From a virus, in IMG/VR virus record IMGVR_UViG_3300008113_000292, positions 1 to 31,542 of that record: a stretch of DNA of 31,542 bases. One strand, written 5' to 3'. Positions 1 through 31,542 of this stretch are shown here, piece after piece; within the stretch, counting starts at the first letter, position 1, and each line of letters starts with the position of its first letter. The notes under the pieces were generated by a model. That model searched no databases. It saw nothing but the letters and a program-made list of their open reading frames with translations, and was not told the DNA's origin. The translations under genes were made by a program, and so were the position numbers.

Positions 1-1038
1 CGGCTTGCCTTCCATGTACATTGCGTATCTTTGAGGCCCCATGATGGCGACCTTGTCAGCATCCGACAAGCCAGCGAGTATGCGCTCAGGTGTTGCTACC
101 GGAGGTCTGGTATCAGGGATAGAACTGTCCCCGGTAATCTCCGCCCATGACATGGTAACCGGCACAAGAACGCAGCGACAATTTACGTGACTAGGCATGA
201 TTTCATCTGTCGCATATAGCGTTCCAGACAAAGCCAGACAGGCTAAACACACCCTGCTATCTTGGGTTGCTTGCCGTCGGTATCCTTGTACCGCAGGGTT
301 CTGCGTATACAACTGCCGCTGGGCTTCACGGGCACTTCGGATCATCTCAGTACGTGCTATGGTCTCTGCTCGTTGCCGTCCAATGTCTGCCGCTTTGCGT
401 ACCCGCCGTGCTACCGTCCGTGGCCCTTCACCAAGGCTGATGCCTTGTACAAGTGCCATCTGCATAGCATCGGTAGTTACCTGCGGAATGGTTTCAAATA
501 GCTCACCCAAAGGGCTTCCATCACCCGCCATGCCGACAAAGGCTTGCAGTTGTTCGTCTGGCAGTGCTGTCCATGAACTGCCGAGGCTGACGTTAGCCGG
601 TTTACGACCTGCCGCCGCTTCAACCAAGCTGCTGCTCGTCTCATTCGCAAGGATGGCGGATTGCAATTGTCCATCTGCTGTTATGGTTGCTCCTTCTACC
701 GCAAAGGCTTGCAAGTTACGACCAAGTTCCTCGATGTTGTCTATGATGCGCTGACGCATCCACAGGATGGTTTGGCTTGGGTCTTCACCGTTTGCCTCAC
801 GCTCTGCGATGCGTTCCTCTAGTGCTTCTAGTTCTGCGATCGATGCAGCGGTAGCGGCTTTGTACGCTCTCTGCATTCGGCTTATGGCTACGCCTTCACG
901 CTCCAGCAGGTCGTTGCGAAACTTCTGAGATGCGGCATAGATTCTGCCCGTCCCGTCGTCTACTCGCTTGTATGAGCCTCCATCAGCTCGTACCCGTAAA
1001 AAGGGTGGCTTTTGTACACCACCCCCGGGGTGCAACAA
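1..1038 (-). CDS. Minor head protein, Mu gpF / SPP1 gp7 family (5' part; continues across the window ends)
   Basis: Translated directly from the minus strand; the frame is open to the left edge and continues in frame at 31542, ending at 31483-31485, about 365 residues in all. The N-terminal part is helical and charged. The C-terminal third has the family signature: an RTEMIRSAREAQ helix, then a Cys-Leu-Ala-Cys pair and a His-Val-Asn-Cys-Arg-Cys cluster that probably bind zinc. Family members join a few copies of this protein to the portal inside the capsid. The start is uncertain. The frame closes at a TGA at 1039-1041, so the first possible start is TTG at 1038, overlapping the portal gene by 79 nt; the only later ATG (876) would remove conserved-looking sequence (GGSYKRVDDGTGRIYAAS). 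Sequence and context support the function strongly. Confidence 0.88.
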   Translation of the reverse strand, partial: MLHPGGGVQKPPFLRVRADGGSYKRVDDGTGRIYAASQKFRNDLLEREGVAISRMQRAYKAATAASIAELEALEERIAEREANGEDPSQTILWMRQRIIDNIEELGRNLQAFAVEGATITADGQLQSAILANETSSSLVEAAAGRKPANVSLGSSWTALPDEQLQAFVGMAGDGSPLGELFETIPQVTTDAMQMALVQGISLGEGPRTVARRVRKAADIGRQRAETIARTEMIRSAREAQRQLYTQNPAVQGYRRQATQDSRVCLACLALSGTLYATDEIMPSHVNCRCVLVPVTMSWAEITGDSSIPDTRPPVATPERILAGLSDADKVAIMGPQRYAMYMEGKP

Positions 1039-2693
1039 TCAAGGCTCTTGCCTTCATCGCCCTGCATTTGGTTGCGCTTGGATGTTGCCCAGCGGAACCC
1101 AGCATCACCGCCCCATAAGTCCCAGGCTACACGCCCAGCCGATGGAAAACCTTCCTCACCAGCGTTGAAGCCTTCAGCCTGCTTGTCTACTTCGTGGCGG
1201 CTAAAGAAAGAGTACATCCGCAAGATGGTGTCTTCGGAAAGTTGCTCCCCATTCACGATCTGGTTAGCACGAGCAAGTCCTACCCGTGTCCCACCATCAA
1301 AGCCCTCAGCCTTCCAATCAAGCGCACGTTGAGCCGCTTCCTTCATGGATGCTGTCGGGCGGTACTTCATCTCATAAGACCGAATCGCAGGAGCGTTGGG
1401 AGCGTCTGTGCTTTGCACCGGGATTGCCTGTGGGTGCAGTTGCCCTTCATCCTGTGGCACGGCTTCAAGACCTGCAATGCGCTTTGCTTCCGCACGGTCA
1501 ATGATGCCAGCCTTGTATAGTTTCTCTGCGCGATCGGCTTCCGCTGAAAGGTCATCAGCCAAAGCCCGTACACCTTCAAGGTCATACTGAATGTAATCAC
1601 CCTGCTGGGTCTCTGGGTACTCTGGCAGGAGGTCAGCGGTAATCGCATCAGCCAAGACACGCAGTAGAGGAACCATACCATCCTCCCACGCTGCCTGCTG
1701 TGCCCTCTCAAAGTTGTTGTAGGTGGAACGCTCAAGACCAGCACCAAGACCCAAAACCATCGGGTTGAGTCCAAGGGCAGAACAGATACGCTCCTCCGGT
1801 ACGCGTCTCACAGAATCCAAAGCAAGCTCTGACGGTGTCAGGCTTACCCTGTCCATCTTGTAGGCTCCGGTCATCACTACGATACCGCCAGAACCATCAC
1901 CGCTTAGGTCTTCATGCAGTTGTCGCTTGACCTGCCGTGCATCATCCATTGAGATGTCTACGGTCTGGTCTTTGGCATCAGGCCCGACAATCAAAGATGG
2001 CATTGCACCATTCGCAAGCAATCCCCATGCCGTGGTGCTTGCGGTATTGTCGGTTGCAATCTCACGCAATACAGCGGTTACTGGGCTACGTCCAAGTCTG
2101 ATGTCGGAAGGTTCCCGACCGTACCGGATATGGATGATGTCGCTAACCGGGATATCGAAAGACCGACCATCCGTGGTGTAGACATAATGCGTTAGCGGGT
2201 TGATGCCGTTACCGACAGGTCTGACCATGTCTTGTGGCAAGAACTGCAAAGCGGTCACAACACCACGGGTAGTAGACCGAATCTTGCGCAGATAGGTATT
2301 GCCGAACAGTTTATAGTCTTGAATCACCCAAGACCAGAACAGGCTACCCATCACCATTGGATCAGGTTGCGCCATTAGAGCGATTACCGGGTGGTCTTCA
2401 ACAGGTTCCGCTTGCTGGCTGTCTACAGGGCGATAGTACTTAGGCGTGGCTTGAGGGTAGTTCCGAACGTACCAGTCAATGGCAGATGCCACGATACCGT
2501 TTAGCCCAAGGTCTCCCGCTACTCTTGCCCAGTCTTTTGTAGAACCTGGAAGCGCACGGCGCAGGAGCGTTTGCAGCTGACCGGAGCCATAGCCGGTTAG
2601 GTAGACATCACGGGACTGACTAAGCGGCAGTGGTAGTGCTTGTGTCGGGTTGGCTACGGCCTTGCCCCCCAAGAATCGGTCAAAGATACCCAT
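960..2693 (-). CDS. Portal protein, HK97 family, with C-terminal extension
   Basis: 577 residues. Residues about 30-420 match HK97-type portals: an ADWYV-like helix after the N-terminus, a FGNTYLRKIR strand, the VSDIIHIRYG segment, and RRVPEERICSALGLNPMVLGLGAGLERSTYNN, which is the typical portal core. The portal forms the dodecameric ring through which DNA enters and leaves the head. Residues from about 440 carry an extra domain (YRPTASMKEAAQRALDWK ... FSRHEVDKQAE ... VAWDLWGGDAGFRWA) of a kind I recall as a separate module in other phage head proteins; its role is not established here. The ATG at 2693 lies 6 nt after the late promoter-like 11-mer and has no Shine-Dalgarno sequence, so the mRNA is probably leaderless. 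The 3' end overlaps the minor head gene. Confidence 0.95.
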   Translation of the reverse strand: MGIFDRFLGGKAVANPTQALPLPLSQSRDVYLTGYGSGQLQTLLRRALPGSTKDWARVAGDLGLNGIVASAIDWYVRNYPQATPKYYRPVDSQQAEPVEDHPVIALMAQPDPMVMGSLFWSWVIQDYKLFGNTYLRKIRSTTRGVVTALQFLPQDMVRPVGNGINPLTHYVYTTDGRSFDIPVSDIIHIRYGREPSDIRLGRSPVTAVLREIATDNTASTTAWGLLANGAMPSLIVGPDAKDQTVDISMDDARQVKRQLHEDLSGDGSGGIVVMTGAYKMDRVSLTPSELALDSVRRVPEERICSALGLNPMVLGLGAGLERSTYNNFERAQQAAWEDGMVPLLRVLADAITADLLPEYPETQQGDYIQYDLEGVRALADDLSAEADRAEKLYKAGIIDRAEAKRIAGLEAVPQDEGQLHPQAIPVQSTDAPNAPAIRSYEMKYRPTASMKEAAQRALDWKAEGFDGGTRVGLARANQIVNGEQLSEDTILRMYSFFSRHEVDKQAEGFNAGEEGFPSAGRVAWDLWGGDAGFRWATSKRNQMQGDEGKSLDCCTPGVVYKSHPFYGYELMEAHTSE

Positions 2694-2699
2694 GGCTGT

Positions 2700-2710
2700 A
2701 GTATCCCACA
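2700..2710 (-). promoter_or_regulatory. Late promoter-like motif P1 (portal)
   Basis: TGTGGGATACT, ending 6 nt before the portal ATG. The same 11-mer stands at the same distance from the ATG at 29125-29135 and 31468-31478. GATACT resembles a -10 hexamer and TGG in front resembles an extended -10. There is no TTGACA-like -35. With normal -10 spacing, transcription would start at the A of the ATG. Confidence 0.75.
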
Positions 2711-2740
2711 GAAAAGAAAAAGCCCCCTTGCGGGGGCCTG
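2711..2740 (-). terminator. Rho-independent terminator upstream of the portal gene
   Basis: On the minus strand, GCCCCC-GCAA-GGGGGC (2737-2722) forms a GC stem with a four-base loop, followed by TTTTTCTTTTC (2721-2711). It ends the transcript of the small gene at 2750-3082 directly before promoter motif P1. Confidence 0.85.
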
Positions 2741-2749
2741 TGTGGCTTT

Positions 2750-3082
2750 CTAGTTGTGGTGAAAAGTTCTGATGTATTCTGCAATGATTTCAAACTGTTC
2801 GTCATACCAGACCATCCATCCATCACCATAAGAAAAAAGAATGCGGCTCTTATTCAAGTGAAAATCGATTGTAAGTTTGGCTCCGATCTTGGTTGCCGCA
2901 ACACACAACCTGTTTAGTCCGTCTACATACTCTTCAATGTTTTCTGCAGTGCAGTAATACTTTGCACGACCTTCTACAAGTTTGCGATCATTTGCTAGTC
3001 GTTGCTTGCGCTCTTCTTCTCTCTTCTCAGCGTCTGCTGCAAAACCTGCAAATATTTCCTCTACCGTTTTTATTGTTTCCAT
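2750..3082 (-). CDS. Hypothetical protein, 110 aa, single-gene early-type unit
   Basis: I do not recognise this protein. Residues about 5-40 are highly charged and helical (AEKREEERKQRLANDRK), likely a coiled coil. The C-terminal half looks like a small alpha/beta domain rich in aromatic residues (FSYGDGWMVWYDEQFEI). It has its own sigma-70-like promoter at 3112-3140 and its own terminator at 2711-2740. It therefore sits as an independent cassette between the large terminase and portal genes, a spot where phages often carry accessory genes. The ATG at 3082 is preceded by AGGGAAATAGAGAG, a reasonable ribosome binding site. A function in host takeover or defence evasion is possible but unsupported. 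Confidence 0.75.
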   Translation of the reverse strand: METIKTVEEIFAGFAADAEKREEERKQRLANDRKLVEGRAKYYCTAENIEEYVDGLNRLCVAATKIGAKLTIDFHLNKSRILFSYGDGWMVWYDEQFEIIAEYIRTFHHN

Positions 3083-3111
3083 ATCTCTCTATTTCCCTGC
3101 TTGATGTAGAT

Positions 3112-3140
3112 AATATACACTCTAAGTATATACACGTCAA
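3112..3140 (-). promoter_or_regulatory. Sigma-70-type promoter for the 2750-3082 gene
   Basis: TTGACG (3140-3135), 17-nt spacer, TATATT (3117-3112) on the minus strand. The -35 box lies inside the inverted repeat TATATAC-TTGACGT-GTATATA, which could be an operator. Confidence 0.72.
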
Positions 3141-3159
3141 GTATATAGGAAGATATATT

Positions 3160-4341
3160 TCAGACAGCACCCCAGCTCTTGCGCTGTCCGATCACCTGCC
3201 AAGCGTATGCCATCGCGTCCACTACGTCATCATGCCGACCAACGGGGAAGGATAACAACTCATCCTGCCAGTAAGGTGGCAGACCTTCAACGTGTACAAC
3301 CTGCCCTTGCTCGTACCGGGCTTCTAAAGGCCCAAAGCGGGTTATCTTGTCACGGTCTGGACGTATCCCCCGTATCGGCAGTTTTGTACGTCTCATAAGC
3401 TCTTGCACAACAGCCGCCTGATACTGCACCTGCTCAATGCCAATCATGACGGGTTTCCACTTTTCAGCCATCATCTCGATGAACCGCAGGACGGAAGCAA
3501 AGTCCGCCCTTGTCCTGTTGACATCAAGCACGTAGATCGTGCCATCATCACCACGGCTCAGAGCTACCACGGCGGTGTAGTCTGCTTCCGCCTTGGTAGA
3601 TATCGCAAGGTCAACACCAAGGTAGACCGGCAAGCCTTCAGGAGCATCCCCAAACCTCAACCATTCCCGCTTGATTCTTGCTCCAGCAGCATCGACGAAC
3701 TCCGCCAAATACTCCTGTCGAAACGCGATCGAGGGCAAAGATTCCCCCGCCTTGGCTACTTCGTCAGCATCTATCCACGGGTTAGCCGTTGTCGGCATCT
3801 GCCATGCCATCCAGTCCGGATCTACACCAGCCATAGCATGAAGGCTTTTGAAGTAGTTCGAGCCTTTAGGCGTAGAGAGAAAGAAAGCATCTCCCCGGTA
3901 ATCGGTTAGCGTTGGTCTAATTGCCTCTGTCCAGGCTTGTTCTAGATGCCTTGCCATGGCGGCTTCGTCAATGATGACTCGTTTGTACTTACGCCCACGG
4001 GCAACGGTTGAAGGGTCGTCCAGCGTCCAGTAATCGATTGCTGCCCCGGTTATGAGTTCGATGCGCGGGGCAGGTGTCTGCACAGCTCGCCTGATGACAG
4101 GAGCGTATATCCGCTTATGGTCGTTGTACGCTTCCTCAAGGAGCCTGTAGGTAGGCGCAAACCAAGCGCAAGGCAAACCATCTTTCAGTACCGGATCGGA
4201 TAGCAGATTCCCACCTAAGGTGGTTTTCCCGAATCTTCGATCTACTCAGCCACAGGCGAGAACGTTATAGCGTCTCGCCTGTGCCATGATTACCTTTTGT
4301 CCTTCGTGTGGTCGAGGGAGAACCAATCGAATGTCAGGCAT
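3160..4341 (-). CDS. Terminase large subunit, interrupted by an in-frame TGA (4246-4248)
   Basis: The packaging motor. ATPase part: Walker A RRFGKTT directly after the interruption, Walker B KRVIIDEAA, and the FLSTPKG coupling motif. Nuclease part: YLGVDLAIS with DYTAVV, IGIEQVQYQ and HDDVVDAMAYA supply the acidic metal ligands. The frame opens at ATG 4341, overlapping the dUTPase stop by 8 nt, and reads MPDIRLVLPRPHEGQKVIMA..NVLACG, then TGA-GTA-GAT, then RRFGKTT. Related terminases commonly run from NV.ACG straight into RR.GKTT, so nine extra bases (stop-Val-Asp) appear to have been inserted. A TTG at about 4176 would give only a product lacking Walker A. The rest of the gene is intact. Either the sequence is a variant or error, or the stop is bypassed in some way; as written the motor would not be made. 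Confidence 0.9.
4251..4283. repeat. Perfect 11-bp inverted repeat in the 5' end of the terminase gene
   Basis: CACAGGCGAGA (4251-4261) and TCTCGCCTGTG (4273-4283) flank an 11-base loop. In the mRNA the stem ends 2 nt before the in-frame TGA of the large terminase gene. It lies in codons for AQARRYNVLAC, so part of it is constrained by coding. Confidence 0.8.
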
Positions 4342-4732
4342 TGCCCGTGCTACCTAACCCGCCTGTACGCTCATCCAGCGGTACATCATCACCGGTGAAG
4401 TACTGCACAAAGACAACCTGAGCGATACGCTCACCCTTCTCTATCACCCAATCACCTTGCGTCCTGTTATGCAGTAGAACCTTGATGGTGTCCCCGTAGT
4501 CAGCATCGATGATGCCGGGAGCATTAGCAACAGCCAGACCACGCAGGGCAAGCCCTGACCTAGAGCAAACCATGGCGCAGAGGTGAGGTGGAAAGATTGC
4601 AAGTGTCCCCGTGTCAATGCCTACGGTAGCACCAGCAGGGATAACGATATCAAGCTGAGAGCGTAGATCGTACCCAGCAGAATGCTTTGTTGCCCTTGTG
4701 GGCTTTATCCCATGAAACCGTATATCTGTCAT
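4334..4732 (-). CDS. dut: dUTPase (deoxyuridine triphosphatase)
   Basis: 132 residues, the usual length of trimeric dUTPases. All five motifs are present in order: SAGYDL (18-23), SRSGLALRG (57-65), NAPGIIDADYGDTIKV (70-85; the tail of this motif has the nucleoside-binding region), GERIAQVVF (100-108) and the C-terminal ERTGGLGSTG arm. It hydrolyses dUTP to dUMP and pyrophosphate, keeping uracil out of DNA and supplying the dUMP that the ThyX at 5783-6409 methylates. Its ATG overlaps the small terminase stop (ATGA), and its stop overlaps the large terminase start, so a metabolic gene sits between the two terminase genes in one translationally coupled string. Confidence 0.96.
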   Translation of the reverse strand: MTDIRFHGIKPTRATKHSAGYDLRSQLDIVIPAGATVGIDTGTLAIFPPHLCAMVCSRSGLALRGLAVANAPGIIDADYGDTIKVLLHNRTQGDWVIEKGERIAQVVFVQYFTGDDVPLDERTGGLGSTGNA

Positions 4733-5094
4733 GGCTTATCAGCGTACTCCACGATGACCTTGACCGGTGAGCCGTCAGCCCCTGTCTGCTCTACTCGGCT
4801 ACTCCACTCTGCCTTGTGCTTGCGCTCAAGCCACCATGCCGCCGCCTGCCAAGTGGTATCAGATGCCAGTTTGATGACCGATACCATCTTTGCTTCGGCT
4901 TCACCCTCGGCTTTTTCTATAGCTTGGGAGAAATCTGAATATTCCTTGAGCCAGTTAGCGAGTGTGCTTTGGTCAATGCCTGCAACAGCACAGGAAGCCC
5001 TGCGGGTGTTACCACCCCTCAGAGCCTCCAGAAGCTTCGCCACGGTCTGTTCCGTGTACTTGGTTGGTCTACCTGCGCCCGGTTGTGCTGCCAT
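4729..5094 (-). CDS. Terminase small subunit-like DNA-binding protein
   Basis: 121 residues. It begins with a GRPTKYTEQTVAKLLEALRGG segment and a helix-turn-helix (RRASCAVAGIDQSTLANWLKEYSDF), the pattern of phage small terminase / HTH packaging proteins. A helical segment (IEKAEGEAEAKMVSVIKLASDTTWQAAAWWLERK) follows, likely for oligomerisation. Small terminases recognise the packaging site on viral DNA and hand it to the large subunit, here encoded 0.4 kb downstream. The ATG at 5094 has GAGG about 9 nt upstream. The assignment rests on motif and position. Confidence 0.82.
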   Translation of the reverse strand: MAAQPGAGRPTKYTEQTVAKLLEALRGGNTRRASCAVAGIDQSTLANWLKEYSDFSQAIEKAEGEAEAKMVSVIKLASDTTWQAAAWWLERKHKAEWSSRVEQTGADGSPVKVIVEYADKP

Positions 5095-5275
5095 TTAGGT
5101 TAGCCTCTATTTCTTCCTTGGTTGCCCATACTAGAGCATCTCTCATTTGATTGTCTGTGATGCCTTGTTGTTTCGCCCTGCGCTTGACATCGTTGTATAG
5201 CCAACGTGTATACATCTCTGACCATACCGCCAAGCATCCCGCACCAAGCAGGACACCGAGTGCAAAGAGAATCAT
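5069..5275 (-). CDS. Small membrane protein, 68 aa
   Basis: A hydrophobic N-terminal segment (ILFALGVLLGAGCLAVW, about residues 2-18) is followed by a charged, probably cytoplasmic tail (NDVKRRAKQQGITDNQMRDALVWATKEEIEANL). I chose ATG 5275 over an upstream TTG because it overlaps the previous stop as ATGA and has GGGAG 8 nt upstream. That ribosome binding site is made by the DWE codons of the upstream Tad2-like gene. The C-terminus overlaps the small terminase start by 26 nt. No family recognised. Confidence 0.72.
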   Translation of the reverse strand: MILFALGVLLGAGCLAVWSEMYTRWLYNDVKRRAKQQGITDNQMRDALVWATKEEIEANLNGSTTGRR

Positions 5276-5544
5276 TCTGTTATCTCCCAATCGGTTGCCA
5301 GTGTTTCTGCCATGGCGCGTTGTATATGGAATGCTGGTGTAACATTGATTCCGATGCGGTCAAAAGCCAAATAAAGTGTTTTTAGATCGTCGCTAGAGTT
5401 TATAAACTCGTGTACTCCATACCCATCTTTTCCTGCATCTACCTTGGATAATGAAATCCAAAGGTGTCCGGCATGAACATCCCATGATTCCCGTTTGACT
5501 TTATGACCTTTACGCATTGCCCTTACGGCTTGTGTCCATGTCAT
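5272..5544 (-). CDS. Tad2-like / DUF2829-like protein A
   Basis: 90 residues. The N-terminus MTWTQAVRAMRKGHKVKRESW and the C-terminal DWEI match the DUF2829 pattern (a short helix ending in G..V.R..W, a beta-rich middle, and a terminal DWE). DUF2829 is the family of Tad2, which binds the cyclic ADP-ribose-type signal of the Thoeris defence system. Whether this copy binds such a molecule cannot be told from sequence; the middle (residues 25-75) is longer and more divergent than in the other copies here. Its start overlaps the stop of copy B's coding frame region as ATGA-type coupling (5541-5544). Copies B, C and D lie at 5541-5783, 6406-6825 and 14689-14907. Confidence 0.68.
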   Translation of the reverse strand: MTWTQAVRAMRKGHKVKRESWDVHAGHLWISLSKVDAGKDGYGVHEFINSSDDLKTLYLAFDRIGINVTPAFHIQRAMAETLATDWEITE

Positions 5545-5783
5545 TTGGCTACCTCCCCGGTACGCGGGTCTAACCTGACAACATCCCAGTCAGTAGCGAA
5601 AAGGTCACCGGGTGAAAGGCTCAGTTCTTCCAACTGCGTCACCCTTCCGCCTGGGCCATGCAGTTCAAAGATATTCCATAGCTCGGAGTAGCGCAGGAAT
5701 ACCGCTCCTCCCCATTCGCTACGCAAAACGGCTTTACTGCCACCCTCCATCAAGTCTTGTATTACTTCACCGAATCTTGCCAT
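5541..5783 (-). CDS. Tad2-like / DUF2829-like protein B
   Basis: 80 residues. It shows the same frame of conserved positions as copy A: FGEVIQDLMEGGSKAVLRSEW at the N-terminus and LFATDWDVV near the C-terminus, here followed by a 14-residue tail (RLDPRTGEVAK end). The middle (GAVFLRYSELWNIFELHGPGG) looks like beta strands. The ATG at 5783 overlaps the ThyX stop as TAATG and has GGGAG 7 nt upstream. Adjacent similar genes A and B suggest a tandem duplication that then diverged. The role is inferred from the family only. Confidence 0.62.
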   Translation of the reverse strand: MARFGEVIQDLMEGGSKAVLRSEWGGAVFLRYSELWNIFELHGPGGRVTQLEELSLSPGDLFATDWDVVRLDPRTGEVAK

Positions 5784-6409
5784 TAAATCGCTCCCATTGT
5801 GATCGGAAGATGTTCAACCATCAAAGCCTTGATGGACTCTGCAATCTGCCTATGTTCCAGCTGCGTATCTTCTTGCGTCCTAAGCTGCACGTAATGAATC
5901 CAAGACCGTATTGTGCCAGACATATACATTGTGGTTGGAGTGCAGAGCGGTAGTACCATTCTTGCAGTCTCCGCAGCTATACCGGCTTCAATCATTTGGT
6001 TGTATGCATGGTAGCCACGAGATACAGCCAACTCAGCGTCTAAAATGACTCCTTGCATTTCTGCATCTAAGTCATCCCTTTCTGGCATGGGTTGTGAGCT
6101 TTGTCGGTTAGTTGTACCAGCAAGCCTCATCTGCCCCAGAATGGGGAAGTCGTGAACCTCTGCATACCTTTGGCTAAACTCTTGGAAACTGAAGGAACGA
6201 TGCCTAAGAATCTGCGGAGCGATAGCACGGGTGGTTTTGATTTCAACGCACATTGAAGCCATTTCAAAGATTGACCAGTGACCGTGCTTGATGCAGTAAG
6301 ACAACAACCTGCTGACATCAGGGTTGTCCTGGTTCTTAGGGTTGGAGACCCTAGCGCAGTACCCGATGACCTGCTCCGCCTCCGGAGTTATCCAGATAAG
6401 CTTTGTCAT
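5783..6409 (-). CDS. thyX: FAD-dependent thymidylate synthase ThyX
   Basis: 208 residues. The ThyX signature RHRxxSxxExSxRY is present as RHRSFSFQEFSQRY at residues 69-82, preceded by KHGHWSIFEM (substrate and flavin binding) and followed by a C-terminal RTQEDTQLEHRQIAESI segment typical of the family. It makes dTMP from dUMP using methylene-tetrahydrofolate and reduced FAD, and works with the phage dUTPase. The start overlaps the stop of the upstream HTH-Tad2-like gene (ATGA), whose DWE codons supply a GGGAG ribosome binding site. Confidence 0.97.
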   Translation of the reverse strand: MTKLIWITPEAEQVIGYCARVSNPKNQDNPDVSRLLSYCIKHGHWSIFEMASMCVEIKTTRAIAPQILRHRSFSFQEFSQRYAEVHDFPILGQMRLAGTTNRQSSQPMPERDDLDAEMQGVILDAELAVSRGYHAYNQMIEAGIAAETARMVLPLCTPTTMYMSGTIRSWIHYVQLRTQEDTQLEHRQIAESIKALMVEHLPITMGAI

Positions 6410-6825
6410 GGTTGATATATCTCCCAGTCCATAGCAAGGACATCAGCACTACCGAAAGACGCAACCCGGCTGTATCTGCGATTGCCTGCACCATCAATCA
6501 GGTACAGACAAATCTTGCCCTCTACGAGTTCTAAGAACCAACTAGCCGCGTGTCTTCGTACCGCCTGTCCAGCCCTGAGGCGTTCAAGGGCAGCCGAAAA
6601 GGAGCCACCCGCCATTGTCATCCGTTTGGCATCCTCTTCTTTGACCTGCTCGATTTGCCGTGTAGCCAACCAACCTTTGACCGTGCTGTAGTTGTAGCCG
6701 ATGGTCTTAGATGCTTGCGCTTGTGGCATCCCCATTGCTACCAGCTCATCAAACCGCTCTAACAGTATCCTGCGCTTTGCGATGCCATAGGCAACGCTTT
6801 CACTTGGTCTTGGCATTGATTTCAT
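6406..6825 (-). CDS. Helix-turn-helix protein fused to a Tad2-like / DUF2829-like domain (copy C)
   Basis: 139 residues in two parts. Residues about 8-60 form a helix-turn-helix (ILLERFDELVAMGMPQAQASKTIGYNYSTVKGWLATRQ). Residues about 73-139 repeat the pattern of copies A, B and D: SFSAALERLRAGQAVRR, then W, a strand-rich middle (LVEGKICLYLID) and a terminal DWEIYQP. A DNA-binding domain joined to a possible nucleotide-signal-binding domain would suit a ligand-controlled regulator, but this is inference. ATG 6825 has AAGGA 5 nt upstream; a second in-frame ATG at 6816 is possible. It overlaps the DUF3310 gene by 26 nt. Confidence 0.7.
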   Translation of the reverse strand: MKSMPRPSESVAYGIAKRRILLERFDELVAMGMPQAQASKTIGYNYSTVKGWLATRQIEQVKEEDAKRMTMAGGSFSAALERLRAGQAVRRHAASWFLELVEGKICLYLIDGAGNRRYSRVASFGSADVLAMDWEIYQP

Positions 6826-7036
6826 CCGCTTCCTTGATTACTCGATCAGCGTATTTGCCATCGCCTGTTACTGCAAAAGCCAAGTACCAGAGTGCCTTGA
6901 TGGCATCCTCACGTTCCTTGCCTTTGTGTGGGCAACGTTGCAAATACTTGACAACGTTACCCGTAGCAAAGTCTAAGCCCCAATCCTGAATGACATCAAT
7001 GGCTTGTATCTTGGTTGTTCGGTAGTGTTCGTTCAT
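6800..7036 (-). CDS. DUF3310 family protein
   Basis: 78 residues. The segment HYRTTKIQAIDVIQDWGLDFATGNVVKYLQRCPHKG with KEREDAIKALWYL matches the DUF3310 family, small proteins common in phage replication and nucleotide-metabolism clusters. The family has been loosely annotated as nucleotide-kinase-like, but its biochemical role is not established as far as I know. The ATG overlaps the upstream stop (ATGA at 7033-7036). Confidence 0.88.
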   Translation of the reverse strand: MNEHYRTTKIQAIDVIQDWGLDFATGNVVKYLQRCPHKGKEREDAIKALWYLAFAVTGDGKYADRVIKEADEINAKTK

Positions 7037-7368
7037 ACGAGCTGTACGCTCTGTGACATCATCTTGTCAATCTCGTACGCTACTGCCCAGATGTCTGCAA
7101 TCACGTCAGCAGGCTTGAGGCTACCGACCCAGTATGGATTCTGCACAGCGTAGCCCATGGAGTTGCAGTCGTAGATACCAGCATCATCGCCAGTGATGGC
7201 AACCATCAAGTGAAGCTCACCCTTGGACATATGGATTTCGGAGTGGTCGCTGGATACCTGAATGTGTAGCGGTACATTGATGACTGCAAACGGGTCACGC
7301 TGTACGTTGATGGTGTGCTGTGCCATCTCTTTGATGGCTCCTGCGAGGCTTTGATTAGTTTGTTTCAT
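7033..7368 (-). CDS. Hypothetical protein, 111 aa
   Basis: No family recognised. The N-terminal 20 residues are helical, the centre (NVPLHIQVSSDHSEIHMSKGELHLMVAITGDDAGIYDC) reads as alternating beta strands, and the C-terminus is helical (ADVIADIWAVAYEIDKMM). No signal peptide or membrane segment. ATG 7368 has GGGAG 9 nt upstream, following a 7-bp hairpin in the short gap to the SSB-like gene. It is first in the coupled series DUF3310, HTH-Tad2-like, ThyX, Tad2-like B and A, membrane protein, terminase small subunit, dUTPase. Confidence 0.75.
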   Translation of the reverse strand: MKQTNQSLAGAIKEMAQHTINVQRDPFAVINVPLHIQVSSDHSEIHMSKGELHLMVAITGDDAGIYDCNSMGYAVQNPYWVGSLKPADVIADIWAVAYEIDKMMSQSVQLV

Positions 7369-7388
7369 TGTCTTTATCTCCCAAGGTT

Positions 7389-7410
7389 GGAGGCAAGTTA
7401 CCCTGCCTCC
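7389..7410 (-). other. Intercistronic hairpin
   Basis: GGAGGCA-(8 nt)-TGCCTCC between the SSB-like gene and the 7033-7368 gene. No T-run follows on the minus strand, so it may modulate mRNA stability or partial termination rather than end transcription. Confidence 0.45.
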
Positions 7411-7427
7411 TTTAGTGTTACCCGTGT

Positions 7428-7916
7428 TTATGCATCTTCAAACGGGTCGCTGATATCTTCCGTTGGTACTGCTTTGCGGAGCGGCTTTGTAGCTGCCACC
7501 TTTACCGGCTTTACGGTTTCAATGACGTTGGTTAGTTCACCGTTCATTTTCTGTCTGGTTCCAACCACCACCTGCCATTGCTTAGCCTTGAGGGCTTCAA
7601 TGTCAAGGCTTGCAAACTGCTGTGATGTCATGCGTCCAACCATGCCATCGAGCAAGATTGTAAGCTTTGCCTTTTCATTACCGTAAAAGGTCTTTGTGTA
7701 CTGGATGAAGCGGAACGGCTGGCCATCGTCATCACCTACCTCGGTGGTTTCAAAGACCCACTTGAAGTTAGGTTCCATGATGTCTGGGTTGTCAAATGAC
7801 TTGCCCTGTGTTGCTTCGCAATCGATCAGCGCACAGATGTAAATACCCTGCTCTGCTACGCTGTACTTCTTCCCGCTGCCTTCCGAGAACTTCCCGTGCT
7901 GTGCAAAAAATCCCAT
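7428..7916 (-). CDS. Probable single-stranded DNA-binding protein
   Basis: 162 residues. The body is beta-rich (QGIYICALIDCEATQGKSF, FKWVFETTEV, PFRFIQYTKTFYG, QWQVVVGTRQKMNGELTNVIETV), consistent with an OB-like fold. It ends in a disordered basic linker and an acidic tail with a proline and a phenylalanine (EDISDPFEDA), the hallmark of SSB partner-binding tips. It lies in the replication cluster just below primase and helicase. I chose ATG 7916 over GTG 7934 because AAGGAG sits 5 nt upstream of the ATG. A DUF669-type phage replication protein is an alternative. The function is likely, not certain. Confidence 0.62.
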   Translation of the reverse strand: MGFFAQHGKFSEGSGKKYSVAEQGIYICALIDCEATQGKSFDNPDIMEPNFKWVFETTEVGDDDGQPFRFIQYTKTFYGNEKAKLTILLDGMVGRMTSQQFASLDIEALKAKQWQVVVGTRQKMNGELTNVIETVKPVKVAATKPLRKAVPTEDISDPFEDA

Positions 7917-8025
7917 AACTACTCCTTGAGCCACTGGCTCTTTGATATGCCGATGATGGAAAGGTCTTTACCGGAACCACTGGGCTCACCCTTGCGGGCA
8001 TTTTCACATCCATCACCGACACATC

Positions 8026-8055
8026 AATATATACCGCAAGTCTATAAACTGTCAA
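8026..8055 (-). promoter_or_regulatory. Strong sigma-70-type promoter and structured leader for the 7916-to-4334 operon
   Basis: TTGACA (8055-8050) with TATATT (8031-8026, spacer 18) or TATATA (8033-8028, spacer 16). The leader to ATG 7916 is about 100 nt. It holds two similar 13-base elements, GAGCCCAGTGGTTC and GAGCCAGTGGCTC; the second is a hairpin directly in front of the AAGGAG ribosome binding site and could control access to it. Confidence 0.8.
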
Positions 8056-8064
8056 ACATTATTT

Positions 8065-8445
8065 TTAGTGCTTGACTATTACCTTGTTTCGCCTGATTGG
8101 CTGTTCAAACTTCTCAGCGTTGTACATATACGCAGGGTATTCCGTAAACTCGCCGATCACATGGTTGTTTGGAATAAACATAAAGTCATCGTTCCGTAGC
8201 TCATCAACCGTACACCAGTGTTGACGTTCACAATCGCACTCAACCAAGATGATGTTCTTACCCTTTTGAATCAAGTGCGTTTCAAAGTCCCGGCGCATTG
8301 CCCATCTATGCAATGTCACTCGACCACCTGATTTGAACCAGGCTTTAGCCACATCAAACTGATGTCTATACTTATCGCCGTTCAACATCTGATCTTCTTC
8401 CGCTTTACGTTTGAACGTATCCCAATCCCAAATCTCAAGAGCCAT
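8065..8445 (-). CDS. Hypothetical protein, 126 aa
   Basis: No family recognised with confidence. The N-terminus is helical and charged (WDTFKRKAEEDQMLNG). A central segment, FDVAKAWFKSGGRVTLHRW followed later by VDELRNDDFMFIPN, resembles the start and end of the Tad2-like proteins in this genome (helix, G..V...RW, then DD.) and may be a diverged member, but the DWE motif is missing. The C-terminus is basic. I chose ATG 8445 over GTG 8454 because AAAGGTGG lies at suitable distance upstream of the ATG. It is separated from the helicase gene by a 220-nt repeat-rich gap. Confidence 0.68.
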   Translation of the reverse strand: MALEIWDWDTFKRKAEEDQMLNGDKYRHQFDVAKAWFKSGGRVTLHRWAMRRDFETHLIQKGKNIILVECDCERQHWCTVDELRNDDFMFIPNNHVIGEFTEYPAYMYNAEKFEQPIRRNKVIVKH

Positions 8446-8460
8446 ACGAGCCACCTTTCA

Positions 8461-8668
8461 TCTAGACCGGTTCTGGTTCCCGCTTTAGCGGGGGAACCTG
8501 ACCGGTCATAAAAACAAATACTTCTTCCCTTACCCTTCCTCACTGGTCTGGTATGGGAATGCCCACCTTCGGGGCATCCCAGTTCGGAAGGGGTCTGGGG
8601 AAACCAAACTGGGGAAACCAAACTAGTAATGGTTCCTATATATAAGGGAACCAGTCGTTGGGAACCGG
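8461..8668. repeat. Non-coding repeat block next to the helicase gene (candidate origin or operator array)
   Basis: The gap is dense in related elements: GGTTCCC or its complement at about 8476, 8493, 8631, 8646 and 8660, and a perfect tandem pair of the 14-mer GGGGAAACCAAACT at 8597-8610 and 8611-8624. GGTTCCCGC-TTTAGC-GGGGGAACC (about 8475-8498) forms a stem bounded by ACCGGT on both sides. An AT stretch TATATATA lies at 8637-8644, and an imperfect hairpin around GGGAATGCCC lies at 8555-8580. Iteron-like repeats plus an AT-rich stretch beside helicase and primase genes fit a replication origin, but an operator array is equally possible. Confidence 0.6.
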
Positions 8669-10021
8669 TCAAATGGCTCCCTTCTTGGTGTAACGGAAGC
8701 CACCACGGAGGGATGCTTCGGCGTGTAAAAGGTTCTCTCGCACCAGTTCATCAATGGCATTCAGAACGGTTTCTTTCCTGCCTCCGACCTTGGCATGGAT
8801 GATGTTTTTACCGATGCCCGGATTTGCCTCAACACACGACAAAATAGCGTCAGTGGTAGATTGACCCGCCCTAGCTGCGAAACCCTCAGGTTCGGCGTGT
8901 ATGAGGCACAGGCGGCCATCCTGTGGGCCGATAGTCCAAGACACAGCAGGTTGTTTTTCTTTATGCCTCCAGTGTCGGTTCTTAGTTACAACCATGGTGT
9001 AGGTGTCGTTCTCTTGTTTGTGCGATATTGAAAACACCGTATCTGCTTGGCTTACGATGTCACCTGCACCGCGCATCTGTTCGTGTCCAATACCGCTTTC
9101 GCTTCCAGACTTACGGTTGTGGTGAAGCACCACGATGGCAGCTCCGCAATCCTTCATCTGGCAGAACAAGCCGTACAACCTTGCCATCTCCGTGTTGCTG
9201 TTCTCATCGAGTCCATGGACACGCACAAGCGTATCCACGATAACCAAATCAATCTTGAGTTCCTTTATCTTGCGCAGGATAGAAGCCATATGTTTAGGGT
9301 TCTCAAGCTTGATGCGCTGGTGGTCTGAATAGATGATGTTCTCTGGAGCCATGCCTAACTGATCGGCGCGGTCAAAGAACACCTGACACCCCATCTCTTC
9401 ATCGATGTACATCACATTGGCTTTCATGCATTCAAGGTCACCAAGCCAAAGACCTCCGCCCATGGTTGCTCTTAGTAGGTCAAGTGCTGCCCAAGACTTA
9501 CCGCCTCCCGATGTTGCGCTGATAAAGGTAAGACCACGATTCATAATCATGTCTGGAACAATCCAACGTAGAGGGCCAAGCTCTGCAACCTTGGCTTTGA
9601 TGTCTGCCCATGTCATCCACTGGATAGGGTCTTCTTCTTCTATCGGTGCTGACAGTTGCTCTCGCAACATGGCAGGCGTTAGAGGTGGCAGGTCGGAATC
9701 TTTCCAATCTGCCCAAGCACGTCCGACCTTAGCGTAAACTTCGTAGTCTTTAAGCGGTGGATCACATAGCCTTTTATTCCAATCAAGGATTGCAGGCATA
9801 GCAAAGTCAATGTCGGTGCGTGTTGACCTCATATAGCCAACACAAGCTGTTAGCGCATTGTCTCTGCCACCGTATGGGCCTCCACCTTCCGGGTGACGTT
9901 GACGGAGTTTAGCAAGGGTTCCATCATCGGAATAGTTGCTGTTGTTCCCATGCTTCCGCTCAGGCTTAGGGTCTGGAATGTCTGGTATGTCCCAGATGTT
10001 GAAGGGTTTATTATCTTCCAA
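8669..10021 (-). CDS. RepA-like / AAA_25 replicative helicase with primase-associated N-terminal domain
   Basis: About 450 residues. Residues about 40-110 (HPEGGGPYGGRDNALTACVGYMRS) resemble the PriCT domain found next to phage and plasmid primases. The RecA-like core follows: Walker A SATSGGGKSWAALD near 168-180, an MYIDEEM strand, Walker B IDLVIVDTL near 258-266, a VVLHHNRKSG sensor region, and a GIGHEQMRGAGDIVSQAD arginine-finger-like area, as in RepA/AAA_25 hexameric helicases. The last about 60 residues read as a winged helix. It presumably unwinds viral DNA together with the primase encoded immediately upstream. I place the start at TTG 10021, which overlaps the primase stop and has GGAG 7 nt upstream; a GTG at 10054 is the longer option. 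Confidence 0.88.
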   Translation of the reverse strand: MEDNKPFNIWDIPDIPDPKPERKHGNNSNYSDDGTLAKLRQRHPEGGGPYGGRDNALTACVGYMRSTRTDIDFAMPAILDWNKRLCDPPLKDYEVYAKVGRAWADWKDSDLPPLTPAMLREQLSAPIEEEDPIQWMTWADIKAKVAELGPLRWIVPDMIMNRGLTFISATSGGGKSWAALDLLRATMGGGLWLGDLECMKANVMYIDEEMGCQVFFDRADQLGMAPENIIYSDHQRIKLENPKHMASILRKIKELKIDLVIVDTLVRVHGLDENSNTEMARLYGLFCQMKDCGAAIVVLHHNRKSGSESGIGHEQMRGAGDIVSQADTVFSISHKQENDTYTMVVTKNRHWRHKEKQPAVSWTIGPQDGRLCLIHAEPEGFAARAGQSTTDAILSCVEANPGIGKNIIHAKVGGRKETVLNAIDELVRENLLHAEASLRGGFRYTKKGAI

Positions 10022-10880
10022 AGTAGTACTCCAAAATCTCCGGCAGGTCAGCACGGACGATATTCAAACGGTATTCCCAAGCGGGGTTGCTTTCAAACGC
10101 CATACAGGCTTCCTCAGCCTCAAGCATAAAGATGTCTAGCAGGTCGGTTATCCTACCGCTTGCATGGCGGATGCGTGGCTCCGCCTTGCCTAACTGCCCC
10201 TGCTTTGCGGAAGCCAGCAGAGCATCAAGCCGCGCATCACCAAGGTGTCGAACCAACAAGGATTGCTTGTAGGTTGGTTTGATACCGCCACCCTTCAGCA
10301 GAACCACGGGTTTAGGGTTATCAACATCTTTCCAGTTGAGCGTTCCTGGAACCCTCAATATCCTGTCAACATTGCCTACCGGATCAGTGCCAAGGATGAT
10401 GGAGTTTTGCCAAGACCGAATCTTTGTTTCAATGGCTGTTCGGTCTCTGGTGTTCTTGACATTGGCAACTGCACCGAGCATCTTGTACCCGTGCCAGCCA
10501 TTGCCAGTGCTTACAACAATGTCGCAGTTGTCAAGTAAATCTTGACTACTGCCCGGTACTTTGCCGTCAAGGTCAATCCACACTGCCCCAACCTGCTCAA
10601 TGGAATCTTTGCCGAGCTTACGCCCCGGCCCTTCAGGGGCAACCCTTGGACACACACCGACATAGACATCATAGCCACGAATGGCAAGACTGATGATGTG
10701 CTGGGTCAGGGCTTGACCTTCTTCACCCTTGAGGCAGTGAGGAAGGCGGTAGGTGGTTCGGTTAGCGTGGGGCTTGACCTTTGAGAGTGGTCGAATCTCA
10801 ATGAAGCCGTCTTGATACGGCTTGAATAGATGCCTAAGGAAGGCGATAGCCATCCCGGCATCCGTGGCTGGAATAGCCAT
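10011..10880 (-). CDS. DNA primase, RepB-like / primase-polymerase type
   Basis: 289 residues. Key elements of the archaeo-eukaryotic primase fold are visible: DVYVGVCPR (71-79), the metal-binding DxD in GAVWIDLDGK (98-107), STGNGWHGYKML (124-135) with its catalytic-region histidine, and VDRILRVPGTLNWK (about 169-182). These match RepB-like primases of phages and plasmids. It would make RNA or DNA primers for replication, teamed with the AAA_25 helicase whose start overlaps its stop. ATG 10880 lacks a clear Shine-Dalgarno sequence; it follows a 95-nt leader with strong inverted repeats. Confidence 0.88.
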   Translation of the reverse strand: MAIPATDAGMAIAFLRHLFKPYQDGFIEIRPLSKVKPHANRTTYRLPHCLKGEEGQALTQHIISLAIRGYDVYVGVCPRVAPEGPGRKLGKDSIEQVGAVWIDLDGKVPGSSQDLLDNCDIVVSTGNGWHGYKMLGAVANVKNTRDRTAIETKIRSWQNSIILGTDPVGNVDRILRVPGTLNWKDVDNPKPVVLLKGGGIKPTYKQSLLVRHLGDARLDALLASAKQGQLGKAEPRIRHASGRITDLLDIFMLEAEEACMAFESNPAWEYRLNIVRADLPEILEYYFGR

Positions 10881-10891
10881 GGGTGTTACTA

Positions 10892-10973
10892 CTTTCTGTA
10901 TGTTGTTTCCGTTCTGTTGGAAACCCTCCGGTAGCTACTCCGGAGGGTGGCAAAGCCTATTCCATACAGAAAG
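10892..10973. repeat. Nested inverted repeats in the primase leader
   Basis: An 11-bp perfect inverted repeat, CTTTCTGTATG (10892-10902) and CATACAGAAAG (10963-10973), encloses a 9-bp hairpin ACCCTCCGG-TAGCTACT-CCGGAGGGT (10923-10948). The hairpin lacks a good T-run on either strand, so it is not a convincing terminator. It may be an attenuator, an operator pair or a cruciform origin element. Confidence 0.7.
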
Positions 10974-10983
10974 GAACAGTCAC

Positions 10984-10989
10984 ATTATA
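10984..10989 (-). promoter_or_regulatory. Possible promoter (-10 TATAAT) for primase and helicase
   Basis: A consensus TATAAT lies on the minus strand at the 3' end of the nuclease gene, upstream of the structured leader. I see no good -35 at normal spacing, so this is tentative. Confidence 0.4.
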
Positions 10990-11344
10990 CATCGAAAGTA
11001 AAGCCAACATGATCGGCTATTGCCTTGGCAGCATCATGCCAAGAGTAAGCCACAAAGAACTTGTACCCGTGTGGCTCCAAGGCTTCGCGGAATGACACCT
11101 GTCCCGGTGTTAGCCTGCCCTTACCTGCCTTCATCTCGATGTAGAGCCCCGGTAAAGGGGCAGGGAGGAAGATATCCCAGACGCCGGCACGGACACCCAT
11201 GGCCTTAAACTTTGCAGCTGTGCGAATGTCACGGTGTCCACCGTTAGGGCAGTGGTAGATGGTTGATAACTCAGGGTGTTTGGATTCCATCAGCCGCACC
11301 CAAGTAATCAAGGCTATCTGCTCTCGGTCTTCAAGATGTCTCAT
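10985..11344 (-). CDS. VRR-NUC domain nuclease
   Basis: 119 residues, one domain. YHCPNGGHRDIRTAAKFKAMGVRAGVWDIFLP followed by GLYIEMKAGKGRLTPGQ is the VRR-NUC pattern, with the PD-(D/E)xK residues visible as Asp57, Glu70 and Lys72. Stand-alone phage members of this family are structure-specific or Holliday-junction-type nucleases. Here it is likely to resolve branched DNA before packaging or during recombination promoted by the Erf-like protein. The start overlaps the end of the sigma factor gene by 14 nt. Confidence 0.92.
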   Translation of the reverse strand: MRHLEDREQIALITWVRLMESKHPELSTIYHCPNGGHRDIRTAAKFKAMGVRAGVWDIFLPAPLPGLYIEMKAGKGRLTPGQVSFREALEPHGYKFFVAYSWHDAAKAIADHVGFTFDV

Positions 11345-12152
11345 GTATCTGCCTCAGTTCTGCCAGTGCCTTTTGTATGCGCTCTTTGACCACCACGGGC
11401 GGTATACGGTAACGGCTGGCTACCATGTGGATGGTCTGTGGTACTCTGCCATCAAGCCCAAGGTGTAGGGCTATCATCTGCCTTGTCTCATCGTCCATCT
11501 TGCCAAGGGCTTCGGTCAAGGTTCCCTCCTCGGCTTCACCGAAATAGACATCTTCCGCTGATGGCGTTGATCCGAATACCGCAGTATCCGCCAAGACTAG
11601 CTCAGAGCCTTGTACCGGGGTTTCTATAGACATCGGCTCAATACCTGCTGCGGTACGGCAGATGTCGATAGTTTCGAGACTCATCCCGCTACGCTCGGAC
11701 AACTCTACATCTGTGGGTGGTCGCTTCAACTCCAACTCAAGAATGACGTAATGCCGCTTTAGTTTGTGCCACTTGACCAAGGTATGCTCGGCAATCCGGA
11801 TGGTTCTGTATTGGTTGCTTTGGTATCGCCTGAGCTTCTGGTAAATCCAAGGATGAGCGTAAGTTGAGAACCTCAATCCTCGCTCTGGTTCCCACTTTTC
11901 GATTGCCCTAATCAAGCCCTCAACGCAGTACTGGCAAGCATCTACAAAATGCTCCTTGTGCTTGATGACCTTGCATACCTCGCGGATGAATGCGAAGTTG
12001 TGGCGGATCATAGCTTCTAGGCACTCGTCGGCATGGATGCCATGCGACCAGCCGTAGTGCAGGAGAATCATTTCATCTGGCAAGAGTAAACGCTCCGGAG
12101 CCTTACTCAAAGCCCGGAGCGTCTGCCGTATTATGCTTGGCTTTACCTGCAA
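11331..12152 (-). CDS. Sigma-70 family RNA polymerase sigma factor
   Basis: About 273 residues from TTG 12152. Region 2 is clear: YCVEGLIRAIEKWEPERGLRFSTYAHPWIYQKLRRYQ holds the core-binding and -10 recognition helices. Region 3 follows (PPTDVELSERSGMSLETIDIC), then a linker and a region-4 helix-turn-helix (DDETRQMIALHLGLDG ... TIHMVASRYRIPPVVVKERIQKALAEL). All parts of a group 2/3-like sigma are there without region 1.1. The start is uncertain: TTG 12152 overlaps the methyltransferase stop and has AGGA 7 nt upstream, while the frame is open further upstream. It most likely directs host RNA polymerase to phage late promoters, for which the TGTGGGATACT motif is the best candidate. Confidence 0.92.
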   Translation of the reverse strand: MQVKPSIIRQTLRALSKAPERLLLPDEMILLHYGWSHGIHADECLEAMIRHNFAFIREVCKVIKHKEHFVDACQYCVEGLIRAIEKWEPERGLRFSTYAHPWIYQKLRRYQSNQYRTIRIAEHTLVKWHKLKRHYVILELELKRPPTDVELSERSGMSLETIDICRTAAGIEPMSIETPVQGSELVLADTAVFGSTPSAEDVYFGEAEEGTLTEALGKMDDETRQMIALHLGLDGRVPQTIHMVASRYRIPPVVVKERIQKALAELRQIHETS

Positions 12153-13294
12153 GCCTGTATCCTGGACCCTATCCAACGCATGACGGGTACAGCCATGCTG
12201 TTGCCTAGTGCCTTGTATCGTGGCCCGTCTGGCGTGGTTGGGAGTATATCTGTCCAACCATCCGGGAACCCTTGCAAGCGTTCACACTCGGTCGGTGTTA
12301 GCCTTCGTACTGCCATGCCGTGTAATACAGATGTTTGTTGATGTGCTTGCAGTTGTGGATATTCCCGTAGATCAATGCCGCGCATATCACCACCTGATTG
12401 ATGATTGAACGCTTGTGCTATCCATTGGTCTTGTGTGGTTGATAATGTAAACACCTTTTCATCTGTGCCTAGATATCCTTTGCCACCACCTTCGCAACCA
12501 CCACGTATCTTGAATGCATGGGCTGGATGCGCTACACCGTGAACCCCGGTGGCGTTGAGCGTGTACATTGGACCACCTACCGTGTATCCATCACCATTAC
12601 CGCCGTTCATTGGTTGCCGTCCGATGGTGTTCTCTGCAATGGCTACAGGAATCAAGGTTTCTGTGTTTGGGTCGTACCTGCAACCAGTGCCTGTCGTAAG
12701 GCATTGGGCAGTGTCTTGCCCCGTTTTTCTGCTCTTCGGAGAATCCCCTCGCAAGCTTTCTGGCTCAAATAATACTTCGGCTGCACGTCTGCTGTCCCCT
12801 GAAGAATGTGCGACAACAAAGACTCTACGCCTTCGCTGTGGCACTCCAAAGTACTGAGCGTCAAGCACTCGGTAGGCGAACCCATACCCGAGTTGCCCCA
12901 ACGCCCCGAGGAAGGAACCAAAGTCCCGTCCTCCTGAGCTGGACAGAACGCCGGGCACGTTTTCCCAGATAACCCATTCTGGGCGGTAGTGGTCAACCAT
13001 ACCAAGGAAGATGAGGGCAAGGTTTCCTCTTGGGTCTTCAAGCCCCTTGCGGAGTCCTGCAACGCTGAAGGACTGGCAGGGAGTCCCTCCAACAATAAGG
13101 TCAACTGCGTTTCGATCAATGTCCCAGTCCTTGTACTTTGTCATGTCTCCAAGGTTTGGCACTCCTGGAAAGTGATGTGCCAACACCTGAGACGGGAAGC
13201 GTTCAATCTCTGCAAAGGCTACGGGAGTCCAGCCTAAGGACTCCCATGCAACCGATGCAGCTTCGATGCCACTGCATACGCTTAGGTATCTCAT
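12143..13294 (-). CDS. DNA cytosine-C5 methyltransferase
   Basis: 383 residues with all main motifs in order: SVCSGIEAASVAWESLG (I, SAM binding, 5-21), GGTPCQSFSVAG with catalytic Cys73 (IV), ENVPGV (VI, 111-116), AQYFGVPQRRRRVFVVA (VIII), a variable target-recognition region (about 175-325), RRLTPTECERLQGFPDGW (IX) and GNSMAVPVM (X). It transfers a methyl group to cytosine C5. No restriction enzyme is encoded beside it, so it is an orphan enzyme, most likely protecting phage DNA from host restriction. The target site cannot be read from sequence. The start overlaps the stop of the upstream gene frame in ATGA fashion (13291-13294). Confidence 0.97.
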   Translation of the reverse strand: MRYLSVCSGIEAASVAWESLGWTPVAFAEIERFPSQVLAHHFPGVPNLGDMTKYKDWDIDRNAVDLIVGGTPCQSFSVAGLRKGLEDPRGNLALIFLGMVDHYRPEWVIWENVPGVLSSSGGRDFGSFLGALGQLGYGFAYRVLDAQYFGVPQRRRRVFVVAHSSGDSRRAAEVLFEPESLRGDSPKSRKTGQDTAQCLTTGTGCRYDPNTETLIPVAIAENTIGRQPMNGGNGDGYTVGGPMYTLNATGVHGVAHPAHAFKIRGGCEGGGKGYLGTDEKVFTLSTTQDQWIAQAFNHQSGGDMRGIDLREYPQLQAHQQTSVLHGMAVRRLTPTECERLQGFPDGWTDILPTTPDGPRYKALGNSMAVPVMRWIGSRIQACR

Positions 13295-13599
13295 CGGACA
13301 CCGTTAGCCTTGAGCATTGCAGGCTTTGTGATGTACTCGTACCGCATGGCATCACGGGTTGCAGATACCAAAGCAAGGAACAGCATCACGCTAACCGCAG
13401 TGATAATGCCTGCCTTGATCGCACCATCGATGTTACGTCTACGGGCATTGTGTGCCTGTCGGTTAGCATCAAGTGCCTCCTGCCGTCTACGTGCCTGCTG
13501 TGCATGGCGTTCAAAGTGCCGCCATTCTGCCAACCGGCAAGCCGTGCAAACCTGATCGGTGTCTACTACTTCGTGTCCGCAATCTTTACAACGCTTCAT
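13291..13599 (-). CDS. Zinc-ribbon membrane protein, 102 aa
   Basis: An N-terminal zinc ribbon (CKDCGHEVVDTDQVCTAC, two CxxC pairs) is followed by a basic, Gln/Arg-rich helix (RHFERHAQQARRRQEALDANRQAHNARRR), then one transmembrane helix (AGIITAVSVMLFLALVSA) and a short C-terminal tail. I chose ATG 13599 because GGGAG is 9 nt upstream; the ATG at 13605 would be too close to it. It lies between the repressor and methyltransferase genes. No named family; a membrane-tethered regulator or superinfection factor is possible, but this is only a guess from architecture. Confidence 0.74.
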   Translation of the reverse strand: MKRCKDCGHEVVDTDQVCTACRLAEWRHFERHAQQARRRQEALDANRQAHNARRRNIDGAIKAGIITAVSVMLFLALVSATRDAMRYEYITKPAMLKANGVR

Positions 13600-13623
13600 C
13601 GTCATTGTCTCCCTGCCCTTTAT

Positions 13624-13845
13624 CTAGTTTCCGAATGTTTCTGGTTGCTCGGTCGGTTTGTTCCGACTCTTACGACGAATGGTGAGTAGCCTAGCCAAGT
13701 CTTCTTCCGCCATGTCCATGGCTTCGGCGAGCTTGGTGAGGTTACCGGAGTTAGGTGTCTTCTTCCCGGTCATCCAGTCGGATACCTGCGGCTGGGTTGC
13801 ACCGATACGTTTTGCCAACTGTTGCTGGCTCAATCCTCTAATCAT
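13624..13845 (-). CDS. XRE-family repressor (cI/Cro-like)
   Basis: About 73 residues, one helix-turn-helix domain: GLSQQQLAKRIGATQPQVSDWMTGKKTPNSGNLTKLAEAMDMAEEDLARLL, then a basic tail. No dimerisation or cleavage domain, so it is Cro-sized. I place the start at ATG 13845 (MIRGLSQQQ) rather than ATG 13863. A -10-like TATATA ends 7 nt before it and there is no Shine-Dalgarno sequence, so the mRNA is probably leaderless, as for lambda cI from PRM. It is transcribed away from the early operon and probably binds the palindrome at 13877-13892 between the two promoters. Confidence 0.88.
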   Translation of the reverse strand: MIRGLSQQQLAKRIGATQPQVSDWMTGKKTPNSGNLTKLAEAMDMAEEDLARLLTIRRKSRNKPTEQPETFGN

Positions 13846-13851
13846 GTTCCA

Positions 13852-13882
13852 TATATACCACAACTATATAATCTAGTGTCAA
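13852..13882 (-). promoter_or_regulatory. Leftward promoter of the repressor operon
   Basis: TTGACA (13882-13877) with TATATA (13857-13852), spacer 19 nt. The predicted transcription start falls on the A of ATG 13845. Confidence 0.6.
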
Positions 13883-13892
13883 GTGTTTGACA
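13877..13892. promoter_or_regulatory. Palindromic operator between divergent promoters
   Basis: TGTCAAGTGTTTGACA: arms TGTCAA and TTGACA around GTGT. It comprises the -35 boxes of both the leftward and the rightward promoter, so a repressor dimer here would block both. AT-rich flanks (TATATAAT / ATTATATA) extend the symmetry. Confidence 0.65.
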
Positions 13893-13914
13893 TTATATAT
13901 TCTTGGCGTATAAT
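13887..13914 (+). promoter_or_regulatory. Rightward early promoter
   Basis: TTGACA (13887-13892), 16-nt spacer, TATAAT (13909-13914): both boxes are perfect consensus. It drives the plus-strand operon 13947-15697, whose first ATG has AGGAG upstream. Confidence 0.85.
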
Positions 13915-13946
13915 CAATACGTGCCACGGGGTACAGGAGATAAGTA

Positions 13947-14207
13947 ATGAAGACAACGTTAACCGCACTACCTGCTGGTGCTGGTGTGTATCGAATTCCA
14001 TCGTTCAAGGTTGCAGGTGTAACCGTTCCGATGACTACAGCATTGTTCGTAGACAACCAATGGACACCATTTATTGACGGTGAAAACCTGCAACGAGAGT
14101 ATGCACGGCATGGCGTAAACCTATCGCTTCACCTGTGCATCGCAAACTACCTGCAACGGCAGAGTGTAAACCCATCGCTTCATATTGCTATTCAAGGAGA
14201 TAAGTAA
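13947..14207 (+). CDS. Hypothetical early protein, 86 aa
   Basis: First gene of the rightward operon, directly after the strong early promoter, with ribosome binding site AGGAGATAAGTA before the ATG. The N-terminal half looks like a small beta domain (ALPAGAGVYRIPSFKVAGVTVPMTTALFVDNQWTPF). The C-terminal half holds two similar peptides, GVNLSLHLCIA and SVNPSLHIAIQ, encoded by a nearly exact 17-nt repeat (GTAAACCYATCGCTTCA). No family recognised. The first gene after such a promoter often encodes a Cro-like, anti-repressor or host-takeover protein, but this one shows no helix-turn-helix. Confidence 0.7.
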   Translation: MKTTLTALPAGAGVYRIPSFKVAGVTVPMTTALFVDNQWTPFIDGENLQREYARHGVNLSLHLCIANYLQRQSVNPSLHIAIQGDK

Positions 14208-14692
14208 TGACAACATCGGAAACCATTGGGGCTATCGCCCCTGCTCTCATCAAGGCACAAAGCCAGATGCAGGGCATCATCAAGGAAGGCAAGAACCCAG
14301 CCTTCCGTAGTAAGTATGTAACCTTAGATTCCATCCTTGACACATTGCGCCCTATCCTTACATCTAACGGCTTGATGCTGACACAGGGTAGCCAGCAACC
14401 TGAGACCATGCAGGCAGTGACCGTAGAGTCTCGCATCATCCATACAAGCGGTGAGTGGATCGCAACCACCGTAACCATCCCGGTAACCAAGCCAGATGCT
14501 CACGGTCTGGGTTCAGCTCTTACTTACGGTCGGCGTTATTCCGTGTCCGCTCTGCTCGCTATATCGGCAGATGAGGATGATGATGCAAACGGAGCGGTAC
14601 AGGCTCAGGATGGCTACCGTAGAAGCCCACAGGGCAACATTGTTATTGATGAGCCAGTGAAACCAGCAACAGCAAGGCCGTTATCAAGATGA
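14207..14692 (+). CDS. erf: Erf-family single-strand annealing recombinase
   Basis: 161 residues. The pattern IGAIAPALIKAQSQMQ ... NPAFRSKYVTLDSILDTLRPILTSNGLML ... GSALTYGRRYSVSALLAISADEDDDAN is the ERF superfamily core; the GxxxTYxRRYxxxxLLxIxxDEDDD segment is its most distinctive part. These proteins coat single-stranded DNA and anneal complementary strands, here probably together with the SSB-like protein and the VRR-NUC nuclease for recombination-dependent replication. Its ribosome binding site region (AGGAGATAAGTA) is identical to that of the previous gene, and its ATG overlaps the previous stop (TAATG). Confidence 0.95.
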   Translation: MTTSETIGAIAPALIKAQSQMQGIIKEGKNPAFRSKYVTLDSILDTLRPILTSNGLMLTQGSQQPETMQAVTVESRIIHTSGEWIATTVTIPVTKPDAHGLGSALTYGRRYSVSALLAISADEDDDANGAVQAQDGYRRSPQGNIVIDEPVKPATARPLSR

Positions 14693-14907
14693 CATTCGGA
14701 CAGGTTTATCCACGGCTCTTTGAGGGTATGGCTATAAGGCGTAAGGCTTGGGAGTCTGGCAAGGTTGTCAGGCTCTCAGCCATCGGTGAAGACCACCTTG
14801 TCGTGCATCTGCCATCAGGTAATAGATACACATACTGCCCGCCTGTGATGGACTTATACGACAAGGCACAACAATGTGTTCGGGACGATTGGGAGGTAGT
14901 TCTATGA
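14689..14907 (+). CDS. Tad2-like / DUF2829-like protein D
   Basis: 72 residues, the most compact copy. MTFGQVYPRLFEGMAIRRKAW at the N-terminus and DDWEVVL at the very end give the full DUF2829 pattern, with strands between (KVVRLSAIGEDHLVVHL). It is expressed early, just after the annealing protein gene, which would suit an anti-defence protein needed soon after infection. It is coupled to its neighbours on both sides by ATGA overlaps. Function is inferred from the Tad2 family, whose characterised members sequester Thoeris signal molecules. Confidence 0.7.
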   Translation: MTFGQVYPRLFEGMAIRRKAWESGKVVRLSAIGEDHLVVHLPSGNRYTYCPPVMDLYDKAQQCVRDDWEVVL

Positions 14908-15128
14908 TTACAAAAGAAGACGCAGCGTTCCTGCTAAAGCGAGCCATGCAGTATGGCATGACATACACGGATGGCAAGTATGCAAACCATAAGCTGGTCA
15001 CGATGGATGATCGTGGGTACTGGGTCAAGCCAGCAGGCAAGAACCTTGATCAAGTGAACTTTGAGTATCGGTATGAAAGCGTGTACTGGCACAAGGGTAC
15101 ACCAGCAGATTTGATGGGAGGTAAGTGA
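14904..15128 (+). CDS. Hypothetical protein, 74 aa
   Basis: Unrecognised small protein: MITKEDAAFLLKRAMQYGMTYTDGKYANHK, then strands around a Tyr/Trp-rich C-terminal half (DRGYWVKPAG, YRYESVYWHKG). I chose ATG 14904 because it overlaps the stop of the Tad2-like gene (ATGA) and GGGAGG lies 7 nt upstream. A longer start at 14874 has no such support. It lies between the Tad2-like and Gam/Gp157-like genes. Confidence 0.68.
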   Translation: MITKEDAAFLLKRAMQYGMTYTDGKYANHKLVTMDDRGYWVKPAGKNLDQVNFEYRYESVYWHKGTPADLMGGK

Positions 15129-15697
15129 TGGGATTTGATGTAATAGATGGCGAGCTGTGGGACGATGAAACCGGCGAGTATGCTGGCCCCGCTTCCGGTT
15201 GGATCAAGGGTGACGAATCACCGGAAGACCTTGCGCTCCTGGTGATGCGTAAGCGTATGGACATTGAGGCAAGCATTGAAGCGGAAAAAGCCAAACTTGA
15301 CACCATCACAAACAACATCGTAAAGATGATCGGCAAGCATACTGCACGGCTTGAGTGGCTGGAACATCAGTACAACAGCCAGTTAGCAGAGTATGCAATG
15401 AGTCAGTTACCACGCAAGGCTGATGGGACGCTAAAGGGTAAGACTTGGACGTGTCCTTATGGTACTGTCGGCTTCCGCACAATTGCCCCTAAGGTCGCTG
15501 TAGAGGCTGAGGACGTGGCTTTGGAGTGGGCACGGAAGAACTGCCCAGCTGCAATCAAGTTGAAGGAATCCATCCTTGTAAGCCAACTTCCTGAGCCTAT
15601 CAAGGCCGCCATGCTTGAGCATCCAGCAGATGCAAAGAAGGCAGGCTTTGTGGTGCATGAGGAAACTCAGGCAGTCACCATCAAGACCATCGGATAG
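15128..15697 (+). CDS. Gam-like / Gp157-like protein (possible nuclease inhibitor or recombination accessory)
   Basis: 189 residues. Acidic N-terminus, a long helical segment (about 45-100: MRKRMDIEASIEAEKAKLDTI ... MIGKHTARLEWLEHQYNSQLAEY), then a strand pair and a helical C-terminal domain (KTWTCPYGTVGFRTIAPKV ... ALEWARKNCPAAIKLKESILVSQLPEPI). This layout resembles Mu Gam-type host-nuclease inhibitors and siphovirus Gp157 proteins, both of which stand next to annealing recombinases. I cannot decide between them. ATG 15128 overlaps the previous stop (TGATG) and has GGAGG 6 nt upstream. Last gene of the rightward operon. Confidence 0.7.
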   Translation: MGFDVIDGELWDDETGEYAGPASGWIKGDESPEDLALLVMRKRMDIEASIEAEKAKLDTITNNIVKMIGKHTARLEWLEHQYNSQLAEYAMSQLPRKADGTLKGKTWTCPYGTVGFRTIAPKVAVEAEDVALEWARKNCPAAIKLKESILVSQLPEPIKAAMLEHPADAKKAGFVVHEETQAVTIKTIG

Positions 15698-15735
15698 AAT
15701 ACAACCAGTATAAGAAAGGTCTCCAGAAAACCCGC

Positions 15736-15824
15736 TATACCAAAGACCACTGCAAGGTGTGCATCTGAGTAAGCACCCTCAGGCGAGATGCATAAGTAGC
15801 AGTGGTCTTTTTATGTCTGGTATA
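15736..15824 (+). ncRNA. Structured RNA element at the end of the early operon
   Basis: Nested perfect stems: TATACC(A) 15736-15742 with (T)GGTATA 15818-15824; AAAGACCACTGC 15742-15753 with GCAGTGGTCTTT 15799-15810; TGCATCT 15760-15766 with AGATGCA 15786-15792; and an alternative CTGAG/CTCAG hairpin inside. A T-run (15808-15812) follows the 12-bp stem, so it could act as a terminator, but the multi-level folding is more than a terminator needs. No coding potential seen. Whether it is a stable RNA is unknown. Confidence 0.5.
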
Positions 15825-15897
15825 ACTTGTGTGGCAGGAGCAATCCTGACTATGTTTGGAAACAACAACTAACTGGATTGTGCTTGGTAAGCGACAG

Positions 15898-15930
15898 AAA
15901 GACCCGGTCTAAAAAGCCGGGTCTTTTTGT
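15898..15930 (+). terminator. Rho-independent terminator between convergent operons
   Basis: AAAGACCCGG (15898-15907), 9-nt loop, CCGGGTCTTT (15917-15926) then TTTGT. It ends the rightward operon. The A-rich 5' side gives only a weak T-run for leftward transcripts from the lysis gene, so it may work in both directions. A further small stem, GTTCC/GGAAC at about 15940-15954, abuts the endolysin stop. Confidence 0.85.
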
Positions 15931-15954
15931 TAGTGGTTAGTTCCAAAATGGAAC

Positions 15955-16491
15955 CTACCAGTCTATGTTGACAAAACCGCCCATACTGCCAAGCTCACGC
16001 CATGCTCGTATCTTGCGGTAGACCCCATCGCCGTTACGCTCCACGCCGTCCTCATCATCCATCTCTGGACTCGTATTACCTTCAACCGTCTTGACACCCC
16101 AAGGAAATACACCGGTCACGATACCGATATGAGCAAGCCTGTTGAGTGGTGCAAACCAAAAGCAAATCAAATCACCGATGCGTACCTTGCTTGGGTCGAC
16201 TTCAGCATCCTTCACGCTCAACCAGTTCTTTGTCTTCCTTGCCCAGTTGCCGTGATCGGGACAGTATGCCGAGCGTGGCCAGTCTGCCGGGATGTCAAGG
16301 GCTAGGTCATGAGCCGCATTGCGCAACCGGTAAACAACAAAGGCAGCACACCAAGGGCTACCGGGTGGCACAGGTGGGATGGTCGAGGCTTGGTAGATTT
16401 CTACCGCCTTGCCTCTGTTGTCTCCAACTTCCTGCACACCGATGTTATCGATGGCTTCCTTAGCTGCTCTAAGTGCGATAGGTCTACTCAT
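15955..16491 (-). CDS. CHAP-domain endolysin
   Basis: 178 residues, a single CHAP-type catalytic domain. Catalytic Cys48 sits in GSPWCAAFVVYRLR, the histidine in RLAHIGIVTGV (His121), and the third residue in VEGNTS (about 137-140); VRIGDLICFWFA is the typical strand before it. It would cut peptidoglycan as an amidase or endopeptidase to release progeny. There is no signal peptide and no separate wall-binding domain, so it needs a holin. ATG 16491 has AAAGGA about 10 nt upstream. Last gene of the late leftward transcript. Confidence 0.9.
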   Translation of the reverse strand: MSRPIALRAAKEAIDNIGVQEVGDNRGKAVEIYQASTIPPVPPGSPWCAAFVVYRLRNAAHDLALDIPADWPRSAYCPDHGNWARKTKNWLSVKDAEVDPSKVRIGDLICFWFAPLNRLAHIGIVTGVFPWGVKTVEGNTSPEMDDEDGVERNGDGVYRKIRAWRELGSMGGFVNIDW

Positions 16492-16531
16492 AGTGATATA
16501 TTCCTTTTGTCAGTCCTTATCTCCCTGACTA

Positions 16532-16568
16532 GGTGGGCGGTCTCCCAACTGCATCTTCGCCGCCCACC
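16532..16568 (-). other. Hairpin between tail and endolysin genes
   Basis: A 9-bp perfect stem, GGTGGGCGG with CCGCCCACC, and a 19-nt loop, placed 12 nt after the tail protein stop. No T-run follows, so it may protect mRNA ends or cause partial termination, lowering endolysin expression. Confidence 0.5.
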
Positions 16569-16580
16569 GGCCCTTTTTCC

Positions 16581-18560
16581 TTACGACCAAGTCTCCCCAT
16601 CATCGATTGATGATATTTGGATTAGACTGTTCCCACCATCACGGTAGTAGGCGTACCAAGTGCCAAGCCTCCAAGCAATCGCCGTTTTACCCTGATTGAC
16701 ACCACCAGAGATAATCACACTACCGGCAGTGATTACGTTCCCCTGTGGGTCGTAGATGACCCTGTAGAGGTCTCCTGAGTGGTGGTACAAAACGATGCGC
16801 TTACCCATTGGGTTGATTGCCACCGAGGCATCATCTCCCGCTCCTGTTACTGTTACTGCCACGCTGACATTCACCCCCTCATCATCTGTGTAATACGATT
16901 TGATATCGTTTGCTGAACCATCAACCACGATATAAAGCCTACCGATTGCACTGGTCGGATCGTATGCAATGTGAACACATGAAGCATCCGTAATGCTCGT
17001 GGTTGTCATTGTCCAGTTTGAACCGTTAGGGCCATCAGCAAAGTGCAGATTGACAGCTCCAGACTCAACCACCGCATAACACATTCTTTGGTTAGGTGCG
17101 ACATCCAGAGATACACAAGTTCCTGCAAGCTCCTGTTCACGGAACCAAGAGCGGAAGCGGTGCGATGTGTGAAGCGGTAAAAGTCCTATGACATCGGTGC
17201 TGTACTTGACGTTGTGGTTACTTTCACCAAGCCCCCAGGGAGTGGAGGTGTAGTAACGCCCCTCGGCATCTATCGTTGAATCTGTACCCCGGTTCGCGTT
17301 GGTGCTGGCTAGTTCTAAGTCAACCGTACCGGTTGCCATCGGGTCTCCCGCATTGTCAAGCAAAGCACCATGTGCAATGCCACGGAGCAATGAACCAGCA
17401 GGTAGGTAGAGCGCAGCATCCGTACCGCCGTTGACATCGAAAGGGTCATAAAGGTCAGGTGGGAAGTTACCGTTAATGCGATCAAAGAGCGTCTGCGCAG
17501 TAATGGTTCCAGCCGCTATCTGATGCCCGTATGCAAAGTCTGTACCGCTTGTGGCGTTAGGCGTGGCAAGGATACCGCCACCGCGTAACCATGTTGAATA
17601 GCCGGTAACCCCATTCAGGAAACAATCCCTGAGCGGTGGTTGTGTAGCGGAACAGGTAGCACCAGCGGGATAGGCTACAGAGTTTGTTGCAGTCCAACCC
17701 GGATGCCGGACAATGGAGTTATCGGATGCGTTTATCTGCCCTGCCAACTCGCTGATTGTTACAGGGTCAACGCTGTACGAGGTCACCCCGGTCTCGCCTC
17801 CTACCGTCATCTGCCACCAGACATCTGATTCTTCTTCGGTGCGTCCGTCCCTATCCTGTTGCCAGAATCTTCTACCGTAGTAGTAGGTGGTTGTGTCTAC
17901 CTCTGCAACAATGGCAGGAGTGATGCGCTGGAACTGAGCGGTAAAAGAATCAGGGACGTAAGTAGAATCTGTGTTGGTGTACTTGAGCGTGGTTGTACCG
18001 ATGTCAACCAGCCCGCTCGATACCCGTAAACGCTGACAGGATGTGATGCCCCAGTATGCCGAATCTACAGATTCAGACCCTGCGTAGCTGCTGGATGCCG
18101 TGTTCTTTCGTGGGTACGGATTATCCTTGTCATCGGTTGCCGGTAATGCACCAAGGCTGTGGATGTCAGGGGAGCAAAGGTCAATGGTAACAGTACTGTA
18201 TGAGGTCGTAGGAGCCACAACCTGCCATCTTTTGGTGTTACCGTGGTAATCGGTCAGTTCGATATAGCCGCTCTGGTTTGTGCCTGATTGCGCCTTGATT
18301 TGGATGTCTAGATATCTGTAGCCCGACATCCCTTCGTAAGGTGCATATAGCCGGTCGTTACCTGTACCGCTGATGCTTCGGTTGTTAGTCTCGGAAATGC
18401 TCCAGCCATTGAAGCGGAAGCCACGGAACAACACCCGGTTGTCTGTGCTTGAGTCTCCGTTTGTCGTTAGCCCGCTTCCTGATAGTTCGGCAGATATCCA
18501 TGTTGGGACATCATTGGCTGATGTTGTGAGCGTGTTGCTTCCGTACGTCGGGTCGGTCAA
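16581..18560 (-). CDS. Distal tail / receptor-binding protein, 3' part of a frame split by TAA
   Basis: 659 residues from TTG 18560, but coding-like sequence is open up to the TAA at 18618-18620, in the same frame as the upstream 296-aa gene. The protein is rich in Ser, Thr, Gly and Asn. The last about 200 residues look like a BNR/sialidase-type propeller: NLHFADGPNGSNWTM, IAYDPTSAIGRLYIVVDG, YTDDEGVNVSV and a terminal Asp-box SSIDDGETWS. Such repeats occur in tail proteins that bind or cut glycans. The TTG has no Shine-Dalgarno sequence, so this piece probably depends on readthrough, or the split is a mutation or sequencing error. No catalytic residues could be assigned. Confidence 0.72.
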   Translation of the reverse strand: MTDPTYGSNTLTTSANDVPTWISAELSGSGLTTNGDSSTDNRVLFRGFRFNGWSISETNNRSISGTGNDRLYAPYEGMSGYRYLDIQIKAQSGTNQSGYIELTDYHGNTKRWQVVAPTTSYSTVTIDLCSPDIHSLGALPATDDKDNPYPRKNTASSSYAGSESVDSAYWGITSCQRLRVSSGLVDIGTTTLKYTNTDSTYVPDSFTAQFQRITPAIVAEVDTTTYYYGRRFWQQDRDGRTEEESDVWWQMTVGGETGVTSYSVDPVTISELAGQINASDNSIVRHPGWTATNSVAYPAGATCSATQPPLRDCFLNGVTGYSTWLRGGGILATPNATSGTDFAYGHQIAAGTITAQTLFDRINGNFPPDLYDPFDVNGGTDAALYLPAGSLLRGIAHGALLDNAGDPMATGTVDLELASTNANRGTDSTIDAEGRYYTSTPWGLGESNHNVKYSTDVIGLLPLHTSHRFRSWFREQELAGTCVSLDVAPNQRMCYAVVESGAVNLHFADGPNGSNWTMTTTSITDASCVHIAYDPTSAIGRLYIVVDGSANDIKSYYTDDEGVNVSVAVTVTGAGDDASVAINPMGKRIVLYHHSGDLYRVIYDPQGNVITAGSVIISGGVNQGKTAIAWRLGTWYAYYRDGGNSLIQISSIDDGETWS

Positions 18561-18617
18561 TACCGTGGTCGTGCTGTAGTTTACAAAGGTATCTGACGCA
18601 CCATAACTGCCACCGGA

Positions 18618-19508
18618 TTAACCAACCGTACGGGTTCCACCATCGTAGCCGGTAACAACCACGTTGAGGGCATCGGGATACGCTCCATCCCATGCTCGAA
18701 TCCTGCCAGCAATAACGACGTTGCGATCCAGACAGGATGATGTGCTGATGGTTCCAGATGCCGTGCTAACAATACCGAATGCATCGGTTTCACCTAAGAC
18801 ACTTAGGCTCCATTCCGTGGCAGATTGATTGTGGAAAGTGTGAGCATGGGTAATGTCATGCACTGCCACGGTGTTGACCTTCACAAGGCTTACCGCAAAG
18901 TCGTGCCGTACATCTCCGCTTGAGAATCCAGATGCACTTAGGGTTGCCGTGTAGTCGGCATTCCTTCTTGATGTTGCGGCAGCTGACACGCTAACAGAGG
19001 AACCACCAGCAGATAGGCTACAAGCCGCTGTGCTGCTCGTAGTGGTGCGTTCGTACCATGTGTAGCCTGTTAGGCTAGGAAACCTTGTTGGTGCGCTAGA
19101 TGATGAAAAAGAATCCTCGGCAATATCCCAAAGCTTGTCAACGCCAACCGATGCGGTGAAAGTACCGGCACAGGTTACGCTTACATCTTTGTACGTGGTG
19201 GCTCCGGTCTCACTACCGGATGCCAGCACGACATAAGAACTATTGGATGAACCATGCCCGTTGTTGACCGTGATGTTTGCTCTGAGTTCCCAAGTCCATG
19301 CAGAACCTGGAGAAGGTGCGACCACTGTACTTACGATGGCAAGCGATGCGCTAAAGCCTAGATGCCCGCCAAAGGTGAAGTTTGTAAAGTGTGTATCGTA
19401 GTCAGGCTCAAGCGGTTGTGTAGCGAAAGGATTCCATATACGCACCTGAACGTTCTGGGTGTGGCTCATTGTGAGCGTGGCAGCTCTTGTGCCGTCTATG
19501 TATGCCAT
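18618..19508 (-). CDS. Tail protein, 5' part of a frame split by TAA
   Basis: 296 residues, almost entirely beta-type sequence rich in Ser, Thr and Ala (ACSLSAGGSSVSVSAAATSRR, SVSVSAA). No named family. ATG 19508 overlaps the tail hub stop (TAATG). It ends GYDGGTRTVG-TAA, and the same frame continues without ATG or GTG as SGGSYGASDTFVNYSTTTV into the 659-aa protein. Read together the two pieces would make a tail protein of about 975 residues. Position after the tail hub gene fits a tail-tip or fibre component. Confidence 0.72.
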   Translation of the reverse strand: MAYIDGTRAATLTMSHTQNVQVRIWNPFATQPLEPDYDTHFTNFTFGGHLGFSASLAIVSTVVAPSPGSAWTWELRANITVNNGHGSSNSSYVVLASGSETGATTYKDVSVTCAGTFTASVGVDKLWDIAEDSFSSSSAPTRFPSLTGYTWYERTTTSSTAACSLSAGGSSVSVSAAATSRRNADYTATLSASGFSSGDVRHDFAVSLVKVNTVAVHDITHAHTFHNQSATEWSLSVLGETDAFGIVSTASGTISTSSCLDRNVVIAGRIRAWDGAYPDALNVVVTGYDGGTRTVG

Positions 19509-21721
19509 TAGATCTTCTGCCCACGGTAGACCGCTTTGCGCACTGAGAAGCCTGATGTTTGCTCGGTTACAAAGTCAATGGTCGGAATACCGATAATGCG
19601 GTAATCACCCTTTGTCGTTGTGCCGTCAGGCTCCATAATACGAACCACATCACCAAGCCATAACGGCCTGTTGTTGGATGACAGAACCAAGAAGTCAGAC
19701 TCCCACTCAATCAGAATGCGTCCGGTAGTCAAGCGGTCATAAAGAATGTCGCAAGCCGCATCAACTGCCGCTTGAGTCGTTAGTGTTGGGTCTCTTAGCT
19801 GATACGGTACAGGTCGCCCCCTCCAGTTGTACGGTCTGCTGGCAGGTGCTGTGCTTGCAGTCTCTGCCGCTGTGTCTACCAATGATTTCGTGATGAATAA
19901 GCCGGTCGCTGGGTCTTGCCCGACAACCTGCACCTGTGTGGCTTCTGGGGTCTCGTAGTGGCTTGACATGGCACGTACAACACGCTTAGGGCGTAGTACT
20001 TCTGGAACACTTGCCGTGGTTGCCGCAGCGATGCTCTGGTACAGCGTTATAGCAGGAGTGGTTGTAGCAAGTGCCGGGTCAATCCAAACGTAGGAATAAC
20101 CACTGGTTGTCGGCATCCATCCTGTGATGTAGTTTGCGGCATAGTCATTCTTGAGCTTATCGATGTAACCACCGACGGTGTCAAAGAAGTCAGGAGCCAA
20201 AGCGTACTGCCCTTTAGAGATGTTAGGGCTGTATGGCAAGTCAAGTGCTGGACTATCACCAGCAAAGTAAGGCCCAGATGCATCCGGATACCCTGCAATA
20301 TCCATGAGATCCAGCAAGGCATTCACAAACAGCAGACCATCGTACGGGTAAGACTCAACGATGTAGGCAAGGTCAAAGTCACGGGTACGGTCTTGACCAG
20401 CATAAACAAAGACCGACCAATCCCTAGTAGTATCGCCTTGCTCGTAAGTAATCTCCGGAGGTGTTAGAGTTCCTCTGAAAATGTCAATCTCTGCCGGTGT
20501 TGGTGTAGCACCATCCGTAAGCGCAATCCGGATAGGGCGGTCTGATGTTATCTGCGGCTGGTCTACACCTGCATCCGTAATCGGTTTCCGTCTGGTTGTA
20601 AGGCTACAAGTAGCCCTTCCATCATCATCTACGCTGATGCTTAGGCGTTCAACATCGCAGGTGATGTCTACCGGATCATCAGCCGTTGAACCTGCCTCAG
20701 GCTGGTAGACCAAGTCCACCTCATAGAATCCATATGTCGCTGCACCCGTTGCACTTGTAAGGCTAACCTTTGCCCGTACGGAAGTTATGACACCGTTAGG
20801 CGTGTATGCCGTTAGGTCATCCTTCACCACGCTGTAGGAAGCGGATGCAGTGCCTGTACCTATCTGGTCGTATGCATAAGTACTTGTGAAGGTTGCCCCC
20901 GTAGGCGGTGCATAGCGCAACTTCTTTACCGGTGATACTGCATAACCACTGGTAGCAAACTGTAGTTTTGCCAACTGTACGGAAGCCTGCCCCGCTGGAA
21001 CCAACCAAGAGAAAGCGGCGGCAGGCGTGATTGTGTTGCTGGTCAATGCCGATAGGTCACCAAAGACATGGCTAAAAGATAAACCGTTAGATGCCACCAC
21101 TACAAGCTCACGCCTACGGCAGGGAATCATCATAATGGTGATGAACTGGCTATTGATGGAGTTTGTACCAACGGCTCCCGCTTGCGGTGCAATGTTGGAA
21201 TCGTTGCGCGTGTAACTTCCAACCAGCGTCCCGCTCTTGTATACCTGTGCGCTTCCATTTGCCCCAAACCAGACCTCTACAGAGCCAGCCGAACCAACAC
21301 CCCATCCAGCCTTTAGAATCACCGTATCGTCGGAATCCTTGAGACCCGGAACATAGACCGACAGGTAAGCGGATTGGTTAGCACTCCAGGCTGTCGTGAG
21401 CGTAGCCCGTTCTGTCACATTCAATGACTGAAGGTAGTAATCTCCGGATGCTTTTATCTGCATCTGCTTCCATGATGCTGGAGTGGTTAACGTATAGTCG
21501 GTCTTCTGGAATCTTGCATAGTTTCCAGCGTAGGTTGTACGCCATGCTGCCGTAGTAGGAAGCGGAGCAAGCATCAAGGTTAGGGTAGTAGGGTCAAGCC
21601 ATACACCGCTACTCTTGGCCATGTCCCATGTCGTACCATCAGCTGCAACAACCAAGCGTCCTAACTGTGGGCGTGGTTCTGGGCAGTCTACTTCAATCAA
21701 TAGTGGCCAAGCGTTTGCCAT
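19508..21721 (-). CDS. Tail hub / tail-tip protein with lectin-like N-terminal domain
   Basis: 737 residues. Residues about 85-270 resemble a concanavalin/LamG-like jelly roll (YLSVYVPGLKDSDDTVILKAG, VEVWFGANGSAQVYKSGTLVGSYTR). From about 390 the sequence takes on features of gp27-like hub proteins: DVERLSISVDDDGRATCSLTTRR, a VFVYAGQDRTRDF strand, an LLFVNALLDLMDIAGY helix, and PLWLGDVVRIMEPDG near the end. The gene follows the tape measure gene (TGATG overlap), where siphoviruses encode the distal tail and hub proteins that close the tube and carry the receptor-binding parts. The fold assignments are by pattern and need profile searches. Confidence 0.72.
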   Translation of the reverse strand: MANAWPLLIEVDCPEPRPQLGRLVVAADGTTWDMAKSSGVWLDPTTLTLMLAPLPTTAAWRTTYAGNYARFQKTDYTLTTPASWKQMQIKASGDYYLQSLNVTERATLTTAWSANQSAYLSVYVPGLKDSDDTVILKAGWGVGSAGSVEVWFGANGSAQVYKSGTLVGSYTRNDSNIAPQAGAVGTNSINSQFITIMMIPCRRRELVVVASNGLSFSHVFGDLSALTSNTITPAAAFSWLVPAGQASVQLAKLQFATSGYAVSPVKKLRYAPPTGATFTSTYAYDQIGTGTASASYSVVKDDLTAYTPNGVITSVRAKVSLTSATGAATYGFYEVDLVYQPEAGSTADDPVDITCDVERLSISVDDDGRATCSLTTRRKPITDAGVDQPQITSDRPIRIALTDGATPTPAEIDIFRGTLTPPEITYEQGDTTRDWSVFVYAGQDRTRDFDLAYIVESYPYDGLLFVNALLDLMDIAGYPDASGPYFAGDSPALDLPYSPNISKGQYALAPDFFDTVGGYIDKLKNDYAANYITGWMPTTSGYSYVWIDPALATTTPAITLYQSIAAATTASVPEVLRPKRVVRAMSSHYETPEATQVQVVGQDPATGLFITKSLVDTAAETASTAPASRPYNWRGRPVPYQLRDPTLTTQAAVDAACDILYDRLTTGRILIEWESDFLVLSSNNRPLWLGDVVRIMEPDGTTTKGDYRIIGIPTIDFVTEQTSGFSVRKAVYRGQKI

Positions 21722-23433
21722 CAGAACCTCTTCATTATCCCGGGAGTGCCGTTGCGCCTTGCTTCATCACGGATAACGGATCGCACTGCTCGTTCCAGTT
21801 CAGTACCGGCAGGAATCAAGCCACGGTTACCACCGCCCATGAAGTCACCCATGCGGATACCACCACCGCCACCTACTGCAAGTTCAGCAGCCGTAACGCC
21901 CATCTGACCAAGCCGTCCACCGCCGAGAGTCTCCCTGCGTAGAGTCAAAGCATCTGCCGTTGTCTTCGTGTTCTCTGCAATCTTGCCGATGTTGTCAGCA
22001 ATAGACGGGCCACCCATTGCACCACCAGTGCCTTGCGCCCCTCCGTAAATCATCCCTGGTGGCAAACCTTGAGGGCCGAGGTTGCCCATTATGGCACGTT
22101 GGTATTGTTCGGCTATTGCATTGGCATTAGCTACAACGCTCGGCAACATAAAGTTTCCAGCAGTTGGTGCAAACTTTGGAGGAGCAAGTGTTTGTGTTTC
22201 TATAGGTATCTTGCCGGGTGTTGGTGCAGTTAGGATTGGAGCCAAATCAAGTTCACCACCCGGTAACTGCACAGCACCGAGTGTCAAAATAGCAATTGCC
22301 TTTTTTAGACCAGTAAGGATTGGTTGAATAAATTCTACAAACGCTGTACCAAAATCTTTTACACCACTACTAAACGCCTCCATCAGCTCATTCCACTTAC
22401 CGGCTGCCCAGTTGTATGCTTCCCCAAAATAGTAAATCATTGACTCTTTGACAAACTCAAAGGCAACACCCATGTCATGTACAGCAGCATTCCAGAAGTT
22501 AGGAATCTGTCCAATGTAGGCGAGAATGTTTGCGATTGCGCCAATCATCATCTGCTGGAAGTTTGCAACGCCAGTACCGCTTAGAAACTTTGAAAAGACA
22601 TCCTGAATAACACCGCTCTTGCCGATAGCAGTAAACACCTCACCGATTTGTTTTCCGATGTTAGTAATCAAATCAATAAGACGCATCGTGCCACCTTCGG
22701 CACTTCCAAAGATGTCAAGGATGCCACGACCAATCGGTAGGAACGCTTGCTCTAGAGCATCCTGTAGATTCTCAAACGTAGTTAAGGCTGATTGCGTAGC
22801 CTTCGGCAAACGCTCTAAACCAGAGATAATACGCTTGATGGCTTCATCTGCTGATATGCCCATCTTCTGGATGGCTTCAGTCGATGCTGTACCAAAGGCG
22901 GAAACCAACACCTGCCGGATCTGCGGTACACGCTCGGCAATCTGGTTGATTTCCTCAGCTGAGATACTGCCCTTGCTGGCAATCTGACCAAGCGCAAGGA
23001 TTACCCCGTCTAGTTCTGACTTACCCTTACCAACCAGAGCAAGCGCATTACCAAAAGCCATCAATGCACGCTCGGCTGTCTGTGCGTTCAGTCCTGCGGC
23101 TTCCAACTGAAGAACACCTGCACGAACCTCTGTGAGCCCCAATCCGGGGAGTTTGGCTATCTCCTGAAGCCTACCTAGTTGGGCTTGTAGTTCCTGTGCG
23201 TTCTTGGCATATGCCGCTAAACCACGAACCTGTGAATCGTAAGCCATTGCAGCTTGCACACCTGTCACGGTGGCAAAGCTTGCCTGTGCTGCTTCAAGCA
23301 ACCGAGTAGCATCGGCGGCTGTTCGGATTGCTTCCCCAACGGAACGTGCAGAGTTTCCTACACGCTGTAAGGCACGGACAGCAGCAGCCTCGCCTATGAC
23401 CGATATCTTGGCTGTAAGTTCTGCTACTGTCAT
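21721..23433 (-). CDS. Tape measure protein
   Basis: 570 residues. The N-terminal third has the tape-measure domain of siphoviruses (GLGLTEVRAGVLQLEAAGLNAQTAERALMAFGNALALVGKGKSELDGVILALGQIASKGSISAEEINQIAERVPQIRQVL). Hydrophobic stretches follow in the middle (MMIGAIANILAYIGQI, AIAILTLGAVQL), then a Gly/Pro-rich region and a basic tail. It sets tail length and is ejected ahead of the DNA. 570 residues predicts a short tail, of the order of 85 nm if the usual 1.5 angstrom per residue applies. ATG 23433 overlaps the stop of the chaperone frameshift extension (TAATG) and has GGAGG upstream. Confidence 0.93.
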   Translation of the reverse strand: MTVAELTAKISVIGEAAAVRALQRVGNSARSVGEAIRTAADATRLLEAAQASFATVTGVQAAMAYDSQVRGLAAYAKNAQELQAQLGRLQEIAKLPGLGLTEVRAGVLQLEAAGLNAQTAERALMAFGNALALVGKGKSELDGVILALGQIASKGSISAEEINQIAERVPQIRQVLVSAFGTASTEAIQKMGISADEAIKRIISGLERLPKATQSALTTFENLQDALEQAFLPIGRGILDIFGSAEGGTMRLIDLITNIGKQIGEVFTAIGKSGVIQDVFSKFLSGTGVANFQQMMIGAIANILAYIGQIPNFWNAAVHDMGVAFEFVKESMIYYFGEAYNWAAGKWNELMEAFSSGVKDFGTAFVEFIQPILTGLKKAIAILTLGAVQLPGGELDLAPILTAPTPGKIPIETQTLAPPKFAPTAGNFMLPSVVANANAIAEQYQRAIMGNLGPQGLPPGMIYGGAQGTGGAMGGPSIADNIGKIAENTKTTADALTLRRETLGGGRLGQMGVTAAELAVGGGGGIRMGDFMGGGNRGLIPAGTELERAVRSVIRDEARRNGTPGIMKRF

Positions 23434-23980
23434 TACCTGCCTCCAAACAATGCGCTAACCATCTCGACTTGTTGTTTTTCTATTTCTTGTCCTATCATCG
23501 CAACTTCTGCGATTTGGTCAAGCGTTAGATCGGTCTCTGATGGATGCCGGTTGAGATACTTAACGGTGTAGTAGGCAACCTGACCGGCTACACCTCGGAG
23601 TCGTTTTTTGCGTCTTTTACCCTGCCTTGTAAGTCATCTGTTGGATACCAAGAAATGAACTCCCCAAGGATTCTAAAGAACGTCTGTTTGCTGGTACGTG
23701 CCAGATTACCGAATGCTCGTAATGGCGATTCCTCAGCTCCGTCTGTAGGGTCTGGTACATAGCACCGACCTAGCAGGTAGATCTGGTACAGCATTGCTTC
23801 GGGAAACTCAGCGAATGCTACACGCAGGGTTTGCAGTTCTTTGGAATCTGGGAAGAGGTCAGCCGCCTTCGGTTCACGGAAGCGGAGTTCTGCGCCATCA
23901 CCAGCGATGTCCGACAAGTCAACTACTAGAGTCCCCTTGTCGGCATCTTTCGGGATTTGTTTTAGGTTACTTAGTGCCAT
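23433..23980 (-). CDS. Tail assembly chaperone, -1 frameshift fusion (gpG-T type)
   Basis: About 182 residues. The first 126 codons are those of the short chaperone (23588-23980). At the slippery heptamer A-AAA-AAC (23609-23603) a -1 shift gives a 56-residue extension beginning RLRGVAGQVAYYTVKYLNRH and ending VSALFGGR, stop at 23433-23435. This extension has no start codon of its own of any use and fills exactly the gap to the tape measure gene. In lambda and many siphoviruses the short and fused forms together coat the tape measure protein during tail assembly. Frame arithmetic was checked on both sides of the heptamer. Confidence 0.88.
23588..23980 (-). CDS. Tail assembly chaperone, short form (gpG type)
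   Basis: 130 residues, ending KDAKNDSEV without frameshift. Mostly helical in the second half (LQTLRVAFAEFPEAMLYQIYLL, PLRAFGNLARTSKQTFFRILGEFIS), as usual for these chaperones. Identity follows from position between tail tube and tape measure genes and from the slippery site at its end rather than from strong motifs. ATG 23980 has no Shine-Dalgarno sequence; TACACT ends 5 nt before it, so a leaderless start or coupling to the tail tube gene are both open. Confidence 0.88.
   Translation of the reverse strand: MALSNLKQIPKDADKGTLVVDLSDIAGDGAELRFREPKAADLFPDSKELQTLRVAFAEFPEAMLYQIYLLGRCYVPDPTDGAEESPLRAFGNLARTSKQTFFRILGEFISWYPTDDLQGRVKDAKNDSEV
23603..23609 (-). promoter_or_regulatory. Programmed -1 frameshift site AAAAAAC
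   Basis: The heptamer is in the required phase (GCA AAA AAC, i.e. A-AAA-AAC), five codons before the zero-frame TAG. A-AAA-AAC is a canonical X-XXY-YYZ slippery sequence. Confidence 0.88.
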
Positions 23981-23991
23981 GCGCTAGTGTA

Positions 23992-24426
23992 CTACGACCA
24001 AGCGGTGGATACTCCGTTAGCACCAAGGGTGACTGTAGCGGATTCGGTTACGGCTTCCTCATTTGCAACACTTAGACCAGTAGCGGTAACAACACCAACA
24101 AAGGTCTTAGCGGTAAGGCTTCCCGGTGTCACTACGATCTGGCAGTAGTAACCATCCTTGCCGTAGAAGATTGGACCGACAACCGAATCAACCAGAAACT
24201 CGACTTCAACGCTACCATTTGCCTTGGTAACCTGTGCTTTGTTCTGAGTATCGCAGAGTGCGCTAACATCAACGCTATTTACCGATGTTGAGAAGCGAAC
24301 GGAACGAGCAATACAGGTATAAGTCTCAGCGGTAAAGGCTGAAGGCGTACCATCTTGGTAGCCACCGAAAGCCACGGTCACAACACAGTTTTCACCGATA
24401 AGCGCACTTGTTCTTGTAAAAGGCAT
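23992..24426 (-). CDS. Major tail (tube) protein
   Basis: 144 residues, all-beta character (NCVVTVAFGGY, TYTCIARSVRFSTSV, GSVEVEFLVDSVVGPIFYG, YYCQIVVTPGS, GVSTAWS). Size and place between the tail terminator gene and the tail chaperone fit the tube protein, which stacks in rings to form the tail. ATG 24426 has a good TAGGAG ribosome binding site 6 nt upstream, one of the clearest in the late region, as expected for an abundant protein. No sequence motif proves it. Confidence 0.8.
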   Translation of the reverse strand: MPFTRTSALIGENCVVTVAFGGYQDGTPSAFTAETYTCIARSVRFSTSVNSVDVSALCDTQNKAQVTKANGSVEVEFLVDSVVGPIFYGKDGYYCQIVVTPGSLTAKTFVGVVTATGLSVANEEAVTESATVTLGANGVSTAWS

Positions 24427-24435
24427 AATTTACTC

Positions 24436-24915
24436 CTACTGTTGCGTGACGAATCGGTACACCGCTGTCACTCCAAAATCAGTTCGACCACCGCTCTCTA
24501 AACCAAATGTTTGAGCTGTTGATTCTCTCCGGCAATAGAACCTGGGAGAGGTACTCGAAACGTGCTGATTGTCAAGCAATGTGTCTATGCGGGACATGAT
24601 CGCAGCACTCTGTGACATGGACACCGCACCACTTGCAGTATCCCACACGGTGATTCTGTAGGTCGGATAAGTAAAGACCCGGCTACCGCAAATGGTGTCT
24701 TGGTCTTGCCCTGCATTACCTGCACGGTCAAAGACAATGTAAGGTGTTATAGGTTGCTTTCGGCTGATTGGGTCTACTTGTGGGGCAATGGTGTTGTACA
24801 CGGACATCTGGAAGCCGTTAGGCTTATTGTCAGGAGCAAGCAATCCCATCAAGGTGGCATCACCTGTCAGGGTTTCGTAGATCCATTGCTCAATCACGGC
24901 TGGTTCAAATGCCAT
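24436..24915 (-). CDS. Tail terminator / completion protein (DUF3168-like)
   Basis: 159 residues. An N-terminal helix (AVIEQWIYETLTGDATLMGLLA), then PYIVFDRAGN, TYRITVWDTAS, a helix with IMSRIDTLLDN and a final strand TDFGVTAVYRFVTQQ: this is the layout of tail completion proteins, which cap the tail tube at the head end. It follows the gp10-like gene with adjoining stop and start. The codons for TVWDTAS contain a full copy of the late 11-mer TGTGGGATACT (24647-24637), about 210 nt before the tail tube ATG. Confidence 0.72.
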   Translation of the reverse strand: MAFEPAVIEQWIYETLTGDATLMGLLAPDNKPNGFQMSVYNTIAPQVDPISRKQPITPYIVFDRAGNAGQDQDTICGSRVFTYPTYRITVWDTASGAVSMSQSAAIMSRIDTLLDNQHVSSTSPRFYCRRESTAQTFGLESGGRTDFGVTAVYRFVTQQ

Positions 24916-25346
24916 CAGTTATTACCTTTTAGAATCGACTTCACGGCAGCTTGAAAAGCCGGGGCTTCCTTCTCTACCGCTGGACGTAGGAATGGTCTAG
25001 CCGGTACAGTACCACCGCTTTTAGATGTCCATCCAAGCTCTAGAGGTATGCCGTACTTTGCATTTACCCGAACCTCAGCAGATGTCTTTCCGGTCATCTT
25101 GTTGTAAATACTTCCAGCCAGAATACCGGTGTCGCTGTTAGGCGCACTACCGGGAGGGCTTGAATAGTGCGGATGCTCTTTACGTCCCGGATACTTTCGG
25201 TATTGCCCACTAGACATCTCAATGCTATCTTTTGCATTGCCTTCGATGTTAGCGGCAGCATTTCCAACAGCAACAGAAAGCGCACTTAGATTCCGTTGGT
25301 AGGAATCCAAGCGTACTTTCTTTAGGCTAACCGACATCTTTATCAC
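24915..25346 (-). CDS. HK97 gp10-like head-tail / neck protein
   Basis: 143 residues. The segment with YPGRKEHPHYSSPPGSAPNSDTGILAGSIY, then VRVNAKYGIPLELGW and the C-terminal PARPFLRPAVEKEAPAFQAAV, matches the HK97 gp10-like family, which sits at the head-tail junction. The start is probably GTG 25346, overlapping the previous stop (GTGA) with GAGG about 10 nt upstream; ATG 25337 is the alternative. Confidence 0.86.
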   Translation of the reverse strand: MIKMSVSLKKVRLDSYQRNLSALSVAVGNAAANIEGNAKDSIEMSSGQYRKYPGRKEHPHYSSPPGSAPNSDTGILAGSIYNKMTGKTSAEVRVNAKYGIPLELGWTSKSGGTVPARPFLRPAVEKEAPAFQAAVKSILKGNN

Positions 25347-25696
25347 GGAGCCAAGACCTCGATTTCAAGAGGGCCAAACCGCCGTACATCTGTACCAACC
25401 GTGAAGGACACCGTAACCCTGATGTTAGCAGCAGTACCGTACGCCGCAGGATTCAGGATGCTCAGGATGCCTTGTGCGCTGTACTGCTTGGTTAGCGTAA
25501 CGCTTCCAGATGCAAAGGTGTAAGCAGACCCGGTAGCGATGTTGGTGAAGGTGATGCCGAGCGTACCAGTAGTGATGTCTACCGGACTGCCTAGCTCATC
25601 AACCAGCCTTACTACGTAGGAGTGCCAGTCTCCGACCCAAGCGGAGACTTGCACGACCTGCTGAGGGTCTTCTGTCAAATCAAATATCAATGCCAT
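25343..25696 (-). CDS. Small beta protein sharing a domain with the beta-helix protein
   Basis: 117 residues, one beta-rich domain. Its end, NIRVTVSFTVGTDVRRFGPLEIEVL, parallels the end of the upstream 664-aa protein (TYTATITRTTGASDTQIFGPLRIYV), and both contain a segment of the type DIT(T/S)-x-T-x-x. This looks like a duplicated immunoglobulin-like or BppU-type domain. ATG 25696 overlaps the stop of that protein (TAATG). Probably a structural (neck or decoration) protein; no firm family. Confidence 0.68.
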   Translation of the reverse strand: MALIFDLTEDPQQVVQVSAWVGDWHSYVVRLVDELGSPVDITTGTLGITFTNIATGSAYTFASGSVTLTKQYSAQGILSILNPAAYGTAANIRVTVSFTVGTDVRRFGPLEIEVLAP

Positions 25697-27690
25697 TAGA
25701 TGTCCCTCACATAGATGCGGAGTGGCCCGAATATCTGCGTGTCAGATGCTCCGGTTGTGCGTGTAATCGTTGCAGTGTATGTTCCAGGCGTATTCGTTAC
25801 CGTCGTGTCAATGGTAAACGTAGCCCGCCCATCAGCTGCATAAGTTGCCGTACAGGAGTAAGTATCAACCAGCGATGCACCAGAGTTATAGACCTTAGCC
25901 GTAACCGTTGCGCTCGTGATGTCAATGCCGTTACCGTTGCCATCTACACACTGGATGTCTACGCCGTGCTGTGCGCCCTTCTGAATGTCAAGCGGATCAG
26001 ATGCTCCGAGACCGTCTGCCTTGACCTCATAAGGCCCCATACGTACCAGAGCGGCAGAGGTAATAGGTGTCAACAGTTCAGCGTTGACATACTGCCCGAA
26101 TGAGCCTGCCGTTGTGTGGTTTGCTCTAAGCTCTTCCCATACCATTGACGGGATATCACCAACCTCGGAATCAATGCCGGTTACGGTCTGGTCAATCTGA
26201 TTGACAACACCACCAAAGGTTGTAGCGTCGTTGTATCCGACTGGGCTTGCACCCCAGACAGCCGAGGCAGTCTGTGCTTCCGTCAAGCCACCACTAGACA
26301 GTTTGACCGTCATAACCGCACCGTTAGTACCAGAAGCACCACGCACCACGATTGTCACATCATCAGCACCAGCAGCCAGTGCAGCATCGGGAATGTCAAG
26401 GCGATACACGCCCGGCATATTGGTCGCGTCAACCTCAGCAAAGCCGCCAGATGTCCACGCCTGCGCGATTGTACGGGCTACCAGCGGGATGCTTACTGAT
26501 GCTGTGCGTGTCCGGTTGTAGCGAGCTGAGAGACCTGAGGTGGAGGCTGCGAGACCTGTAGCACCAAGGTAGAGTTCGATGCTTTGGGAGGTTGAGCCGG
26601 GAGCGATTGTGATAACCGATGCTTGTGTATTTACCGGAAGGTTAGCCACATAACCGATATTAGTAGGAACACTTGTGATGACACGATACGTACCAGCACC
26701 AGCGTCTGGGCTTGTGCCTGTCCACGTTACACCATAGATATCAGTTACTGGCGCACCTGTCGCATTGCCGAAACTTGCGTTAGGTGATGAAGCGTAGGAG
26801 GTGAACGGCTGTAGGTTATTGATGCCCCACAGAAGCGTTTCAAAATAGTCAACTCCAATGTCACCAGTAATACTTGATGTGCCATTGTCAACTAGATTGG
26901 CCCGCGCACTCGCGCCAAGTAATCTATTGTAATTTTCAATAATTGTATTATTTACAGTTATGCAAAGTAAATCAAAGTCAGTATGAACGCTTAAGCAGTT
27001 TCTTACGATTGTTGGAAATGTCGCACTACCGTTTGTCAGAGATACTCCCCACTGTGTTCTAGAAATAAAACAGTTGTAAATTGCAACTTGAACACTCACC
27101 AAACTTATTGCGGCATTTACTGGACTAGTAAAAATACAATCAGTAATCGTAGATGCATCTGCCACATTTCGTCCTGTGATATTGAGTGATTGATTCCCCC
27201 CAACAAAGACACATCTAGAAACCGTTATATTTACAGCTGTACTGGTTGGGCTATTAATTTCAACAATCGGTACACTTTGTTGTCTAGATATAAAGGAGCA
27301 TTTTGTTAGTTTTAAGTTTGTACAAGTTGTCATAACCATCGTGCGGCTATTACTAATAGCAAACTTAATGTTTTGAAAATGTAGATAGTTTTTTGTTGTT
27401 GCAGTGATAATGTTTCCGGAGTATCCAGACCCGGACAAGGTTGAGTTAAAGTTCGTTATAACTACGGGCCCAGTAGTTAAGCCACTAAACTGACTAGCAG
27501 TCGGGTCACCTATAATATTGGTCTCTACTGTAGGGTTTGGCATTGTTACACTAATTTGATCAGTGTAAACACCGGGCGCAATGTATAAAGTGTCACCACT
27601 TGCAAATCCAGAAGAACTGGAACTGGTTGCTATAGTTCTGCTGTAAAGCGGTATCCTGCGTAACCCACCAACCGAATACGCTTGTGCCAT
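25696..27690 (-). CDS. Right-handed beta-helix structural protein with C-terminal Ig-like domain
   Basis: About 664 residues. Residues about 30-260 start with GDTLYIAPGVYTDQISV, typical of pectate-lyase-like parallel beta helices, and continue with short repeated strands (NYLHFQNIKFA, NLKLTKCSFIS, NITVSRCVFVG, STITDCIFTS, TIVRNCLSV). The C-terminal half is GC-richer tail-type sequence, ending in a domain also found alone in the next gene (FGPL). The DNA coding for the helix (about 26880-27620) is visibly AT-rich against its neighbours. A beta helix of this kind normally belongs to a spike that binds or degrades surface sugars. I chose ATG 27690, which overlaps the small gene upstream by about 98 nt. 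Confidence 0.78.
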   Translation of the reverse strand: MAQAYSVGGLRRIPLYSRTIATSSSSSGFASGDTLYIAPGVYTDQISVTMPNPTVETNIIGDPTASQFSGLTTGPVVITNFNSTLSGSGYSGNIITATTKNYLHFQNIKFAISNSRTMVMTTCTNLKLTKCSFISRQQSVPIVEINSPTSTAVNITVSRCVFVGGNQSLNITGRNVADASTITDCIFTSPVNAAISLVSVQVAIYNCFISRTQWGVSLTNGSATFPTIVRNCLSVHTDFDLLCITVNNTIIENYNRLLGASARANLVDNGTSSITGDIGVDYFETLLWGINNLQPFTSYASSPNASFGNATGAPVTDIYGVTWTGTSPDAGAGTYRVITSVPTNIGYVANLPVNTQASVITIAPGSTSQSIELYLGATGLAASTSGLSARYNRTRTASVSIPLVARTIAQAWTSGGFAEVDATNMPGVYRLDIPDAALAAGADDVTIVVRGASGTNGAVMTVKLSSGGLTEAQTASAVWGASPVGYNDATTFGGVVNQIDQTVTGIDSEVGDIPSMVWEELRANHTTAGSFGQYVNAELLTPITSAALVRMGPYEVKADGLGASDPLDIQKGAQHGVDIQCVDGNGNGIDITSATVTAKVYNSGASLVDTYSCTATYAADGRATFTIDTTVTNTPGTYTATITRTTGASDTQIFGPLRIYVRDI

Positions 27691-27802
27691 TCTCACCAAA
27701 CGTACCTAAAAGGTTGCCGTCATTGTCGTAGATATCACCAAACACAATCCAATCACCGGGGCTGTTTGGGTTAGGCTCCAATCGATAGTTTTGCAGGTTC
27801 AT
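27593..27802 (-). CDS. Hypothetical protein, 69 aa, overlapping the beta-helix gene
   Basis: The first 50 residues look real: NYRLEPNPNSPGDWIVFGDI, then YDNDGNLLGTFGENGTSVFGWWVTQ, a compact aromatic beta domain resembling short phage structural proteins. The last 35 codons share DNA with the beginning of the beta-helix gene in another frame. The start ATG overlaps the stop of the upstream membrane protein gene (ATGA at 27799-27802). Either both frames are used, or the beta-helix module was inserted here and truncated this gene. Confidence 0.58.
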   Translation of the reverse strand: MNLQNYRLEPNPNSPGDWIVFGDIYDNDGNLLGTFGENGTSVFGWWVTQDTALQQNYSNQFQFFWICKW

Positions 27803-28050
27803 TTGCCCACCTTCAGCGCATTGATTCCCGTACCCTTAAAAGGCATCGTGAGGAAGCCCAGCGCAGCAGACATCGCAGCTGTGACACCAGCCGCTACAGC
27901 CTTGCTCCCGTACAGTGCCATCACTGCGCCAAGCTCGGCGAGCGTGTCTGCTTCAGCTGTGCGGATGCCATCACCAAAGACCGTGCTAAAGGACGCGACA
28001 AAGGCGATCAAGACAACCACGACCAGCCTGCTAATACTTATTCCGTTCAT
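27799..28050 (-). CDS. Small membrane protein, holin candidate 1
   Basis: 83 residues with two hydrophobic segments: residues about 8-26 (RLVVVVLIAFVASFSTVFG) and about 40-68 (LGAVMALYGSKAVAAGVTAAMSAALGFL), and a short basic C-terminus (GINALKVGK). Two membrane spans and a basic tail fit a class II holin. It does not lie beside the endolysin but in the connector region, together with another membrane protein. Overlaps both neighbours by ATGA. Holin role is inferred from architecture only. Confidence 0.62.
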   Translation of the reverse strand: MNGISISRLVVVVLIAFVASFSTVFGDGIRTAEADTLAELGAVMALYGSKAVAAGVTAAMSAALGFLTMPFKGTGINALKVGK

Positions 28051-28259
28051 CGTTTCGCCTCCAGTTTGATGATGCTTGTACGCATCTCACCTGTTACAGT
28101 TTCAAGCCTACCAATACGCTCACCGTGGTCTTCAATTTTAGCGGTGTCAACGGCTCCACGTTTGTCCATGCGATGCAAGAACTTGATGATGTAGGCAAGC
28201 AGACTAATAATCCCAGTTACTGCCGCTAAACCTATGGTTGTCCATTCTGATGCGCCCAT
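28047..28259 (-). CDS. Small membrane protein with coiled coil, holin or holin-partner candidate 2
   Basis: 70 residues. One transmembrane helix (TTIGLAAVTGIISLLAYIIKFL, about 7-28) is followed by a charged helix with heptad spacing (IEDHGERIGRLETVTGEMRTSIIKLEAK). This resembles phage XhlA-like and other small coiled-coil membrane proteins, though with the order membrane-then-coil. ATG 28259 overlaps the head-tail adaptor stop (TAATG). Probably acts with the next gene in membrane disruption, or anchors something at the membrane. Confidence 0.6.
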   Translation of the reverse strand: MGASEWTTIGLAAVTGIISLLAYIIKFLHRMDKRGAVDTAKIEDHGERIGRLETVTGEMRTSIIKLEAKR

Positions 28260-28624
28260 TATGCCACCCGCTCCACTAGTCCACAGTGCTGTACCAAAAG
28301 TTCTGTCTGTCCAAAGTCTGTACCAATCACATCAAAGTATCGGGAATCATCACCGACAAGGTAGACCCGGTCTTGAGGCATGACATCAGCTGCAACGGCC
28401 ACTATGAGTGTCCATTGCGCTGATGGCTGTATCGCCCCACCAACAATCGATTCTGTGTCTGACTGGTTAGTAACCCGTGCAGGGTATTCAGCAACCTTGC
28501 GCCATGTCTCGGTAGCACCACCTCTGCCATCTTCCGTCAGTGTGAAGCGGTGAACCTCTACGCGGTCTTGGCAAAGGTTACGCACCATGCCTGCCTGTAT
28601 GGTCTGGCGCAGAATAGGACTCAT
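28259..28624 (-). CDS. Head-tail adaptor / joining protein
   Basis: 121 residues. The pattern CQDRVEVHRFTLTEDGRGGATETWRKVAEYPARV ... VMPQDRVYLVGDDSRYFDVIG is that of head-tail joining proteins (SPP1 gp16 / HK97 gp7-like stopper fold), which lie under the connector and hold DNA in the filled head. Its ATG overlaps the connector stop (ATGA at 28621-28624). Confidence 0.82.
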   Translation of the reverse strand: MSPILRQTIQAGMVRNLCQDRVEVHRFTLTEDGRGGATETWRKVAEYPARVTNQSDTESIVGGAIQPSAQWTLIVAVAADVMPQDRVYLVGDDSRYFDVIGTDFGQTELLVQHCGLVERVA

Positions 28625-29118
28625 ACGAAAGCCACCGGGCGGTATTTCTCAGCCATGGTCAAACAATGCTGCATCAGCTGAGACAACTTGACATCGGATT
28701 GTCCTTCTTTGGCATCAATGTCTGCCGCTACTCTGGATGCCTTGATAAGCCATGCCTGCCGGGTTGCAGTGCGTACATCGTAACGCTCAACGTTGATGGC
28801 TCCCATGTCTACCCATGTAAGCACCGGATCGGAAGTACCATCCTCAATAGACCAGCCTTTGTATTGTGCCGCTGGATAGGCAGGAAACTCTGGTTGTGTG
28901 CTGGATGAAGTACCAGCCACCCGTGCCTCGTAAACCCGCCCATTAGGCGTTGTAGGCACTACACGGTCACCGACAGCATAAGTGGTTACTGCTGCCCACG
29001 TGGTGAACCGTGAGAACGAATCGAGGATAGAGCCGATGTCGGTGGTTGACATCTGCGGGTAACTTTGAGCAGCCACAAATAATGATACTTGTGCTATCGC
29101 CTCGGCTCTGGTCATCAT
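28621..29118 (-). CDS. Head-tail connector with inserted carbohydrate-binding-like module
   Basis: 165 residues from ATG 29118 (MMTRAEAIAQ). The helical ends (RAEAIAQVSLFVAAQSYPQMSTTDIGSIL and YDVRTATRQAWLIKASRVAADID) look like gp6-type connector helices. Between them, residues about 36-100, lies WAAVTTYAVGDRVVPTTPNGRVYEARVAGTSSSTQP ... PVLTWVDMG, the pattern of short carbohydrate-binding-like modules found in many phage structural proteins. The start is set by promoter motif P2, 6 nt upstream; a longer frame exists but would translate the terminator and promoter. No Shine-Dalgarno sequence. Confidence 0.74.
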   Translation of the reverse strand: MMTRAEAIAQVSLFVAAQSYPQMSTTDIGSILDSFSRFTTWAAVTTYAVGDRVVPTTPNGRVYEARVAGTSSSTQPEFPAYPAAQYKGWSIEDGTSDPVLTWVDMGAINVERYDVRTATRQAWLIKASRVAADIDAKEGQSDVKLSQLMQHCLTMAEKYRPVAFV

Positions 29119-29124
29119 GCGGTT

Positions 29125-29135
29125 AGTATCCCACA
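29125..29135 (-). promoter_or_regulatory. Late promoter-like motif P2 (connector and tail operon)
   Basis: TGTGGGATACT, ending 6 nt before ATG 29118 and preceded by an AT-rich tract. It stands just downstream of the terminator that ends the capsid gene transcript. Confidence 0.75.
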
Positions 29136-29160
29136 CGCCTATTTTTAAAAAGTAAACGCA

Positions 29161-29198
29161 GGCAAAACAAAAGCCCCCGGCACGTCTGCCGAGGGCTT
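29161..29198 (-). terminator. Rho-independent terminator after the major capsid gene
   Basis: On the minus strand GCCCTCGGCA-GACG-TGCCGGGGGC (29096-29073 offset within 29196-29173) forms a 10-bp stem with one U-G pair, followed by TTTTGTTTTG (29172-29163). It is about 20 nt after the capsid stop. Confidence 0.88.
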
Positions 29199-29215
29199 GA
29201 TTGAAGGGGCTACGC

Positions 29216-30514
29216 TTAGGAAGCGTTGCTTGTTGCGAGAACGATGAGCGAACCAGGTACACGGGCAGAAGCCGTACCGGATACGTTTCCAACGTCATGG
29301 GCGTTGAAAGCGAACCGCTCGGTTGCCTTGTAGGTCAAAGCATCTTCCACGAACTTGACTTGATCGCTGACCTCAACGGTCATTGCACGACGGTCACCAA
29401 AAGCAACACCCTTTGTCAGGTCGCCAAGGATTGCAACAGGGGTTGTTGCAGCTGGGGACTTAGGCATATTCTGAACCCACTCGATTGGATAACCGAACAG
29501 GGTAGGTGCTTGGGTGTAAGCGTTCTGGATGTCGAGGATGGCGTTTCCACCAAGAGCGATGAGCTTATCAGCCACACCGTTAAAGAACAGGTCTTTGTGC
29601 ATATACCACTTGGCATTGTCTGCGTAGGTTGGCAACTTTGCGACCATGCTCTGGAAGTTTGCAAGCGTAAAGTTGGAGAAGTTAGCACCGGAAAGTGCAG
29701 CACCAACAACAACACCAGCGATGTTAGCCTTGGTTGCGTTCAAGCCGTAAACAGCCTGAAGGATACCTGTGATGGAGCCGTAAGTACCGGAACCGTCACC
29801 GTTGAAACAGGCGTTGTCTTCTTCCTTAGCGATGGCGTAAGCCATGTCACGGGCAAGAGCAGCACCGAGGTCAATGACCGTATCTTCGCCGAGTTCCTTC
29901 GATGCAATCGTGAGGACTGCAAGTTTCTTAGCGGAGAGGGAGACCTGACCAAAGGTGATGTCAGATGCTGTGATTGCTGTTGCTTCCGATGCATAGTAGA
30001 CCGTGGTCGATGCAGTAGCGGAAGGAACCAAGAGCGTATCCGAGGACATCGGGTAGATACGGGAGTTGCGACGAGCAACGCCATACTGCTCACGGAGCCA
30101 GATAAGGTCGCTGGAAACGATTTCAGGAACCGTGTATCCACCAGCAGATGGTGTGCCTTCGGTCTGTGCCTTCATGTGTCCATGCTCGGACAGCCACTTG
30201 GTTGCAGACTTGACACCAGCGAGGTGGCGAGCAAACTGACCAAAGACATAAGCCTTCTCGTTGCGCTCGTCAGTGGATCCAGCAAATGGATTCTTCTGGA
30301 CGTTGATTCCGCCCTTCCATGGCTTCTTGTCTACCGCAGGGGTAACAACAGGAGCGGTAGCACCGAGGCTCTTGATGGTCTCGATGCGCTCTTCGATGTC
30401 CTTGGCTTCAACCATCAGGGACTTGACTTGTGCAAGGTCACCGTTTCCGGATGCCAGTTCACGAGCTGTTGCGAGAATACCTTCGCGCTTGCTCTGCAAT
30501 TGTTCGATGTTCAT
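29216..30514 (-). CDS. Major capsid protein, HK97 fold
   Basis: 432 residues. The first about 75 residues are a charged helix (LQSKREGILATAREL ... VKSLMVEAKDIEERIETIKSL), the delta/scaffold domain removed by the protease. The HK97 core follows: GGYTVPEIVSSDLIWLREQYGVARRNSRIYPM, the KLAVLTIASKELGEDTVIDLGAALARDMAYAIAKEEDNACFNGDGSGT segment with the spine helix, and IAILGDLTKGVAFGDRRAMTVEVSDQVKFVEDALTYKATERFAF near the end (A domain and E-loop partner strands). It builds the icosahedral head. The ATG overlaps the protease stop (ATGA); the nearest GGAG lies about 15 nt away, so initiation probably relies on coupling. Confidence 0.96.
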   Translation of the reverse strand: MNIEQLQSKREGILATARELASGNGDLAQVKSLMVEAKDIEERIETIKSLGATAPVVTPAVDKKPWKGGINVQKNPFAGSTDERNEKAYVFGQFARHLAGVKSATKWLSEHGHMKAQTEGTPSAGGYTVPEIVSSDLIWLREQYGVARRNSRIYPMSSDTLLVPSATASTTVYYASEATAITASDITFGQVSLSAKKLAVLTIASKELGEDTVIDLGAALARDMAYAIAKEEDNACFNGDGSGTYGSITGILQAVYGLNATKANIAGVVVGAALSGANFSNFTLANFQSMVAKLPTYADNAKWYMHKDLFFNGVADKLIALGGNAILDIQNAYTQAPTLFGYPIEWVQNMPKSPAATTPVAILGDLTKGVAFGDRRAMTVEVSDQVKFVEDALTYKATERFAFNAHDVGNVSGTASARVPGSLIVLATSNAS

Positions 30515-31461
30515 AGTTGTGTTAGCAACTCCAGACGAGCCAAGAGTTCCTGGCGTTCGTCATTATCATGGGCTTTCGCCTCGACTACGAGATCCGGTTG
30601 CACTTCCGGCTGGTCTGCATCCCGCAGAGAATCCCAGACTACAGGTGCCAGCCGTTTAGCGGCTGACCGGCTAAGACCGACTGCATCCCGCAGCCGACGC
30701 TCCACACCCCGCAAGGATGCAGGGTGAATACATTTAGCACCGTGCATGGCGTATAGCTGCTTTGCACGGCTTGCAAACTCATTGATAATGGCTTCAGCCA
30801 TAGATGCATCGGACACTATGCCGATACCTTCGCTCATGGCTTCGTAGTAGGCTTCCATGCCTTCATGGATGAGATCCGATTCTGCCATCTTGAATAACTC
30901 AGCGGCGTATTCTTCCGGGCTTTGCTCTGGCATCGGCTCAGGCATCATCTCTTCTTCATCTTCCATCTCGCCCATGCCGTAGTACTCCTCCAAAGACTTG
31001 ACGCTGTTACGGAACTCCGCAGGGGTAGGGGTGATGCTTGCCTCAGCGATAGGCCACCGAATGATTTCGGAAGCACCGCCCATAGATTTGCGCTCAACCA
31101 TGTGAGCCGCAGCACCAGACGAAAAGCCCATCTTGCCTTGCTTGCAAAGTTTGGCAACCATCTTGCCGTACTCATCAGCCAAGTCTAACTGAGCCTCATA
31201 CCAAAGCCCCTCAGAATCCATCTTGATGAAGCCTGTACCGATGGACTTCTTACCTACTGCTTGATCCATACCGTGGTGATAGTAGACGTTTAGCGGTACG
31301 CGCTTGCCCTCTTCCATCGGAAAGCCGTAGTCGGTTGACTTCGTGAAGTAGTCACCCTCAAGGTCTGTTGCCTTAGTATCGCCAAAGCGCACAAGGTATC
31401 CCTTGACATGACCTAAGCGGTCAGACTTGATTCCGTCAACAAAGCTTGTCAGCACGTCCAT
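30511..31461 (-). CDS. Prohead maturation protease with C-terminal scaffold-like region
   Basis: 316 residues from ATG 31461. The HK97-type protease (S78-like) domain spans about 1-165: GHVKGYLVRFGDTKATDLEGDYF, the catalytic histidine in YYHHG (62-63), the catalytic serine in GFSSGAAAH (114-115) and EASITPTPAE. Residues 175-230 are very acidic and Met-rich (EMEDEEEMMPEPMPEQ), followed by helices, which looks like an internal scaffold. It cleaves the capsid delta domain and itself during prohead maturation. The start is fixed by promoter motif P3, which lies 6 nt upstream; the frame is open only six codons further. Confidence 0.93.
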   Translation of the reverse strand: MDVLTSFVDGIKSDRLGHVKGYLVRFGDTKATDLEGDYFTKSTDYGFPMEEGKRVPLNVYYHHGMDQAVGKKSIGTGFIKMDSEGLWYEAQLDLADEYGKMVAKLCKQGKMGFSSGAAAHMVERKSMGGASEIIRWPIAEASITPTPAEFRNSVKSLEEYYGMGEMEDEEEMMPEPMPEQSPEEYAAELFKMAESDLIHEGMEAYYEAMSEGIGIVSDASMAEAIINEFASRAKQLYAMHGAKCIHPASLRGVERRLRDAVGLSRSAAKRLAPVVWDSLRDADQPEVQPDLVVEAKAHDNDERQELLARLELLTQL

Positions 31462-31467
31462 GGCGTA

Positions 31468-31478
31468 AGTATCCCACA
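31468..31478 (-). promoter_or_regulatory. Late promoter-like motif P3 (protease and capsid operon)
   Basis: TGTGGGATACT, ending 6 nt before ATG 31461 and starting 4 nt after the stop codon of the minor head gene (31483-31485) in transcription order. An AT-rich stretch (CTTATATAGG) precedes it. Confidence 0.75.
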
Positions 31479-31482
31479 CACC

Positions 31483-31542
31483 CTATATAAGCTTACGTAG
31501 AGGTCGTACACGGGTATTAGGCCCCCAGTCTTGGTTAGGTAC
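31483..31542 (-). CDS. 3' end of the minor head protein gene, continued from position 1
   Basis: If position 1 joins 31542, the minor head frame reads on from MYMEGKP into VPNQDWGPNTRVRPLRKLI and stops at TAG 31485-31483. The phase is exact at the junction (the last codon before the edge is bases 3-1, the next is 31542-31540). Nineteen further residues is a normal length for the end of this family, and the gene then ends just before the next promoter. Confidence 0.82.
   Translation of the reverse strand, partial: VPNQDWGPNTRVRPLRKLI

Follow-up and report, generated by a model that had tools for sequence, protein, structure and literature searches.

The window analysed here is the whole of an IMG/VR virus record (31,542 bases), and it carries the large terminase gene (terL) on the minus strand, between the dUTPase and portal genes. 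The gene starts with the ATG at 4341-4339 and reads MPDIRLVLPRPHEGQKVIMAQARRYNVLACG up to an in-frame TGA; the bases GTA-GAT follow, and the CGA at 4239 then opens RRFGKTT. On re-reading, the coordinates that the initial annotation gave for the stop (4246-4248, after NVLACG) were exact, and the remaining terL frame was undamaged as it had reported, being open from 4239 until the TGA at 3160. The 11-bp perfect stem-loop described there was confirmed as well; it has an 11-nt loop, ends 2 nt 5' of the TGA, and has a fold energy of -21 kcal/mol (z -7.2). This arrangement of insert and hairpin is not a matter of chance. The features of the locus are listed below.

4246..4341, minus strand: 5' reading frame of terL, 31 codons plus TGA, compared with 80 relatives
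4273..4283, minus strand: 5' arm of the hairpin, 11 bp, CACAGGCGAGA
4251..4261, minus strand: 3' arm of the hairpin, TCTCGCCTGTG, its final G also being base 1 of the take-off codon
4249..4251, minus strand: take-off codon GGC (Gly31)
4246..4248, minus strand: in-frame stop codon TGA
4243..4245, minus strand: remaining bases of the skipped gap, GTA (L166 has GAA, L047 and L080 have GTGTA, and L251 and L252 have AY)
4240..4242, minus strand: landing codon position, GAT in the window virus and GGT or GGC in every other insert-bearing lineage
3160..4239, minus strand: 3' reading frame of terL (large terminase) from the Walker A arginines, RRFGKTT..., 359 aa plus stop

Elsewhere in the window, a gene for a sigma-70 region 2 protein overlaps a cytosine-5 DNA methyltransferase gene (11331-13294), and a 110-aa gene without a family match lies between terL and the portal gene (2750-3082), a slot that is filled by other small genes in relatives. 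A contig of the same virus (L003/L084) joins position 1 of the window to position 31542, the two ends being separated in it by about 21 bases, which indicates that the window is a nearly complete genome with a circular map.

Two other assemblies of the window virus, from other metagenomes (L003/L084 and L004/L160), were 99.9% identical to it over 8-9 kb and had identical bases at the insert, and about 88 terminase contigs, drawn from 72 metagenome datasets, showed the arrangement of stop, gap, and hairpin. A consensus error or assembly artefact, which had been considered at first, is contradicted by this agreement. Among the 80 closest terminase relatives, nearly half carried the insert and the others had none. 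It was located at one codon boundary throughout, where insert-free relatives encode NVLACG and RRFGKTT unbroken; the view that nine extra bases separate two normally adjacent halves was thus borne out. A scan for the hairpin pattern matched 86 DNA stretches, and a scan for a stop before Walker A, with the hairpin not required, gave 89 matches; all true terminase stop-inserts among the fetched matches of the second scan bore the hairpin. Matches to GCCTGTGGCTGAGNAGG outside terL had no hairpin and lay in a different frame, a wider TGC scan returned only chance matches beyond L251 and L252, and L162-L165 and L253 were false matches in other frames. The element had no match in INPHARED or PLSDB, and the bacterial genomes searched yielded four distant terminases, all without the insert. 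Additionally, one contig (L124:30-62) contained a hairpin identical to that of the insert-bearing class and no stop insert; the site is near the contig start, and the contig would be a recombinant or an assembly chimera.

The take-off codon was GGC in all 72 full-length insert-bearing sequences of the main set and GGT in L251 and L252, so that every insert-bearing locus reads GGC-TGA or GGT-TGA, whereas insert-free relatives had GGG, GGT, GGC, or GGA at this position. After TGAGTA, we found GGT in 64 distinct contexts, GGC in four, and GAT in one, the window lineage; L166 has TGAGAA-GGC. The hop length, usually 9 nt, was 11 nt in two contigs (L047 and L080, TGAGTGTA-GGT) and 8 nt in two very divergent terminases (L251 and L252, GGT-TGAAY-GGC), whose ATPase parts are about 50% identical to that of the window and to each other. 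GGC and GGU are both decoded by tRNA-Gly with anticodon GCC, and re-pairing from the first GGY to the second brings back the frame in all cases but one, the window lineage with its GAT. As the 8- and 11-nt steps are out of frame, only re-pairing of the peptidyl-tRNA-Gly would restore the protein there.

A landing codon matching the same peptidyl-tRNA is therefore present in every lineage but that of the window, and is absent in the window taken alone. The GAT found in the three assemblies of the window lineage is mismatched to tRNA-Gly(GCC) at its middle base, suggesting that the hop there may be weaker or rely on loose pairing, and its efficiency may be low. Judging by its title, a study of T4 reportedly concluded that minimal peptidyl-tRNA:mRNA pairing can suffice for landing.

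The two divergent loci have peculiarities of their own. L251 contains two successive terminase N-termini (2852-3079), of which the native one is broken at NVL and the second comes with an ATG, a hairpin, and an 8-nt hop of its own. This looks like the insertion of an entire 5' block at the Walker A boundary, or like a chimeric assembly. In L252, a second terminase frame break near 3340, within the ATPase domain, is probably an indel error. With a doubled N-terminus in one and an unrelated frame break in the other, each locus is weak evidence alone, although the gap lengths of both agree.

The hairpin is conserved as a structure. Each of the 73 insert-bearing sequences in the main set formed all 11 stem pairs, compared with a mean of 5.9 of 11 in 47 insert-free sequences. 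Nine distinct hairpins had compensatory changes on both sides at three of the 11 pairs with no pair broken, and no shuffle attained the observed covariation score of the stem. The hairpin of L251 differs in sequence, with a 10-bp stem and a shorter loop. Synonymous variation was near zero in the stem codons, normal in the loop codons, and like that of relatives in the downstream codons; over the 30 codons after landing it was normal (1.30 versus 1.35 bits) and gave no sign of conserved 3' structure, which argues against a conserved 3' stem-loop. As regards a possible nascent-peptide signal of the T4 type, the peptide AQARR(Y/F)NVLACG is conserved as well, but this is confounded with the hairpin, which is formed by the same bases.

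Downstream of the gap, TerL was intact in 72 of 73 sequences, and the remaining one runs off its contig. The median dN/dS of this part was 0.063 in insert-bearing and 0.048 in insert-free sequences, indicating strong purifying selection. The two contigs with the 11-nt step, both out of frame, share just 80% of their downstream bases (dN 0.088, dS 1.12). This divergence with low dN indicates that selection for the protein acted on the out-of-frame version while it persisted or spread.

Based on these comparative sequence data, the terL element is very probably, across the family, a programmed translational bypass resembling that of T4 gene 60; a programmed stop bypass had been one option in the initial annotation, and comparison with relatives strongly supports it. 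In the proposed mechanism, the ribosome would translate the 5' frame up to the glycine codon (GGC, tRNA-Gly anticodon GCC), with UGA entering the A site, then release the codon and shift forward by 8-11 nt. The peptidyl-tRNA-Gly would re-pair with the next GGU or GGC and decoding would restart at the Walker A arginine codon, yielding an uninterrupted ...ACG-RRFGKTT, exactly the protein of insert-free relatives. While GGC occupies the P site, the 3' arm of the hairpin lies within the ribosome. As the ribosome loosens, the hairpin 5' of the take-off codon could refold, drawing mRNA from the exit channel and thereby driving the ribosome onward. Both the hop itself and this motor role are inferred, the latter being assigned by analogy with the 5' stem-loop of T4 gene 60, for which refolding behind the ribosome is modelled to pull the mRNA and drive forward movement (PMC5009743, PMC11194080).

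The block is also mobile. In a tree of the terminase past the gap (quick method), insert states were intermixed, with 21 changes, at least 15 of them forced by well-supported branches. The second frame of L114 is 97% identical to those of insert-free L168-L171, and the 5' end of L166 is closest to insert-free L188-L189; in both, the block sits between flanks matching their own kin. We propose that the hairpin-stop-gap block passes from one phage to another when they recombine at the Walker A site. The insert-bearing and insert-free classes were not separated by the genes lying around terL on its own strand. In relatives (for example L109, L065, L045, L058, and L134), the TerS-TerL interval is a hot spot of exchangeable cargo, which by sequence appearance includes DNA methyltransferases and GTP cyclohydrolase-, QueE-, and formyltransferase-like proteins; such cargo occurs in phages with the insert as well as in those lacking it.

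An antisense HNH_3 endonuclease gene (Pfam, E about 1e-9) was identified at one exact place beside the terL start in eight distinct insert loci. It was found in eight of 70 insert loci and none of the 106 insert-free loci with enough upstream sequence (Fisher p 0.0005, in a post hoc test uncorrected for kinship on loci partly picked by the hairpin). Among the eight loci, the stretch that begins with the HNH gene and ends at the take-off codon was mostly 80-100% identical (95-100% in the closest pairs), and identity dropped to about 70-85% within the first codons past landing, with L166 comparisons lower throughout. This profile is the one left by a conversion tract that stops where the DNA was cut, close to Walker A, and the best reading is that a homing endonuclease accompanies the bypass block in at least some cases. 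The earlier idea that the Walker A site draws mobile DNA accordingly holds in that an HNH gene abuts terL in these loci, but not in the form of an intron or intein scar. HNH PF01844 and GIY-YIG nucleases were found in 0 of 20 records. A second HNH_3 endonuclease, dissimilar to the terL-adjacent one, was located away from terL in the L089 record (24386-24517).

We consider it fairly probable, from these sequence patterns, that the HNH gene drives, or drove, the spread of the block. Spread would then occur by homing, and the block would probably render its site resistant to cleavage, as proposed for the T4 mobA/bypass cassette; the cleavage by HNH and the resistance of the site are both putative. 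The T4 cassette is mobile, and the T4 gene 60 bypass with its adjacent HNH gene mobA was reportedly described by Bonocora et al. in PNAS in 2011. The models used found no HNH gene in the window, which would make the window a derived state, and the gene is absent from most insert loci. Alternatively, the bypass is real and the block spreads by ordinary phage recombination alone, with the HNH gene as a passenger. This is possible but on balance unlikely: 62 of 70 insert loci are without the gene and relatives exchange the 5' ends of terL by recombination anyway, whereas its restriction to one exact place in insert loci only, and an HNH-to-take-off identity well above that of flanking terL, point to a more active part.

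Explanations that do without bypassing fared worse. Readthrough of the UGA by a suppressor or near-cognate tRNA would give ACG-X-V-G-RRFGKTT, and it would agree with an insert that is a multiple of three in most members and with the glycine codon that still precedes RR. However, downstream TerL is conserved in the 11- and 8-nt variants even though their steps are out of frame, so readthrough is unable to serve them. The GTA, changed to GAA in L166, otherwise lacks the synonymous variation that translation as a codon would lead one to expect. Of the 32 listed window genes, 18 (terL included) end in TGA, and no tRNA gene was found within the window; a recoded TGA was rejected on these two grounds as well. 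We therefore regard readthrough as very improbable.

Removal of the extra bases from the RNA, by a tiny intron or hairpin-guided processing, would restore every gap-length variant too and would be compatible with the conserved hairpin. Nevertheless, we know of no machinery that removes 8-11 nt from bacterial mRNA, Rfam gave no match to an intron, and neither a stop straight after the glycine codon nor synonymous GGT and GGC landing codons are expected for splicing, which makes this reading highly unlikely.

It is scarcely credible that terL is a split gene in these viruses, made by reinitiation after the stop or else defective. Reinitiation could be imagined in L252, where a TTG overlaps the TGA of that locus in the TerL frame. 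Members of the main family have no in-frame start until at least seven codons past the initial R of RRFGKTT, which is already downstream of the Walker lysine, so reinitiation cannot yield Walker A there. Intact reading frames and purifying selection also contradict a defective gene or genome, the latter having been another of the initial suggestions. Finally, a group I or II intron or an intein was rejected for an insert of just 8-11 nt, for which Rfam gave only sub-threshold FourU and sR35, and the intron or intein scar favoured initially is wrong in that form, given that conservation extends to hairpin, take-off codon, and gap together as a working unit.

Taken together, programmed bypassing in terL would extend a very small group of cases. 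To our knowledge, T4 gene 60 was for decades the sole well-established programmed bypass of a phage or bacterium. Shorter-distance counterparts have long been presumed to exist, according to a review (PMC5009743). We lean slightly towards the view that phage terminase genes harbour a widespread family of minimal bypass elements, for which two glycine codons and a single upstream hairpin would suffice, the hop is variable in length, and the block is mobile together with an HNH endonuclease cutting at Walker A. Dozens of natural variants in gap length, hairpin, and landing codon within an essential enzyme, along with insert-free controls, make the minimal signal for a ribosome hop directly testable. 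The results also suggest that gene finders miscall insert-bearing terminases as truncated. The association with HNH genes would be the second link between bypass and homing endonucleases, after T4, and if true, the two cases together would make bypass a general route for homing endonucleases into essential coding sequence.

Other systems resemble the terL element in part. In the mitochondria of Magnusiomyces capitatus, 81 byp elements have been reported (PMC5009743, PMC4592705); they are likewise short inserts in essential genes that are corrected by bypass and thought to be mobile, whereas the terL element has a bacterial-type ribosome, an obligatory hairpin, and one gene only. Stop-hops are known from synthetic constructs (PMC5009743), compared with which the terL hop is natural, usually one codon longer, and accompanied by a conserved hairpin. 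Another case in a terminase gene shares the short gap, but it hinges on a rare UUA codon with possible regulation, in contrast to the stop codon, hairpin, and mobile block described here.

The closest counterpart is T4 gene 60, whose bypassing has been reviewed (PMC3014915, PMC5009743, PMC11194080). Both systems have a glycine take-off codon with a stop directly after it, a glycine landing codon decoded by the same tRNA (except for the GAT of the window lineage), a 5' stem-loop upstream of take-off, and the possibility of out-of-frame joining, and in some terL members an HNH endonuclease gene lies alongside, as in T4. The hop is 8-11 nt in terL and 50 nt in gene 60, the stop is UGA rather than UAG, the glycine codons are GGC/GGU rather than GGA, the 5' frame has 31 rather than 46 codons, and the gene encodes a terminase instead of a topoisomerase. 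The A-site take-off stem-loop of the T4 type is absent from terL, since a gap of 5-8 nt leaves no room for it, and the 3' stem-loop with which the second frame opens in T4 has no conserved counterpart; these two absences set the terL element apart from that of gene 60. Moreover, it occurs in dozens of phages, whereas gene 60 has been described as unique (PMC3014915). These comparisons indicate that the terL element would work like T4 gene 60 bypassing with a much shorter gap, and that the two are not the same element.
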